From Chlorobiaceae bacterium (GTDB lineage: Bacteria > Bacteroidota > Chlorobiia > Chlorobiales > Chlorobiaceae): 64,000 nucleotides of DNA. Below are positions 1 through 64,000 of the stretch, piece after piece (position 1 is the stretch's first letter; every line of letters begins with the position of its first letter). The notes below the pieces were generated by a model, which saw only the letters and a program-made list of their open reading frames with translations, was not told the origin of the DNA and ran no database searches. Both the position numbers and the translations under genes were made by a program. The stretch is from contig JAAXVR010000009.1 in assembly GCA_013335405.1 (NCBI GenBank), positions 1 to 64,000 on the forward strand. Reading direction: 5' to 3'.

Positions 1-141
1 TAATCCTGATAACAGATGCTGATTTCAGGAATAAAAAGAAATCATTCTGTCTTGTTTATGATGGTGTAAATGATTTTAAGTGGTGTGATTAGGAGTGGAG
101 GCTATCTGTTTCAGTTACTCCGTTCCAGAACGGGTAACAGC

Positions 142-618
142 CTACGAAAAACGGCCACAGAGCACGATCAGTTCGATTTCGAGACTTGCGTCGAGCGGAA
201 GTTCTGCTACTCCTACAGCGCTTCTTGCATGCACGCCTTTGTCTCCGAAGACTTCCTTCAGCAATGAAGAAGCTCCGTTAGCCACGATATGCTGATGTGA
301 AAAGAAGGATTCGCTTGCGACAAACAGTGTCATTTTGACAATCCGATCGATATTGTCAAGGGATCCGCAAACATTTTTAATGGCTGCAAGTGCGTTGAGA
401 AGGGCGATACGGGATGCCTGTACCGCGTGTTCCTGGTTTATTTCGTTGACTTTCCCCCGCCCTCCCGGTTCTACGAATTTACCGTCGAGGAGAGGAAGCT
501 GGCCGGAGGTGAAAACAAGATCGCCGCACCGTACAGCGGGAACATAGAGGCCTGCCGGGGAAGGCGCGCAAGGAAGCCGAAAGCCCGCCTTGATGATGTT
601 TTCTTCAATGATGCTCAT
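142..618 (-). CDS. RidA/YjgF-like protein
   Basis: 158-residue member of the RidA/YER057c/UK114 family, whose best-known members hydrolyse reactive enamine/imine intermediates released by PLP enzymes. The length matches the longer YjgF subgroup rather than the usual ~130 residues. Visible signatures are [16 protein letters not shown] at about residues 32-47 and the C-terminal core [19 protein letters not shown] at 131-149. R132 and E148 fall where canonical RidA carries its substrate-binding arginine and glutamate. There is no signal peptide, so it is probably cytosolic. It faces away from the thiamin genes and shares a ~130-bp divergent upstream region with them. The substrate is unknown; the family call is secure. 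Confidence 0.85.
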
Positions 619-747
619 TCGGTATGTACCCTGTGTATGGATTTACCCGAGGCTTGAAGCGGCCTGGGGAGTTCGCTCCATAAAGACTCTTGTTATTACC
701 TGATAAATTATTTATAGTCCCGGTAAAAACAAAGCGGAGTCTCTTTT

Positions 748-1389
748 ATGCCGGTATTTGACAACGAAAGGGCTCCCCTGCCCCATATTCTTATTATCAG
801 TGGCGGCAAGGAGAGCCCCGGTGAAGAATCGCACGTTTCCGGGCTCCTTGAATGTCTCCCTGAACACATCCCCTGCATGGTCCAGATACGAGAAAAACAT
901 CTCATGGCCGGAAGCCTCTACAATCTGGCCTCTTCCGCAGCAAAAAAACCAAGGCCCGAGGGGCGACTTCTCCTCGTTAACGAACGCGCTGATATCGCTT
1001 ATGCCGCAGGACTCGATGGTGTACACCTTCCCGAACATGCCTGTTCCCCTTCCATCCTGAAGGCTGCCGGCTTCCCCATGATCTGCGGCTGCAGCGTTCA
1101 CTCGATCGAAAGTGCAAGGCTTGCCGAGGATTCGGGAGCTGATTATCTTCTTTTCGGGCCAGTGTTCGATACCCCATCCAAGAGAATTTTCGGAAAACCT
1201 CAAGGTCTTGAAAAACTTGAAACGCTTTGCCGCTCGACAACGCTTCCGGTTTTTGCCGTCGGTGGAATAACTCCTTCCAACGGATTGTTCTGCAAAGAGA
1301 ATGGCGCCTGGGGATGTGCGGGTATTTCCCTTTTTCTTGACAGAACGTCACTTGCCGAAACCCTTGAACGACTGAACAGCATATGGTAA
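748..1389 (+). CDS. TenI-like thiamin phosphate synthase paralogue
   Basis: 213-residue TIM-barrel protein of the ThiE/TenI superfamily. QIREK (46-50), FGPVF (136-140) and the VGGI phosphate loop (171-174) are kept. The metal-binding positions are changed: NE (78-79) replaces the ThiE ND, and the HLGQ-x-D Asp is absent (HLPEHACS, 93-100). This pattern fits TenI, known in Bacillus as a thiazole tautomerase, better than a catalytic ThiE. H118 in GCSVHS is a candidate for the TenI catalytic histidine. A GGAG sequence lies about 8 nt before the ATG. The stop overlaps the start of thiE, so the two are probably translationally coupled. The exact activity is inferred. Confidence 0.8.
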   Translation: MPVFDNERAPLPHILIISGGKESPGEESHVSGLLECLPEHIPCMVQIREKHLMAGSLYNLASSAAKKPRPEGRLLLVNERADIAYAAGLDGVHLPEHACSPSILKAAGFPMICGCSVHSIESARLAEDSGADYLLFGPVFDTPSKRIFGKPQGLEKLETLCRSTTLPVFAVGGITPSNGLFCKENGAWGCAGISLFLDRTSLAETLERLNSIW

Positions 1390-2012
1390 CAAAATTACCT
1401 CGCATCCCTTTCCTCTGCGTCATAACCGACGAGAGCATCTCTGCTGTTTCCCTTGCAGAGGAAGCACTCCGGGGGGGTGCAGCAATGATCCAGCTGAGAC
1501 ACAAAACCGCATCCGGCATGGAGTTGTTCGCCTGGGCACAGGAAATCCGGAAGCTCTGCCGAAAATACGGGGCACTGTTTTTCGTCAACGACCGCCTCGA
1601 TATCGCTATGGCCTGCGGTGCGGATGGAGTCCATCTGGGCCAGGAAGATATTCCCGCCCGTGCAGCGAGAAAAATCGCTGGCGGGAAACTGTTGATCGGA
1701 ATATCGGCAACTTCCGTTGACGAAGCGCTGAAAGCCCAGGAAGAGGGCGCGGATTATATCGGGTTGGGACATATTTTTCCGACCATGTCGAAAGAAAAGC
1801 ACCATCCGCCTCTCGGTGTCGAGGCTCTTGCAGCAGCGGCATCACTCCTCTCTGTCCCGATCGTCGCCATAGGCGGGATCACGCTTGAAAACGCTCCGGT
1901 ACTTGTCGCTGCTGGAGCCACAGGCATCGCCGTAATTTCCGCCGTGAGCAGGGCACCTTCACCACACGAAGCGGCAAGGGATCTGGCAAAGGCAATCAAT
2001 CCGGACAGTTGA
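1383..2012 (+). CDS. thiE: thiamin phosphate synthase
   Basis: 209-residue ThiE, which joins HMP-pyrophosphate to thiazole phosphate to give thiamin monophosphate. All canonical positions are visible: Q37-L-R39-H-K41, N69-D70, the metal Asp in HLGQED (D89), GIS (106-108), PTMSK (133-137) and the AIGGI phosphate loop. It starts inside the end of the TenI-like gene and its TGA overlaps the ATG of thiD, giving one tightly packed thiamin operon. Unlike its upstream paralogue it keeps every metal and pyrophosphate ligand, so this is the likely functional synthase. Confidence 0.93.
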   Translation: MVTKLPRIPFLCVITDESISAVSLAEEALRGGAAMIQLRHKTASGMELFAWAQEIRKLCRKYGALFFVNDRLDIAMACGADGVHLGQEDIPARAARKIAGGKLLIGISATSVDEALKAQEEGADYIGLGHIFPTMSKEKHHPPLGVEALAAAASLLSVPIVAIGGITLENAPVLVAAGATGIAVISAVSRAPSPHEAARDLAKAINPDS

Positions 2013-2824
2013 TGAAAAAAAACTATACCACAGTACTGACCATCGCCGGTTCAGACGGCAGCGGCGGAGCGGGGATCCAGGCGGACCTCCGAACATTCGC
2101 GGCCCTTGAATGCTATGGACTCTCTGTCATCACTGCCGTGACGTCGCAGAACACCCTTGGAGTGGACGACGTCATGGTCATCGACAGCAGGGCTGTTGCA
2201 TCACAGTTCCGCTCGATTGCCTGTGATATCCGGATTGACGCCGTGAAAATCGGGATGACCGGCAACTGCAGAAATATCATCACCATCGCCTCCCTGCTTT
2301 GCGAGATACCGGGAAATCCGCCTGTTATCCTCGATACCGTGCTCGGTTCTTCAGGAGGAAAATCCTTCCTTGGAACTGAAGCCATTACCGTCATGAAAGA
2401 AGAACTTTTTCCTCTGACATCGATGGTTACGCCGAATCTTCCTGAAGCCGCCATCCTGGCCGGAATGGAATACACTCCCTCGACAACGGAAGAGATTGAA
2501 GAGGCCGCTGCCCTCATTTCTGTATCCGGAGCGTCTTCGGTACTGGTCAAAGGCGGGCATGGCACGGGAAACCTCTGCTGTGACTGTCTTCTGTGTAACG
2601 ACACATTCTCCTGGTATACTTCGGAAAAGGTTGAAACTGTGAACACGCATGGAACCGGCTGTACGCTCTCGTCAGCCATCGCGGCGTTCATGGCGAAAGG
2701 AGCGGAATGCAGGGACGCGGTAAAAGAGGCGAAACTATTTTTAACCGAAGCGCTTGCAGCGGGAGCGGCATACCGTCTCGGCAGCGGAAACGGTCCGCTC
2801 CATCACTGTTACAGGCTCTGGTGA
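2012..2824 (+). CDS. thiD: hydroxymethylpyrimidine/phosphomethylpyrimidine kinase
   Basis: 270-residue ribokinase-fold ThiD, which phosphorylates HMP twice to HMP-PP, the pyrimidine substrate of ThiE. The N-terminal substrate loop AGSDGSGGAGIQAD (12-25) and the C-terminal anion-hole motif NTHGTGC (212-218) are intact, and length is normal. I take the ATG at 2012, which overlaps the TGA of thiE, in preference to the TTG one codon upstream. It ends the thiamin cluster. No thiC, thiG or TPP riboswitch is visible in this window. Confidence 0.93.
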   Translation: MKKNYTTVLTIAGSDGSGGAGIQADLRTFAALECYGLSVITAVTSQNTLGVDDVMVIDSRAVASQFRSIACDIRIDAVKIGMTGNCRNIITIASLLCEIPGNPPVILDTVLGSSGGKSFLGTEAITVMKEELFPLTSMVTPNLPEAAILAGMEYTPSTTEEIEEAAALISVSGASSVLVKGGHGTGNLCCDCLLCNDTFSWYTSEKVETVNTHGTGCTLSSAIAAFMAKGAECRDAVKEAKLFLTEALAAGAAYRLGSGNGPLHHCYRLW

Positions 2825-2894
2825 ATGGGAGCTGAGGTTTGGGGAAAACAGGACTGAGTACTGAGTGCTGAGGACTGGGGGAAGATCCCGCTAT
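2825..2894. repeat. short degenerate ACTGAG-type repeat
   Basis: The 70-bp gap between the convergent ends of thiD and the UDP-glucose dehydrogenase gene contains closely spaced variants of ACTGAG/GCTGAG/TCAGGACT-like words (about 2852-2880). It may be replication slippage or a small intergenic repeat. No terminator hairpin with a T-run was found for either gene. Confidence 0.35.
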
Positions 2895-4238
2895 CTACTT
2901 TCCACCCCCCAGTACGGGCCTGCGTCCGATGGAATAATACGTGAACCCCATCTGTTCCATGAAGTCGGGACTGTAGATGTTGCGGCCGTCGAAGACGACC
3001 GGGTTCAGGAGGTCCCGTTTGATCATATCGAAATCAGGGCTTCGGAAAACCATCCATTCAGTCAGCACCACCAGTGCGTTCGCTCCTTTCACCGCATCTT
3101 CGGGATTATGGGCGTAATGGATGGCCTCGTTGTCTCCCCAGATGCGTTTCGCTTCCTGCATCGCCACCGGGTCGTACACCCGGACCCTGGCACCTTCCTC
3201 CAGCAGTTCTGCGATCACCCGACGGCTTGGCGCTTCACGCATGTCATCGGTGTTCGGCTTGAAGGCCAGACCCCAGATGGCGAACACGCTCTCCTGCAGG
3301 CCGCCGTCGAAATGCCCTTTGATTTTCCGGACGATGCTGCTTTTCTGGTCGTGGTTGACCGCCTCTACCGCCTGCAGAATCCGCGAATGATACCCGTGCT
3401 TGTGCGCCGTGCGCTCCAGTGCCTGCACGTCCTTGGGAAAGCAGGAGCCGCCGTAGCCTACGCCGGGATAGATGAACGAGAAGCCGATGCGCGAATCGGA
3501 CCCGATCCCCCTGCGCACTGCCTCGACATCGGCGCCAACGCGCTCCGAAATGTTGGCGATCTCGTTCATGAAGCTGATCTTCGTGGCCAGCATTGCATTG
3601 GCTGCATACTTGGTCAGTTCGGCAGAGCGGATATCCATGGCGATGAACCGCTCATGGCTCCGGTTGAAGGGCGAATAGAGGAATCGCAGCAGCTCTTTCG
3701 TCCGGGGATCGGCAACACCTACGACGATGCGCTCGGGTTTCATGAAATCGTTGATCGCATCGCCCTCTTTGAGGAACTCGGGGTTCGAAACCACGTCGAA
3801 ATCGATCTCGGCCTTGCGCAGGCCAAGCACCGAACGGACTTTCTCGCTGACAAGGTCGGCGGTGCCGACCGGAACGGTCGACTTGTTGATGATGATGCGG
3901 TACTCCTGCATATGGGTGCCGATGCTCTCGGCAACGCTCAGCACGTGGCGCAGGTCGGCGGAACCGTCCTCGTCAGGAGGAGTGCCGACGGCGATGAACT
4001 GGAAGAGCCCGAACTCAACCCCCTCGCGGATATCTGTCGTGAAACGCAGGCGGCCTTCGCGGCTGTTTTCGATGACAAGCTCTTCAAGGCCGGGTTCATG
4101 GATGGGAATGATGCCTTCCTTGAGGCGATCGATCTTGTGCTGGTCTATATCAACGCAAAGGACGTCGTTGCCGACTTCCGCAAAACAGGCCCCGGTCACC
4201 AGACCGACGTATCCGGAGCCGAATATCGTTATTTTCAT
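2895..4238 (-). CDS. UDP-glucose 6-dehydrogenase
   Basis: 447-residue UDP-glucose/GDP-mannose dehydrogenase family enzyme, oxidising UDP-glucose to UDP-glucuronate with NAD+ for polysaccharide synthesis. The N-terminal Rossmann loop is [19 protein letters not shown] (5-23), the NKSTVPVGT motif is at 118-126 and the catalytic cysteine is C266 in [11 protein letters not shown]220 in the NAMLATK helix is the second catalytic residue. I start at the ATG at 4238 because the Rossmann strand begins directly after it; a frame open to 4286 would add 16 unlike residues. It is the last gene of a five-gene minus-strand series (nrnA-like, pepA, hydrolase, lipoprotein, this gene). Confidence 0.92.
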
Positions 4239-4261
4239 GAATAATTTATGGTTAAAACGAC

Positions 4262-5110
4262 TTACTCTACAACGATCACGAGGCAACGCGATTTCTGCCA
4301 GAACAGGTTTTCATCACGTATAAGCAGGATCGAAGATGTTTTGCCGCCGACAAGCTCATACGAGCCGGCCGTGTGCGGTGTTATGATCTTCATGTTTTTC
4401 AGCGAATGACTGAAAAACAGATCCCTGGTTTCAGTGATGTCGATCCTGTTGAACTGCCTGATATTGAAATCGGGGGCAAGTCTGTACTCGGTGCCGAAAA
4501 TTTTTTCGAGTGGACTGCCTTTGACAAGCACTCCCCTGGAGACAAGCTCGTCAAACGTTCCGACAATATAATAGGCGTTATAGAGCTGCGATTCATTGCC
4601 CTGGATGTACTCGTCGAGCACATCAACCGTCGAACGAAGGGATGATACCTGCCTGCTGAGCTTCTGCACCTGGCTTTTCATGGTCAGAACCTCGCCATCC
4701 TTTGAACTGACAGCGGCTTTCATCTCCGAAACGAGCCTGTCGAGGGATGCTACCTTGTACGCGGAACTGCGGTTCTCCTCTTCGAGCTTCTGGATAAGGC
4801 TCTTGCTTGCCGCCAGGGTTGAATCGATGAACCGGAGGCTGGCATTGATATCCTTGCCGATCTGTTCTACATTGGATGACTGCCTGTTTTCCACACCGGT
4901 CGAAAGACGTTCGACGACAGCCTCTTTCTGCTGGATCCTGCCGAGGTTTTTCTGTACCTGTGCAAGAATGGCGAGCATCGATTCCATCTGCTCCTGCCTT
5001 GGATCGCTCTTGGGCTTTTCAGGAGAACATGCCGACAGAACCAGAAGCAAAACCATGAGTACTATTCCTGTGTTCCCGGGCCTATTGTCTTTCACAGATA
5101 TTGAATCCAT
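4262..5110 (-). CDS. coiled-coil lipoprotein, unknown function
   Basis: 282 residues, not recognised as a named family. A hydrophobic segment at 16-26 ends in a lipobox, LSAC (25-28), with C28 the predicted lipidated residue, so it is probably a membrane-anchored periplasmic lipoprotein. Residues ~35-160 are Lys/Glu/Gln-rich with heptad-like Leu/Val spacing and look like a long coiled coil. The C-terminal ~110 residues are more globular. The start overlaps the last 19 nt of the upstream hydrolase gene, which suggests co-translation. It precedes the UDP-glucose dehydrogenase gene, so a cell-envelope role is possible but not shown. Confidence 0.72.
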
Positions 5111-5796
5111 TGTTCAATCCCTTCTTTTGTGCCATACCATCTGGTATGTGGGGTTGGAAGATGCTCCGCATCCGGTATAGTAATATTTTCAGCGCCTTCA
5201 AGAAAGCAGCTTTCTGCAGGAACTATGCCGTCTCCGGCCACATTGCCGTTTTCCTGGACATTCCTGTAAAATTGAAAACACATTTTCTCGACAAAACTTC
5301 CCTGAAAATTGCCATGATACTTATTACTGGCAACAGAAACAACATGGCAGCGCCTGAAAAAATCCGCGCGAAGATGTTTAAATATAAAATCCGTCTTTAT
5401 CTTCGCATAATGCTCATGAGTATGAAACGGAGTGCCTAAGGTGACAAGCTTTTCAACGACGCGCCCCGTATGGTAAACATCCCCCTGGAATGGCTGTTCG
5501 AGCAGATAAATCATCGCCACCGTCCCGCCGCCGCTGTGCGCCACGATCGTCACGGGCTCACCGGGAAATCTGCTTTCCATTTCCCTGACTGTTTTGTCGA
5601 GAACCTTCATTACCCTGTTTGTGGATTTTTCCGGCGAGGGAGGAAACCCGATCCAGTCGACAAGACTGACCGGGGCTATGGCAATCCGCCCGGCAGGCAG
5701 GTATCCCGCAAATACATCTTTCATGGTGCTGTAGAGCGAATCCCAGAAAAGAACGCCGGGAACGATCACGACAGGGTTTTGCGATACTTCGATCAT
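5092..5796 (-). CDS. alpha/beta-hydrolase (lipase/esterase-like)
   Basis: 234-residue alpha/beta hydrolase. Strand and nucleophile elbow are visible as [10 protein letters not shown] (82-91), with S88 the nucleophile. A GDGIVP loop and a DAEHLPTP segment near the C-terminus supply candidate Asp and His. An N-terminal PVVIVPGV strand carries the oxyanion loop. It resembles triacylglycerol lipase-like hydrolases acting on soluble esters; the substrate is unknown. There is no signal peptide. It lies 53 bp downstream of pepA on the same strand and overlaps the lipoprotein gene at its 3' end. Confidence 0.75.
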
Positions 5797-5849
5797 GATT
5801 CAGAGATAGTTTGTTGCCGCCAAAGGATCCCTATGCTCCAGTCCTGAGG

Positions 5850-7370
5850 TCAGCTCCATTTTTTCAGCAGTTCGATAACGAGACCTACACCGAAACCCGT
5901 ACCGCCGCTTGTTTTTCCAGTATTTTTTGTCCCGAATGCAGGACCTGCGATATCGATATGGGCCCAATGCTCATGGCCCGAAATAAATTTTTCAAGAAAC
6001 TTCGCCGCAGTGATGGAACCTGCACCCCTGCCTCCGGTATTGCTGACATCGGCTACATCGGATTTTATCTGCTCCGCATACAGATCCCACAGAGGCAGCC
6101 TCCATACTTTTTCTCCCGACAGTTCTGCAGCCTCCGCAATTTCTCCCGCCAGCCCGTCGTCATTGCTGAACAGGCCGGCAACGGAGTATCCGAGAGCGAC
6201 GATACATGCTCCGGTAAGCGTCGCGAAATCGATGATGACGTCCGGCTTGTACTTTTCGGCTGCATAGGTAAGCGCATCGGCAAGGATCAAACGACCCTCG
6301 GCGTCCGTATTTCCGACTTCTACGGTTATCCCCGAGTAGGTCGTGATCACATCTCCAGGTTTCATTGCCGTCCCGCCCGGCATATTGTCTGTAGCGGGAA
6401 TGAGGCCGATGACATGCACTGGAAGGGCGAGCCGTGCAGCTGCTTCCACGGCGCCGATAACGCAGGCTGCGCCTGACATGTCGGATTTCATCTCCCCCAT
6501 CCCTTCTGCCGGTTTGAGTGATATGCCGCCGGAATCGAAGGTAACCCCTTTTCCGACAAGCGCCACGACCTTCGATGCCTTCGTTTTCGGTCTGTATTCC
6601 AGAATGGTGAAGGTTGGAGGATGGAAACTGCCCTTGTTCACCGACAGCAGGCCGCCCATTCCGAGAGCCTCTATCTCTTTCCTGTTGAAAACCGTCACGT
6701 CGAAACCGTACTTTTTCCCCGACTCTTTTGCCGCTTTTGCAATATCCTCGGCTTCGAGAAGATTGCCTGGAAGGTTTACAAGCTCCCTTGCCGCGTTGCG
6801 GCTCGTGCCGACGACCATCCCTTCGGCAGCGCCTTTTTCAATCAGGGAGGCATCATCCTTGCCTGACACCAGGATCAGTTCGGAAATCTCTTTCTTTTTC
6901 TTCGGGGATTTCTTTTTTTCGGGCTTTTCAAGCTTTCCGCTCTTCAGGCGCTCGAAACGGTAGGAACCGGCAAGACAACCCTGTACGAATACCGAGGCAA
7001 GCTGCAGGAAAGAATGGCCGGGAACCCCGGCAACGGGGATTACTCCCGAGAGATCCGCACCAAGCCTTGAAAGCTGCAGTTCCACAGCTTTTGAAGCCAG
7101 TGCTCCCGCTGCCTTGCGCCAGTCGTCAGGAGAGTTCCCTTCTCCGATGCCCAGCAGGGCAATCCTCGCCGCAGCGCATTTGCCGCCAGTCCCGTAAAGC
7201 AGTGTCATTTCACCTGCATCCGCCTTGAAATCCTTCAGCACACCCAAAGCCAGGCCCAGCCCCGAAAGCGCTTTTTCAGCATCTTTTTCGAGCGCACGTT
7301 TACTTAAAGGCAATGCCAGCAGGTCTGCCGCTATGTTTTCGATCCCGTCTGTCGTAACCGTCAGTTTCAT
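5850..7370 (-). CDS. pepA: leucyl aminopeptidase (M17)
   Basis: 506-residue cytosolic M17 leucine aminopeptidase, removing N-terminal residues from peptides with two divalent metals. The C-terminal catalytic domain shows GKGVTFDSGGISLKP, SDMSGA, and the family signature NTDAEGRL. The N-terminal macrodomain-like half is present, so length is normal. I choose the ATG at 7370 (KLTVTTDG start); a longer frame to 7445 adds 25 residues unlike the family. It lies 121 bp after the nrnA-like gene on the same strand. A Lys-rich insert (EKPEKKKSPKKKKE) links the two domains, longer than usual and lineage-like. Confidence 0.93.
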   Translation of the reverse strand: MKLTVTTDGIENIAADLLALPLSKRALEKDAEKALSGLGLALGVLKDFKADAGEMTLLYGTGGKCAAARIALLGIGEGNSPDDWRKAAGALASKAVELQLSRLGADLSGVIPVAGVPGHSFLQLASVFVQGCLAGSYRFERLKSGKLEKPEKKKSPKKKKEISELILVSGKDDASLIEKGAAEGMVVGTSRNAARELVNLPGNLLEAEDIAKAAKESGKKYGFDVTVFNRKEIEALGMGGLLSVNKGSFHPPTFTILEYRPKTKASKVVALVGKGVTFDSGGISLKPAEGMGEMKSDMSGAACVIGAVEAAARLALPVHVIGLIPATDNMPGGTAMKPGDVITTYSGITVEVGNTDAEGRLILADALTYAAEKYKPDVIIDFATLTGACIVALGYSVAGLFSNDDGLAGEIAEAAELSGEKVWRLPLWDLYAEQIKSDVADVSNTGGRGAGSITAAKFLEKFISGHEHWAHIDIAGPAFGTKNTGKTSGGTGFGVGLVIELLKKWS

Positions 7371-7491
7371 ATGTTCAATGATGGTATGTCTATTTACGAA
7401 TTTACCTGCAGGGCCGGAACAGGAGAAATCCTGAACTCCCTTCACATCCTCTGCCGGGTCTTTTCAGTGATTTACCAAGATCATGTTATGG

Positions 7492-8550
7492 TCACTCTCC
7501 CTGTTTTTTCAGGAAAAGCCTTACATCTTCGAGCAGCACCTTTCTGGCTTTGTCCGAAGCGAACTGGAAAAGGCACCCTGCAGCATTCATATGCCCACCC
7601 CCTCCATATTTCTTTGCGAGCTGGTTGACATAGATCCTGCCCCGCGACCTGAAGCTCGCCTTTGTCCTTCCATCAGGCATTTCAACGACAAGAACGGCGA
7701 TTTTGACCGAAGGCACGCTCAGGAGGTACCTTATGATAAGATCGGTGTCGAACAGCTTGCTTCCGGTTGACTTGATCATCTCCTGAGAGATGAAAAGCCA
7801 TGAAATGAGTCCATCGTCGAGTATAGCGATAGAGCCCAGTGCCGCTCCCAGAAGCTTCAGGGCAGGCGAAGTCAGCGAATTGTAGATTTTGTCGTAAATG
7901 TCAGAGGGGTTTGCGCCTTTGCTGACGAGATCGCCTGCAATGCGATAGACGTAGGGGCTGGTTTTCGGAAACCTGAATGATCCCGTATCGGTCATGATGG
8001 CGACATAGAGCGCTTCGGCAACCTGTGGGGTGAAGAGTTCCCTGCCAAGACGATTCCCCATGGCGTTCACAAAATCATAGACAAGCTCCCCTGCCGAAGA
8101 TGCATAGCTTTCACAGACCATCAGATCGGCAAAATCTTCCGGTTCGAGGTGGTGATCGATACAGAGGATTTTCATTCTGCCAAGCTCCTTCGAAAAGCTC
8201 ACGTGGGGCCAGAGAGAGCCCATCCTGTCATGCAGGTTTGCATCGAGAAGAATGCAGACATCGCAGAGCGAAAGCTCCTGGATTTCTTCCTCGTTGCGTG
8301 GATTGAAATAGCTGATACCGTGCAATCCTTTCAGAAACTGGTAATTGGGGGGGACCTCCGTTGGGTTCACAATCGAAACTTCCTTTCCGAGACCCTTGAG
8401 GACGAGCGCCAGGGCCACTTCGCTGCCGAGCCCGTCACCATCGGAATTTTCATGCGTGGTGATGACAACGTGCTGTGTCTCCAGAAGGAGATCAATCAGC
8501 GGGGACCATTCATCGGTTCTCAGCGTCCGGCCATACTCGGGAAGTATCAT
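7492..8550 (-). CDS. DHH-family phosphoesterase (NrnA-like)
   Basis: 352 residues, DHH/DHHA1 architecture typical of NrnA-type oligoribonuclease/pAp phosphatase. The first metal motif is HENSDGDGLGSE (33-44), the DHH motif is CIDHHLEP near residue 140, and the DHHA1 motif is GGGHMNAAGC near 317-326. The family degrades nano-RNA and 3'-phosphoadenosine 5'-phosphate with Mn2+. No orn gene is in view, consistent with NrnA doing this job. It heads the minus-strand series with pepA and is divergent from rlmN across about 340 bp. Confidence 0.87.
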   Translation of the reverse strand: MILPEYGRTLRTDEWSPLIDLLLETQHVVITTHENSDGDGLGSEVALALVLKGLGKEVSIVNPTEVPPNYQFLKGLHGISYFNPRNEEEIQELSLCDVCILLDANLHDRMGSLWPHVSFSKELGRMKILCIDHHLEPEDFADLMVCESYASSAGELVYDFVNAMGNRLGRELFTPQVAEALYVAIMTDTGSFRFPKTSPYVYRIAGDLVSKGANPSDIYDKIYNSLTSPALKLLGAALGSIAILDDGLISWLFISQEMIKSTGSKLFDTDLIIRYLLSVPSVKIAVLVVEMPDGRTKASFRSRGRIYVNQLAKKYGGGGHMNAAGCLFQFASDKARKVLLEDVRLFLKKQGE

Positions 8551-8891
8551 TGGTATGCAGTAACTTTAACAAAAATATTGCTTAATCTATACTTTTTTCC
8601 CCGATACGGAAAACCGGAAATACCGGTCAGCCCTCAGAGAATCCGGTACGGATGACTGTCAAGGAAGGTTGCGGACCGGTAACACCCGAAACTAAAACAT
8701 TTGCGCACCATTCCTGAACCTTTTGAGCTGTTTTAACCGTTCACTGATTATCTTTGTATTTGTCGTATAACAATGAACCGGGAACCTCATCCCCGGAACA
8801 GAACAGCTTTGAGAAACCGTGGCAGAGCCCTTGCGGGAAAAACGTGATGGCTGCCATTATGTTCCGGCCCTGCCGGGAATCCGATTCCCTG
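8551..8891. promoter_or_regulatory. divergent intergenic region nrnA-like/rlmN
   Basis: About 340 bp between two divergent genes. It is AT-rich at 8570-8600 and 8725-8770 and should hold both promoters. The rlmN frame stays open upstream to 8754, but the added residues do not look like RlmN. No strong -10/-35 pair or operator could be fixed. Confidence 0.4.
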
Positions 8892-9977
8892 ATGTATACT
8901 CCTCTTCAGAATATAGCCGATCTCTCCCTCCGGGAACTTCAGGCAGCGATGACCGCTCTCGGTGAACCTGCATACAGGGCCCGGCAGTTGCACCACTGGC
9001 TTTTCAGCCGCCATGCTTCGGGGTTCGCCGAAATGACCACCCTGCCGGCTCCGCTGCGGGAAAAGCTCTGCAGATCTTTTTCCCTGCTTAAACCGGAGGT
9101 TGCCGCCTGCACTGAAACCAACGAAGACGCATGCGAGCTTCCCACCGGAAAAATCCTCCTGAAACTTCCCGATGGAGAAACTGTCGAATCGGTACTTATC
9201 GCTACACCGGAAAGGATGACCGCCTGCGTATCCTCCCAGGTCGGCTGTCCGCTGCAATGCACGTTCTGTGCGACCGGCAGGATGGGACTTCACAGAAACC
9301 TGAACAGTTCGGAAATCACCTGGCAGGTGCATGTGCTCAATGAACTTGCCGCATCGAAAAAACCTGGGGCAGCAATCACCAACGTGGTATTCATGGGTAT
9401 GGGGGAACCGCTCCTGAACACGGAAAATGTCTTCGAGGCAGTGGAAAACCTCAGCAGAAGAAACTACAGCCCGAACCTGTCACAGCGAAGAATAACCATA
9501 TCCACGGTCGGCATCGTTCCTGAAATAGCCCGGCTTGCGAAATCAGGACTGAAAACGAAGCTCGCCGTTTCACTGCATGCGGCAAGGCAGGACAAGCGGC
9601 TCGCGCTCATGCCCGTGGCCGCTGCACGATATCCCCTGGATGAGCTTCGCTCATCCCTCGCCTCGTATGCGGCAGCGACCGGTCTTCCGGTTACCCTCGT
9701 CTACATGCTGCTCAAGGGAATCAACGACTCACCGGAAGACGCCAGACACCTGGCCGGGTTCGCTAAAAGCTTTTTATGTAAAATTAATTTGATTGATTTC
9801 AACGCAAACATTAATATAAAGTTCAGCCCTGCCAACAGGGCTGCCAGGGACATGTTCGCCGGCCACCTGGTGGAATCCGGTCTGCACGTCACGGTGAGAA
9901 AAAGCTACGGAACTGCCATCAATGCAGCCTGCGGGCAACTTGCAACGACAGGCATACCGGACCGCAACAATTTTTAA
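8892..9977 (+). CDS. rlmN: 23S rRNA (adenine2503-C2)/tRNA (adenine37-C2) methyltransferase
   Basis: 361-residue radical-SAM methylase. The cluster motif is C119-x3-C123-x2-C126 (CPLQCTFC). The two mechanistic cysteines of RlmN are present: C112 in ACVSSQVGC and C347 in the C-terminal SYGTAINAACGQL. GMGEPLLN and the SVHAA-like SLHAA motif are also seen. The ATG at 8892 gives normal family length; an in-frame GTG at 8847 and an ATG at 8850 upstream are less likely. It is followed 14 bp later by the unknown gene at 9992, then adk. Confidence 0.92.
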   Translation: MYTPLQNIADLSLRELQAAMTALGEPAYRARQLHHWLFSRHASGFAEMTTLPAPLREKLCRSFSLLKPEVAACTETNEDACELPTGKILLKLPDGETVESVLIATPERMTACVSSQVGCPLQCTFCATGRMGLHRNLNSSEITWQVHVLNELAASKKPGAAITNVVFMGMGEPLLNTENVFEAVENLSRRNYSPNLSQRRITISTVGIVPEIARLAKSGLKTKLAVSLHAARQDKRLALMPVAAARYPLDELRSSLASYAAATGLPVTLVYMLLKGINDSPEDARHLAGFAKSFLCKINLIDFNANINIKFSPANRAARDMFAGHLVESGLHVTVRKSYGTAINAACGQLATTGIPDRNNF

Positions 9978-9991
9978 CCGGCTCAAGAACC

Positions 9992-11436
<1,445 letters not shown>

Positions 11437-11467
11437 TCATCATTCAAACAACCAGATACCGGAAAAA

Positions 11468-11493
11468 AGTCAGTGCCCGCACTGGCTTTTTTC
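11468..11493 (+). terminator. intrinsic terminator after adk
   Basis: Eight-pair stem AGTCAGTG/CACTGGCT (one T-G pair) with loop CCCG, followed by TTTTTT. It lies 31 bp after the adk stop and just before the preferred priA start, which supports starting priA at 11504. Confidence 0.8.
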
Positions 11494-11503
11494 ATTCCCG
11501 CAC

Positions 11504-13936
11504 ATGTTCGCCAGGATAGTTTCAGAAAAAGTCCGGAATGGAGAACCGTTCACCCTTGGACTCCCGACCACCGTTTCGGAAATAATAGGTCCGGGTAGCA
11601 TGGTCCTGCTCGCTTCAGCGAGAGGGAGCGGCCCGGTTTCGGTCGGCCATGTCATATCTCTGACGGAAGAGTGCGAAGAAACCCCTGCATCCGTCGAAAT
11701 AGCCGATGTGCTCCATGATGGCGCGTCCATAATGAACCACTCGCTCATGCTGCTCTCCGAATGGATGGCAGACTACTACCTCACCAGACGGATCGATACC
11801 ATCAACACATTTCTTCCGGCAGCCGTCAGGACGACGGTTGACGACGTCGTTGAACTCAGGGAGTTCGAGCTCGGCGCCGCGAATCCGAAAATCGTCAATA
11901 CGGCATTGCGCCGCTCGATCCTCGGCATGCTCGCATCGGAAAAAAAACTGACAGTGAACCAGCTCCGGCGCCGGCTCGGCAGAAAACAGCTTTATCAGAC
12001 CATCTCGGAACTTGAAAGAGGCGGATACCTATGCCTGACGAAAAAATTTTCGGCGACCATTCCCAAAAAAAAAATCGTCTACAGACTGAAAGGGACGCTT
12101 CCTGAAAATGTCGGACAACTCCTTGCGGCAGCACCGAAACAGCTCGAGGCCGTCCTGAAACTTGCCGGGCTCGGTCGTGATGCAGAACTCCATGAACTCC
12201 CCGGAATTTCCGTCGCGACCCTGAAGGGACTCGTCAACAAAGGACTGGCTGAAAAAGAGCTCCTCCCGGTGCACAGTAATTTCTCGACAGGATTCACCGA
12301 ACAGCCCGGACCTCCGAAATCACCGACAGCCACCCAGAGAAAGGTACTCGACGAACTGCTGGGAGCCGTCGAAAAAAACGAGTACCGTACGTTCCTGCTC
12401 CATGGCGTCACCGGCAGCGGTAAAACCCTGGTCTATATCGAGCTGCTGAAAGCTGTCGTCGCCAGGGGAAAAACAGCGATCGTGCTGGTACCGGAAATAG
12501 CCCTCACACCTCAGACCGCCGGAAGATTCAGGGAGCATTTCCGCGACGACCTCACCATCCTGCACAGCGCCATGAGCAACCAGGAAAAGTACGACGCCTG
12601 GCACAGCCTGCGCAGCGGCAGGACAACAATTGCCCTTGGGGCCCGCTCGACGATATTTGCACCCCTGGAAAATCTCGGGGCCGTCATTGTGGACGAAGAG
12701 CACGACGGTGCCTACAAACAGGACCGCAATCCCCGCTACCATGCAAGAGATACCGCTGTCATGAGAGCCCTCTGCAGCCGGGCCATCTGTGTCCTCGGAT
12801 CTGCGACACCTTCATTCGAATCCTACAGTAACGCCCTCAGCGGCAAATATACCCTCCTCACTCTTCCGGAAAGAATCGACGGCGCGAGGATGCCGCTTAT
12901 CAGGCTCATCAGCATGAAAGAGAGTCCGAAAGCATCCCCCTCGATTTCCGACCTCCTCTACCGGCAGATAGCTTCACGTCTCGAAAAAAAAGAACAGGTA
13001 ATACTGCTCCAGAACAGGCGCGGCTATTCCGGCAGCGTCTTCTGTCTCGCCTGCGGCCATATCCCCCTGTGCCGATTCTGCAATATTCCCCTCGTCTACC
13101 ATGCCTCACGAAAACACCTCCGCTGTCATTACTGCGGCCATACCGAGGCATTCACGGCCACATGCCGGAAATGTTCGTCTTCGGAAGTGTTCTACAAGGG
13201 AAGCGGCACCGAACGCATCGAGGAAGAGCTCCTGTCGCTTTTCCCTGAAGAACATATTCTGAGAATGGACGTGGACACCACTTCGCGAAAAGGTTCCCAT
13301 GGCAGGATACTCAAAGAGTTCCGAGAAGGAAAAGCCGGTATTCTGCTCGGAACACAGATGGTTGCGAAAGGACTCGATTTTCCTTCGGTCACCATGGTCG
13401 GTGTCCTGCTTGCCGACATCGGCCTCAATATCCCTGATTTCAGGGCTTCTGAAAGGATTTTTTCCCTCCTGACACAAGTATCGGGAAGAGCCGGCCGCTC
13501 GAAAAAGAAAGGGGAAGTGTTTCTCCAGGTGTATAACACAGATAACGATATATTCACCGCTCTTCTGCACGGAAGTTACGAAGAGTTCTTTACAAGGGAG
13601 GCTGCAGTGAGGGAGAGCCTTCGCTACCCTCCTTCAGCGCGCCTGGTGAAATTCGAATGCAGTTCACCTGATGAAGCCGCCGCAGAAGCGGCCGCGCTTG
13701 CATGCCGCGACAAGCTCTGCCGGTATCTTTCACCCGAAAAAACCGCGCTTCTCGGCCCTGCACCAGCAGGTTTGCCAAGACTGAGGGGACGATTCCGCTA
13801 CCATCTGCTGCTCAAGCTTTTCGAAGGGAAACTCGCCCCGCTTTTCATCCGGCAGATGGGGGACGACATCATGCGGCAGTTCCGGAAAGAGGATGTCACC
13901 TTCTCCGTCGATGTCGATCCCCAGAACCTGATGTAA
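11504..13936 (+). CDS. priA: primosomal protein N' (replication restart helicase)
   Basis: 810-residue PriA, the 3'-to-5' helicase that reloads the replisome at stalled forks. Walker A is HGVTGSGKT, Walker B is VDEEHD, and a zinc-binding block follows with CLACGH, CRFC, CHYCGH and CRKC. Helicase motifs V/VI appear as LLGTQMVAKGLDFP and QVSGRAGR. The ATG at 11504 (FARIVSEKV) fits the family N-terminus; the frame open from 11417 runs back through adk and its terminator and is rejected. It stands alone, followed by a DoxX gene about 100 bp later. Confidence 0.93.
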   Translation: MFARIVSEKVRNGEPFTLGLPTTVSEIIGPGSMVLLASARGSGPVSVGHVISLTEECEETPASVEIADVLHDGASIMNHSLMLLSEWMADYYLTRRIDTINTFLPAAVRTTVDDVVELREFELGAANPKIVNTALRRSILGMLASEKKLTVNQLRRRLGRKQLYQTISELERGGYLCLTKKFSATIPKKKIVYRLKGTLPENVGQLLAAAPKQLEAVLKLAGLGRDAELHELPGISVATLKGLVNKGLAEKELLPVHSNFSTGFTEQPGPPKSPTATQRKVLDELLGAVEKNEYRTFLLHGVTGSGKTLVYIELLKAVVARGKTAIVLVPEIALTPQTAGRFREHFRDDLTILHSAMSNQEKYDAWHSLRSGRTTIALGARSTIFAPLENLGAVIVDEEHDGAYKQDRNPRYHARDTAVMRALCSRAICVLGSATPSFESYSNALSGKYTLLTLPERIDGARMPLIRLISMKESPKASPSISDLLYRQIASRLEKKEQVILLQNRRGYSGSVFCLACGHIPLCRFCNIPLVYHASRKHLRCHYCGHTEAFTATCRKCSSSEVFYKGSGTERIEEELLSLFPEEHILRMDVDTTSRKGSHGRILKEFREGKAGILLGTQMVAKGLDFPSVTMVGVLLADIGLNIPDFRASERIFSLLTQVSGRAGRSKKKGEVFLQVYNTDNDIFTALLHGSYEEFFTREAAVRESLRYPPSARLVKFECSSPDEAAAEAAALACRDKLCRYLSPEKTALLGPAPAGLPRLRGRFRYHLLLKLFEGKLAPLFIRQMGDDIMRQFRKEDVTFSVDVDPQNLM

Positions 13937-14032
13937 ATTTTTAAGCAACCATCCCTGTTCACTGTTTATTCTTATTTTACTTATATTTGCAAAGTTTCAT
14001 CCAAGGAATAATCACTATCTCTCACTGGCATC

Positions 14033-14533
14033 ATGACAACGTTTCAACTGAACAGGGCATCAATCGGGCAATCACCGATCAAAGCAGCGGGGATCATTGT
14101 TTTTCTCGTCCTCAGGTACGTTTTCGTCATCTTTTTCCTTTACGGTTTCTGGTTCAAGCTCATCAAAGGCTGGCTGTGGACAGATCTCATGTTCGGTTTT
14201 TTCACGAAAAGGTTTGCCGAACTGCCCCCGGGCTCCTTCCAGTCACTCTATCTCGAGCATTTCGCCATTCCGCTGGCCCTGCCCATCGCATGGATCGTCA
14301 CCCTTGGCGAACTCATCATCGGAGTCTGCCTTGCGCTCGGGTTCGCGACACGGGCCAATGCGGCATTTGCGCTTTTCCTCGTCCTGAATTTCGCGGCCGG
14401 AGGTTTCTACAACCTGACTCTTCCTCCGTTCATGGTTTTTTCAATCCTCATGATGCTTTTCCCTTCAGGACACTGGCTCGGACTTGACGGAAAGCTCAAC
14501 AAGAAATACCCTGACTCTCCGTGGTTCAGATAA
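14033..14533 (+). CDS. DoxX-family membrane protein
   Basis: 166 residues with four likely transmembrane helices (about 18-42, 82-105, 108-128, 131-150), the usual DoxX layout. DoxX proteins are inner-membrane subunits or partners of quinone-linked oxidoreductases and stress complexes; the partner here is unknown. The extra-membrane loop KGWLWTDLMFGFFTKRFAELP between helices 1 and 2 is longer than average. It is preceded by about 100 bp of AT-rich sequence with likely promoter content. Nothing was recognised in the 226 bp between it and aroQ. Confidence 0.75.
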   Translation: MTTFQLNRASIGQSPIKAAGIIVFLVLRYVFVIFFLYGFWFKLIKGWLWTDLMFGFFTKRFAELPPGSFQSLYLEHFAIPLALPIAWIVTLGELIIGVCLALGFATRANAAFALFLVLNFAAGGFYNLTLPPFMVFSILMMLFPSGHWLGLDGKLNKKYPDSPWFR

Positions 14534-14759
14534 GGACAAACTGCTGAACAGGCATTCAGAACTCAGTATCCGGGCTCTGCTTATCCGTATGTCTCTTCGC
14601 GGACAATGCGGAAATCTGACGGGAAAATGACCGGACGGCAGACAAGCCTCGTCGAAAGCATCGACAAAGGGAGGGGGAAAGAACGTCAACGGTAATACAG
14701 GGTGAAACGACAGCTTCAAAACCAGCGGCATCGGACAAGGCGATGAAGCATCGTTCCTT

Positions 14760-15197
14760 TCAGCCCTTTGCCAGAAGCCCCCTCACCCCGAGGTGGTAGC
14801 TGTTGGCCCCGAACCCGCTGATAACCCCTGCGCAAACCTCCGAAATCACCGATGTCCGCCTGAACGCTTCGCGTGCATGGACGTTGGAAAGATGCACCTC
14901 GATGACAGGGAGCTGCACCGAACTGATGGCGTCGCGCAGAGCTATGGAGTAATGCGTGAATGCTCCCGCATTCAATACGACACCGGAAAAGCAGCCGCGG
15001 TCCTCAGCCTCGAACAGTTTTTCTGCAAGCGAACCTTCATGTTCGCTCTGGAAAAACTCGAATGAGATATCCGGGAAGCTCCGGGCCAGTTCACGGTTGA
15101 TGTCGTCAAGAGAAAGGTGTCCGTATATTTCGGGCTCCCTTTTCCCGAGTCTCGACAGGTTCGGACCGTTGAGAACAAGAATTGAAATCGTGCTCAT
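14760..15197 (-). CDS. aroQ: 3-dehydroquinate dehydratase, type II
   Basis: 145-residue small dodecameric dehydroquinase of the shikimate pathway. The active-site lid is NGPNLSRLGKREPEIYG (10-26), with Y25 the catalytic tyrosine and R20 beside it. NAGAFTHYSIALRDA and EVHLSNVHAREAFR follow in normal order. It lies 60 bp after hslU on the same strand and may be cotranscribed with hslVU. Confidence 0.94.
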   Translation of the reverse strand: MSTISILVLNGPNLSRLGKREPEIYGHLSLDDINRELARSFPDISFEFFQSEHEGSLAEKLFEAEDRGCFSGVVLNAGAFTHYSIALRDAISSVQLPVIEVHLSNVHAREAFRRTSVISEVCAGVISGFGANSYHLGVRGLLAKG

Positions 15198-15257
15198 GCT
15201 GTCATTCCCGTCCCGGCTTGAACCGCCGGGAACTTTAAAGAATTATCACGAAACGGA

Positions 15258-16730
15258 TTATAAGATGTATCGGCTGAGATCCCTGTCTTCCGCAACATGG
15301 TTCAGTCTTTCCTTCACCATCGACTCATCGATTTCCACCTGATCACCGGAATAGTTTTCAGGAATATTGAACATGAGCTCCTCGAGGAGGCTTGTCATGA
15401 TGGTATGAAGCCTTCGGGCACCGATGTTTTCCACGGTTTCGTTCACCCTGGCGGCAATCCTCGCAATCTGTCGGATAGCACCGTCGGTGAAGGAAAGCGT
15501 GACACCTTCCGTCCCGAGAAGCGCTGTATACTGCTTGATAAGCGCGTTGTTCGGCTGTGTGAGTATCAGAATAAAATCATCTTCCGTGAGGCTTTTCAGT
15601 TCCACCCGAATGGGAAACCTGCCCTGGAGTTCCGGGATCAGGTCGGATGGTTTTGCGACATGAAAAGCGCCGGATGCGATGAAAAGGACATGGTCGGTCT
15701 TTACGATGCCGTATTTGGTGGCGACATTCGATCCTTCCACGATGGGCAGGAGGTCCCGCTGGACCCCTTCCCTGCTTACATCGGGTCCTTTGCCGCCCGC
15801 ACCGGTAGATGCCGAGGCGATTTTATCGATTTCGTCGATAAAGACAATTCCCGACTGCTCGACCTTGTTTATGGCTTCCTTGACGACGCTGTCCATATCG
15901 ATAAGTTTCTGTACCTCCTCGTTCTCGAGGATCTTCCGGGCTTCGGCAATCGTCACCCTGCGTTTTTTGCGTTTGCGGGGCAGGCCACTCATCAGGTCCT
16001 GCATGATCCCGCCGATCTCCTCCATCTGTCCGAGGGGGCCAAGAATCTGCATCATTCCCCCGGGAGAATCGCTCGTGACATCCATTTCTATCTGCCGGTC
16101 CTCGAGTTTGCCGTTGCGCAGTCGATCGCGCATCTTCTGTCGGCTGCGCCTGTTGACCTCGATGGACGGGTCTGCGGCTTCCTCTCTGACTGGAACGAGA
16201 GCTTTCTCATCCTCGTCGGCAGGGTCTTCTTCGACTGACTGCATCGGGGGTAGAAGGATATCGAGCAGACGGTCTTCGACCAGCTGAATGGCCTTTTCCC
16301 TGACTTCCTCGGTTTTTTCGCTCCTTACCATCGCGACGGACTGGTCTACCAGGTCCCTTATCATGGATTCCACGTCGCGGCCCACATAGCCGACCTCGGT
16401 GAATTTCGATGCCTCCACCTTGATGAAAGGGGCTTTGGCAAGTTTGGCGAGCCGGCGGGCGATTTCAGTCTTGCCGACGCCGGTCGGACCGATCATGATG
16501 ATGTTATTGGGCATGATCTCATCCCGGAGATCATCGCTCACGTTCTGCCGCCTGAGCCTGTTGCGCAGGGCTATGGCGACGGATTTCTTTGCATCCTTCT
16601 GACCGATGATATAGTTGTCGAGAAGCGAAACAATCTGATTCGGAGTAAGGTTGCTGCCGGAAATCGCACTTTTTGCCACCCCGTGTACGGCTGGCGATAC
16701 CGGAAGCTCCGCTTCGGTGTTGATACTCAT
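15258..16730 (-). CDS. hslU: ATP-dependent protease ATPase subunit HslU
   Basis: 490-residue AAA+ unfoldase of the HslUV (ClpYQ) protease. Walker A is GPTGVGKTE near residue 80 and Walker B is [10 protein letters not shown] near residue 300. A long I-domain lies between. It is longer than the 443-residue E. coli protein mainly through an acidic/basic insert ([19 protein letters not shown] and after) in the I-domain and an N-terminal ~25-residue extension. The C-terminus SRYIL matches the tail that docks in HslV. It follows hslV by 84 bp. Confidence 0.94.
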
Positions 16731-16814
16731 TGCAATGCATTTATAATTTTTTCCGGAAGGCGGACAGCATCGGATATCGCTACCGGATGCGGCACAACCG
16801 GATGAATAACATCT

Positions 16815-17363
16815 TCAGGCCTCTTCGACCACGATATGATCGTTGGTGTAGATACAGATATCTGCGGCGATTTTCAGGCTTTCCTGAACGATTTCCCGTG
16901 CCGAAAGTCCCGAATGCTTCATGAGGGCGCGAGCGGCGGCAAGCGCATACATGCTCCCGCTGCCTATCGCCACGATGCCGTCCTCCGGCTCTATGACATC
17001 GCCGGTGCCGGAAATGATCAGGGCACGGTCCTTGCTCACAATGGCAAGCATGGCTTCGAGACGCCTGAGGTACTTGTCGGTTCTCCAGTCCTTGGCAAGC
17101 TCCACGGCAGCCCTGTCAAGCTTGCCGTTGAACGCTTCAAGTTTCTCTTCGAAGCGGTCGAGAAGGGTGACGGCATCAGCCGTTGCTCCGGCGAAGCCGG
17201 CGACGAGCTTACCCTGGTACAAACGCCTGATCTTGCGGGTCGAATGTTTCATCACCGTGCTGCCGAGGGTCATCTGCCCGTCGCTTCCGAGCGCGGCACA
17301 ACCGTCCCGCAACACACCGATGACCGTTGTCGAGCGGATCAGCGTTTCTGGTTCTCTTTTCAT
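16815..17363 (-). CDS. hslV: ATP-dependent protease peptidase subunit HslV
   Basis: 182-residue HslV, the threonine peptidase core of the HslUV complex. The active-site threonine lies in RSTTVIGV, preceded by about 11-12 residues ([11 protein letters not shown]). The proteolytic Thr must therefore be exposed by N-terminal processing, as in other HslV with a short propeptide. GSDGQMTLG, and GFAGATADA typical of the family, are present. Its ATG is 4 bp after the stop of rpoN, an unusual link between sigma-54 and this protease. Confidence 0.93.
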
Positions 17364-17367
17364 GTAC

Positions 17368-18819
17368 TTAAAATATTTTCTTCCTCAGTCTTGCAACTGG
17401 AATATGCATTTGTTCGCGGTATTTTGCTACAGTTCTCCTTGCGATGTTGACACCTTTTTTCATCAGCATCTCGGTCAGGCTTTCATCGCTGAGCGGGCTC
17501 GAAGCATCTTCGGCACCGATCATTTCCGCGATGTACTGCCGGATAATCTTGCTTGACAGGTCATCCCCCTCTTCGGTCGAAATACCGCCGCTGAAAAAAT
17601 ATTTCAGTTCGAAAACGCCGAAACGCGTCTGGACGTATTTACTGTTTGCAGCCCGGCTGATGGTCGAAATATCAAGCCCGGTATCGGCTGCGATGGTTTT
17701 CATGCCGAGGGGTACCAGACGTGAGGGTCCGAAGAGAAAAAAATCATACTGGCGTTTCATAAGGGCTTCAATCACCTTCATGAGCGTCTGCCGGCGGGTT
17801 TCAATCGCGGAAATGAACTCGTTGGCTCTCTGGAGGTTCTGCCTTATGAACTGTTTTTCCTCTTTCGGGCCTTTCCTGTTTTTCAGATTTTCCCGGTATC
17901 GGTCGGATACCCTGACGGACATGGAGCTCCTGTCGTTGAGAACGGCGGTCAGTTCACCGTTTTCATAGGTAACAACAAAATCCGGGTTGACATAGTGACC
18001 TCCTTCGTCTTGAAAGATACCAGGATGAGGATCGAGGCTCGTTATGGCAGTTATTGCCGCTTCTACCCTCTCGCCCGGCTCCCCGAGCTTTTTCAGGATC
18101 CGCTCGAAACGTCTGTTCAGAAAATCGTCGAAGTACTCGCGGAGAATGAGCGCTGCTGTGGTGCAGGTTTTGCTGTCGAACTTCGCTTCCGCCGCCTGCA
18201 ACTGGACAATAAGCCGTTCGCGCAGGTTGCGGGCGGCGATGCCGGGCGGGTCGAGAAACCGGATCCTGCGGATGATCGATTCGAGCTCTTTCCTGTTCAC
18301 TTCGATATCTTCGAGTTCAAGGCTGTCGATGATGACATCGTCCTTTTCCGTCAGATACCCGTCGCTGTCGAGGTTTCCAAGCACTTCCACCGCTATCCTG
18401 ATCTCCCTTCTTCCGATATCCTCCTGAAGAGAGAGCTGTCTGAGAAGTGTTTCATGGAAACTGTCGTGCTGTACAGCCTGGAAAAAACGTTCTTTCGGCG
18501 AACTGTCGTAGGTGAAGCTCATCCTGCCGTCGGATTCTTCGTATGGAGAGGGGCTTTCGCGCCGCTCGTTAAGTGAGCTTTTTCTGAATCTGTCGAGCGA
18601 ATCGAACATTTCGTCGCTTTCCTTCAGGCCTGCCTCTGTGACGGAATCGTCGACACTGTCCTTCCTTTCTTCTTCGAGTTCGAGCAGGGGATTTTCCTGC
18701 AATTCTTCATAAATCCGCTGTTCGAGGCTCAATAACGGCAACTGCAGAAGCTGGCTGCCCAGTATCTGCTGGGCGGAAAGCTGGGTTTTCTGTTTTTGCT
18801 GAAGTTTTATTCCTGGCAT
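17368..18819 (-). CDS. rpoN: RNA polymerase sigma-54 factor
   Basis: 483-residue sigma-54. Region I is Gln/Leu-rich ([22 protein letters not shown]), followed by an acidic region II, a core-binding domain, and the C-terminal RpoN box [10 protein letters not shown] near 463-472. Length and order are normal. It directs transcription that needs AAA+ enhancer-binding proteins; none is encoded in this window. Its start overlaps the end of the DUF3109 gene by 13 nt, and it precedes hslV by 4 bp. Confidence 0.94.
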
Positions 18820-19391
18820 TTCTTCATGGGGGAAGAATCAATAAACTGTTTGAGTGCAACGAACCAATCATTTCCATAAAGCTCTTCAAGCGCTTTGCTT
18901 ACATAATCGACAAGAAGCATATTGAGTTCCCTGCCTCTCTCTGCAGCCGCACGGCACATCGCATGCCGTTCATAGACAAGATAGTCCAAACCGAACTTTT
19001 TTCTTACCCTGATTGGAAACAAACGACATGAGAGCGGTTTCGGAAAAGGAGACAAGCCGTTCGTAAACGCCGTCTCTATGGCACATGTCGTAATACCTCC
19101 CTCCATGCAGGTGAAAACGCACTCCCTGTTCCCGACAGTTCTGGAATATGCCCTGCCCTGGTAAACTTCGACGCCGCCGTGACGCCGGAAATATCTCCTG
19201 TTTTTTTCCGGAAGCATCCGGAGAAGCTCTTCAGGGGGGTGTGTCAGCTGATCAGCCTCGTTATCGCTCAAAGGTGCCCCGAGCTCCCCTTCGATACAGC
19301 ACTGTCCACCGCACGTGCCGAAATCGCAGGTAAAGCGGGCTTCGAGAAGGTCACTTTCAGCCAGGACATCACCTATGGATATCATCGTCAT
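18807..19391 (-). CDS. DUF3109-family cysteine-rich protein
   Basis: 194 residues matching my recollection of the DUF3109 family. Cysteines cluster as CDFGTCGGQCC (23-33), then CVFTC, TTCAIE, LSCRLFP and MCRAA, resembling an Fe-S or zinc-binding protein of the YkgJ type. No transmembrane segment is present. It heads the minus-strand run DUF3109-rpoN-hslV-hslU and overlaps rpoN. The start could be the ATG at 19391 or two codons later; its Shine-Dalgarno AGGAG lies inside a 12-bp palindrome. The function is unknown. Confidence 0.78.
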   Translation of the reverse strand: MTMISIGDVLAESDLLEARFTCDFGTCGGQCCIEGELGAPLSDNEADQLTHPPEELLRMLPEKNRRYFRRHGGVEVYQGRAYSRTVGNRECVFTCMEGGITTCAIETAFTNGLSPFPKPLSCRLFPIRVRKKFGLDYLVYERHAMCRAAAERGRELNMLLVDYVSKALEELYGNDWFVALKQFIDSSPMKKCQE

Positions 19392-19395
19392 AAAC

Positions 19396-19407
19396 AGGAG
19401 CGCTCCT
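19396..19407 (-). promoter_or_regulatory. 12-bp palindrome containing the DUF3109 ribosome-binding site
   Basis: AGGAGCGCTCCT is a perfect palindrome immediately upstream of the DUF3109 start. It could bind a dimeric regulator or sequester the AGGAG. A chance match cannot be ruled out. Confidence 0.35.
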
Positions 19408-19611
19408 TAAGTATTATTTAAGCAATTTACGGCACAATTCCATTTCAAATGCGATACTTTCGCTATTATTGCCTTCTGCAGCTTATTTTGCATCGCAGCA
19501 CTCCCTGCGGTTTGCTGCTTCAATGAAATTTTCATAGCTATAGGCTGTAGAGGTCAGGATCGGAACAGTCAAAGACAGTAAAGCAAACTCCAAATACAAC
19601 GCACAGCACCC

Positions 19612-20508
19612 ATGATCGTCATCGATGGCAGAAAGACCTCTGTCGACCTGAAAAATGAACTGAAAGCCGATATCGAACATTGCAGGGTAGCGACAGGGAA
19701 AATCCCCGGGCTGGCCATGGTTCTGGTCGGCGACAATCCATCCTCGCAGGTCTATGTACGTAATAAAGCAAAAACATGCAAAGAGATCGGCATCGGAGCA
19801 AAGGTTATTGAAATGCCCGATGAAACGCCCCAGGAAAAGCTGCTCGAAGTCGTTGCGGGACTGAACCTTGATCCTGATATCAACGGGATCCTCGTACAGC
19901 AGCCTCTGCCCTCCCATATCGACGAGTTTACGACGACACTCGCCATCGATCCGTCGAAGGACGTCGACGGCTTCCATCCCGAAAATCTCGGGCAGCTTTT
20001 ACTGGGTCGCCTCGACAACTGCTTCGTGAGCTGTACGCCATTCGGGATACTCGAACTGCTGACCCGTTACGGAATAGAAACCACAGGCAAACACTGCGTG
20101 GTTGTCGGAAGAAGCGATATCGTCGGCAAGCCGATGGCGAACCTCATGCTCCGCAAAGACGATGCCGCGAACTGTACGGTCACGGTCTGCCATTCTCTGA
20201 CCAGGGAACTCCCCTTCTTCACCAGGCATGCGGATATCCTCATTGTCGCGATTGGCAATGCAGGATTCATCACTTCCGACATGGTAAAACCCGGTGCCGT
20301 GGTAATCGATGTCGGCAACAACCGGATCGAGGACCACGATGCAAAATCGGGGTTCCGCGTCGTAGGCGACGTTGATTTCAGGAGCGTATCGGCAGTCGCA
20401 TCGGCAATGACACCCGTGCCGGGAGGAGTCGGACCTATGACGATCGCCATGCTCATGAAAAACACGGTTCTGTCCTTCAAACGCATGAACGCTCTCCAAG
20501 GGCCGTAA
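19612..20508 (+). CDS. folD: methylenetetrahydrofolate dehydrogenase/cyclohydrolase
   Basis: 298-residue bifunctional FolD, interconverting methylene-, methenyl- and 10-formyl-tetrahydrofolate with NADP. YVRNKAKTCKEIG carries the catalytic lysine (second K of the motif region, about 54). PSKDVDGFHPENLG and CTPFGILELL follow, and GRSDIVGKPMANLM is the Rossmann signature. Length is normal. The stop overlaps the radA ATG by one base, so the two are translationally coupled. Confidence 0.94.
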   Translation: MIVIDGRKTSVDLKNELKADIEHCRVATGKIPGLAMVLVGDNPSSQVYVRNKAKTCKEIGIGAKVIEMPDETPQEKLLEVVAGLNLDPDINGILVQQPLPSHIDEFTTTLAIDPSKDVDGFHPENLGQLLLGRLDNCFVSCTPFGILELLTRYGIETTGKHCVVVGRSDIVGKPMANLMLRKDDAANCTVTVCHSLTRELPFFTRHADILIVAIGNAGFITSDMVKPGAVVIDVGNNRIEDHDAKSGFRVVGDVDFRSVSAVASAMTPVPGGVGPMTIAMLMKNTVLSFKRMNALQGP

Positions 20509-21875
20509 TGGCAAAAACAACGACAAAGTACGTCTGTTCGAACTGCGGTGCGGTTTCTCTGAAATATCAGGGCAAGTGTTTCGAATGCCGGAGCTGGGGA
20601 ACGCTTCAGGAGATCCATACCGAACCGGAGAAGGTACCCCGAGAAAAATCGTCCGGCGGCGCTCCCGCTCCCGTCGAAAACCTCCTGGATTCAGGAACTT
20701 CCGATTTCAGCCGCATCCTTACCGGGATCGGAGAACTCGACAGAGTCCTCGGAGGGGGGCTGATGGAGGCCTCGGCGATCCTGGTGGGAGGAGAACCGGG
20801 AATCGGCAAATCGACTCTGATGCTTCAGCTCGCTCCTCGCCTCTCGCCGAGAAAAGTGCTCTACGTTGCCGGAGAAGAATCTCCCAACCAGATCCGTGAG
20901 CGCGCCTCAAGACTCTCGATCAGGGCAGAAAACCTTCGTCTTGTTGCGGAAACGAACCTCGAACGGATACTCTCGGTCATCGGACAAGAAAAACCGTCGA
21001 TGGTCATTGTCGATTCAATCCAGACGGTCTCGTCAGAAGAATACCAGAGCTCCGCCGGAACCATCACCCAGATACGGGAGTGTGCATCGTCGCTCATCCG
21101 GGAGACAAAACGGCAGAACATCATCCTCTGCATCATCGGCCACATCACCAAGGAGGGCACCCTCGCAGGACCCAAGGCGCTGGAGCATATGGTAGACACC
21201 GTACTGCAGTTCGAAGGCGAGGGGTGGCAGCGATACAGGATCGTGCGATCGGTGAAAAACCGTTTCGGTCCCACAAACGAAATCGGTGTATTCCGGATGG
21301 ACGAAAAAGGACTCGAAGAGGTCAGCAACCCTTCGGAATTCTTTATTTCGGGCCGGATATCCGATGTTCCCGGCAATTCAATTCTTGCCGCGATCGAAGG
21401 AACCAGGGCGCTGCTGGTCGAAGTGCAGGCACTCGTGGCAAAAACCGGTTTTTCAATGCCCCAGCGAATCAGTACAGGCTTCGACCTGAAACGCATGTCG
21501 ATCATCCTCGCCGTACTCGAAAAAAGACTTGGGTTCGAAACGTGGGGACAGGATGTCTTCGTAAAGATAGCGGGCGGGCTGAAACTGGCCGAACCGGCTG
21601 CCGATCTTGCCATTGCAGCAGCAGTCGCTTCCGGCCTTCAGGGCAGGCCGATCGATCCCTTTTCAGTGTGCTGCGGGGAAATCGGGCTTTCCGGCGAACT
21701 CCGGGCGATCAGCGACATAGAACGGAGGATCAGGGAAGCGGCCCATCTCGGGTTCAGAAAAATCGTATTGCCCGAGGCGAACATCCGTGAACTCAAACCT
21801 TCGATCAAAAAACTCCCAATCACCATTGCTGGCTGCAGGATACTCCACGAAGCTCTTGGCGCCCTCAACCTCTGA
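20508..21875 (+). CDS. radA: DNA repair protein RadA
   Basis: 455-residue RadA (Sms), a RecA-like branch-migration helicase in recombination. The N-terminal zinc finger is CSNCG...CFEC (11-31), Walker A is GGEPGIGKST, and the RadA-specific KNRFG motif is present. A C-terminal Lon-protease-like domain completes normal length. It begins inside the folD stop. A GC-rich hairpin follows the gene. Confidence 0.95.
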   Translation: MAKTTTKYVCSNCGAVSLKYQGKCFECRSWGTLQEIHTEPEKVPREKSSGGAPAPVENLLDSGTSDFSRILTGIGELDRVLGGGLMEASAILVGGEPGIGKSTLMLQLAPRLSPRKVLYVAGEESPNQIRERASRLSIRAENLRLVAETNLERILSVIGQEKPSMVIVDSIQTVSSEEYQSSAGTITQIRECASSLIRETKRQNIILCIIGHITKEGTLAGPKALEHMVDTVLQFEGEGWQRYRIVRSVKNRFGPTNEIGVFRMDEKGLEEVSNPSEFFISGRISDVPGNSILAAIEGTRALLVEVQALVAKTGFSMPQRISTGFDLKRMSIILAVLEKRLGFETWGQDVFVKIAGGLKLAEPAADLAIAAAVASGLQGRPIDPFSVCCGEIGLSGELRAISDIERRIREAAHLGFRKIVLPEANIRELKPSIKKLPITIAGCRILHEALGALNL

Positions 21876-21876
21876 A

Positions 21877-21910
21877 GAGCGCCGTCTATGCTTCAGACTA
21901 TCCGGCGCTC
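21877..21910 (+). terminator. hairpin after radA without a T-run
   Basis: GAGCGCCG/CGGCGCTC perfect 8-bp stem with an 18-nt loop, directly after the radA stop. The missing T-run makes it a weak or Rho-dependent stop, or an RNA-stability element. Confidence 0.45.
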
Positions 21911-22049
21911 AGGAGAGCCACACGATAATACACCCCCTTTCTGTCATGCCGCTTCAACCAAATTTTTCGGAAGAGTTCTTTGACTTATCGCTTTTGACTT
22001 TATTACATTGCATCAGTGAGCACTCTGCATAAATAACAAGGAGGTCCCG

Positions 22050-22391
22050 ATGATGCGCATCCTGATCCACTGGCTGATCAACGCTGTTGCTGTATATGCC
22101 ACCGCACACCTGCTTGACGGTATCCATATCAGAAGTTTCGGAACGGCAATCCTGGTTGCCCTGGTTCTCGGTCTCATAAACGCGATCGTCAGGCCGGTAA
22201 TGGTATTGCTGTCGATTCCGTTCATCATTGTAACCCTCGGTCTGTTCCTGTTCGTCATCAACGCCCTCTTGCTGCAGCTTTCGGCCTCCCTGGCCGGAGG
22301 CATGACCATCGACGGGTTCTGGTGGGCCCTTGCCGGCTCCCTGCTCATCACATTAATTTCATGGACAATCAGCACGGTGTTCAATTTCTGA
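22050..22391 (+). CDS. phage-holin-IV-like small membrane protein
   Basis: 113 residues with three to four hydrophobic helices, matching the bacterial phage_holin_4 (YvlD-type) family by its GLINAIVRPVMVLLSIPF motif and LAGGMTIDGFWWALAGSLL end. Such chromosomal proteins are membrane proteins of unclear function, not active phage lysis genes. A strong AAGGAGGT lies 5 nt before the ATG, and there are two in-frame ATGs (22050, 22053). It stands between radA and bchC, with no other phage genes near. Confidence 0.8.
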   Translation: MMRILIHWLINAVAVYATAHLLDGIHIRSFGTAILVALVLGLINAIVRPVMVLLSIPFIIVTLGLFLFVINALLLQLSASLAGGMTIDGFWWALAGSLLITLISWTISTVFNF

Positions 22392-22422
22392 AAACATCCA
22401 GACCGCAACCATCAGTATTACC

Positions 22423-23379
22423 ATGAAAGGCGAAACGCAGGCCATTGTCCTGCAGAAACCAAACAAACTCAGACTTCAGCAGGTTGCCTACGATGCATCC
22501 CATCCCTGCGACGTCGTCGTAAAAACCATCGCGAGCACCATAACCCCAGGGTTCGACAGGCTCCTTCTGACAAACAAACCCGTATCGAGCAGGGTCTTCA
22601 ACTATCCCCTCATGCCGGGAAGCGAATCCATCGGTCAGGTGGTGAAAACCGGAAGCGGAGTCACCGACATTCAACCGGGCGACTTTGTCTATGCTTTCAG
22701 GGGCGACCGCTGGACAGGAATAGAACCTTACTACGGCTGCCATGCGGAAGTCATTCCCACATCGAGAGAAAACGTTTTCAATCTTGGACGCCAGCCTATC
22801 CACAGGGATCTGCTCACCGGTCTTCTCGGCTACGCAGTCAGCGCCATCCGCAAAATAGAGATAACCCTGTCCGCAAGAATACTCGTGCTTGGCCTCGGTT
22901 CCGTCGGGCTCATGGTATCCGAATATCTCCACAGCCTCGGCTTCACGCATGTCGACGCCGTCGAAACGTTCAGCATCCGTGGACAGATGTCCCATACCGA
23001 GCACCTTGCCATTGAACTTTCGGATTTTACCGCTGAATTCTCCAATGCTTACGATATCGTCATCGAAACCACCGGCAGGATCCTGCTCGTCGAAAAATCC
23101 ATTCACCTGCTCAAGCCGGGCGGGACGGTACTGCTCATGGGAAACTACGAAGTGCTGGCCTACGACTACCGACTGATCCAGCACAAGGAACCGGTCATCG
23201 TCTGCTCGGTAATCACCACCCTTGGCGACATCCGCGAAGCATCGGCTATCCTCGGGGAGCAGAGGATCGACAGCGAAAAATTCTTCACCAATGTCTTTTC
23301 CGTCTCCCAGTACGAACTCGCCTACCGTACCGCCCTTGACAGCAAGGAGTCGATCAAGGCTGTCATCTGCTGGATATAA
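22423..23379 (+). CDS. bchC: bacteriochlorophyllide dehydrogenase BchC
   Basis: 318-residue MDR-family oxidoreductase resembling BchC, which oxidises the C3 hydroxyethyl group of bacteriochlorophyllide a to acetyl. Features include the PLMPGSESIGQVV substrate-domain motif, GDFVYAF, YGCHAEV and a Rossmann LVLGLGSVGLMVSEYL near 157-172. Zinc-ligand clusters of alcohol dehydrogenases are lacking, as expected for BchC. This is the clearest photosynthesis marker in the window. It is 31 bp downstream of the holin-like gene and 20 bp upstream of the ABC ATPase, possibly one transcript. Assignment rests on overall pattern. Confidence 0.85.
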   Translation: MKGETQAIVLQKPNKLRLQQVAYDASHPCDVVVKTIASTITPGFDRLLLTNKPVSSRVFNYPLMPGSESIGQVVKTGSGVTDIQPGDFVYAFRGDRWTGIEPYYGCHAEVIPTSRENVFNLGRQPIHRDLLTGLLGYAVSAIRKIEITLSARILVLGLGSVGLMVSEYLHSLGFTHVDAVETFSIRGQMSHTEHLAIELSDFTAEFSNAYDIVIETTGRILLVEKSIHLLKPGGTVLLMGNYEVLAYDYRLIQHKEPVIVCSVITTLGDIREASAILGEQRIDSEKFFTNVFSVSQYELAYRTALDSKESIKAVICWI

Positions 23380-23399
23380 TCCCGGTCAAACGATCGCTT

Positions 23400-24941
23400 A
23401 TGGGTATTGCCGTCCAACTGAAGAACATGACGAAAAAATTCGGTCCTGTCACTGCCAACAGCAATATCAACCTGTCGATAGAGGAGAGGACCATTCATGC
23501 GATCGTCGGTGAAAACGGAGCAGGCAAAAGCACGCTCAGCAAGATCATTTACGGCATGTACCGTCCGACGGCCGGCCGCATCTCCATCCGGGGCCGGGAA
23601 ATGCGGTTCGGCTCTCCCAGGGAAGCCATCAGGGCCGGTATCGGCATGGTTCACCAGCACTTCATGCTTGTTCCCGAGCTTACGGTAACGGAAAATATCA
23701 TGCTGGGCAACGAACATGCCTGGCTATTCGGCAAACTGCCCCTGAAAATAATGCGCGGAGTCATCATGGAGGAAGCCGGAAAATCCGGATTTTCCATCGA
23801 CCCCGATGCAACCACCGGCTCCCTCTGCGTGGGAGAAGAACAGCGTGTTGAGCTGCTCAAGCTGCTCTGCCACAATGCCTCTATCCTGATACTCGACGAA
23901 CCTACCGCTGTTCTGACTCCTTCGGAAACAGACCGTCTTTTTGAAATTCTGAGGTCCCTGAAGGCGAAAGGGAAAACCATTATTCTTATCACGCACAAAC
24001 TCGACGAAGTGCTCGCTGTCGCAGATACGGTGAGCGTCATGAGAAAAGGCGAAATTGTCGCGACCATGCCTGCCGCTTCCGTAACGAAACCCGAGCTTGC
24101 AGCCATGATGGTGGGACGCAATGTCATGCTGCGTGTCGAAAACCCGCCTTCGACCCCGGGAAAAAGCGTGCTGGTAGTGAACGCTCTCGGATTGAGGACT
24201 GAACAGGGTAAACAGAAGCTCGACGGGCTGTCGTTCAGCATCAGTGCAGGGGAAATCTACGGCATTGCCGGTGTCGAGGGCAATGGGCAATCCGAACTGC
24301 TGCAACTCCTCTGGGGGCTCGTTCCCCATGGATTCCGGATTTCAGGTGATGCGTCGCTCAACGGCATATCGGTCATAGGAAAAAAGCCCGGCGAAATCGC
24401 TGCTATGGGAGCATCACACATTCCCGAAAACCGGCACCGGCATGCGGTCATACTCGATTATCCCGTTTCGGACAACCTTTTTTTCGGCCGTCACAGGGAA
24501 CCCTTGTTCCATAATGGATTCGGGTTCAGCAGGAAATCCATCGAAGAAAACACAAGAAAACTCGTTTCCGATTTCGACATCAGGTGCGACAATCCCGCCC
24601 ATCAGACGCTTGGCTCGCTCTCCGGGGGAAACCAGCAGAAAGTGGTTCTGGCAAGGGAACTGAACCGACCGGGCATCTCTTTTCTCATCCTGGCACAACC
24701 GACAAGGGGGGTCGATATCGGTGCGGTAGAAACGATTCATAAAAAAATTATCGATGCCCGCATGAAAGGGATCGCCATCCTTCTCGTTTCATCCGAGCTC
24801 GAGGAAATCATTGCTCTTTCAACCCGCATAGGCTGCCTTTACAATGGGACTATCCGACGCGAATTCTCGCTTGAGGAAACCGCGATGAAACGGGGAGATG
24901 AAAACCGGTTCCGCAGGGAAATCGGACTTCATATCACATAA
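23400..24941 (+). CDS. ABC transporter ATP-binding protein (nucleoside/simple-sugar type, duplicated)
   Basis: 513 residues with two ABC ATPase halves, as in YufO/NupO-like and RbsA-like importers. The N-terminal half has Walker A GENGAGKST, signature-like LCVGEEQRVELLK and Walker B LILDEPTAVLTP. The C-terminal half has the degenerate Walker A GVEGNGQSE, an LSGGNQQKVVLAREL signature and LILAQPTRGVD, the mark of the nucleoside branch. With the permease at 25789 it should form an importer, but the two genes are 847 bp apart. No second permease or BMP-type solute-binding protein is encoded here. The substrate is uncertain. Confidence 0.88.
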   Translation: MGIAVQLKNMTKKFGPVTANSNINLSIEERTIHAIVGENGAGKSTLSKIIYGMYRPTAGRISIRGREMRFGSPREAIRAGIGMVHQHFMLVPELTVTENIMLGNEHAWLFGKLPLKIMRGVIMEEAGKSGFSIDPDATTGSLCVGEEQRVELLKLLCHNASILILDEPTAVLTPSETDRLFEILRSLKAKGKTIILITHKLDEVLAVADTVSVMRKGEIVATMPAASVTKPELAAMMVGRNVMLRVENPPSTPGKSVLVVNALGLRTEQGKQKLDGLSFSISAGEIYGIAGVEGNGQSELLQLLWGLVPHGFRISGDASLNGISVIGKKPGEIAAMGASHIPENRHRHAVILDYPVSDNLFFGRHREPLFHNGFGFSRKSIEENTRKLVSDFDIRCDNPAHQTLGSLSGGNQQKVVLARELNRPGISFLILAQPTRGVDIGAVETIHKKIIDARMKGIAILLVSSELEEIIALSTRIGCLYNGTIRREFSLEETAMKRGDENRFRREIGLHIT

Positions 24942-25141
24942 AATATTATTAAATATATAGTTATATTTTCTTTACCCGTATTCTTTCCGAGCCGCGGAAC
25001 ACGGACGAATACCCGGGTCCTCTACGGGGTGTCACTCCTTCCGGTTAAGCGTCGAAGGAAACCCGAGGGTGGCTGCCATCACGATGAAGCTCTTGAACGC
25101 TGTACAACGGGGATATTCCCGAAACCAGACCAGGAATGAAC
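24942..25141. other. spacer with GC-rich, possibly structured segment
   Basis: AT-rich tail after the ATPase stop, then a GC-rich block (about 24990-25085) with several self-complementary words, including ACCCGGGT and CCTTC/GAAGG. It may be an RNA leader of the small ORF or a small RNA, but no known riboswitch motif was recognised. Confidence 0.35.
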
Positions 25142-25393
25142 ATGGCAATAACTATTGATCTTTCTCAAGAAAATTTTCGAGAAAAGATTGTGGCGACGAT
25201 GTTTTTTGGATTTCGTACCGTCACAAACCCGGCATCTGTGGTAGTACACCCTGAATTAATGATGGAAATAAGGGATCATTTCAGGGGTAAAGCTATGGCG
25301 CCCAAAATAGTTGATGATGTGGAAATATTTTTCGGACTCCCGGTAATCGAAGACCCGACCAGGGAGAAGAATTATATCGCGGTCATGGAATAA
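25142..25393 (+). CDS. small orphan protein within the ABC-transporter island
   Basis: 83 residues starting at the ATG at 25142, chosen over an ATG six bases upstream because AGGA then has a 6-7 nt spacing. No signal peptide or membrane helix. The central motif VVHPELMMEIRDHF followed by FFGLPVIEDP loosely recalls the C-terminal core of phage capsid-like proteins, but that is only a shape resemblance. Base composition is slightly more AT-rich than the neighbours. The function is unrecognised. Confidence 0.55.
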   Translation: MAITIDLSQENFREKIVATMFFGFRTVTNPASVVVHPELMMEIRDHFRGKAMAPKIVDDVEIFFGLPVIEDPTREKNYIAVME

Positions 25394-25788
25394 ACGCTGC
25401 GGGGCAATCATCGTAACGGAGTGATGCATGCCGATGTCACCCGATTGATTCACTTCGCCGGAACGTCAGGGAATTTCCGGCAGACGATGCGTCCCGTTAC
25501 CGGAGAGATCATCAGAAAGGCCTCGTTCAGAGAAAGGGTGTCAACCGTTTTTGTCTTTCGGCTCGTTGTCGGGTATTGAGCCCGTCATCGAACATCCTGC
25601 TTACCCGAAGAAACGTCTGATAAAAATAAGTTATGCACTCATGAAAAAGATAAAACCTGTTTCTTGTCAAACAGCACAGGAATCCCGCAAATCGTCAGCT
25701 CTTTCCATATCTTGCACTTCCACCGTTTCCACCCCTCTTTCTGCAGCAGGAATATCGGCCTTCATGTCACCTGAAGTCCTTTCCTGAG
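25394..25788. other. gene-poor spacer upstream of the ABC permease
   Basis: 395 bp with no convincing gene. A 78-codon frame at 25551-25787 ends just before the permease but has Ser/Thr/Pro-poor, codon-atypical content and no ribosome-binding site I trust. It may hold the permease promoter. Confidence 0.5.
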
Positions 25789-26808
25789 ATGAGACTGCAA
25801 ACGAAACAGCTCATAACGCCGGTCTTGTCGATACTCCTGGCATTCCTTGGGAGCGCTGCGATCATCGCCCTCACCGGCAGGAATCCCCTCGTGATATTCC
25901 AGAAAATGTCAAGGGCGATCTTCGGCTCACCGTACGGTCTCGGACAGGTTTTGTTCCGTTTGGGCACCCTCTCCCTTGTCGGACTGGCAGTCGCGGTCCC
26001 TTACCGTCTGAGGCTTTTCAATATCGGCGGCGAGGGACAACTGCAGATGGGAGCTTTTTCCGCGGCCATTGCAGGGGCTGTGCTTCCCGGATTTTTCCCC
26101 GGGCCCGCTGCCGCATTCATCTGCATTCTTGCGGCAATGACTGCAGGCGCCTCGTGGGCGCTGCTTGCAGGAGCCCTGAAAGTCCGTTTCGGCATCAACG
26201 AGGTCATATCGACCATCATGCTCAATTTCATCGCACAGGGAATAACAGGCTACTTCCTCACCTACCATTTCGCACTCCCATCCACCGTTCATACGGCGCC
26301 TGTGGCCTCAGGGGCGTTCATTCCGCAGCTTGACTCCTTCACCGGCCTGTTCAACGGTTCTCCCGCCAATGCGAGCATCATCCTTTCGCTTGGCGCTGCC
26401 CTGTTCTTCCAGTTTCTGCTCTTTCATTCCAGATACGGCTTTGAAATGAGAGCTGCCGGCCTGCAGGCCGAAGCCTCGGATTACGGAGGTATCGACACCG
26501 CCAGGCATATTCTCACAGCGATGGCAGCAGGAGGCGCTGCCGCGGGACTCGGGGCAGCAAACATCGTGCTCGGGTACAAACATTACTATGAATTGGGAAT
26601 GACCGACGGTACCGGTTTTACAGGCATTGCCGTCGCGTTGCTCGCTGGAGCCAACCCTTTGCTGGTCGTGCTGACCGCACTGTTTTTCGCAATGCTCGAA
26701 TACGGAGGGCTCTCGGTAAATGCCTATGTCCCGAAAGACATATTCATGATAATCCAGGCACTGACGATCTTTCTCGTCATCGGGTTCAACGCGGCGAGAA
26801 AAAAATAG
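25789..26808 (+). CDS. ABC transporter permease (nucleoside/simple-sugar type)
   Basis: 339 residues with about eight to nine transmembrane helices, matching the BPD_transp_2 permease family (YufP/NupP-like). The coupling signature is near LFNIGGEGQLQMGAF (about 82-96), and conserved GINEVISTIMLNF lies at 142-154. AEASDYGGID is the second cytoplasmic coupling loop. It pairs functionally with the duplicated ATPase 847 bp upstream. A second permease, usual in this family, is missing after it; the next gene is unrelated. A double hairpin follows the stop. Confidence 0.87.
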   Translation: MRLQTKQLITPVLSILLAFLGSAAIIALTGRNPLVIFQKMSRAIFGSPYGLGQVLFRLGTLSLVGLAVAVPYRLRLFNIGGEGQLQMGAFSAAIAGAVLPGFFPGPAAAFICILAAMTAGASWALLAGALKVRFGINEVISTIMLNFIAQGITGYFLTYHFALPSTVHTAPVASGAFIPQLDSFTGLFNGSPANASIILSLGAALFFQFLLFHSRYGFEMRAAGLQAEASDYGGIDTARHILTAMAAGGAAAGLGAANIVLGYKHYYELGMTDGTGFTGIAVALLAGANPLLVVLTALFFAMLEYGGLSVNAYVPKDIFMIIQALTIFLVIGFNAARKK

Positions 26809-26851
26809 GTACGGGAGAGGAACATATCCTGATCAGACAGGGTGCGTAAAA

Positions 26852-26886
26852 AACAGGAGGGTTCTATCCTGTTACAGGATTTTTTC
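26852..26886 (+). terminator. terminator with two alternative hairpins
   Basis: AACAGGA (26852-26858) can pair with TCCTGTT (26867-26873), and ATCCTG (26866-26871) can pair with CAGGAT (26875-26880), which is followed by six Ts. Because the middle segment is shared, the stems exclude each other. It terminates the permease transcript and may act as an attenuator. Confidence 0.7.
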
Positions 26887-26956
26887 TTATTATTGAAGTA
26901 CATGCAAGCAGTTGTTGTGCCGATACTATTCCAGAAAATGAAGACCAGCACTAACC

Positions 26957-27331
26957 ATGGCAAAAAAAAACACACCGAAAGAAGCAGAGGATAAAGCTCC
27001 TGCAAAAAAAACGACCAAAAAAGATGCAACGGAAAATGTTGCTGCAAAGAAAGCCGTAAAAAAAGAAACCCCGGTGAAACCCGCAACTGAAGCTCCGGCC
27101 GAAACCGAGCCGAAAGCATCGGAAAAAGCCCGGGCAAAATCAGCTGTTAAAGCCCCTGCAAAAGCCCCAAAACCGGCAGGAAAATCGAAAACCGCATCAG
27201 AAGGAAACCCTCCTGAAATTCGAGAAGAACATATCAGGGTGGCGGCTTACTACCGGTGGGAACAAAAAGGAAAACCGGATGGTTCTCATGAGCAGGACTG
27301 GCTGGAAGCCGAAGGATTCCTTTTCGAGTAA
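26957..27331 (+). CDS. Lys/Ala/Pro-rich DUF2934 protein (H1-like tail)
   Basis: 124 residues. The first ~90 are almost only Lys, Ala, Pro, Glu and Thr ([20 protein letters not shown]), like the C-terminal tail of histone H1 or bacterial AlgP/HctB. The last ~35 contain a DUF2934 unit: [20 protein letters not shown] and [12 protein letters not shown] nucleic-acid-binding or nucleoid role is inferred from the basic tail only. It is flanked by a terminator on each side, so it is probably a single-gene transcript. Confidence 0.82.
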
Positions 27332-27347
27332 CCCCTTTTTATCTTTT

Positions 27348-27380
27348 TAAAAGGTCATTCACCGGGGATGGCCTTTTTTT
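27348..27380 (+). terminator. intrinsic terminator after the DUF2934 gene
   Basis: AAAGGTCA/TGGCCTTT stem (one T-G pair) with a 12-nt loop and a run of nine Ts. Confidence 0.85.
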
Positions 27381-27397
27381 TTACCCTTGTACGCCCT

Positions 27398-27571
27398 ATG
27401 GTCAGAAAGTTCTTTTCCTCTCTCATAAGCTCACTCTCGCTCATTGTTGCAGGCATATGGCTTGTCATACGCATCATTCTCGAGTATTTCGGGTTCATCA
27501 GCGACGGGAATGACAGGACCACCGGGATCAAGGATCTGCGTGAAGAATATAAAAAAGCAAACTACAGATAA
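27398..27571 (+). CDS. small single-helix membrane protein
   Basis: 57 residues from the ATG at 27398; an ATG at 27368 lies within the upstream terminator and is less likely. One hydrophobic helix (about 5-30) is followed by a charged tail DLREEYKKANYR. It has a coding-like composition but no clear ribosome-binding site. It stands alone between a terminator and the convergent PASTA gene. The function is unknown. Confidence 0.45.
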   Translation: MVRKFFSSLISSLSLIVAGIWLVIRIILEYFGFISDGNDRTTGIKDLREEYKKANYR

Positions 27572-27587
27572 CGGCTTTTTATGCCTG

Positions 27588-28343
27588 TCATGGTTTCGCA
27601 ACCGTGAGTTCGACCGGCTGGCCGTAAGCCATCCCTGTACCGGCAGAAGGCTTCTGGCTTATCACCGTGTTCGGTACAAGCATGCCCGAAGGCTCATAGG
27701 TCACCTTGCCGGATACGAGACCGGCACCGGTAATCTCCTGCTGAGCCTGATAAAGGGACATCCCGAGGACATCGGGCACCGAAATTCTCTGCTCTGCCAG
27801 GACAGGAACCTCGTACCTGCCTGTGGTGATCGACACCGAGTCGCCGGTATGCACCGTTGCATCGGCCGGAATCGACTGGGCAAGAACCTTCCCGTCCAGC
27901 TCGGGATCGCTGACCGGTGCGCTCTCAACCGAAAGAACGTTCATGTCGAGCCGGGTAATGGCATTTCTGGCATCGAATTCAAGCTTGCCGAGGAGATCGG
28001 GCATGGGAAAACTCGGAACTTCACGTTTGTTCACCACGAGATAAATATTCCTGCCCGGCTTCACTTCGGTTCCTGCCGCCGGGGATTGCGAGAGCACGAG
28101 CGTCGAATCGATACCGCTGAGGTACTTGATATTGTAACTTTTAACCGCGTTGAATCCCTCTTGCCCGAGTTCCCGGGACGCATCTTCGAAACGTCTGCCG
28201 GTAACGTCCGGAACAATTTTTGTGCTTCCCAGTGAAATATAGAACGGCATGACAATCCTGTCGAAAACCATCACCATGCCGATAACGATGAGGAAGCCGA
28301 GAAACGCTTTTTTCTCAAGGGTGTTGAAGTACCTGCTCTGCAA
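27588..28343 (-). CDS. PASTA-domain membrane protein
   Basis: 251 residues: a short cytoplasmic head, one transmembrane helix (about 15-37), then three PASTA repeats (roughly 40-108, 109-180, 181-251), each with a VPD or MPDLLG start and a P-A-G-T type turn. PASTA modules bind peptidoglycan fragments in other bacteria. Unlike Ser/Thr kinases such as PknB, no kinase domain precedes the repeats, and unlike class B PBPs there is no transpeptidase. It is therefore probably a stand-alone envelope sensor or scaffold. It lies 26 bp after the polyprenyl synthase on the same strand. Confidence 0.85.
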   Translation of the reverse strand: MQSRYFNTLEKKAFLGFLIVIGMVMVFDRIVMPFYISLGSTKIVPDVTGRRFEDASRELGQEGFNAVKSYNIKYLSGIDSTLVLSQSPAAGTEVKPGRNIYLVVNKREVPSFPMPDLLGKLEFDARNAITRLDMNVLSVESAPVSDPELDGKVLAQSIPADATVHTGDSVSITTGRYEVPVLAEQRISVPDVLGMSLYQAQQEITGAGLVSGKVTYEPSGMLVPNTVISQKPSAGTGMAYGQPVELTVAKP

Positions 28344-28369
28344 TTGGAAACCCTCCGTTCTGTCATTTC

Positions 28370-29395
28370 CTAATACTGTCGTTTCATAACAAAATCAACA
28401 AGCTCGAGCAATGAAGTTTTCGCTGAGCAGTCCGGGAAAGGGGTTATTTCGGCAACTGCCCTGGCGGCAAAACCTTCGGCAACATCGGCAGCATAGTCAA
28501 GCCCCCCCCTGCTCTTGACGAAATCAATCACCTCTCCGCTCTTGTAGGCTCTTTTTCGGGAACTCTTGAGAATGGAACGGATTTTTTTCTGTTCCGTTTC
28601 AGGAGCATGCCTGAGAGCATAAATGAGGGGAAGCGTTATTTTCTTTTCCTTGATATCGATACCCATCTGCTTGCCGGTCTTTTTCGAATCCCCGGTATAA
28701 TCGAGCAGATCGTCACGGATCTGGAACGCCAGCCCGAGATACTCTCCGTAATTTTTCATGGCTTCGATGCGGGGCTCTTCATCGGTCGCGCTCAAGGCAC
28801 CCATGGCACATGCAGCAGAAATAAGCGATGCCGTCTTGTCCGAAATAACGCTGAGGTAATCTTTTTCTGTGATATCGAGGCTGCGTGTCTTCTGAATCTG
28901 GAGTATTTCCCCCTCGCTCATGCGGCGTACCGCATCCGAAACGATATGCAGAAAACCATAATCCTTGTGCTCGAGCGAATACAGAAGTCCCTTGGAAAGG
29001 AGATAATCGCCGATCAGAACCGATATTTTATTTTTCCATAACGCATTGATCGAGGGAATACCCCTTCTCATTTCGGCTCCGTCGACCACATCGTCATGAA
29101 TAAGTGTCGCCGAGTGCAGTAATTCAACCATGATGGCCGCTCGATAGGACCGTTCCTCGACTCCGCCGCATATTTTCGCGGACAGCAGCACCATCGAAGG
29201 ACGGATCTGCTTGCCCTGCTGTCTGAGTACGTAGCGGGTAACCTTGTCAACAAGGGTATTGCGAGCATGAAGCACCTCTCTGTACCTCTGCCGGAAAACC
29301 TCCATTTCGCCGGTAACCGATGCTGTTACATCCTTGATATTCAATGATATGCCCGTCTTGTATCGTGGAAATTTATCTGTAACTGCTTTCAACAA
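28370..29395 (-). CDS. trans-prenyl diphosphate synthase (octaprenyl/heptaprenyl type)
   Basis: 341-residue class I prenyl synthase making a long prenyl chain for menaquinone or other quinones, which fits a quinone-dependent phototroph. The first Asp-rich motif is LIHDDVVDGAEMRRG and the second is QIRDDLLDYTGD, both complete. KQMGIDIKEKKITLPLIYAL follows as expected. Chain length cannot be read from the motif alone. A frame start at 29395 gives ~30 extra residues before MEVFRQRYREVL; either start is possible. Confidence 0.88.
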   Translation of the reverse strand: MLKAVTDKFPRYKTGISLNIKDVTASVTGEMEVFRQRYREVLHARNTLVDKVTRYVLRQQGKQIRPSMVLLSAKICGGVEERSYRAAIMVELLHSATLIHDDVVDGAEMRRGIPSINALWKNKISVLIGDYLLSKGLLYSLEHKDYGFLHIVSDAVRRMSEGEILQIQKTRSLDITEKDYLSVISDKTASLISAACAMGALSATDEEPRIEAMKNYGEYLGLAFQIRDDLLDYTGDSKKTGKQMGIDIKEKKITLPLIYALRHAPETEQKKIRSILKSSRKRAYKSGEVIDFVKSRGGLDYAADVAEGFAARAVAEITPFPDCSAKTSLLELVDFVMKRQY

Positions 29396-29632
29396 GTGAA
29401 AATGATTAAAAATGTATCACATTTCCGGGAGCAAAAAAACAAAGCTCGCAAGATATTTGGCAAGGCAGGGGGTAAGCTATGCTGTTTCAACCCTTTCACT
29501 CGATCCAAACATTTTCTTGGCTACTTCTGTGTTTGTTGCTATGTTGTGTTTTTGTTGTCCCTGACAGGCGGAACCCTGAGCTTTTCATTACATCTGCCGC
29601 CGGTCCATAACCTACTGAGCATTGACGATGCG
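29396..29632. promoter_or_regulatory. divergent region between prenyl synthase and tatC
   Basis: 237 bp between divergent genes. The tatC frame stays open through most of it, but the upstream residues are Cys- and Phe-rich and do not resemble TatC. Probable promoter region; no motif fixed. Confidence 0.4.
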
Positions 29633-30517
29633 ATGAACGAGGATAAGGAACCAATCCATTCGGAAGGGTCTGCGCAAAGCGGTATGCCGGGAACCATTGA
29701 TCCGGATACCTCGCAGGTATCGGCACTTGCCGCAGCCAGTTCCGGCAATGAACCTCGAGACGGCGGTGAGTCACCTGCAGGGGAAGGCCGTGATCTGAAT
29801 TTCATGGAACATCTTGAAGAAGTCCGCGGCCGACTGATTAAATCGGTTATTGCCCTTGCCCTCTTCACATCCATTTGCACTGCCTTTGCCGATTTCCTTG
29901 TCACCGACCTTCTGATCGGTCCTCTCAGGCACTACAGCAGCGGGCTCGTGCTTCAGAACCTTGTTCCATACGGCCAGCTTACCCTCTACCTTCAGGTAGT
30001 CGTTTTTTCGGGCTTCGTGCTCACTTTTCCATTCATCGCATGGCAGATATGGCAGTTCGTGGCCCCAGGTCTGCATGAAAATGAACGGAAAGCCGGCCGT
30101 TTTTCAATACTCTTCATTTCCCTCTGCTTTTTTTCCGGTATCGCGTTCGGATATTTCGTCTTCCTTCCGGTGACGCTCCGCTTTTTCGGGAGCTTCGGTT
30201 CGCCGCTTATCAGAAACAACATTTCTGTCCAGGATTACGTGAGTTTTTTCATCGGGACCCTGCTCACGACAGGCCTCGTTTTCGAGTTGCCTTTCATATC
30301 CTATGTACTTTCAAAAATCGGGCTTCTCACACCGGCATTCATGCGGTTCTACCGTAAACACGCGATTGTGTTCCTGCTCGTAACCGCCGCAGTGGTAACA
30401 CCATCGACCGATCTCGTTACCCAGCTCGTTATCGGTATTCCGATGATCCTGCTTTACGAACTGAGTATCCTGATTTCCGCGAGGGTGAACCGAAAAAATG
30501 CCGCCCTGAAAACATGA
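29633..30517 (+). CDS. tatC: twin-arginine translocase subunit TatC
   Basis: 294 residues with six transmembrane helices in the TatC order. The start region LNFMEHLEEVRGRLIKS matches the conserved cytoplasmic N-terminus. The periplasmic loop and the conserved FPFIAWQIWQFVAPGLHENER motif are present. I place the start at 29633. About 55 residues of acidic, Ser-rich tail precede the core, longer than E. coli TatC. No tatA/tatB is adjacent. Its last codons overlap the ATG of the next gene. Confidence 0.9.
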   Translation: MNEDKEPIHSEGSAQSGMPGTIDPDTSQVSALAAASSGNEPRDGGESPAGEGRDLNFMEHLEEVRGRLIKSVIALALFTSICTAFADFLVTDLLIGPLRHYSSGLVLQNLVPYGQLTLYLQVVVFSGFVLTFPFIAWQIWQFVAPGLHENERKAGRFSILFISLCFFSGIAFGYFVFLPVTLRFFGSFGSPLIRNNISVQDYVSFFIGTLLTTGLVFELPFISYVLSKIGLLTPAFMRFYRKHAIVFLLVTAAVVTPSTDLVTQLVIGIPMILLYELSILISARVNRKNAALKT

Positions 30518-31539
30518 TGGAAAAAGTCTCTCGTTATCCGAGGGTCATCGAACTCTCTGTTCCGGGAGAGACGCTCTCCGGCAATCCACTCGGCGACCCG
30601 GCCGAGCGTCGCATACCGGTTTTTCTGCCCCCCTCCTATGACGGAATAAGACGATTTCCGGTCATCTACCTTCTGGCCGGTTTCGCTTCGACCGGAAAGA
30701 GCTTCCTCAATTACAGCTTCGGGCGGGAGACCGTTCCTGAAATGGCCCGATCGCTCATTGCTTCCGGAGAGATGAAGGAGACCATTATCGTCATGCCCGA
30801 CTGCATGACTCGTTACGGCGGTTCGCAATATGTCGACTCTCCTGCGACGGGAAACTATGAAACCTACCTGGTCAAAGAAGTGGTACCGTTCGTTGACGGC
30901 AGCCTTGCGACGCTGCCCGAAAGGAAACACCGGGCACTGGCCGGCAAATCATCGGGAGGTTTCGGCGCACTCCGCATCGCAATGCGGCACCCATCAATGT
31001 TCTCTGCAATAGCATGCCACAGCGGCGACATGGGTTTCGAGCTCTGCTACCGACCGAACTTCCCTGCTGCGGCAAAGGCACTTGATCAATACGGGGGCAG
31101 CATCACGGCTTTTTTCCGGAATTACGAATGTTCCCTCAAAAAACCTTCAAGGGATTTTGCGCTTCTCGATATGCTCGCCATGGCGGCCTCGTATTCGCCC
31201 GATCCCTCAAAAGCCCCTCCGGAAAACATGAGGCTGCCGTTCGACCCCTTTACCTGTGAAATTCTTGATGATGTATGGAAGGAGTGGCTTGCCTTCGACC
31301 CGGTTACCATGATCGATGAGGAAACATACAGATCCGCCCTCCGCTCACTCGAACTGCTTTACCTCGATTGCGGCTCTCTTGATGAATACAATCTCCAGTT
31401 CTCCAGCAGGATTTTCACCGCAAAAGCTTCCGGATACGCCATTGAGCACCGTTATGAGGAGTTCACGGACTCTCACGCAAATACCTCATACCGCTACGCG
31501 GTATCCCTTCCGGCGATTTCAGAATCCATCTCACGATAA
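30514..31539 (+). CDS. putative esterase (alpha/beta hydrolase, esterase D-like)
   Basis: 341 residues of the putative esterase family (Esterase, PF00756-like). The nucleophile elbow GKSSGG is at about residues 147-152, and the N-terminal strand VIYLLAGFAS and YVDSPATGNYETYLVKE are typical. A C-terminal His candidate lies in the last 60 residues. No signal peptide. It starts inside the tatC stop, so the two are coupled. It ends 9 bases past the end of the convergent coaE gene. The substrate is unknown. Confidence 0.78.
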   Translation: MMEKVSRYPRVIELSVPGETLSGNPLGDPAERRIPVFLPPSYDGIRRFPVIYLLAGFASTGKSFLNYSFGRETVPEMARSLIASGEMKETIIVMPDCMTRYGGSQYVDSPATGNYETYLVKEVVPFVDGSLATLPERKHRALAGKSSGGFGALRIAMRHPSMFSAIACHSGDMGFELCYRPNFPAAAKALDQYGGSITAFFRNYECSLKKPSRDFALLDMLAMAASYSPDPSKAPPENMRLPFDPFTCEILDDVWKEWLAFDPVTMIDEETYRSALRSLELLYLDCGSLDEYNLQFSSRIFTAKASGYAIEHRYEEFTDSHANTSYRYAVSLPAISESISR

Positions 31540-32166
31540 CTGAGCCGCCAGAAGCACTTTCGAGTAAACCGATTCCGTCTCTTTTTTCAGCTCTTCTTCA
31601 CTGCCGTTGTTCATGATCACATAATCGGCTTTTTCAATAAGCTGCTCCTGCGGCAACTGCGACGCAATGCGTTTTTTTATCTCTTCCGCACTACCAAGGC
31701 CTTTGCGGACAGCTCTTTCGATCCGCCTTTGCATATCCGCGGCGACAACGATGACTGCATCCATCCCCCTGTCGCCTCCGGCTTCGAACAGAATGGCCGC
31801 TTCCTTGACAAGGATCCTCACCCCGTCATCCCCGGCTTTCTTTACGGCCCTGGTGAACTCCCTGAACACCGCGGGATGAACCGCCTTGTTCAGTTCGGCA
31901 AGTTTTTCGGGAAAAGAAAAAACGATGGATGCTATTTTTTTCCGGTCAGGAACAAGAACGCCCGAAGCATCCCGGAAATAGATCTCCTGACCGAAAATCA
32001 AGCTGATGGCTGAAACCACTTCAGGGTCATGAATCTGCAGCTCCCTGGCAACGTTATCTGCCTCGAAAACCCTGCAGCCCAGTTCGGAAAGGAAACGGCA
32101 TACCGTCGATTTCCCGCTTCCGAGCCCTCCGGTCACCCCGAGGAGGTATGGCACCGTTCCTTTCAT
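31531..32166 (-). CDS. coaE: dephospho-CoA kinase
   Basis: 211-residue CoaE, the last step of coenzyme A synthesis. The P-loop is GVTGGLGSGKST near residues 9-20, with the LGCRVFEADNVAREL lid region after it. The ATG at 32166 overlaps the TGA of the upstream lipoprotein (ATGA), and a frame further upstream to 32226 is not CoaE-like. It overlaps the convergent esterase by nine bases. Confidence 0.92.
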   Translation of the reverse strand: MKGTVPYLLGVTGGLGSGKSTVCRFLSELGCRVFEADNVARELQIHDPEVVSAISLIFGQEIYFRDASGVLVPDRKKIASIVFSFPEKLAELNKAVHPAVFREFTRAVKKAGDDGVRILVKEAAILFEAGGDRGMDAVIVVAADMQRRIERAVRKGLGSAEEIKKRIASQLPQEQLIEKADYVIMNNGSEEELKKETESVYSKVLLAAQLS

Positions 32167-32510
32167 TCGCCTCCCGCCTCTTTCTGCCTGATATGGAGCC
32201 TGACCTGCTCGAGAACCAGTCCCCATCGATTCGGATCGCTCCTGTAGGAAGCCGTTTTCCGGGCAAGAAGTTCGCGATCGAGATTATGCTTTGCCAGCAG
32301 GGCGATGATATCAGCTGATGCGAGCACCACCGGGATCTCGTCAGCTTCTGCCGGAGCAACACCGGAATTCTGCAGATAATCGCTGTAGAAGCCTGCAAAA
32401 CGGATATCGTCATTGTCAAGCACAGGCGTTCCATTGTCCAGGCAACCCGTAAGCGCCATGAGTGCCGCAAGAATAATGACAAGCATCGCCGGCATATGGT
32501 TCGGTTTCAT
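32163..32510 (-). CDS. small lipoprotein, unknown function
   Basis: 115 residues. Signal anchor ILAALMALTGC gives a clean lipobox (LTGC), so it is a predicted lipoprotein. The rest is a small helical domain with no recognised family. It overlaps coaE by four bases (ATGA), a translationally coupled pair. It is divergent from sodB. The envelope location is inferred from the lipobox only. Confidence 0.7.
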   Translation of the reverse strand: MKPNHMPAMLVIILAALMALTGCLDNGTPVLDNDDIRFAGFYSDYLQNSGVAPAEADEIPVVLASADIIALLAKHNLDRELLARKTASYRSDPNRWGLVLEQVRLHIRQKEAGGE

Positions 32511-32655
32511 GATGCGGTGGTTGATGTTTCGTTAACGATAGCAATAATGAAAAAAATGATTTTCCCGCAATTCCAGAAACTAAATCCATGCATTGCCAGT
32601 TTATCCATGTAAATCTTCACTCTTCTTGCTTATCAATATCTAAACCGGAAATACC

Positions 32656-33258
32656 ATGGCTTATACCCAACCTGCGCTTGCATATGCGGAAAATGCGCTC
32701 GAACCGCATATTTCTGCTAAAACCATCTCTTTCCACTATGGAAAGCATCATGCGGCATATATCACCAATTACAACAACCTCGTAGCCGGAACCCCGATGG
32801 ACGACATGACCCTCGAGGATGTCATAAAGGAGACCGCGAACGATCCGCAGAAAGTCGCTATTTTCAACAATGGTGCACAGGCATGGAACCACTCTTTCTA
32901 CTGGAACTGCCTCTCCCCTGACGGCGGAGGACTCCCTTCAGGCCCGCTCGCCGATAAAATCAGCGCTGATTTCGGAAGTTTCGACAAATTCAGGGAAGAA
33001 CTGAAAAATGCCGCCACCACACAGTTTGGCAGCGGTTGGGCATGGCTCGTGCTCGATAACGGAACACTCAGAATCGTCAAGACAGGCAACGCCCAGACCC
33101 CGCTGACAAGCGGCCAGATACCCATTCTCACCATAGACGTATGGGAACACGCCTACTACCTCGATTACCAGAACCGCAGACCCGACTATACCGCAGCTCT
33201 GATCGACAACCTTCTCGACTGGGAATTTGCTGCCGGAAACTTCTCGGCTGCACGTTGA
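32656..33258 (+). CDS. sodB: superoxide dismutase, Fe type
   Basis: 200-residue Fe/Mn superoxide dismutase. Metal ligands are visible: H27 in FHYGKHH, the WNHSFYW histidine, and D/H in DVWEHAYYLDY. The NNGAQAWNHSFYW motif with Gln in the second sphere at this position is the iron-type pattern. Length is normal and there is no signal peptide, so it is cytosolic. It protects an otherwise strict anaerobe against oxygen exposure. A terminator follows, making it a single-gene unit. Confidence 0.93.
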   Translation: MAYTQPALAYAENALEPHISAKTISFHYGKHHAAYITNYNNLVAGTPMDDMTLEDVIKETANDPQKVAIFNNGAQAWNHSFYWNCLSPDGGGLPSGPLADKISADFGSFDKFREELKNAATTQFGSGWAWLVLDNGTLRIVKTGNAQTPLTSGQIPILTIDVWEHAYYLDYQNRRPDYTAALIDNLLDWEFAAGNFSAAR

Positions 33259-33296
33259 ACGGAGTTCTTTCAGGAAGAACACCCGCTTGCAGGGAC

Positions 33297-33325
33297 CGGG
33301 CGCCGCAGGGTGCCCGATTCTTTTT
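33297..33325 (+). terminator. intrinsic terminator after sodB
   Basis: CGGGCGCC/GGTGCCCG stem (one G-T pair) with loop GCAG, then GATTCTTTTT. Confidence 0.8.
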
Positions 33326-33328
33326 CGC

Positions 33329-34186
33329 CTATTTCCAGGTAAGACCTTCGATTTCGTCGAGGTTGACAACCCTCGCTTTTCCCGGTATCGGAAACTTCAA
33401 TGCAATGGTATCCGGCTTCAGGGTCCTTTCATCATAGGATATCACCAGCCTGTTCTCCCCTTTCTTCTCGTTTCCGTCACGGAAAATCACCATTTCTATT
33501 TTTTTCGGGGCAAGAACGGTTTTGCCATCGACACGGCACAATTCAAAATCCCTGAAATGAAGTTCGGTCTCCCTGTTCCCTTCACGATCCCTGATGATAA
33601 GTGCCGTGAGAGTCCTGCTGGAGGGATCGATCAACAGTTCCTTGCTTCCGCCAGAAGTTCCGATCGTGAAAAGCAGTTTACCCTGACCTTTGTCCACGGA
33701 CCTGATAGCGCTTTCGGGTTCGGTTATCCTCACAAGACCGAGGATGGTTTCCGAAAGCATCCTGTACCCGGAATTGACCCCGAGCATCTTTTCGATGTTC
33801 CTCTGGTTATTGCTGCCGAGAAAAAGACGGTTGTTCATGAGATCATGCACATAGAGAGAGTCCCTGCTGAAAAACATGTCGGCGACAGGCCAGCCGAGCA
33901 GGCCGGAAGTGACGATCATTCTGGCCTGGTTTCCCCTGTTGAGCCTGATGTTGCAGAACACTTTATCCGTGCGTTTCGGGGTTTTTATCCAGACATCCGC
34001 ATAACCGTCCAGGGATACCACAAACGGGGATGCTTCGGCGACTTCACGGTAGATCAATATATTCTCGGGACTCAGAAGCGTTTTTTCAAGCGGGATCTCT
34101 TCCCGGGTGACGCTTTCGAAATCATCACATCCAGCCGAGAAAAGCATCGCAATCAGAAGAGCCATCAAAAATCCAGTCTTTTTCAT
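33329..34186 (-). CDS. DUF4292-type lipoprotein (LolB-like)
   Basis: 285 residues. N-terminal KKTGFLMALLIAMLFSAGC has a lipobox ending at C20 (SAGC). The remainder, with alternating beta segments and DVWIKTP, RIVTSGLLGWP and EIEMVIFRDG, fits the DUF4292/LolB-like beta-barrel half seen in Chlorobi and Bacteroidota envelope lipoproteins. It may carry lipid or lipoprotein cargo between membranes, by fold analogy. It converges on sodB and shares a 225-bp intergenic region with the rlmI-like gene. Confidence 0.72.
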   Translation of the reverse strand: MKKTGFLMALLIAMLFSAGCDDFESVTREEIPLEKTLLSPENILIYREVAEASPFVVSLDGYADVWIKTPKRTDKVFCNIRLNRGNQARMIVTSGLLGWPVADMFFSRDSLYVHDLMNNRLFLGSNNQRNIEKMLGVNSGYRMLSETILGLVRITEPESAIRSVDKGQGKLLFTIGTSGGSKELLIDPSSRTLTALIIRDREGNRETELHFRDFELCRVDGKTVLAPKKIEMVIFRDGNEKKGENRLVISYDERTLKPDTIALKFPIPGKARVVNLDEIEGLTWK

Positions 34187-34411
34187 CGTTCAGATCCATT
34201 TCGTGTTTGCCGCGTGGTTGCGACGTATTGCGTCACCCTGATTACCGCTGTTTTACATCTTTCCCTGCACGTTTCTTCACGTTGATTCACAAAATCACCA
34301 CCGCTGTCGCAAACGTTGCATGCCGCTCGAAATTCAGCAGTTGCACGGGCATTAAAAATTCAGTTTAATGTATAAAGCTGCTTCGTCAAAACCATAAGCC
34401 TTTTTTCCTCC

Positions 34412-35593
34412 ATGCAATCCCTGTACCTCAAACCGAAAGAACACCACCGTATCCAGAAAGGTCATCTCTGGGTCTTCAGCAACGAGCTCGAAAGCGTACC
34501 CCGCGACATTGCTGCCGGTGAAACCGTGAACCTGTTCACGCACGACCGGAAATTTCTCGGAACGGGGTTCTTCAATCCCAATTCACTGATATCCTTCAGA
34601 CTCCTCTCCCGCAACGAAGAGGCACTGGACAGGGAATTTTTCAGGAAAAAGATCATAGAAGCCCTCAGGCTCCGCGACAGGATCTACAGGACAGACGACA
34701 CGAACGCATACCGTGTTGTACACGGCGAATCCGATGCCCTGCCGGGTCTCGTGATCGACAGATTCAACCGCGCAGTGGTTCTCCAGGCTTTTTCGGCAGG
34801 TATGGACCGCCATCTTCCCCTGCTTTGCGAATTATTGCAGGAGATCCTCGATCCTGAGGTTATCGTTATACGCAACGAGTCGGTCCTCAGGGAACTCGAA
34901 GGCCTCCCGGTCTACAAGGAAGTGGTACAGGGCGATCATAAAGGCACCATTCAGACAATCCACGACGCAGGGATCACCTTCGAAGTCAATCTTTTCGAAG
35001 GTCAGAAAACAGGCTTTTTCCTGGACCAGAGGGAAAACCGCCGTATTATCAGGAAGTTCGCCGAAGGTGCTGAACTGCTCGATGTGTTCACCAACGATGG
35101 CGGTTTTGCACTCAATGGACTCTACGGAGGTGCAAAATCGGTCATGATGCTCGATGCTTCCCAGGAGGCGCTTCAGCGGGCAGAACGGAACGCGCGCCTC
35201 AACGGATTTACCGAGTACAGCCTCATCGCCGCCGACGCTTTCGACATGCTCGAACAGATGGTCCGCGCACAGGAGCGGTTCGATGTCGTTGTGCTCGATC
35301 CACCAAGCTTCACGAAAAGCCGCAAAAACCTCCCGGCTGCCCTGAAGGCATACAAAAAGCTCAACAGGCTCGGCCTTCAGCTTCTGAATAACGGCGGGTT
35401 CCTCGCAACGGCTTCATGCAGCCACCACGTGTCGGAAGAAGATTTTCTGCAGACGGTCCACCAGGCGGCACTTGCCGAAGGAACTCACCTGAGAATGGTT
35501 TACAGAAACTCGCAGCCGTTCGATCATCCGGTGCTCCTGGCAATGCCTGAAACCGGCTATCTCAAATTCGCCTGTTTTTACGTGACGCGCTGA
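34412..35593 (+). CDS. class I SAM-dependent rRNA methyltransferase (RlmI-like)
   Basis: 393 residues: an N-terminal PUA domain (about 1-80, including the start [19 protein letters not shown]) then a Rossmann methyltransferase domain with motif [21 protein letters not shown] and the catalytic VVLDPPSF near residue 295. The layout matches RlmI, which methylates C1962 of 23S rRNA. It ends with the nucleotidase gene on the opposite strand, stops one base apart. Exact target base is inferred from the family. Confidence 0.86.
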
Positions 35594-36181
35594 TTATTCG
35601 GCCCCAGGGGCAGATTCCCTGATAATCTCGTAGACCTCCCGCCACGATGCCGCCCTCGGTGAAGCAATGTGGCGGTTGGTACTGTTCGCGAAACAGATGG
35701 TGAAAAGCCCCCTGCCCCTGAGCTGCACGATGTTGTCAGGAGTATCTTCGACATAGATATCGGCCCCTACCTGCTCCTTCTCCTTCATGAAACAGAGATC
35801 CCAGTAAGGGATCCCGTGGCTGTCGAGCCAGTCGACGGTCTGCTGGACGGCAGAAGCATGGAAATAGTGGATGAACAGCCTGTGGGTGATGATGCGGATG
35901 CGGTAACCCTCATCGGACAGCATGCGGAGGTATTTGCGTGCGCCGGGGATCATGGGCATGGTTTTGAACAGTTCTCTCTGGGTCACCGCGAACCGGTGAA
36001 GGCTCTCGTACTGGTTCCTGTCCGTGATGCCCCATTCCGAGAGGCCGTAAGAGACATCTTCGGACAGGTCTCCGGGAGAACATTCGAACCATTCGGCGGC
36101 TATTTCGCGCATGCGGCGATAGAAATCGGCGCATACTCCATCAAGGTCCACACCGATAACGATTTTTCTTCTTTCCTTCAT
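35594..36181 (-). CDS. 5'(3')-deoxyribonucleotidase/HAD phosphatase
   Basis: 195-residue HAD-superfamily enzyme of the NT5C type. The nucleophile motif [11 protein letters not shown] begins near residue 9 (D12 with D14), and IRIITHRL plus YVEDTPDNI complete the motif II/IV positions. Substrate is probably a nucleoside monophosphate, but could be another phosphate ester. There is no signal peptide. It lies 33 bp after the thioredoxin-TPR gene and ends against the RlmI-like gene. Confidence 0.78.
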
Positions 36182-36214
36182 ACACGGGTCGGCGTCAGCC
36201 CCTCCCCCTCTGAG

Positions 36215-37021
36215 TTAAAAAGCTCGATCGAAGCTCCTGCGGTGCTTCATGGTAATTTCATGATCTTCTCCAAGGAACCTGAAAATCGCGATGCAGGCTT
36301 TTCTCGGTCCGTCGTCATCATAGTGCCGTTTTTCGCGCAGAACCCCGATAAAACCTTCGAGAGCCCCGTCGAAATCCTGCCGTTTCAACATCCCGATGGC
36401 ACGGAGATAACCCTCCTTCATGGGGTCCTCCTGCAGGCTGCGGGGATCGATCGTCATCAGGCGGCCAAGGGTGGCTATGGTCCCGGCAAGTTCGGCCAGG
36501 GAGGGCTCGTTTTCAAGCATCCCGCAGAACCGGAGAGCCTCCTGTGGATTGATGAAAAGTTCAAGCCTGGCAAGAAGAGATGCCGCGTTCATGTTTCCGG
36601 GTTCCTTTCGAAGTACCCCTTCAAGGAGAGTGATCGCCTTCGAAGGCTCGCCCCGGTTCATGAAAATACCAGCCGAAACGATCTCCTTTTCATACGGTGA
36701 CGGTATATTTTTTTTCAGCCATTCCGTCAGCAGGTATTCAGGCAGGGCGCCGGAAAATTCCTCCCGAACCTCCCCGTTCACGAAAAGTTTCACATTCGGA
36801 ATGCTTTTCACCCCGTATTGTCCTGCAATATCGGCATGTTCTTCGGTATTGACCTTGACGAGCTCCCATCGGCCCTCGTTCATTCCGGCCAGCTTTTCGA
36901 GTACAGGTGCAAGCATGCGGCAGGGAGAACACCACTCGGCCCAGAAATCGACAAGAACCGGGATAACGTGACTCCGCTCTATCACATGACGTTGAAAATC
37001 CAGAGTGAGAGATTCGTTCAT
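36215..37021 (-). CDS. thioredoxin-TPR protein (CnoX/YbbN-like)
   Basis: 268 residues: an N-terminal thioredoxin domain (about 1-110) with active site WCSPC, then a helical TPR-like region. This architecture matches YbbN/CnoX, a redox chaperone that holds oxidised proteins and passes them to GroEL or DnaK. Unlike E. coli CnoX, which lacks the reactive pair, this one keeps both cysteines, so it may also reduce disulfides. It precedes a nucleotidase gene and is downstream of the small SQR-companion gene and its terminator. Confidence 0.8.
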   Translation of the reverse strand: MNESLTLDFQRHVIERSHVIPVLVDFWAEWCSPCRMLAPVLEKLAGMNEGRWELVKVNTEEHADIAGQYGVKSIPNVKLFVNGEVREEFSGALPEYLLTEWLKKNIPSPYEKEIVSAGIFMNRGEPSKAITLLEGVLRKEPGNMNAASLLARLELFINPQEALRFCGMLENEPSLAELAGTIATLGRLMTIDPRSLQEDPMKEGYLRAIGMLKRQDFDGALEGFIGVLREKRHYDDDGPRKACIAIFRFLGEDHEITMKHRRSFDRAF

Positions 37022-37060
37022 ACTGCAAATACTGATGGATGAATGCTTTGATAAAACTGT

Positions 37061-37088
37061 GAAAAGAATTTCCTCACCGGGAGGAAAT
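37061..37088 (-). terminator. intrinsic terminator of the SQR operon
   Basis: ATTTCCTC/GAGGAAAT perfect 8-bp stem with a 5-nt loop, followed on the minus strand by TCTTTTC. It lies just after the stop at 37091, which supports the small gene there being real. Confidence 0.8.
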
Positions 37089-37090
37089 CA

Positions 37091-37249
37091 TCATGAGTGA
37101 CCGCCGGCAACGATTCTTATCATTTTGATATTCAGCACGATAAAACGGACAAATTGCCAGACAATATTTTTCCTCCAGAACATCGTCGTTCCGGAAGGTA
37201 CGGGAGGATAGGCCTCGTCGTAATATGCCTTGATTTTATTGGTATTCAT
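37091..37249 (-). CDS. 52-residue companion of the SQR-like gene
   Basis: An ATG at 37249 opens a 52-codon frame ending TGA at 37091-37093, directly before a strong terminator and 40 bp after the SQR-like gene on the same strand. The protein starts MNTNKIKAYYDEAYPPVP and contains an amphipathic, aromatic-rich stretch NIVWQFVRFIVLNIKMIR (28-45) suited to lying in or on a membrane. It is short and easily missed. I infer a membrane-anchor or assembly partner for the flavoprotein from its position, but no family is recognised. Confidence 0.65.
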   Translation of the reverse strand: MNTNKIKAYYDEAYPPVPSGTTMFWRKNIVWQFVRFIVLNIKMIRIVAGGHS

Positions 37250-37289
37250 AGATCACGCTGTTTAATTATGCCCGGACGTTATTGATACA

Positions 37290-38744
37290 TTACTCAGGAA
37301 TCAGCCACCAGAAAGGATAGCCTTTCGCCTTGTGGAAGAACAGGTAATGGAGAATGACTTTCAGCCAGTGTCCTGCAAGTCCGGCTTCACCGACCGAATA
37401 GTTCATGTCCCTGCCCCAGTCCGGGTATTTTTCCCAGTCGGGAACAACAGGAAAAAGCGTCATGGAAGCACCGAGGCCATCAAAGGATCCGAAACCGGCC
37501 GAAACGATACATGCCGCTCCCATCCTGCTCATTGAAGCCCTGTGACGGTGTTCCTCCATTCCCTGTATTTTTTCGGCGATATTGAGCGCCACGATTTTTC
37601 CCATAACACCGGAAGGCATACCTGTGCGGGGAGGTGTCGGAAAAATCTGCCTGCCTGTCGGGCTCGCCATCGGTTTTGAAATCGGATGCGGAGGGGCGAA
37701 TGCAATGCCCGGAGCATAAATATTCTTGAAGAGAGGATTCTGGTATATCGATGGCCAGTCATCGGCAGCCCAATCCTCGAATGGTTTCTGGGCATAATCC
37801 GCATCAACTTTCATGAATTTGTTCGGCATGAAGAGATCCGCCGTGATGTCCGCGCCGTTTTTATCGAAGACGGTGAGACCGACACCCGAGAATGAGGGGA
37901 TCAGCATGGCGAAATCGAATTCCTGCACCATATCCCGTCCTTCCAGTGTTTCGTAGTAAGCCTTTCCCGGTTCGACCCTGTAAACCCCGGCCCTCTTGAT
38001 CCAGTTGATACCGTATTCGGCAAGGAGGGATTCCGTGAAGACCTTCGTAGGTGTATAATATCCGCCACGGTTGATAAAGGCTCCCGCCATGCCGAAATCA
38101 CCAAGCTCGTATTCGTTCGAAATCCAGGTGATCCTGGCCTTGTCGCTGAGCCCCAGTTTCGAGATTTCGTGTGCAATGTTCAGGATATACTCGAAAGCCG
38201 CGCCCTGGCAGGTTGCCATGGCATGCCCTGTACCGATCAGAAAACGCTGTACCTGACCGGCCTTCATCTTTCTGATGTTCTCCTGCAGATGCTCCCAGGC
38301 ATGGGCTGCATGTCCGTAGGTACAAACCGAAAACGTATTCTTGTCCGGACCAAGACCTTCGGTGGCGTCAAAATTCAGCTTCGGTCCCGTAGCATTGACG
38401 AGATAATCATACTCAACGTTTTCCCGCTGGCCCTTGTGAGCATCATCCGTGTATTCAATGGTGACATATCCTCGCGCTGTCTCAAGGTCGCCTTCCGGAT
38501 GGATTTCGAGGGCTTTTGCAAGTTTAAGCGCAATACCCCATCGGTCGTAGACCTTTTTATGCTCGAAACGGACATCGTCGATAGACATCCTTCCGACACC
38601 AACCCAGATATTGGAGGGGATCCACTGATAATATCGGTTTGGAGTGACCATCACCACTTCATGGGCTTTTCCGAGCTTTTTCTTTAAAAAAGCCGCGCAT
38701 GTGTGCCCTGAAATTCCTGCGCCCAGAACAACGACTCTGGCCAT
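37290..38744 (-). CDS. sulfide:quinone oxidoreductase-like flavoprotein
   Basis: 484-residue FAD-dependent disulfide-type oxidoreductase of the SQR/FCC family. The N-terminal FAD loop is VVLGAGISGHTCAAFL (4-19), a central NATGPKLNF motif and a C-terminal GMPSGVMGKIVALNI FAD-contact are present. A hydrophobic amphipathic tail (LKVILHYLFFHKAKGYPFWWLIPE) is the usual membrane-attachment element. It oxidises sulfide and delivers electrons to the quinone pool. The subtype (several SQR types occur in green sulfur bacteria) cannot be fixed here. It is followed by a 52-residue gene and terminator. Confidence 0.83.
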   Translation of the reverse strand: MARVVVLGAGISGHTCAAFLKKKLGKAHEVVMVTPNRYYQWIPSNIWVGVGRMSIDDVRFEHKKVYDRWGIALKLAKALEIHPEGDLETARGYVTIEYTDDAHKGQRENVEYDYLVNATGPKLNFDATEGLGPDKNTFSVCTYGHAAHAWEHLQENIRKMKAGQVQRFLIGTGHAMATCQGAAFEYILNIAHEISKLGLSDKARITWISNEYELGDFGMAGAFINRGGYYTPTKVFTESLLAEYGINWIKRAGVYRVEPGKAYYETLEGRDMVQEFDFAMLIPSFSGVGLTVFDKNGADITADLFMPNKFMKVDADYAQKPFEDWAADDWPSIYQNPLFKNIYAPGIAFAPPHPISKPMASPTGRQIFPTPPRTGMPSGVMGKIVALNIAEKIQGMEEHRHRASMSRMGAACIVSAGFGSFDGLGASMTLFPVVPDWEKYPDWGRDMNYSVGEAGLAGHWLKVILHYLFFHKAKGYPFWWLIPE

Positions 38745-39127
38745 GGAAATTATGTTTATGTGTTAAGATAAATCTCAAGCAATACATCGGAAAAAATCCG
38801 TGACAACCCTCAACATTAAATATATATCGCAATCCGCATCAATGTCATGCAATTCCTGTTACAGGGCAGAAGAATTTTACCGGACAGTACCATGCATAAT
38901 ACAAGATATTATTGGCGTATGCCAATTATCTCAAAGCTTTCCTGTCGACTGCCGAACGTATGATTTCGGGCAAATTACATCCATCTCCCTGCAGTGCGTC
39001 GTTTCAGTCGAGGCGGTTTTGGCGGTTTTTGAAAAAATTCTGAACCGAAGCGGGGAAAAGAGAGGAGGCAAAACCGGTGGTAAAAGTTTCCGGGTGAGAG
39101 GTATGAGAGATGCTCAAGGGAATGAAG
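38745..39127. other. intergenic region upstream of the SQR-like gene
   Basis: 383 bp with no convincing gene. It should contain the SQR promoter and, at its right end, the hcp transcript terminator. AT-rich near 38750-38830. No repeats or operators were fixed. Confidence 0.5.
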
Positions 39128-39154
39128 AAAAAAAAGGGGGCTTATGCAGCCCCC
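39128..39154 (-). terminator. intrinsic terminator of the hcp operon
   Basis: GGGGGCT/AGCCCCC stem with a 5-nt loop, followed on the minus strand by TTTTTTTT. It is 20 bases past the hcp stop. Confidence 0.88.
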
Positions 39155-39173
39155 TCACCAGAAAACCGATGAT

Positions 39174-40802
39174 TCATGCTCCGGCCATCATCGCTTCGAT
39201 ATCTGCTTCCACGGTCCCGATCGGCTTTATGCCGAACTTTTCGACAAGAACTGCCACAACGTTCGGTGTCAGGAACTCCGGAAGTGTAGGCCCAAGTCTG
39301 ATTCCCCTGACCCCAAGAGAGAGCAGGGCCAGCAGGACGGTTACCGCCTTCTGTTCGTACCACGCTATATCGAAAGAAATCGGAAGCTGGTTGATGTCCT
39401 CGAGTCCGAAAACCTCCTTGAGCTTCAGCGCTATGACCGCAAGCGAATACGAGTCATTGCACTGACCCGCATCGAGTACTCGAGGAATGCCTCCGATATC
39501 ACCGAGCTCCAGCTTGTTATAGCGGTACTTCGCGCATCCCGCCGTCAGAATTACGGTATCATGAGGCAGAGACGAGGCAATGTCGGTATAGTACTGCCTG
39601 GAGTTGTGACGGCCGTCACAGCCGGCCATGACCACGAACCTTCTGATGGCGCCCGATTTGACCGCATCGACAACCTTGTCGGCAAGGGCAAGCACCTGGT
39701 TGTGGGCAAATCCGCCGACAATCTGAGAGTTTTCAAGTTCTTCCGGCGCCTGGCAGGTTTTTGCCAGTTCAACAAGTGCGGAAAAGTCTTTCCGACCACC
39801 TTCCGGGCGAGCGGGAATATGCACGAGGCCGGGATAACCCGCCATACCGGTGGTGAACATCCTCTTGCGGTAAGACTCGCGAACCGGCACAATGCAGTTT
39901 GTCGTCATGAGAATCGGACCGTTGAACGATTCGAACTCCCTGTCCTGGGACCACCACGAACCGCCGTAGTTGCCCACAAAGTGCGAATACTTCTTGAATG
40001 CCGGATAGTAATGGGCCGGAAGCATTTCGCAGTGGGTATAGACATCGACACCCGTTCCGTCGGTCTGTTTCAGCAGCTCTTCCAGGTCACGCAGATCATG
40101 GCCGGAGATGAGGATGCCGGGATTAAGCCCGACGCCGGTCCTGACTGTCGTTATTTCGGGATTGCCGTACGTTTCGGTATTTGCCCTGTCAAGCAGTGCC
40201 ATTGCCTTGACCGCCGTGGCACCTGTCTCGAGCACGAGCGTCGTGAGCTCATCAGCGGTAAGGGATTTGACAAGAGCCCCGAGGCCTTTGACGTAAAATG
40301 CATAGATATCTTCATCATGGTAGCCAAGCACGGCAGCATGATCGGTATAGGCTGCAAGGCCCTTGATTCCATAGAGCACAAGACTTTTCAGGGACTGCAT
40401 ATCCTCATTGGCACTGAGGTTTTCAATACCTGAAGTCAGCGCTTTCTGAAGGAACTCCTCTTTTGTGCTGCCGCTCCAGCGAGCAGCATCATAATCAGGC
40501 ACCGAGGCAAGCGCCGCTTTCAACTCGTCGCGCATGGCAAGCGTTTTTCTTATCTGTTCGACAATTGCTTCCTCATCGAAATTGGTATTGGTCACCGTCA
40601 CAAACAGCGATTCGCTGATCAGCCGGCCAACAGCCCTCTTCCCCTCGCCGTTCAGCTCACCCGCCACAAGAGCGAGACCTTCACAAGCGTAGACAAGCAC
40701 ATCCTGCAGTTTTGCCGTCATTTCATCCTTGCCGCATACCCCTCTTGCCGTACATCCGGTTCCCCTGATGCTTTCCTGGCACTGGTCACAATACATTCCC
40801 AT
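39174..40802 (-). CDS. hcp: hydroxylamine reductase (hybrid cluster protein)
   Basis: 542-residue Hcp. The N-terminal motif C5-x2-C8-x8-C17-x5-C23 is the anaerobe-type ligand set of a [4Fe-4S] cluster. Hybrid-cluster ligands appear in [18 protein letters not shown] and [13 protein letters not shown]. Hcp reduces hydroxylamine and is a high-affinity NO reductase in other bacteria. It is the last gene of the Rrf2-Fe-S-TPR-hcp operon and is followed by its terminator. A ribosome-binding site AGGAG lies 7 nt before the ATG. Confidence 0.94.
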
Positions 40803-40821
40803 ATGATCACTCCTTTGTCAT

Positions 40822-41241
40822 TTATTGTTGTTTTGTTTCAGGGGTGCAGAACGTTGCCAGTTCCCTGTCCCGTGCGGCCCCTTCCGCGTCTCCCTCTCTT
40901 TGTCTCAGTAAAGCCCTGTTCAGATAGGCCGAACGCAAGAGCCTCCGATTGCCGGGCTTTCTTGCGATGATCTCGCTGAAATCAGCCATCGCTCCGGGGA
41001 TATCTCCCGTCTCCATTTTCGCTAAAGCCCGGTTGCCGTATGCAGCAATCATTTCGCGGAACCGCAGTCCAATCCCGATGGCAATGGTAAAATCCCTCAC
41101 GGCACCATCGAAATCCCCGCTGCAGCTTTTTGCGTTCGCCCTGTGATAAAAAGCTTCCGCATTGTCCGGATGTTCCCCTATAATCCTGTCGAGTTCCCCT
41201 ACCGTACCCCGATACCCGCCAAGTGCATCTTTAAGCATCAC
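40822..41241 (-). CDS. small TPR protein of the hcp operon
   Basis: 139 residues with about three tetratricopeptide-like helical hairpins: HPDNAEAFYHRANAKSCSG, a GDFDGAVRDFTIAI pair, and GNRALAKMETGDIPGAMADF. TPR units mediate protein-protein contacts, here perhaps between the Fe-S protein and Hcp. No signal peptide. It lies 18 bp after the Fe-S gene and 19 bp before hcp on the same strand. The start may be the first or second ATG. Confidence 0.72.
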   Translation of the reverse strand: MMLKDALGGYRGTVGELDRIIGEHPDNAEAFYHRANAKSCSGDFDGAVRDFTIAIGIGLRFREMIAAYGNRALAKMETGDIPGAMADFSEIIARKPGNRRLLRSAYLNRALLRQREGDAEGAARDRELATFCTPETKQQ

Positions 41242-41259
41242 CCTCCTCCATCGACTCGT

Positions 41260-42162
41260 TCAAAGCCACTCTTCGGACAGGATCCCTCCCTGCAGGCCGA
41301 CAACCACCTTTTTGACCGGAACCTTGCGCGAAGCCTTCCCGAGGGCTTCGCTGACAATTGAAACGAGACCCAGACAGCAGGGAACTTCCATGATCGCAAC
41401 CGTGATCGTGTTGATTTTCGCCATATCGATCATTGCCGAAAGCTTTTCCACATAAACCTCCATATTGGTATCGAGCTTTGGGCAGGCAATGGCAAGGCTC
41501 TTGCCTTTCATGAAAGCACTGTGGAATCCGCCAACGGCAAAGGCCGTGCAATCCGCGGCAAGCAGCAGGTCCGAGCCCTGGAAATATGGAGCGATCGGAG
41601 AGACGAGATGAAGCTGGATTGGCCAATGCCTCAAAGCACTCCGTGGTGCTGCCGCAGCAGCGGAGTCCTCAGTCGGCGAAGTGTTCTCCTCTGTTCCGAA
41701 AACAACAGTCCGGCTGCCAGGGCATCCACCGGCATGAACATTGCCGGCAGTATGACGCTTCTCTGCAGCATGCACTTCAACTGCTGGTGATATCCGCTCC
41801 TCGAGCGGGTTCGGTATCCCCTGCTCTTCGAGGTATTCAAGCGCCAGGCGCAGATAGTTTTCCTGCCCATGGCCGGCAAGATGGCGCAGATGGGCTGCAA
41901 TGACATTCGTTCCCGCTTTCGCGATACTCTCTTGCATCACCCTCTTTTCGTCATACGGTTCGGCTTCCCGTGACACGACATTCATTGCTCCGGTCGGGCA
42001 ATGGCCCACACATGCTCCAAGCCCATCGCAGAAAAGGTCGCTGACCAGGCGGGCCTTGCCGTCGATAACCTGAAGAGCGCCTTCCGGGCATGCCGGAATA
42101 CAATCACTGCAGCCGGTGCATTTCTTCTCATCAATGGTAATAATCTGTCTGATCATGCTCAT
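41260..42162 (-). CDS. Fe-S protein of the hcp operon (ferredoxin + unknown C-terminal domain)
   Basis: 300 residues. The N-terminus is a two-cluster ferredoxin: C15TGC18SDC21IPAC25P, then CDGLGACVGHCP (C45, C51, C55). In the second motif the usual inner Cys at position 48 is Leu, so the second cluster has one ligand fewer and may be [3Fe-4S] or use another residue. The C-terminal ~100 residues carry CPKLDTN and VPCCLGL, a double-Cys motif seen in proteins near hcp in anaerobes. It likely passes electrons to Hcp. It follows the Rrf2 gene by 51 bp. Confidence 0.82.
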   Translation of the reverse strand: MSMIRQIITIDEKKCTGCSDCIPACPEGALQVIDGKARLVSDLFCDGLGACVGHCPTGAMNVVSREAEPYDEKRVMQESIAKAGTNVIAAHLRHLAGHGQENYLRLALEYLEEQGIPNPLEERISPAVEVHAAEKRHTAGNVHAGGCPGSRTVVFGTEENTSPTEDSAAAAAPRSALRHWPIQLHLVSPIAPYFQGSDLLLAADCTAFAVGGFHSAFMKGKSLAIACPKLDTNMEVYVEKLSAMIDMAKINTITVAIMEVPCCLGLVSIVSEALGKASRKVPVKKVVVGLQGGILSEEWL

Positions 42163-42213
42163 TCGCTCCTTTCTGTATTGTTGTTGCTCTTTTCCTGCCG
42201 CACGTTGCCCGGT

Positions 42214-42645
42214 TTATGCAGGGGGCTGCCCCTGTATCCGCTTCAGGTTATGCAACAGACTGCCGATCGTGATCCTCTCGAACTCGTTATTGACCACCTC
42301 TTCAATCCTCATGATTTCATGGCGGAGAACACATTTGGCCCTGTTCGCGCAGATCTGTTTCCTGAACATGCATTCCGATACCTGGACCTTCCCCTGGAAG
42401 GCTTCGATCAGCTGCTTCACCCTGATCTCATCCGGGTCCCTGGATATCATGAACCCTCCCCGGGCCCCTTCCTTCGATACGACATGACCAAGTCTGATGA
42501 GCTCCTGAAGAAGACCCCTCAGAAACTGATACGGAATGTCCTGTTCGTCGGAGATAGCTTTGGCAGACAGATATCTCCCGTTGCTGGCGGCAAGCATCAG
42601 GAGCGCTCTGATTGCGTAGTCGGTTTTTTTGGTCAGTACTTTCAT
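42214..42645 (-). CDS. Rrf2-family Fe-S transcription regulator
   Basis: 143-residue Rrf2 regulator of the NsrR/IscR/RsrR class. A winged-helix DNA-binding domain (about 1-85) precedes three cysteines, C92-x6-C99-x5-C105, that would hold an Fe-S cluster sensing NO or redox state. It heads the operon with the Fe-S protein, TPR and hcp genes, and a palindromic operator lies directly upstream. This is the expected layout of an autoregulated nitrosative-stress switch. The sensed signal is inferred. Confidence 0.87.
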   Translation of the reverse strand: MKVLTKKTDYAIRALLMLAASNGRYLSAKAISDEQDIPYQFLRGLLQELIRLGHVVSKEGARGGFMISRDPDEIRVKQLIEAFQGKVQVSECMFRKQICANRAKCVLRHEIMRIEEVVNNEFERITIGSLLHNLKRIQGQPPA

Positions 42646-42659
42646 GTTTCATTCATTAT

Positions 42660-42680
42660 CTGATATCAATATAGTATCAG
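42660..42680. promoter_or_regulatory. palindromic operator upstream of the Rrf2-hcp operon
   Basis: CTGATA/TATCAG inverted repeat separated by 9 bp (total 21 bp), 15 bp upstream of the Rrf2 start. AT-rich sequence with a possible -10 (TACTAT on the minus strand) overlaps it. The size fits an Rrf2 dimer site. Confidence 0.65.
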
Positions 42681-42837
42681 TTTATCATAAAAAAAATTTC
42701 CGGTGTTTTTTTTCGCGCTGAAAACGGCGTATACGGCAAACAAGAGATGAAATGTCCTCTCAAGGATGCTCTTTCAGCAGAGTCCTTCGGAACGGAAAAC
42801 GGACCAGAGGGATGATACCGTTACCTTTCGGCGAATC

Positions 42838-43026
42838 TCAAAGCTTCAGCTCAGTGATTGCGCTCCGGATGAAGTCCGACGCATCATCGAGAATCTTCAG
42901 GGCCTGCCTGATTTCATAATCGTCATCGACATCGTCTTTTGCCCTGTTGAGCCGCTTTTTTGCGTCATCGATCGCATCTGCGGCAAGCTGCAGTTTCGAA
43001 ATAACTGGCATATCGCTGTTCATCAT
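42838..43026 (-). CDS. small charged protein
   Basis: 62 residues, acidic and helical (KKRLNRAKDDVDDDYEI), no recognised family or signal peptide. It sits between the Rrf2 operon and the methyltransferase-like gene, with a weak ribosome-binding site. Codon use resembles its neighbours. It may be a genuine lineage-specific gene, but this is not certain. Confidence 0.5.
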   Translation of the reverse strand: MMNSDMPVISKLQLAADAIDDAKKRLNRAKDDVDDDYEIRQALKILDDASDFIRSAITELKL

Positions 43027-43433
43027 TAAAATATTCCGGAGAGAGAACGCTTCACTGTCCGTGGAAAAAACAGAACACGAAAACCGGAAGCACCTGATTC
43101 ACGCAGGGCCGTCAGTTACGGAGCAAACCCTGCATTCCGGAAGATACGGAAAAGTCCCGGAGGAACGAACTCCTCCCCATCATGAGTACCCCTGACTGGT
43201 ATGGGCGCCCGTGCGAAACCTCAAATACGGATTTTCTGCAGAAACCGGGAGAAAACAGATGAATGCTGTCGGGCACATACGCCTGATAAAAAAATTCAAG
43301 TGATTCCCGGATTTGAATAAAGGAAGGTATTCTGCTATTTTTTAAAGAATCAACAGCCATTCACCGTTTTTTTTTACGGTGCGATACGGTTCATCCACAG
43401 CTGACAGGCGCAAACCTCCCTGAAACAGAAGCC
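43027..43433. other. intergenic region
   Basis: 407 bp with no convincing gene. An 82-codon minus-strand frame (43112-43360) is not supported by a ribosome-binding site or recognisable sequence. A short hairpin CACCGT/ACGGTG with a T-only loop lies at 43362-43381, before the next gene. Confidence 0.45.
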
Positions 43434-44339
43434 ATGAATACACATCAGAGAAACTCCCTGATCGACGCAGGGTTGAGGGTTGCCGATTCGGGCATGGTGG
43501 ACGAAGACGATATCTGGTCTCATTACAGCAACGACAAAGTGGATATCGGCGAACGGCTTGCAAAGGTCATCCGCACCATCCTTATATCAGAACCTCTGAC
43601 AAAAAAACTGCGGGCACTATCGATAGGATCAAGCAGCGAACCTCAGTTCCGCATTCTCGAAACCGCTTTCAGGGGTGGGCTTTACCTCATGGATATCGAT
43701 CAGTCGGCCCTTGACAGGGTGGAAGAAAGAATCAGGCGTCAATATACCGACCATGTAACAACTGTCAGGGGAAATTATCTGGATATCCTCAACCATAAGG
43801 GGTTCATAAAAAAACTGCTTTCTGATAAACTCAATAACCGGAGGATAGACCTGATAACACTCCATCATTCGTTGTATTACTGCACCGAGGAGTTGTGGCT
43901 TCCCCTGTTCGAAGCATTGCACAAGAACATACTCTCCTCCCGGGGAGCTCTGCATGCCGTTCTCATGGCAGATAAAAGCACGGACATAACCACAACAACG
44001 TGGCTCTACAATCATTTCGCCGGAAAATTTTTCGGTGTCAGAAACAATCAAAGTCTCCCTGTTCTGAAAATGGAGCTTGAACAATCATCTGTTTTCAGGG
44101 ATTCACAAATCCTCATGACCACAAGCTCCGTTAAATTTTTCGTTGACGATTTCGAAAAAATGATGAAAGTCATCTGGATGATACTGCTCTATCCCAATGT
44201 CCATTCATATACCGAATCCCAGAAACTGGAAATCATCTGTTACGTTATCGATAATTTCTGGGTGAAAAGATTGCCCCTCATTCAGAAACAGCACCATCTG
44301 GCTGTTTACAGGGGAGTTGATTTCCCGGGCATCCTGTAA
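43434..44339 (+). CDS. class I methyltransferase-like protein
   Basis: 301 residues. LRALSIGSSSEPQFRIL (about 60-76) and GGLYLMDIDQSALDRVEERI (82-101) look like motif I and the acidic motif II of a SAM-binding Rossmann fold, and IDLITLHHSLYYC (137-149) resembles motif IV. The rest is unfamiliar, with a helical C-terminus. It is AT-richer than neighbours and stands alone before a LuxR-type regulator gene. The substrate is unknown. Confidence 0.6.
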   Translation: MNTHQRNSLIDAGLRVADSGMVDEDDIWSHYSNDKVDIGERLAKVIRTILISEPLTKKLRALSIGSSSEPQFRILETAFRGGLYLMDIDQSALDRVEERIRRQYTDHVTTVRGNYLDILNHKGFIKKLLSDKLNNRRIDLITLHHSLYYCTEELWLPLFEALHKNILSSRGALHAVLMADKSTDITTTTWLYNHFAGKFFGVRNNQSLPVLKMELEQSSVFRDSQILMTTSSVKFFVDDFEKMMKVIWMILLYPNVHSYTESQKLEIICYVIDNFWVKRLPLIQKQHHLAVYRGVDFPGIL

Positions 44340-44628
44340 CATCGCTGGATATGCCAGGCGTTTCTTTTTTGAAGCATCCCCTTATCAGTTGAGTCCGGGA
44401 TAATTTCCGGCACCCACATCCCAACTTCCCGCATCGTATTGGGAAAAATACGAGCCGGATAGAAGTGACATGGTTTTTTGCGTCAGGATGATGTATTATT
44501 TAAGATAGAATGATTTTTATTACGTCATTCATGCCGTACACCGAAGGAATATGTAAAATAAATAGTACTATTACTGTTAATAACACGTTGCAAGCATGAA
44601 TCTTCGATAATAAACCGGCATCAAGGTG
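44340..44628. other. intergenic region before the LuxR-type regulator
   Basis: 289 bp without a gene; strongly AT-rich at 44500-44600 and probably a promoter region. Confidence 0.4.
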
Positions 44629-45855
44629 ATGGCAACCTTCAAATCCCCCAGGTTGAAAATCGTTGAAAAAAGAAATTGGAGCAACCGGCATCCTGATGCG
44701 GGATACACAAAGCATGTCAGGCTTATAGACAGCGATATCGTCCACACATGGGTAGAATCTGAACAGGATATCGTGATGGATTTCATGGATGTCGAACTCC
44801 TGAAACTTGTTCTCGAGGAATGCGGGCTGATGGACAAGCCCTTCAACATCATTTTTGACCTTAATAACGTCTCGGATATCTCGTACCGGTATAAAAAAAG
44901 CATCACAGATCTCCTGTTCAACTGGGAGCCTTATCTGGGGTGCATCTGTTTTTTTCAGGTAAGCAGTTCCATGAAGCTTATCCTCGCGTCATTCACATCG
45001 GTCGCTCCCGAAAAATTCTGCATTGTACAGGCAGAGACCTACAAGGATGCTCTCCAGAAAATCCAGGCATACAAAACCGAGGGAATCTGCAGGGACAATC
45101 CCGACACATCGAACGCTTTCGACAATTCGGACGTCAGACAGCAGTTCATCAGCGCAATCGCAAAAATATCATGGCTGAACATGCTGGACGTTCCAATATC
45201 CATTCCCCCTTCCGACAGCATTTACTTTCATTTCTTCCGGTCTCTCGAATCACTTCGCAGAGACCTGTGGGAAAAGGAAACTGAAAGAGAAAAGGAAACT
45301 GCACAACTCAGGCAGGAATGCGAAAATCGAATAACCCAAATGACCATCAAAATGAACGCACAAACTGAAGTGAACAAAAAAGCATCACAGCAGCTCAAAA
45401 TGGAAATCGATGAACTGAAAACCAGGGTTGCGACCCAGGACATGGAATTGACGAGGATATCGACCGCAATTGCAGAAAAAACAGCCAAACTGAGAAGACT
45501 TCTCGATCAGATCGCCGCGCTTGATATCGATCCCTCCCTTAAAAATTCGATGACCAATTCCTGCCTCAGTCTTATAGAAACCGAAACCATCGGGAAAAGG
45601 CTGGATGTCGAAATGACCGAATCCGATTCCGTATTCCTTTCGAAACTCCAGAAAAAACATCCGAACCTCAACCAGCGGGAGATGAGGATCGCTCTTCTCG
45701 TGAAGCTGAACTACGATACCAAAGACATCGCCAACTCACTTTCTATTTCGACAAGAGGCATGGAAAGTATCCGTTACAGAATGCATAAGAAGCTCGGTCT
45801 TGGAAAACATCAGTCCATCAAGACCTATCTTTCGGATGTTGCCATAGGCATGTAA
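44629..45855 (+). CDS. STAS-like/coiled-coil/LuxR-HTH regulator
   Basis: 408 residues, starting at the ATG at 44629 (a GTG one codon earlier is possible). Residues ~1-155 look like a STAS-type alpha/beta domain (IIFDLNNVSDISY and ILASFTSVAPEKF). Residues ~205-300 form a long charged coiled coil. The C-terminal ~70 residues are a LuxR-type HTH (NQREMRIALLVKLNYDTKDI, then SIRYRMHKKLGL), the form used by Bacteroidota/Chlorobiota regulators. No receiver or membrane segment is present. It may sense through partner-protein binding. Target genes are unknown. Confidence 0.72.
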   Translation: MATFKSPRLKIVEKRNWSNRHPDAGYTKHVRLIDSDIVHTWVESEQDIVMDFMDVELLKLVLEECGLMDKPFNIIFDLNNVSDISYRYKKSITDLLFNWEPYLGCICFFQVSSSMKLILASFTSVAPEKFCIVQAETYKDALQKIQAYKTEGICRDNPDTSNAFDNSDVRQQFISAIAKISWLNMLDVPISIPPSDSIYFHFFRSLESLRRDLWEKETEREKETAQLRQECENRITQMTIKMNAQTEVNKKASQQLKMEIDELKTRVATQDMELTRISTAIAEKTAKLRRLLDQIAALDIDPSLKNSMTNSCLSLIETETIGKRLDVEMTESDSVFLSKLQKKHPNLNQREMRIALLVKLNYDTKDIANSLSISTRGMESIRYRMHKKLGLGKHQSIKTYLSDVAIGM

Positions 45856-46043
45856 CAACGGTTATTGGCAATTTGCCCATAACCCCGGAGCAGTCACTTG
45901 CCGTCATCGCGTCAATTCCTGAAAGCGGAAGAACTTGCGGCGTGATAATGGAAGCGCCTGGAACGAAGGGTTTTTGAAAGGCAAATACGGGTCGAAGTTC
46001 TGCAGTGACAGGATTGAGGGTGGCAGAACCGTTGCCATGATTA

Positions 46044-46084
46044 ACAGGAGGCTGACTCGGCAGCAATCCGGGTCAGCCTCCTGT
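46044..46084. repeat. perfect 13-bp inverted repeat
   Basis: ACAGGAGGCTGAC (46044-46056) pairs exactly with GTCAGCCTCCTGT (46072-46084) around a 15-nt loop. There is no T-run on either side, so it is not an ordinary intrinsic terminator. Confidence 0.8.
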
Positions 46085-46090
46085 ACCGCT

Positions 46091-46113
46091 AAAAAAAAGC
46101 AGTCATTGCTGCT
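46091..46113 (-). terminator. intrinsic terminator after the Dps-like gene
   Basis: AGCAG/CTGCT stem with a 6-nt loop followed on the minus strand by eight Ts. The stem is short but the position is right after the Dps-like gene. Confidence 0.6.
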
Positions 46114-46163
46114 GTGCAGCTAAAGACAGAGTATCTCCTGACGGGGATAAAACCATCAAAAAC

Positions 46164-46658
46164 CTATCTTTTGAGGAAAACCCCGAGGTCTTCAAGCAGT
46201 GACTGGAGATCTTCCTCGTGGGTGACTTCATCCTGCAGAATCTGGATTGCGATATTGTACGTGACTGGATCTTTCATGCCTATTTCCTGGATGATGGCGT
46301 TATAGGTGGAAATTGCGCACTGCTCTCCCGAAATATTCTGCTCCAGGATTGTCCTGACAAAAGGATCATCGGGAGCATCATAACCGCAATTCGTCCATTC
46401 GAACCACTTTTTCGGCGTCGTCAAAGGAATTCCGCCAAGCTGGATGATCCTGTTGCTCACCATGTCGGCATGGCGAAGCTCGTCCGCAGCATGCTGCATC
46501 AGTTCCGCCATCACGGCATCTTTCATCGGCCCCTGGACAACCTTTGCACCCAGCCAGTACTGGTAATATGCAAGCCATTCATCGGCAAATGCCCTGTTGA
46601 GCAGTTCGAGAACCCTTCCGAGACTCTCCCCGACTATTTCTCTGCCTCTTGTACCCAT
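46164..46658 (-). CDS. Dps-like ferritin (DPSL type)
   Basis: 164-residue four-helix ferritin-like protein. Di-iron candidates are E27, E60, H63, E112, E144 and H147. C91 (TNCGYD) and C114 (GEQCAI) form the cysteine pair that marks the Dps-like/thioferritin branch found in anaerobes and archaea. Such proteins store iron while detoxifying peroxide. A signal peptide is absent. It stands alone with its own terminator. Confidence 0.82.
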   Translation of the reverse strand: MGTRGREIVGESLGRVLELLNRAFADEWLAYYQYWLGAKVVQGPMKDAVMAELMQHAADELRHADMVSNRIIQLGGIPLTTPKKWFEWTNCGYDAPDDPFVRTILEQNISGEQCAISTYNAIIQEIGMKDPVTYNIAIQILQDEVTHEEDLQSLLEDLGVFLKR

Positions 46659-46793
46659 AAAAAAACCCTTGATAACTATTTTACTGTAAAACAGACCGTT
46701 GATTCATCTGGAATGTACGGACAAAGAGCACGACTTTGTTATCCCCTGAACGTTTTTCCGGCTCATCGAACCGTAAACAGGAAACACCTCCCG

Positions 46794-48125
46794 TCATCGA
46801 TCGACAGGGTTGAAGGCACATGCCGGATCCTGCTCCATCGGCTCCGGATCCGCAGGTTCAGCCGGTTCAGGCTGGTTTGCATAAAAACGCCACTCCTTGT
46901 TCACAATCCTCGCTCCGTGCCCGAAAGTGAAGTAAGACCAGCCCCACTGAAGAAGAACAATGATACGGTGTTTGACGCCGCTGAGATAAAAGATATGGAC
47001 TGCAAGCCAGATAATCCAGGCCGGAAGCCCCGAAAGCCTGACATTTCCGCGCTCGGCAATCGAAGCGTTTTTACCGATGGTGGCCATCTGTCCTTTGTCC
47101 CGGTACCGGAAAGGCGTTCTCGGCTCTCCAATGATATCGAGCATGATATTCCTTCCGATCGACTGTCCTTCCTGGATAGCAACAGAGGCAAGGCCTGGCA
47201 GTGTACCACCGCCCTCCAGGGCGAAATTCGCCTGGTCCCCTCCGACAAATATTTCCGGATACCCCGGCACCGAAAGGTCGGGCAACACGATGATCCTGTT
47301 GGTCTTGTCGGTTTCAAATCCGATTTTCCTGCCGATACTTGTCGCCCTGACACCGGCTGCCCACAAAACGGTACCGGCTTCGATACGCTCGTTGCCCACC
47401 TGCACTCCGTCTGCATCGATACTGTTGACCACGCTGCATGTCCAGACCTGCACACCGAGTTTTTCGAGCGCTCTTGTCGCCTTTGATGAAAGATCGGAAG
47501 AAAAAGTGTTCAGAATGCGGGCAGCGGAGTGGACAATAAATATCCGGGTAAGTTTCGGATCGATATTCTTGTAATATTTGGAAAGGTAGTAACGGCTCAT
47601 CTCGCCGATGGAACCTGCAAGTTCAACGCCGGTAGGACCACCACCGACAATTACGAACGTCAGCAGCTTTTTTTTCTCGAGATCGTTGCCGGAACGTTCG
47701 GCATTTTCATAGGCATCCATCACTCTTCTGCGTATTTCAGCCGCCTGGCCTATCGTTTTCAGCCCTGGAGCGAACTCCTCCCATTCGTTATGCCCGAAAT
47801 AATGATGTTTCGCACCACAGGCGAGCACAAGATAATCATAGGATATTTCTCCGAAATCGGTAAAAACTGTCTTCGAACGGGGATCGACTGATTTGACGAC
47901 CCCTTTGAAAACCGTAACATTCCGGTACCTTGAAAGCAGCATGCGGAGCGGATAGGCAATCTCACCGGCATTGAGGGCCGACATGGCTACCTGATAGAGC
48001 AAGGGCTGAAACAGATGGTAGTTGTTTTTGTCAATGAGGGTTACCTTTACATCACTGCTTTTGCCGAGCGCCTTTGCTGCATTTATTCCGGCAAATCCTC
48101 CTCCGACAATAACGACGTGCTTCAT
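46794..48125 (-). CDS. type II NADH:quinone oxidoreductase
   Basis: 443-residue flavoprotein of the NDH-2 family: FAD loop VIVGGGFAGINAAKALG (4-20), NAD loop FVIVGGGPTGVELAGS near 160-175, and VGGDQANF near 290. The C-terminal ~60 residues supply a short hydrophobic membrane-contact region. It passes electrons from NADH to quinones without proton pumping. The start at 48125 (KHVVIVGG) is preferred over 48191. It is a single-gene unit, divergent in layout from dmeR. Confidence 0.87.
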   Translation of the reverse strand: MKHVVIVGGGFAGINAAKALGKSSDVKVTLIDKNNYHLFQPLLYQVAMSALNAGEIAYPLRMLLSRYRNVTVFKGVVKSVDPRSKTVFTDFGEISYDYLVLACGAKHHYFGHNEWEEFAPGLKTIGQAAEIRRRVMDAYENAERSGNDLEKKKLLTFVIVGGGPTGVELAGSIGEMSRYYLSKYYKNIDPKLTRIFIVHSAARILNTFSSDLSSKATRALEKLGVQVWTCSVVNSIDADGVQVGNERIEAGTVLWAAGVRATSIGRKIGFETDKTNRIIVLPDLSVPGYPEIFVGGDQANFALEGGGTLPGLASVAIQEGQSIGRNIMLDIIGEPRTPFRYRDKGQMATIGKNASIAERGNVRLSGLPAWIIWLAVHIFYLSGVKHRIIVLLQWGWSYFTFGHGARIVNKEWRFYANQPEPAEPADPEPMEQDPACAFNPVDR

Positions 48126-48611
48126 AAATAATGATGAGGAAGATTGGATGACGACCTTTCGCAAAGATAGATAAATTAATACGCGCTTCAAGGCTATACC
48201 TTAAAAAGTATTGAATTTAATCACTATTTAAGATTTTTTTAAGGCCCATCGGAAAACTGACAAGATTAACCGTAACTTCCGCACAATTCCGCTGAAAAGG
48301 TCTGAATAAAGCCTGTTCCCATGAAGCGGCAATCGAATAGACGTGGCGCAATGGTGTAACTGAACGTTTTCCGCTTTTTCTTTCCACAACTCAGCGAACC
48401 TCCGGAGGGGAGGACGAAAATTTCAGTTCTTGACGGTTCTGATGACAAGGTGTTTTAATCCATGCACCGCCGAACAGGATAAACGCTCTCATTCTATTGA
48501 ACAATAACCCCGTGACCCGATCATTGACCGAACTGCCTGGCGGCATCGGTGCCCCTGCAAAGATGCAGCCGGCGCTGTTGACCGATCTGCGGTATGAAGC
48601 GAATGATGCAG
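48126..48611. other. intergenic region between NDH-2 and dmeR
   Basis: 486 bp with no convincing gene. It contains a CCTCCGGAGG palindrome near 48393 and an AT-rich part near 48180-48240 that could hold the NDH-2 promoter. Confidence 0.45.
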
Positions 48612-48890
48612 CTACTTCACATAGGAGCGCAGAACGGAAATGACCTGTTCTGTATCTGCGTTCCGCTGATCGGAAGTGATCTTTCCGGAGCCGATATGTT
48701 CCCGTATGTGACCTTCCAGAACCGTCATCATCAACCCGCCAACCGCTCCCCTGATAGAGGCTATCTGCTGGAGAACAGCTGAACAGTCGGAAGATTCGCA
48801 CTCCAGTGCCTTTTCAAGTGCCTCGATCTGCCCCCTGATCCTGCGTATCCGGTTCAGCAGCTGTATCCTCCCTTCTTTCGTATGCGCCAT
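48612..48890 (-). CDS. dmeR: CsoR/RcnR-type metal regulator (DmeR-like)
   Basis: 92-residue all-helical repressor. The start AHTKEGR puts H3 beside the N-terminus; C36, H61 and H65 complete an H-C-H-H ligand set like that of RcnR, which senses Ni(II)/Co(II). I start at the ATG at 48890 so that H3 has this position. It is divergently transcribed from the cation-efflux gene and probably represses it through the operator between them. The symbol follows the dmeR-dmeF pair known in other bacteria. Confidence 0.82.
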   Translation of the reverse strand: MAHTKEGRIQLLNRIRRIRGQIEALEKALECESSDCSAVLQQIASIRGAVGGLMMTVLEGHIREHIGSGKITSDQRNADTEQVISVLRSYVK

Positions 48891-48910
48891 GGTTTTCTGC
48901 AATTATTTTT

Positions 48911-48936
48911 ATAGTATAGTGGAGTATACCATATAT
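48911..48936. promoter_or_regulatory. candidate operator between dmeR and dmeF
   Basis: ATAGTATAGTGGAGTATACCATATAT is a dyad-like sequence with a G-rich centre and AT-rich flanks (ATAGTATA/TATACCATAT), the form bound by CsoR/RcnR-family repressors. Confidence 0.55.
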
Positions 48937-48968
48937 CGTTTGATTTCCCATATTCAGAAAACACCAGC

Positions 48969-49907
48969 ATGTCCTTTTCGACCCAGCAAACCACGCAACA
49001 CAGCCATAACCATATCTTTGACGAGGGAAACCCGCTCGGACAGAACAGAACCAGATGGGCTGTCATCCTGACAGCCATGACCATGATCCTGGAAATTGCA
49101 GGAGGCTGGATCTTCAACTCAATGGCCCTGCTTGCAGACGGCTGGCATATGAGCTCACACGCGCTGGCACTCGGGCTCTCACTGCTTGCCTACAGGGCTG
49201 CCCGTCATTTTGCCTATGATGTCCGTTTTTCGTTCGGGACATGGAAAATCGAAGTGCTGGGAGGGTACTCCAGCGCGATATTCCTTGTCATGATTGCCTT
49301 CCTGATGCTCTATGAATCCATCGAACGCCTTATTACACCAGCACCAATCCAGTTCAGCCAGGCAACCGCAATCGCAAGTCTGGGACTCGTCATCAATCTT
49401 CTGTGCGCATGGCTGCTCAACGATGCGGGGGGCAGTCACCACCACCATCATGATGAACAAACCCGTCATCATCACCATGACATCAACCTCCGGTCGGCTT
49501 ACGTTCACGTCATGACCGATGCGGCAACCTCAGTACTCGCCATCGCCGCCCTGCTCGGAGGCAGATACTGGAATGCCCTCTGGCTCGATCCGCTGATGGG
49601 TATCGCCGGCGCATTCCTGGTCACTGCCTGGGCCTTCGGGCTCTTGCGCGATTCAGCCAGAGTGCTTCTCGATGCCGAAATCGAGGGTCCGCTTGCGGCA
49701 ACAATCAGAAATACCATCGAATCAGCGGCAGTACCTGCCGATATAACCGACCTGCACCTCTGGCGAATCGGAAAATCGAAATATTCCTGCATCATCGCAC
49801 TGAGCACAACCGGTAACCTGACGCCCGGCGAACTGAAAGAGCTGCTCGCCAAACACGACGAACTCGCGCACATAACCATCGAAGTGAACAGGAAGACTCC
49901 CGGGTAA
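48969..49907 (+). CDS. dmeF: cation diffusion facilitator (DmeF-like metal efflux)
   Basis: 312-residue CDF transporter exporting divalent metals. Five to six transmembrane helices are visible. The transport site is LLADGWHMSSHA (helix 2, with D/H/H) and HVMTD (helix 5). Between helices 4 and 5 lies a histidine-rich loop, HHHHHDEQTRHHHHD. The DGWHM-x-x-H pattern is the mark of the DmeF branch, linked to Co/Ni resistance. It is paired with dmeR across a short operator region. A weak hairpin lies after the stop. Confidence 0.86.
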   Translation: MSFSTQQTTQHSHNHIFDEGNPLGQNRTRWAVILTAMTMILEIAGGWIFNSMALLADGWHMSSHALALGLSLLAYRAARHFAYDVRFSFGTWKIEVLGGYSSAIFLVMIAFLMLYESIERLITPAPIQFSQATAIASLGLVINLLCAWLLNDAGGSHHHHHDEQTRHHHHDINLRSAYVHVMTDAATSVLAIAALLGGRYWNALWLDPLMGIAGAFLVTAWAFGLLRDSARVLLDAEIEGPLAATIRNTIESAAVPADITDLHLWRIGKSKYSCIIALSTTGNLTPGELKELLAKHDELAHITIEVNRKTPG

Positions 49908-50500
49908 AACCCCTTGCCGGGGTTATGACTCAGCCTCTTTTCCTGTCCGAAAAGCAGGATATTCTCTTTGAGGAGAGCTGATTCTCAAAAACTGCCGGGA
50001 ACAGGCGGCCCGATTGGTCTCTTCTGTTTACCCCCCGACAGATTAACGTCAGTCGTAGCGGCAGCGATTTGTCCGGCGATGAAAATTGCACCGCTAAACA
50101 AAAATCGGCTGATACGAGCAGCGCCGGTAAAATCATTTGAGCAGAATTTTCAGACGGAAGACTGACATTGAATGATGAACGCCGGATACCGGCCGGACTG
50201 CCCCTTCGCTCAATACCCCAAGGTGCTCCGGAATATTATGGAGACTGCAAAACCTCCGAATGCCCAGCCGAAAACGCCTGAGACATGATCTGGCCGCGTA
50301 CTGATCTATCAGGAAAAGGGTCGGGCCCGGCCCCTGCGGTAACGATTATCGGAAAACAGCCATTGCGGTCGAAACGGAGAGAGAACCGCCCGTTTACTGC
50401 AATTCAGATACCGGCAGACTGACCGGTAACCGGCTCCAATCCTCACGCCCACATGGAGCGCTGTTCTATAGCTCTTGTTGAAGATCGTCCCGGAACCCGA
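49908..50500. other. gene-poor region between dmeF and the TPM gene
   Basis: 593 bp. It begins with a hairpin AACCCC/GGGGTT (49908-49924), a weak terminator for dmeF. Two short overlapping frames (49930-50136 minus, 49968-50165 plus) show no recognisable sequence. The rest holds nothing I can name. Confidence 0.5.
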
Positions 50501-51448
50501 CTACCAGCTGCCGGAAGCACCTCCGCCGCCAGATGATCCTCCGCCACCTGAAAAACCTGATCCACCTGACGACCAGGAGGTCCCGGAGCTGCCGGAACTG
50601 ACCGATAACCCTCCGATTGATGCCCGACCCTTGGTTCGCAGATCATTTTGAGCTTTTTGATACCAGTCGGTCTTTCGTATAAAAAGTTTTGTTGCCGGGA
50701 AGCCGATCAGATAAGCGATAAAACAATAAAACGCGGCGCCTGACCCGAGGACAACGATCGGAAATACAGCCCAGAAAGGGATTAAAAATAAATAGAGAAA
50801 CCATCCGAAACCCGGTGTCATTATCCCGATCGTGGTAAACAATCCGATGATTCCGAAAATAAACGCTCCCAGAAGAATTCGTTCCCTGATCGAAAGCTCA
50901 GGTCCTTCCATTTGAAAAAATCCTGAATTTTTCCCCGCTTCGGTATTGACAACCGTCTCGGGTATTTTTCCGCCCTCGAGAACATTCATCACCGCCCTGG
51001 CACCATCGGCGATACCGCCATTAAAATCTCCGTTTTTGAATTTAGGAGCCATAGACGTTTGAATGATCCGCCCCGCCATGGCATCGGTGAGCGTTCCCTC
51101 AAGACCGTAACCCACTTCGATGCGCATCCGCCGGTCGCCGGGAACAACCACGATCAGAATACCGTTATCCTTGCCTTTCTGTCCAAGTTTCCATGATTCG
51201 AAAACCCTGACCGCGTAATCTTCAATGCTCTCCCCGTCGAGTGTGGGAAGCGTCAGAACGGCAATCTGATTTCCGGTACGTTTTTCATGCGCCTGAAGGC
51301 TCTCCGACAATGAGCGGTTAACCGCAGGGGAGAGAAGCTGTGCGTTGTCCGTGATCCTCCCGGTCAGATAAGGCACTTCCGCAGCAAAAATGTTACCACT
51401 GATGAGCAGCACGAGCGGGAGTAACAGAAAGATCGATCTTGTCTTCAT
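50501..51448 (-). CDS. TPM-domain protein with Gly/Ser-rich tail (YgcG-like)
   Basis: 315 residues: a signal peptide (about 1-22), a TPM domain (about 30-150; DGESIEDYAVRVF, VGYGLEGTLTDAMAGRII), two to three hydrophobic helices (about 195-250) and a Gly/Ser-rich low-complexity tail. The TPM/YgcG family is a membrane-associated protein group, often near lemA. It overlaps or abuts the second TPM gene upstream (51445). No lemA gene is visible. Confidence 0.84.
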   Translation of the reverse strand: MKTRSIFLLLPLVLLISGNIFAAEVPYLTGRITDNAQLLSPAVNRSLSESLQAHEKRTGNQIAVLTLPTLDGESIEDYAVRVFESWKLGQKGKDNGILIVVVPGDRRMRIEVGYGLEGTLTDAMAGRIIQTSMAPKFKNGDFNGGIADGARAVMNVLEGGKIPETVVNTEAGKNSGFFQMEGPELSIRERILLGAFIFGIIGLFTTIGIMTPGFGWFLYLFLIPFWAVFPIVVLGSGAAFYCFIAYLIGFPATKLFIRKTDWYQKAQNDLRTKGRASIGGLSVSSGSSGTSWSSGGSGFSGGGGSSGGGGASGSW

Positions 51449-52092
51449 ATTCCCTCCTCCTCGATAATTTCATCGGGTAAATCGTCGTTACCCTCTTCCT
51501 GTGAGAAAATTGTCAGTATCGAGGACAGATGATCCAGCCCGGCATCAAATGCCTGGCTGATTTGTTTCCGTTTCAGAAAAGGAGTCATCATTGCGATCAT
51601 ATTTCTTATATCCTCTGCTTTCAAACGCTCATCCAGTCCCTTGTCAGGGAGAATGACAATTCTATGCTCAAACAAGCTGACAAGCAGCAAAATGCCCGTC
51701 CTTTTCCGGGTAGCGAACAATTCCCTGTCCAGAAACAGTGCTTTTGCATACTGCAGCACTTCCGCATCAGCGCTATAGTCGGACAGGAAGCATCTCGAAA
51801 ATCGGGGGATCATGACGGTCAGCAGTGCAAACAGGGCTCCACTTGCCAGTATGCCAACCACCGGAATCAGCGCAGGCACATCAGGATACCAGTTATGGAA
51901 CCGCCAATGCAACAGAAGAAGAATCAATCCGGCAGCGGATGCGCCCAAAGCGAAAGCTTTCCATGGAAGTTCCGCATACGAGTCACTACGCCGGATGACA
52001 GACAAAACGATCTGGGTTCGGGTGTGCTTTTCTGTCTCGGCGACGCGTGCATCCAGACGACTGCGGTCATGATCCGATAATGGTTGTCTCAT
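51445..52092 (-). CDS. TPM-domain protein with two transmembrane helices
   Basis: 215 residues. A TPM-like segment around residues 1-50 and 110-200 is interrupted by two hydrophobic helices (about 45-65 and 75-95). LSDYSADAEVLQYAKALFL and FEHRIVILPDKGL are typical of the second TPM paralogue. The ATG overlaps nothing upstream, but its stop overlaps the start of the next TPM gene by four bases (ATGA). The pair is likely one transcript. The function is unknown. Confidence 0.78.
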   Translation of the reverse strand: MRQPLSDHDRSRLDARVAETEKHTRTQIVLSVIRRSDSYAELPWKAFALGASAAGLILLLLHWRFHNWYPDVPALIPVVGILASGALFALLTVMIPRFSRCFLSDYSADAEVLQYAKALFLDRELFATRKRTGILLLVSLFEHRIVILPDKGLDERLKAEDIRNMIAMMTPFLKRKQISQAFDAGLDHLSSILTIFSQEEGNDDLPDEIIEEEGI

Positions 52093-53119
52093 ATCATGAA
52101 GCTTTTAATCGCAAGCTCGATTTTTTTCACTATTCCTGAAGCCATCGAACTGTTTATTTCTGAAAATATGATCGACTCCTGTTCGAATCATCTTTTCCTG
52201 ATGGAACGTACGTTGTTCAATAAGAAAAGCTGTGCTTTTTCCAACACCTACCCTGCATCGATCACTATTCTGCAGTGCTATTCAAACGCTGTGCAAGCTC
52301 AAGAAAATACTCCCGGGGATTTGAGACCGGGATTCGCACGGAACTGGTCGAAGGCATCCCGCAGGCGCTTTTCCAGTGCGGATGTTACTGCAATTTGTTC
52401 AACAGGGGCAATCCGGAACATGGCTTCTCGAACCAAGTTGCTGTGCCGGGGAAATATTTTTCGGAAAACCCGGATGGCTGTTCACTTAAAAAGACAACTC
52501 CCCCGGAATCCGGTTGCCTGACACGATCACCAGTGCCGGATAACGAAAGAATATGATGTTGCCTGAAGTTACACATTGCAGGAGAAAATACTTCAAAACA
52601 AAAGAATCAAACAAGTTCCGTTTATCCGGCTTGTCAGGAAACCCCGTACTGTTTATGTATTATTTTCCGTTCTTGCGTTCATACGTAATACGCATACCGA
52701 CGAACAGGATTCCGACGCATACCGGGAGAGATGCTGCTCGAGGAATTCCTCTCGCAACACACCCGAATTCCAAATGATCCTTCAGCAGCGTCGGGATCTC
52801 TTCCTTGTCGCTGAATCCGAAAAACATATACTGAATATCATCGCGCTTACAACCTCCATCCTTTTCGCCCTGGCCGCTCCACCTCAATCCCTTGATCGAC
52901 TCCCCCGACAAGGTGGTTGCTGAGGAAGGTGGAGGATCGGCTCCATTCCATGGCACAGGATAAAGAGAAAAAACGGTGATGTTTTTATGGTATTTCTGTA
53001 TAAATTTACCTGAAAGAGCGCTTCCCCCTGACTACCCAAAACATCACCGCTTTGAACGGATATCGGTTCAATAGCATCGCATGGGGAACCGGGCATCTTC
53101 TCATTCCCCTTGAACTCCG
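52093..53119. other. 1-kb gene-poor region with possible decayed gene
   Basis: No intact gene recognised. On the minus strand 52302-52481 is open and coding-like, ending at a TGA (52299-52301); a frame shifted by one or two bases continues with LELAQRLNSTAE to a stop at 52265. This looks like a frameshifted remnant. Another minus-strand frame at 52660-52956 is open but unrecognised. The right part should hold the kinase promoter. Confidence 0.5.
52265..52481 (-). pseudogene. possible frameshifted gene remnant
   Basis: Two minus-strand pieces in different frames read as charged, helical protein: EKRLRDAFDQFRANPG in the first, EYFLELAQRLNSTAE in the second. They would join at about 52310 if one or two bases were restored. 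The parent family is not recognised and the evidence is only appearance. Confidence 0.3.
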
Positions 53120-55783
53120 ATGAAAAAAAATACAGGCATCGATACCGGCAACGAGGCGCAGGAACTGAACAGCACCCTGAAAACCGTTTTTGACTGTGTG
53201 GCTGAACCCGCCTTCATCATGCATCGCAACGGCGGCATCATTTACGTCAATAACGCGTTCACCCGCCTCTATGCGATCGACGCAGCAACGTGCCTGAAGT
53301 CATCAATTTACGATATCATGCCGAAGTGCCTTGCCGAATCCCGGAACGCGAAGTTCAGGGAAGCGTTCAGTACCGCAAAGCGCATTACCTTCCAGGATTT
53401 CCAGAATGAACGGTTCTATCTTCACGTCCTCTCCCCTCTCCCCGACGATGACGGCAGTAGCTCAAAACTGTATGTGCGGTCACAGGATATAACGGAATTC
53501 AAGCTGACCGAAAAAGAAGCGATAAACCGCCGGGTTTTCAACGATGCGCTTATCGAGGCGATTCCCGGTGCTTTTTATATGCTCGATCCACAGGGCAGAT
53601 ATGTGCATTGGAATGCCTATCAGCGGGATGTGATCGTCGGGATAAATGATGAGCAAATGAAAAATTATTCAGCCATCGAGACAATTCACCCGGACGACCG
53701 GCAGATGGTCCTCGAAAAATTAGGGAACATCCTGCTTAACGGTATCGAAGATTCCGGCGAGGCAAGAACGCTTGTCAAAGGCGGTCCTGAATACCGCTGG
53801 TTCAGGATATCCGGCAAAAGAATCTTTATTGACGAAAATCCCTTCCTTATCGGGATAGGAATCGATATCAACGAGCGAAAAATCGCCGAAGAAGCTGCCC
53901 TGAAAACCAGTGAAGACCGCTTCAGGGTCCTCTTCGAGGAGCATTCCGCAGTAAAACTTGTCATAGATCCCGATACCGGAGGCATCATCAATGCCAACAA
54001 AGCTGCGGCAAAATACTACGGATGGCCGATCGATACCTTATGCCGCATGCTGATCCAGGACATCAATACGCTTCCGCCGGAAAGGGTGAAACAGCTGATG
54101 GAGCAGAGCAGGAAATCCGAACTCGAAAGGTTTTCCTTCAGACATCGCCGCGCTGACGGTTCGGTGCGGGACGTCGATGTTTTTTCCTCGAATGTGAGAA
54201 TAAACGGAAAAGATCAGCTCTATTCTATCGTCCATGATGTAACCGACAGCAAAGATGCCGAAAAAAAGCTCAGGATACTGAACACTTCGATCGAACAAAG
54301 TCCGGTGACGGTCATCATTACCGATCTTTCCGGAAAGATCGAATACGTCAACCCTGCCTTTTCAAAGCATACCGGCTACAGCCGGGGGGAAGCACTCGGA
54401 AACAAAGAACAAATACTGCATTCGGGTCTCATCCCGAAAGAAATCAACGAGGAAATCCGGAAAACCATTCTTTCAGGAGGAGTATGGCACGGTGAACTGA
54501 TGAACAGGAAGAAAAACGGTGAACTTTACTGGGAATATGCCGTCATCTCGCCTGTTGTCAATGAGAACGGGGAAATCACCAATTTCGTGGCGGTCAAGGA
54601 GGACATTACCGAAAAGACAAAACTGTGGACTGAACTCACTGCAGCCAAAGAAAAAGCGGAAGAGAGCGACCGGCTGAAAAGTGCTTTCCTGGCCAACATC
54701 AGCCACGAGATCCGTACGCCGATGAACGGAATCCTCGGTTTTTCCGAACTCCTGAAGGAATCCGATCTCAGCGGAGAGGAACAGAGCGAATATATCACCC
54801 TCATCCAGCAGAGCGGAGAGCGCATGCTGAGCCTGATCAACGATCTGATCGACATTTCAAGGATCGAGGCCGGAGAGACTTTTCTCAAGATTTCAGAAAC
54901 GCCCGTCAATACGGTACTTGAGGATCTTTATGCCTTTTTCAAACCCCAGACGGAAAAAAAAGGTCTGTTGTTGCACTGCTCCCCGGGACTCAGCGACAAA
55001 GAGAGCTCCATTGAAACGGACCGGAAAAAAATCGGCCAGGTCCTGACGAACCTAATCCAGAACGCATTGAAATTCACTTACAAAGGGAAAATCAGTTTCG
55101 GATATGAAAAGAAAGAGGATGTTCTCGAGTTTTTCGTCGCCGATACCGGCATAGGCATTCCTTCGTCCATGAAAGAGCGTGTCTTCGATCGCTTCAGGCA
55201 GCTGGACAACTCGCTGACGCGCAATCATGAAGGTTCCGGTCTCGGCCTCTGCATATCGAAAGCCTATATTGAACTGCTTGGGGGAACAATCAGCGTGGAA
55301 TCCCGTGAAAAGTCGGGCAGCACCTTCAGATTCACGGTCCCTTACCGGCATGATTCATCGAAAAGTGCACCGGCATCGCTGAAAAACAGCGCAGAGCATT
55401 CCATTCTTGATGCATCACGGATCCTTACCCTTGTCGTAGCTGAAGACGACGAGACGAGCCGACATCTGCTGTTGACAAGTCTGAAAGGCGAGAACATCAC
55501 GGTTCTGACGGCCTGCAACGGCAAGGAAGCCGTTGAACTCGTCGGGAAGCATCCGGAAACCGATCTTGTGCTCATGGATATCAGAATGCCTGAAATGAAC
55601 GGATTCATGGCGACGAGACTGATAAAAAAAACAAGGCCCGGTCTTCCGGTTATCGCCCAGACAGCGTTCACGTCGGAAGAAGACCGAATAAAAGCCCTGG
55701 AGGCAGGTTGTGACGGATTCCTGAGCAAACCGGTCAGAAAAAATGAACTTCTCGGCATGATAAAAACGATGCTCGGAAAGTAG
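53120..55783 (+). CDS. multi-PAS hybrid sensor histidine kinase
   Basis: 887 residues, cytosolic (no clear transmembrane helix). Four PAS domains (about 12-125, 140-255, 265-380, 385-500; for example VTVIITDLSGKIEYVNPAF) precede a HisKA domain with H529 in SHEIRTPMN, a HATPase domain (about 625-740; GTGIGIPSS-like TGIGIPSS and GSGLGL), and a C-terminal receiver domain with D820 (LMDIRMPEMNGF) and K in LSKPVR. Hybrid kinases of this type usually feed a separate phosphorelay; none is adjacent. The signal may be a redox or light cue through the PAS units, by inference. Confidence 0.93.
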   Translation: MKKNTGIDTGNEAQELNSTLKTVFDCVAEPAFIMHRNGGIIYVNNAFTRLYAIDAATCLKSSIYDIMPKCLAESRNAKFREAFSTAKRITFQDFQNERFYLHVLSPLPDDDGSSSKLYVRSQDITEFKLTEKEAINRRVFNDALIEAIPGAFYMLDPQGRYVHWNAYQRDVIVGINDEQMKNYSAIETIHPDDRQMVLEKLGNILLNGIEDSGEARTLVKGGPEYRWFRISGKRIFIDENPFLIGIGIDINERKIAEEAALKTSEDRFRVLFEEHSAVKLVIDPDTGGIINANKAAAKYYGWPIDTLCRMLIQDINTLPPERVKQLMEQSRKSELERFSFRHRRADGSVRDVDVFSSNVRINGKDQLYSIVHDVTDSKDAEKKLRILNTSIEQSPVTVIITDLSGKIEYVNPAFSKHTGYSRGEALGNKEQILHSGLIPKEINEEIRKTILSGGVWHGELMNRKKNGELYWEYAVISPVVNENGEITNFVAVKEDITEKTKLWTELTAAKEKAEESDRLKSAFLANISHEIRTPMNGILGFSELLKESDLSGEEQSEYITLIQQSGERMLSLINDLIDISRIEAGETFLKISETPVNTVLEDLYAFFKPQTEKKGLLLHCSPGLSDKESSIETDRKKIGQVLTNLIQNALKFTYKGKISFGYEKKEDVLEFFVADTGIGIPSSMKERVFDRFRQLDNSLTRNHEGSGLGLCISKAYIELLGGTISVESREKSGSTFRFTVPYRHDSSKSAPASLKNSAEHSILDASRILTLVVAEDDETSRHLLLTSLKGENITVLTACNGKEAVELVGKHPETDLVLMDIRMPEMNGFMATRLIKKTRPGLPVIAQTAFTSEEDRIKALEAGCDGFLSKPVRKNELLGMIKTMLGK

Positions 55784-55835
55784 CCCCGTTTCCGCTCTGT
55801 CCGTTCCTGATGCAGGCAAACGACACGACCCCGAT

Positions 55836-58800
55836 TCAACCCCTGATTTCAGCCAACCATTGATGCACGTTGTTGAGGATATGCCAAAGCCTCCCGTCTC
55901 CGCCCGCAAGCCCGGCGATCAGCACCACCCCGAGGGTCACCAGCGCAAGCACGACAACCATGGCGAGACCTTTCAGGAATCCGCCGATTTTGTTCCTGCG
56001 AAGCAGAATGCCATTGAGCCATGTCACGGTAACATGCACGGAGAGGGTCAGTGCAAATGCAATGAGCGCAAAACGCTGGACGGAATCATTCACGAATACG
56101 AAACTGGCAGCGAACAGCACGGTCTCGAAAAGGTAAAGCAGTTTAATCCAGTGAATGAAGACGAGTCTCGCCATGCTTCTCGGCACGGCAGCCTCCAGGA
56201 GCAACAACAGAAAGGTCCCGGCCCGGATAATGATTGAAAGCAGGTTCCTGCCGGAAATCCGGTACTTGTCGGCGATACCGGAAAGTATTTTTCCCGTTAC
56301 GGTCACGGCTCTTGCTGCATTTTTCAGAGCATTGCCGGGTTCGAGCGCCTTGTTTTCCCCAAAAGCCGCCAGGTAATGATCCCGAAGCTCTCCATCATCT
56401 ATATGCAGGTCGAGCTGCTCTCTGAGCGGGCCTGCATTTTCCTTGAGTTTTCCGATGAAATCCGAAAGTGCCTGTTCGTCCCTCTCGCCGCTTTCAGTAT
56501 GCATGAATGGTTCAGAGAGAAGGTCGAGGATTTCTGTCTTGCCGACTCTTCCCCCCGGCCTGTTCATGATGGTTTCAAGAACGATGGCGGCCTGGGCTTC
56601 ACCTGTAAGACGCCGTCCTGCCTCTTTGCCGTGAACGAGAGCCGAGAGTATGCGTTCGGCACCGTCGAGCTGACCCCACATAATATCGTTCTGTCTCCAT
56701 CTTTTCTCCATGAACGCCCCGAAATTGCCCAGAGCTGTTCCGGAAAGTTTTTTCAGCTTCTGTTCCTCCTGATCGACCAGGGTTTTCGCATCCTCCGGAC
56801 TTATTCTCAGGATGTCGATCTGGCCTGTATCGTTGATTCCGGTACCGTAGATCATCGGGTAGATAACCCTGTCGAAATCGGTGTAATGCAGGTAATAGTT
56901 TTTCAGGATAGCCCTTACAGCATCACCCCCGGCGAAATCGTGTTCTTTTCCTCCGGGTTCGATACCGAGGAGCCTCCTGCACTCATGGTCGCTCGATTCG
57001 ATAGATGTCGTCATCATCGTTCTTACCACTGCACGGATGTCATCGAAAGCAGTAACCGCATCCGGGTTTTTTTCAACGAAATCGAAGGCTTTCCGCTCAC
57101 CGGGGCTTTCATCTCCCGTGGAAAACCTTGATGCTTGCGTGACACCTCCTCCACTGTTCAGGAGGAAATATTGCAGTACGGCTGCAAAGGGATCTTCACT
57201 TGGTTCTTTTCCGGAAACATGCCTGTCGCGATCCGCCTTTCCGTTCCGCTCGGAGACCTCCTTCCGAATATCCGGATTGTCGACGAGCAGTCCGACAAGC
57301 TTCGAAACCGGTTCAAGAAGAGGACCTGATGCCGATATCGCCGGCTGTGGCTTCCCGATTTCACCCGTTTTCGGGGAAAAGCGCAGCCTGAGGGTTCTTC
57401 CCGCTCCCTCCAGGCTGTCCAGGCAGGCGTTGACCCTCTTTTTGATATCGAGCAGCTCCTGCCTTATCATCACTGATTCGCCGGCTCCGTCTTCTGCTGA
57501 CAGAGATACCGCTTCCCCGGGCACAGCGCCTATGTTCATGCGGTTGACAAGAAGATTGACCTCGCCGATAAGGCGCTCGTCGGAAGCGAGGTATAAACGG
57601 TCGATCTGTCGCAGGAGAAATTTCAGGCGGCGCATGGGGAACGTAAGGTCGAACGTATGTAAAAACGCATTCAGTGTTTCCTTTCCCGCTTTCTCCTCAC
57701 CTGTTCGTTTCTCGATGTAGGTCATTTTTCTCCAGGCTCTTGCCAGATCCCGGAAAACCAGGAAATAATCGGAATTCTCCTCGAAGCCGCCAACCCTTGC
57801 CAGAAGTCTGCCGAAATCATCGGTAACCGCCGATATTTCAAGCCTGTGGTATGCGATATAACCCGGTCCGTTGCGTCTTGTCATATCGATCAGATCAAGG
57901 GAGCCCCACTCCCTGTCGTCAAGCTGCGGCTTCGCCCACAAGGGTTCTTCCCCTTTCCTGCCGCTTTCGGCCCATTCCCTGTAGAACTCTTCATACTGAG
58001 GCTTCCAGCAGGCATCGGACCGATCCTGCTCCATATCGGCAAGAATGCGTTCGATTCTCAGATTCAGGCGGTTCCTCTCGATAATTTTTTCAATATCCTC
58101 GCGGATTGTCTCATAACGGGGCAGCTTGAGCAGGGCATCGAGCGAATTGACAAGGGCATCCGGCTTCTCTTCACGTTCCGTTTCCTTTTCGGGATGCTCG
58201 GGAACGGGTTCTATATAAAGGAGCTTTCGCTCGATGGGATAATCGGTGCGACGCTCGGAAATCGCTTCGATGGCATAGGAAAACGGTCGGTTGTCGAGGT
58301 AGCCGCCGTCCCCGAACGACCTTCTGTGATAGATGACCTTCCCGGATTCCTCCTTGTCGGGATATCCTTTGAAAAATCTCTTCCATTGAACATTTTCAGC
58401 AGCGCCTTTGCTGAAGACCTCGTCGATATCGCCGAGGCGCATCGGCTCGAAGGCAAAAGGGAACGATGAGGTGCAGCGGGCTGCAAAGGCAAGAAAGGGG
58501 TTGTTCTCACTCCTGAAATCGTTCCATGTCAACCCGTTGCCGAAATTGCATGAAAAACGGAACACTGTCCTGTGCCTGCGCTCGTAAACAGTCCTGTCGC
58601 TGAGCTTTATCGGAAGCGTCAATCCGAGAATATCTGTCGCGGTGACGAAAAGATCGAGCTTGTCGACCAAGGGCGCATCAGTTCTTTTTCCGGATTCCGC
58701 CTTTCCCTCTTCGTCCATCTTCCTGAAAGCCTCGAACAATTTGCCGTACATTCTCTGGCTGTTGAACAGTGACTGCGGAACATGCTGCAATGACAGGCCG

Positions 58801-59240
58801 GTGCCCCTGGTCGATTTCCTGTCGTTGATCAGGAGGTTCACATCGCCTTCCCTGATCCAGAGTTTTTTGAGTTCATCGATTTCCACACCATTCGCGATGG
58901 CTTTTGCAAGGAAGATGCCGTTTATGCCGCCGGCCGACGTACCGGAGATGATATCGATGACGAATTTCCTCGGCAGTGCGGCATTATCATGCAGCCGGGA
59001 GTGTATTTCGTCTTCACCGGCAGCTCCTTGCGTTGCATAAGCGGCTTTTCGGTATACCTTTTCAGCCAGATCGAGTTCATCATAACAGACAAGGGGTTTC
59101 AGATCTTCATCGGAAGCAGTAGCCCTGACCATGCGCAGCAATTCCTGTGTGATACCGTTCATGTAGATGGCCAGAGAGACCCCTCCGTACATGACAATGG
59201 CAAAACGTACTTCGGTTTTCGGGGATGATGCGCATGTCAT
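55836..59240 (-). CDS. patatin-like phospholipase with C-terminal membrane region
   Basis: 1134 residues from the preferred ATG at 59240. The N-terminal patatin domain has the oxyanion loop YGGVSLAIYMNG, the nucleophile motif GTSAGG (S102) and the catalytic-Asp motif FGDGGYLDNRP. The middle (~350-950) matches my recollection of the DUF3376-type long patatin. The last ~160 residues contain about four hydrophobic helices, so it is anchored in the membrane. It should cleave acyl esters of phospholipids or glycolipids. It is convergent with the kinase and 75 bp after the Ca-ATPase on the same strand. Confidence 0.84.
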   Translation of the reverse strand: MTCASSPKTEVRFAIVMYGGVSLAIYMNGITQELLRMVRATASDEDLKPLVCYDELDLAEKVYRKAAYATQGAAGEDEIHSRLHDNAALPRKFVIDIISGTSAGGINGIFLAKAIANGVEIDELKKLWIREGDVNLLINDRKSTRGTGLSLQHVPQSLFNSQRMYGKLFEAFRKMDEEGKAESGKRTDAPLVDKLDLFVTATDILGLTLPIKLSDRTVYERRHRTVFRFSCNFGNGLTWNDFRSENNPFLAFAARCTSSFPFAFEPMRLGDIDEVFSKGAAENVQWKRFFKGYPDKEESGKVIYHRRSFGDGGYLDNRPFSYAIEAISERRTDYPIERKLLYIEPVPEHPEKETEREEKPDALVNSLDALLKLPRYETIREDIEKIIERNRLNLRIERILADMEQDRSDACWKPQYEEFYREWAESGRKGEEPLWAKPQLDDREWGSLDLIDMTRRNGPGYIAYHRLEISAVTDDFGRLLARVGGFEENSDYFLVFRDLARAWRKMTYIEKRTGEEKAGKETLNAFLHTFDLTFPMRRLKFLLRQIDRLYLASDERLIGEVNLLVNRMNIGAVPGEAVSLSAEDGAGESVMIRQELLDIKKRVNACLDSLEGAGRTLRLRFSPKTGEIGKPQPAISASGPLLEPVSKLVGLLVDNPDIRKEVSERNGKADRDRHVSGKEPSEDPFAAVLQYFLLNSGGGVTQASRFSTGDESPGERKAFDFVEKNPDAVTAFDDIRAVVRTMMTTSIESSDHECRRLLGIEPGGKEHDFAGGDAVRAILKNYYLHYTDFDRVIYPMIYGTGINDTGQIDILRISPEDAKTLVDQEEQKLKKLSGTALGNFGAFMEKRWRQNDIMWGQLDGAERILSALVHGKEAGRRLTGEAQAAIVLETIMNRPGGRVGKTEILDLLSEPFMHTESGERDEQALSDFIGKLKENAGPLREQLDLHIDDGELRDHYLAAFGENKALEPGNALKNAARAVTVTGKILSGIADKYRISGRNLLSIIIRAGTFLLLLLEAAVPRSMARLVFIHWIKLLYLFETVLFAASFVFVNDSVQRFALIAFALTLSVHVTVTWLNGILLRRNKIGGFLKGLAMVVVLALVTLGVVLIAGLAGGDGRLWHILNNVHQWLAEIRG

Positions 59241-59314
59241 AGTTGCAGGTTCTTTTGCGTTTGAAAAAATCACGACGGACACTCGGGTATACAAACGGGA
59301 AACGCCTGAAGAGA

Positions 59315-62002
59315 CTACAAAGGACCCAGAACTCCTTTCCTGATCAGGATTTTCAGGAATTCAATGACCGGAATGACCGTAACCGAGGCGAGGATGACCA
59401 CTATCCAGTCTTCAGGGGTCAGCAGATAGGTACTGAAGGGTACGCGCAATGCCGGAAGAGCGATAATCAAGCCGAGCAGCACAAGCTCCCAGGCAATCGC
59501 GAGATTGAGCCATCTGTTCGCAAAGGGGCGTTTGAGGATGGAATCCTTCTCGGAACGGAAATTATAGGCCTTGAAAAACTGTATGAGCACAAGCGAAACG
59601 AAGGTCATGGTCATGGACTCCTTGAGGGATCTGCCCGACGCCAGTGCCCACTGGAAAAGCGAAAGGTTGACGATGGTCGACCAGATCCCGCCGGTAAGCA
59701 TGAGCGCAACAACGGAACGAGAAAATATCCCTTTTTTCGGATCGTTCGGCCGGCGCTTCATGATATCGCGTTCTGCCGGGTCGACCGCAAGCGCAAGGGC
59801 GGGAAGCCCGTCGGTTGCGAGATTTACGTAAAGAATCTGCACTGCCGTCAGGGGAAGGGGAATTCCCATCAGGGTTGCGGATGCCATGAGCCCAAGCTCG
59901 CCGATATTTGACGAAAGCAGATAGGTGAGGTATTTCCTGATGTTATCGTAGATACCCCTGCCTTCCTCGACAGCCGCAACGATCGATGCGAAATTGTCAT
60001 CGGTGAGCATCATGGCCGAAGCCTCCTTCGAGACCTCGGTGCCGGTGATCCCCATGGAGATGCCGATATCTGCTTTTTTAAGCGCCGGCGCATCGTTTAC
60101 CCCGTCCCCGGTCATCGCCACAACCTCTCCGTTCTTCTGCAATGCTTCGACAATCCGCAATTTGTGTTCTGGAGCTACCCTGGCAAAAACGGATATGGAA
60201 GAGCAGGCATGGCGCAACGCCTCTTCAGTCATGGCATTGAGCATCACCCCGGTCACGACGGATGAACCTTCCCGCAGGATACCGAGTTCCCTCGCGATGG
60301 CTTCCGCCGTGAGGGGATGGTCGCCGGTAATCATGACCGGCCTGATACCGGCATCGACGCATCGCCGGACAGCTTCCCTGGCTTCGCTCCTCGGGGGATC
60401 GATCATGCCTGCAAAACCGATGAATATCATGCTCCTTGAGGCCGTGCCGATATCGGAAACCTCACTGAAAGCAAAGCCGAGAACACGCAGCGCTTTTTTC
60501 CCGAGATTGTCGGCTTCCCGGAGAAGCGAAGAGCGCCGTTTTTCGTCGAGTTCCACGACCCCTTCGTCGGTCATGAGGGATGAACAGTCGGGAAGTAGCA
60601 TCTCGGGGGCTCCCTTGCAATAGGCTTTCAGGGAAGAACCGGCCCGGTTGAGGGTAATCATCCTGCGTGTTTCGGAAGAAAATGGCAGTTCATCAAGACG
60701 CTCATGGAGTTCCTGCAAGCGGAGCTCGTCCAGCCCTGCCTTGCGCGCTGCGACAAGCAGAGCACCTTCGGTCGGATCGCCGGTGATCGACCATTTTCCC
60801 TCCCCGTTCTTCTTGAGACGGGCGTCATTGCACAGAACACCTGCAAGAAGAAGCTCCCGAAGCGTTACCGGCAGCTCACCTCCGTCCGGGGAGGCGAACT
60901 CTCCTTCAGGAACGTAGCCTGATCCGCTCACCTCAACCAGCCTGCCTGAAACATGGAATGCCCTGACGGTCATTTCATCGCGGGTAAGGGTCCCGGTCTT
61001 GTCTGAACAGATCACCGTGGTGCTTCCGAGGGTTTCGACAACAGGAAGACGGCGTATGAGCGCGTTGCGTTTCACCATGCGCTGAACCCCGAGGGCGAGA
61101 GAGATGGTGACGACAGCCGGAAGAGCCTCGGGAACGACGGCGACTGCAAGGGCGATGCCGAAAATCAGGATCTCGATGAAAGGCTGTCCCCTGAAAAAGC
61201 CGAGAATAACGATAAACAGGACAATGACGGATGCTGCCTTCGCCAGGGCGGTGCCTACCTTGTCCAGGTTTTTCTGGAGGGGTGTTTTTTCGCTTTCGAC
61301 GGTCTGGAGCAAGGCCGCGATGCGGCCGAATTCGGTCTGCATACCCGTTTCGGTAACTACGGCAACAGCCCGGCCATAGCTTATGGATGTTCCGGCAAAG
61401 ACCATATTCTTGCGGTCGCCGGGCCCGGCATCGGCAGCCGCCTTGCCTGCCGCATCTTTTTCCGAAGGCAGCGACTCCCCGGTGAGGGCTGCCTCATCCG
61501 CCCTCAGGTTGCTCGCCTGCACAAGCCTTGCATCCGCAGTCACCCTGTCACCCGCCGAAAGAAGGATGATATCCCCGGGCACAATGCCTTCGGCTTCGAT
61601 GACGATTTCCTGGCCGTCACGCTTGACCCTTGCAAGAGGAGCCGCCATTTTCCTGAGCGCTTCGATAGCTTTTTCAGCACGGTACTCCTGGAAAAAACCG
61701 AGAAGTACGGCAAAAATGACGATGACGGCGATCGCCACCGCTTCCATGGCGTGGCCCAGAAAGGCGGAAAGCACCGTCGCAATAAGGAGAGTAATGATAA
61801 GCACATTCCTGAACTGCTGAAGAAGAAGTACCCAGGGGCTTGTCTTCTTTTCGGCAAGAATGCGGTTAGGGCCTGCGGTACCAAGCCGTATTACTGCTTC
61901 TGCTGAGGTCAGGCCTCCTGGGGCAGAACCCGTTTTTTCAAAAACCTCTTCAAGATGCAATGAGTGGAAAGGAAGAGTGTCCTTTTTCAGATCAGGAATC
62001 AT
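59315..62002 (-). CDS. P-type Ca2+-transporting ATPase (SERCA/PMA1-like)
   Basis: 895 residues of the type IIA/B P-type ATPase family. TGES (174-177) is the actuator motif, D334KTGTLT is the phosphorylation site and TGDGVNDAPALKKADIG is present. Ca2+ site positions: VVPEALPAVVT in helix 4 (Ala replaces the usual Gly), SSNIGELG in helix 5 and NLATDGLPAL in helix 6. These fit calcium rather than copper, zinc or potassium pumps. It lies between the FAD dehydrogenase and the patatin gene, all on the minus strand. The ion is inferred. Confidence 0.86.
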   Translation of the reverse strand: MIPDLKKDTLPFHSLHLEEVFEKTGSAPGGLTSAEAVIRLGTAGPNRILAEKKTSPWVLLLQQFRNVLIITLLIATVLSAFLGHAMEAVAIAVIVIFAVLLGFFQEYRAEKAIEALRKMAAPLARVKRDGQEIVIEAEGIVPGDIILLSAGDRVTADARLVQASNLRADEAALTGESLPSEKDAAGKAAADAGPGDRKNMVFAGTSISYGRAVAVVTETGMQTEFGRIAALLQTVESEKTPLQKNLDKVGTALAKAASVIVLFIVILGFFRGQPFIEILIFGIALAVAVVPEALPAVVTISLALGVQRMVKRNALIRRLPVVETLGSTTVICSDKTGTLTRDEMTVRAFHVSGRLVEVSGSGYVPEGEFASPDGGELPVTLRELLLAGVLCNDARLKKNGEGKWSITGDPTEGALLVAARKAGLDELRLQELHERLDELPFSSETRRMITLNRAGSSLKAYCKGAPEMLLPDCSSLMTDEGVVELDEKRRSSLLREADNLGKKALRVLGFAFSEVSDIGTASRSMIFIGFAGMIDPPRSEAREAVRRCVDAGIRPVMITGDHPLTAEAIARELGILREGSSVVTGVMLNAMTEEALRHACSSISVFARVAPEHKLRIVEALQKNGEVVAMTGDGVNDAPALKKADIGISMGITGTEVSKEASAMMLTDDNFASIVAAVEEGRGIYDNIRKYLTYLLSSNIGELGLMASATLMGIPLPLTAVQILYVNLATDGLPALALAVDPAERDIMKRRPNDPKKGIFSRSVVALMLTGGIWSTIVNLSLFQWALASGRSLKESMTMTFVSLVLIQFFKAYNFRSEKDSILKRPFANRWLNLAIAWELVLLGLIIALPALRVPFSTYLLTPEDWIVVILASVTVIPVIEFLKILIRKGVLGPL

Positions 62003-62096
62003 TGGTTTCCGATAGTATGTCTGTCTTCAGCAAACCGGGATCCGGAGACCGGTTTCCGGTCTGAAGCTTAGGGTATGCAGTATCCAGGCAGTTCGA

Positions 62097-64000
62097 TTAA
62101 AAAGTCACCTTTGAAGCTTTTGCCGCCTGGTTCCTGAACATGTCCATCCACCCGGATCCCGAATATTTTTCAGCAATTGCGACTGCGATATGCTTGGGAA
62201 GAATGCCAAGATCGAGGTTCCGCCCGAGCCCCTGCACACAGGAGGGACAGTTTGTCAGCATGATGATGCCGCTTTTTCCGTCAAGGGATTCACGGATAGC
62301 CTCCCTTTTGCGCTGCAGCATCGAATCGGTGATGTCAGGCCGGGAAAGCGATAGCGTCCCCGCTTCGGAACAGCAGTGCGGCACAGCGGTGACGCTGCCG
62401 AAACCCCCCAAGCTCCGAAGGGTCGGAAGGGCTTTTCCCGAAAGCGAGTCATGGCATGGCGCATGGTAAAGGAATTCTCCCCTGGCATCGAGCTTGAGGC
62501 CCTGTTGCTGGAGGTACGATGCTATATCGACAATCCTGCCGCCGAACAGTTTTCCGGTCTCCACCTCGTCAAGTCCATCCATGCAGGTGCCGCAGGTAAC
62601 GACGCAGGCGTCAAAATCCAGGTAAGAAAACATCTCCCTGATCTGGCTGAAAAGCACGGTATTCCTGAGGACGATACTCGAATGCTGCGAGATCTTGGCG
62701 TTTACATGCGCCGGAAAACCGCAGCAGAGAAAAGGAGGCGGCAGGACAACCGTTGTACCGGTCTCGAGAAGCAGGTGTATTGCCGCCATGGCAATGGATG
62801 AATTCAGCCGTTCCGAACCGCAGCCGGGAAAATAGAAAACGGTACTCCTTGCCGTACCTGAGGGTTCGAAAACAAGAACCTGGTCCTGGCCGCAATCCGG
62901 AATGACATCCCGTAGAGTCTGGTCGGAAACCGGCGGCACCGGAGAACGCATGAGCTTCAGTGGATAAAAAACCGGAGGATTGTTTTCAGGCTGTATGGGC
63001 GCAGTCAGCATGGTCCCCGCACGCTGGACCGCACCACCACCGCGAAGCACTGTCCGGCGGAAAAATGCATTGAAGGGTACTGACCTGCTTTCGAGATACC
63101 GAAGCGTCATTTCCGTAATTGGGGAAGAGTGCTTGAAACCCCATTCGGAAAGGATTTCGCGCTCCAGCACCGATACTTCGCCCGTGTCTATGTTGACCGG
63201 ACAGGGTTTGAGACATTTATGACAGATCGTACAGTGGTCTGCGACCTCCTCAAGCCATTTCAGGAGCTCGAAGTCGGTGGTGCGTTCCCGCTGGGCATCG
63301 AAAAGAAGCGCTTCTATGAGGGAACCGATGGCGAGGTTCTTGTTTCGGGGATGATAGAACATGCCCCGGGAAGGGTAATAAACACAGCAGTCCGTCTTGC
63401 ACTTGCCGCATCGTATGCAGTAGTCGACCTTCTTTGACAGCTCGGCGATCTGCGCCCTTTTGAGAATGTGCGCTTCAAGTTCGAGCAGATTGAAGGAAGG
63501 GGTGAAAATATAGTCGAGCACCCTGTAATCCTCGAGTTTGCCCGGATTCATGATGCCCTTCGGATCTATTCTGCTGCGATAGCGGGTCAGTTCATCCACG
63601 ATTTTCGGGTCGAGGTACTTCAGTTTCGTAACCCCGATGCCGTGTTCTCCGGATACGACGCCTCCAAGGGATACCACTTTTTCCATGACAATGTCGATAA
63701 CCTTGTCGGCACGCTCGAGCATGGAGCGATCATTTGAAAGGACCGGAACATTGACATGTACATTACCGTCGCCGGCGTGCATGTGGGTAGCCAGCACGAT
63801 CCTCCTGTTGCGTTCATGCTGGTAGGCCTCGTCGAAAGAAGCCTGAAGCGAGGGATAGCCCTGCACCAGTTCCCCGAGCTCGCCGGTGAATTCGTGCATG
63901 ATACCGAGAGAGCGCAGCACTTCAGGGGCTGCCGCCACGACACGTTCATCGAAAAGCCTGCAGAGTTCAAGACCGGCAGGCACCTTGGAGGCGAATTGCC
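62097..64000 (-). CDS. FAD-linked oxidase/Fe-S dehydrogenase fusion (partial, C-terminal part)
   Basis: The reading frame runs through the window end, so the start and FAD-binding N-terminus lie outside. Visible: an FAD-oxidase C-terminal part (HMHAGDGNVHVNVPVL, GEHGIGVTKLKYL), two ferredoxin motifs (CIRCGKCKTDCCVYYP and CTICHKCLKPCP), and a C-terminal CCG-type domain pair (CCGFPAHVNA, HAPCHDS, CCSEAGTLSLSRP). The layout matches quinone-linked D-lactate or glycolate dehydrogenases of the large Dld type. The substrate is not known. About 634 codons are visible. Confidence 0.87.
   Translation of the reverse strand, partial: QFASKVPAGLELCRLFDERVVAAAPEVLRSLGIMHEFTGELGELVQGYPSLQASFDEAYQHERNRRIVLATHMHAGDGNVHVNVPVLSNDRSMLERADKVIDIVMEKVVSLGGVVSGEHGIGVTKLKYLDPKIVDELTRYRSRIDPKGIMNPGKLEDYRVLDYIFTPSFNLLELEAHILKRAQIAELSKKVDYCIRCGKCKTDCCVYYPSRGMFYHPRNKNLAIGSLIEALLFDAQRERTTDFELLKWLEEVADHCTICHKCLKPCPVNIDTGEVSVLEREILSEWGFKHSSPITEMTLRYLESRSVPFNAFFRRTVLRGGGAVQRAGTMLTAPIQPENNPPVFYPLKLMRSPVPPVSDQTLRDVIPDCGQDQVLVFEPSGTARSTVFYFPGCGSERLNSSIAMAAIHLLLETGTTVVLPPPFLCCGFPAHVNAKISQHSSIVLRNTVLFSQIREMFSYLDFDACVVTCGTCMDGLDEVETGKLFGGRIVDIASYLQQQGLKLDARGEFLYHAPCHDSLSGKALPTLRSLGGFGSVTAVPHCCSEAGTLSLSRPDITDSMLQRKREAIRESLDGKSGIIMLTNCPSCVQGLGRNLDLGILPKHIAVAIAEKYSGSGWMDMFRNQAAKASKVTF

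Follow-up and report, generated by a model that had tools for sequence, protein, structure and literature searches.

Most sulfide:quinone oxidoreductases (SQRs) have two C-terminal amphipathic helices that serve the membrane and the quinone pocket, whereas type VI has only one (PMC9666304). Among the type IV enzymes, CT0117 (SqrD) of C. tepidum is well characterized and supports growth at 2–4 mM sulfide; the passages of PMC4584964 consulted describe it as a single protein, make no mention of a small partner and report type IV SQR as conserved in all sequenced Sulfurimonas. Small cofactor-less proteins encoded beside a quinone-linked peripheral membrane enzyme are known from the DUF1641 family, whose 17–21 kDa members include ForE of the B. 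subtilis formate dehydrogenase and YjlC, found with the NDH-2 YjlD (PMC8808070). Genes of the DUF2892 family are also small SQR neighbors: they lie beside type I-like SQRs in five of six annotated control plasmid loci (L183 and L197–L200, from unrelated bacteria), before or after the SQR and in the company of ArsR regulators, rhodanese or efflux genes. CydX of cytochrome bd is likewise very short; its coding sequence lies immediately downstream of its enzyme and easily escapes annotation, and the protein crosses the membrane within an integral complex. We found no small partner of type IV SQR described in the open-access literature; subscription papers lay outside this search, and prior notice is possible.

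The SQR gene and the small gene behind it

The locus analyzed here lies in a 64,000-nucleotide stretch of DNA from a Chlorobiaceae bacterium (the window) and comprises the following features.

36215–37021: next gene after the small gene, 69 bp further; thioredoxin domain fused to TPR repeats
37067–37089, minus strand: hairpin (9 bp, −9.5 kcal/mol) with a T-rich tail, 3′ of the small-gene stop
37091–37249, minus strand: small gene, predicted 52-aa conserved protein (ORF, orthologues behind SQR, dN/dS)
37250–37289, minus strand: spacer from the SQR stop (TAA) to the small-gene start, 40 bp, A-rich (from sequence)
37290–38744, minus strand: predicted type IV (SqrD) sulfide:quinone oxidoreductase, 484 aa (phmmer, fold, cysteines, clade, CT0117 orthology)
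39174–42162: upstream of the SQR; hybrid-cluster protein (hydroxylamine reductase family), small TPR protein and 4Fe-4S protein

Homology and predicted fold identify the product of the upstream gene as a true SQR, a flavoprotein. phmmer searches with the window SQR recovered the A. ferrooxidans and A. aeolicus SQR structures, with E-values down to 2.5e-34 (A. ferrooxidans), and in a Foldseek search with a model of the orthologue at locus L082, to which the small protein was tethered, the top matches were all SQRs (TM-score on target 0.81–0.85). Cys141, Cys179 and Cys412 are invariant in both SQR groups compared (the second is described below); Cys141 and Cys179 align with the Cys128 and Cys160 region of the A. 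ferrooxidans enzyme, and Cys412 is presumed to be the equivalent of its Cys356. The window SQR is orthologous to, and 79–80% identical with, a gene at 112.4 kb in the 2,154,946-base genome G014. We take G014 to be C. tepidum TLS and this gene, judging by its map position, to be CT0117; orthology with CT0117 places the window SQR in type IV.

The initial annotation had described a 52-codon minus-strand frame starting 40 bp after an SQR-like gene. This frame is indeed present, opens with ATG, closes with TGA and encodes the product MNTNKIKAYYDEAYPPVPSGTTMFWRKNIVWQFVRFIVLNIKMIRIVAGGHS, which contains no cysteine; no clear Shine-Dalgarno site was found in the 40-bp spacer before it. Orthologues with 67–87% identity occupy the same place throughout the family, with conserved start, frame and C-terminus, and the ATG start, the frame and a GGHS-like ending persist across Chlorobiaceae and extend into Bacteroidota. 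Between the window small gene and its relatives, dN/dS is 0.05–0.19 (median 0.089 over 1538 pairs), and codon changes fall mostly at third positions. The initial annotation had named one outcome as evidence against a partner of the SQR, namely that start, stop and codon pattern would not be conserved among relatives; when checked, these proved to be conserved. By these comparisons the small ORF qualifies as a real gene under strong purifying selection, far beyond chance. At locus L010 (G045) CTG stands where ATG would be expected, which reflects either an unusual start codon or an error in the sequence.

The frame had also been said to end before a strong terminator. A hairpin is present there, but its stability does not exceed that of shuffled sequence (z = −0.81, not significant) and the terminator scan does not list it, so that claim is unsupported; the hairpin could possibly act as a weak terminator. 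The thioredoxin-TPR gene beyond it is clearly common only to G058, the closest among the fetched relatives, and the hybrid-cluster and 4Fe-4S genes also stand beside the SQR in G058 and G043 and not in most fetched relatives. Neighbors of the small gene other than the SQR vary.

No Pfam or NCBIfam profile fits any of 20 diverse members of the small-protein family, and solved structures contain no credible relative. The DUF1641 (PF07849) and DUF2892 profiles gave no match to these 20 members at E up to 1, and the family showed no sequence match to the type I-like SQR loci tested or to SQR structures. A PsaO transmembrane domain (PF22832) was rejected, since only one of the 20 members gave a hit, and its 16.3 bits fall short of the curated cut-off of 27. 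The initial annotation had called the gene of unannotatable size, which is not quite right: RefSeq does annotate distant plasmid homologues of 52–53 aa, in every case only as ‘hypothetical protein’.

Co-occurrence of the small gene and type IV SQR

The small gene is linked to type IV SQR without clear exception across Chlorobiota, Bacteroidota, Pseudomonadota and Campylobacterota, the last two represented by three plasmid loci only. In a phylum survey of 394 Bacteroidota/Chlorobiota genomes, a small-gene match was present in all 96 genomes with a type IV SQR, and a convincing match occurred in one of the 298 without (G356), where it adjoins a broken SQR. A class survey of 98 genomes gave an SQR in 79, each with the small gene beside it (79/79, in some cases truncated where the contig stops), and the 19 class genomes lacking type IV SQR gave no small-gene match at E < 1e-3 (none better than E = 0.003). 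Outside the class, all 17 SQR-bearing Bacteroidota genomes have both matches on one contig, about 120 bp apart or less. In the fetched loci the small gene follows the SQR on the same strand at a distance of 14–271 bp, with gaps mostly of 15–60 bp. Relatives of the SQR number at least 570. The small gene was found at 77 of the 80 named SQR loci; the other three end at a contig edge with 0, 327 and 354 bases left, and in one of these the first small-gene residues are visible at the edge. Genomes with two type IV SQR genes (G009, G050, G055 and others) carry a small gene beside each copy.

The same arrangement was seen in all three plasmids with a type IV-like SQR (from Sulfurovum mangrovi, Candidatus Thiodictyon syntrophicum and Marivivens sp.), whose carriers, a gammaproteobacterium, an alphaproteobacterium and Sulfurovum, add three further classes. 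When the Thiodictyon small protein was searched against 72,556 plasmid records, those three type IV-like SQR records were the only matches, and the phage records searched gave no small-gene match.

Candidate orphan copies of the small gene were rejected. At L172 (G356) the SQR that it adjoins is reduced to C-terminal fragments, the small gene behind also looks degraded, and the two genes seem to be decaying together. At L073 (G025, contig C37) and L074 (G064, contig C28) there are short, broken small-gene-like remnants, separate from the intact copies and probably left over from SQR loci that were lost. At L092, from the known iron oxidizer Chlorobium ferrooxidans DSM 13031, SQR and small gene are both intact.

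Other SQR types lack the small gene: no such frame lies near the other SQR-like genes of G014, G001 and G019 or near six type I-like plasmid SQRs. A maximum-likelihood tree built from 43 SQRs places the 34 small-gene carriers in one clade with support 99/99; the outgroup sample is small, and three C. tepidum outgroups sit on very long branches. The economical reading of the tree is a single origin or recruitment of the small gene, at the base of the type IV clade. The earlier proposal that the small protein belongs with this particular SQR subtype is strongly supported by the genome linkage and by the absence of the gene behind other SQR types.

Some Chlorobium-genus genomes contain an SQR of another group (group 2), which shares about 40% identity with the window SQR and is followed 17–45 bp later by a 38-residue frame, e.g. 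MRPTSYQKFLMRCRIYQFWRFIVLNIKILKAVHHEKTS. This 38-residue version aligns with the helix of the window small protein and is missing the N-terminal arm. A group 2 relative in the Bacteroidota genome G386 also has its own short partner frame. The group 2 loci are L031–L040, L062 and L063 (genomes G048, G029, G003, G013, G033, G039, G023, G015, G019, G007, G067 and G068), and in green sulfur bacteria the group 2 SQR is found sometimes alongside the first SQR and sometimes in its place.

Predicted shape and conservation of the small protein

An AlphaFold model of the window small protein, computed with 55 relatives, consists of a loose N-terminal arm, a helix at residues 20–27, a kink and a longer helix at 29–48, with pLDDT near 90 in both helices. 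Several clades lack the N-terminal arm, which leaves the helix as the one universal element. Along the long helix, conserved positions recur periodically (p = 0.009, 113 distinct proteins) and mark out one face: Q32 is invariant in the 113 proteins, F36, L39, N40, K42 and M43 are nearly so, and the conserved helix residues fall within about 80 degrees of that face. On the back of the helix, V34, I37, I41 and I44 are always hydrophobic and interchangeable in identity. A conserved face with a hydrophobic back is the pattern that would be expected of a helix lying between protein and lipid. The invariant residues are kept across phyla, where identity is 31–35%.

The initial annotation had pointed to an aromatic amphipathic stretch in the product. 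Its aromatic character holds, whereas its amphipathicity is weak: the hydrophobic moment of 0.43 is moderate and is reached by 14% of shuffles, and family-wide only 6% of proteins are amphipathic at p < 0.05. The real periodic signal in the helix is conservation. The peak mean hydropathy of 1.57 is borderline for a membrane-crossing helix, and amphipathicity does not exceed that of shuffles, so the helix may lie at the membrane surface or cross it.

As a stand-in for the complex, we used a tethered model in which locus L082 was read through its TAA stop, together with 12 further read-through rows. The SQR part folds, and the small part has a pLDDT of 52–66, a low-confidence placement for which no contacts are reported. 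At modest confidence, the model gives an SQR with one clear C-terminal helix (456–473), followed by the small-protein helix at 526–546.

Proposed role and alternative explanations

Our preferred explanation is that the small gene encodes a dedicated accessory subunit of type IV SQR, and we consider physical partnership of the two proteins probable. The C-terminal helix of the SQR and the small-protein helix added to it in the L082 model lead us to propose a membrane-surface subunit on the C-terminal domain. The small protein would be made from the SQR transcript, downstream of the SQR, and its long helix would lie at the membrane surface. The face formed by Q32, R35, F36, L39, N40, K42, M43 and I46 would pack against the SQR, most likely on the C-terminal membrane-binding domain, which also forms the quinone channel, while the opposite hydrophobic face would dip into the lipid and the basic residues would contact head groups. 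In this position the small protein would help to anchor the SQR and shape quinone access, and would perhaps complete the membrane anchor or the channel for quinone. Such a membrane partner role is plausible given that one face of the helix is conserved and the other hydrophobic and variable in identity. A helix of the kind that other SQRs carry in their C-terminal region could come in trans from the small protein. A part in the quinone site itself, as suggested in the initial annotation, we consider less likely than not, and we are slightly more doubtful still that type IV SQR is an obligate two-subunit enzyme whose quinone-site membrane helix is provided in trans by the small protein.

The main rival to a subunit is a factor that acts on type IV SQR only transiently, in assembly, membrane targeting or stabilization (membrane delivery, FAD loading or protection), and is absent from the mature enzyme. 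Strict linkage to the SQR clade would also fit such a factor, as would a very short protein with one partner-like face. The conserved face and lipid-like back nevertheless suit a standing membrane-bound subunit as well or better, and one shared factor could serve two SQR copies, yet each copy has its own gene, which is only suggestive; on balance we regard a transient factor as unlikely. Less likely again is a small membrane protein that shares the operon but never touches the SQR, and that instead handles what sulfide oxidation produces or the stress it causes (polysulfide, sulfur, the quinone pool). The DUF2892 genes beside type I-like SQRs do show that operon mates need not be subunits, but a protein of this sort would be expected with other SQR types too, every copy found in the 394 genomes and 72,556 plasmid records lies with a type IV SQR or the remains of one, and the window protein has no cysteine.

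A non-coding element, such as a 3′ untranslated region, a small RNA or a processing site, in which the frame is incidental, might be suspected from the shortness of the frame, the small intergenic space and the want of a clear Shine-Dalgarno site. It is already contradicted by a dN/dS of 0.09 with third-position changes dominant and by similarity at the protein level, including the invariant residues kept between phyla, and the downstream hairpin is not significant; we give this explanation almost no credence.

A dedicated subunit of type IV SQR would resemble the DUF1641 partners in being small and cofactor-less and in having its gene next to that of a quinone-linked peripheral membrane enzyme, and PDB 9a63 (YjlC–YjlD) was among the matches in the fold search with the L082 model. 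The DUF1641 proteins are larger and unrelated, as no PF07849 match was found, and DUF2892 is a different family; on sequence grounds we treat the small family as distinct from both. Unlike CydX in its integral complex, the small protein would accompany a monotopic enzyme, and its helix carries conserved Q, N, K and R residues.

SQRs are usually described as single-polypeptide membrane enzymes, and here one of the six SQR types appears to have a conserved partner gene, one that belongs to no named family and is shared by Bacteroidota, green sulfur bacteria, Sulfurovum and a purple sulfur bacterium. Should the product prove to be a subunit, expression studies of type IV SQR carried out without it need repeating, and if it does provide a quinone-site helix in trans, SQR activity studied without it would be incomplete. 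The small gene could also serve as a marker that tells type IV from other SQRs in metagenomes.
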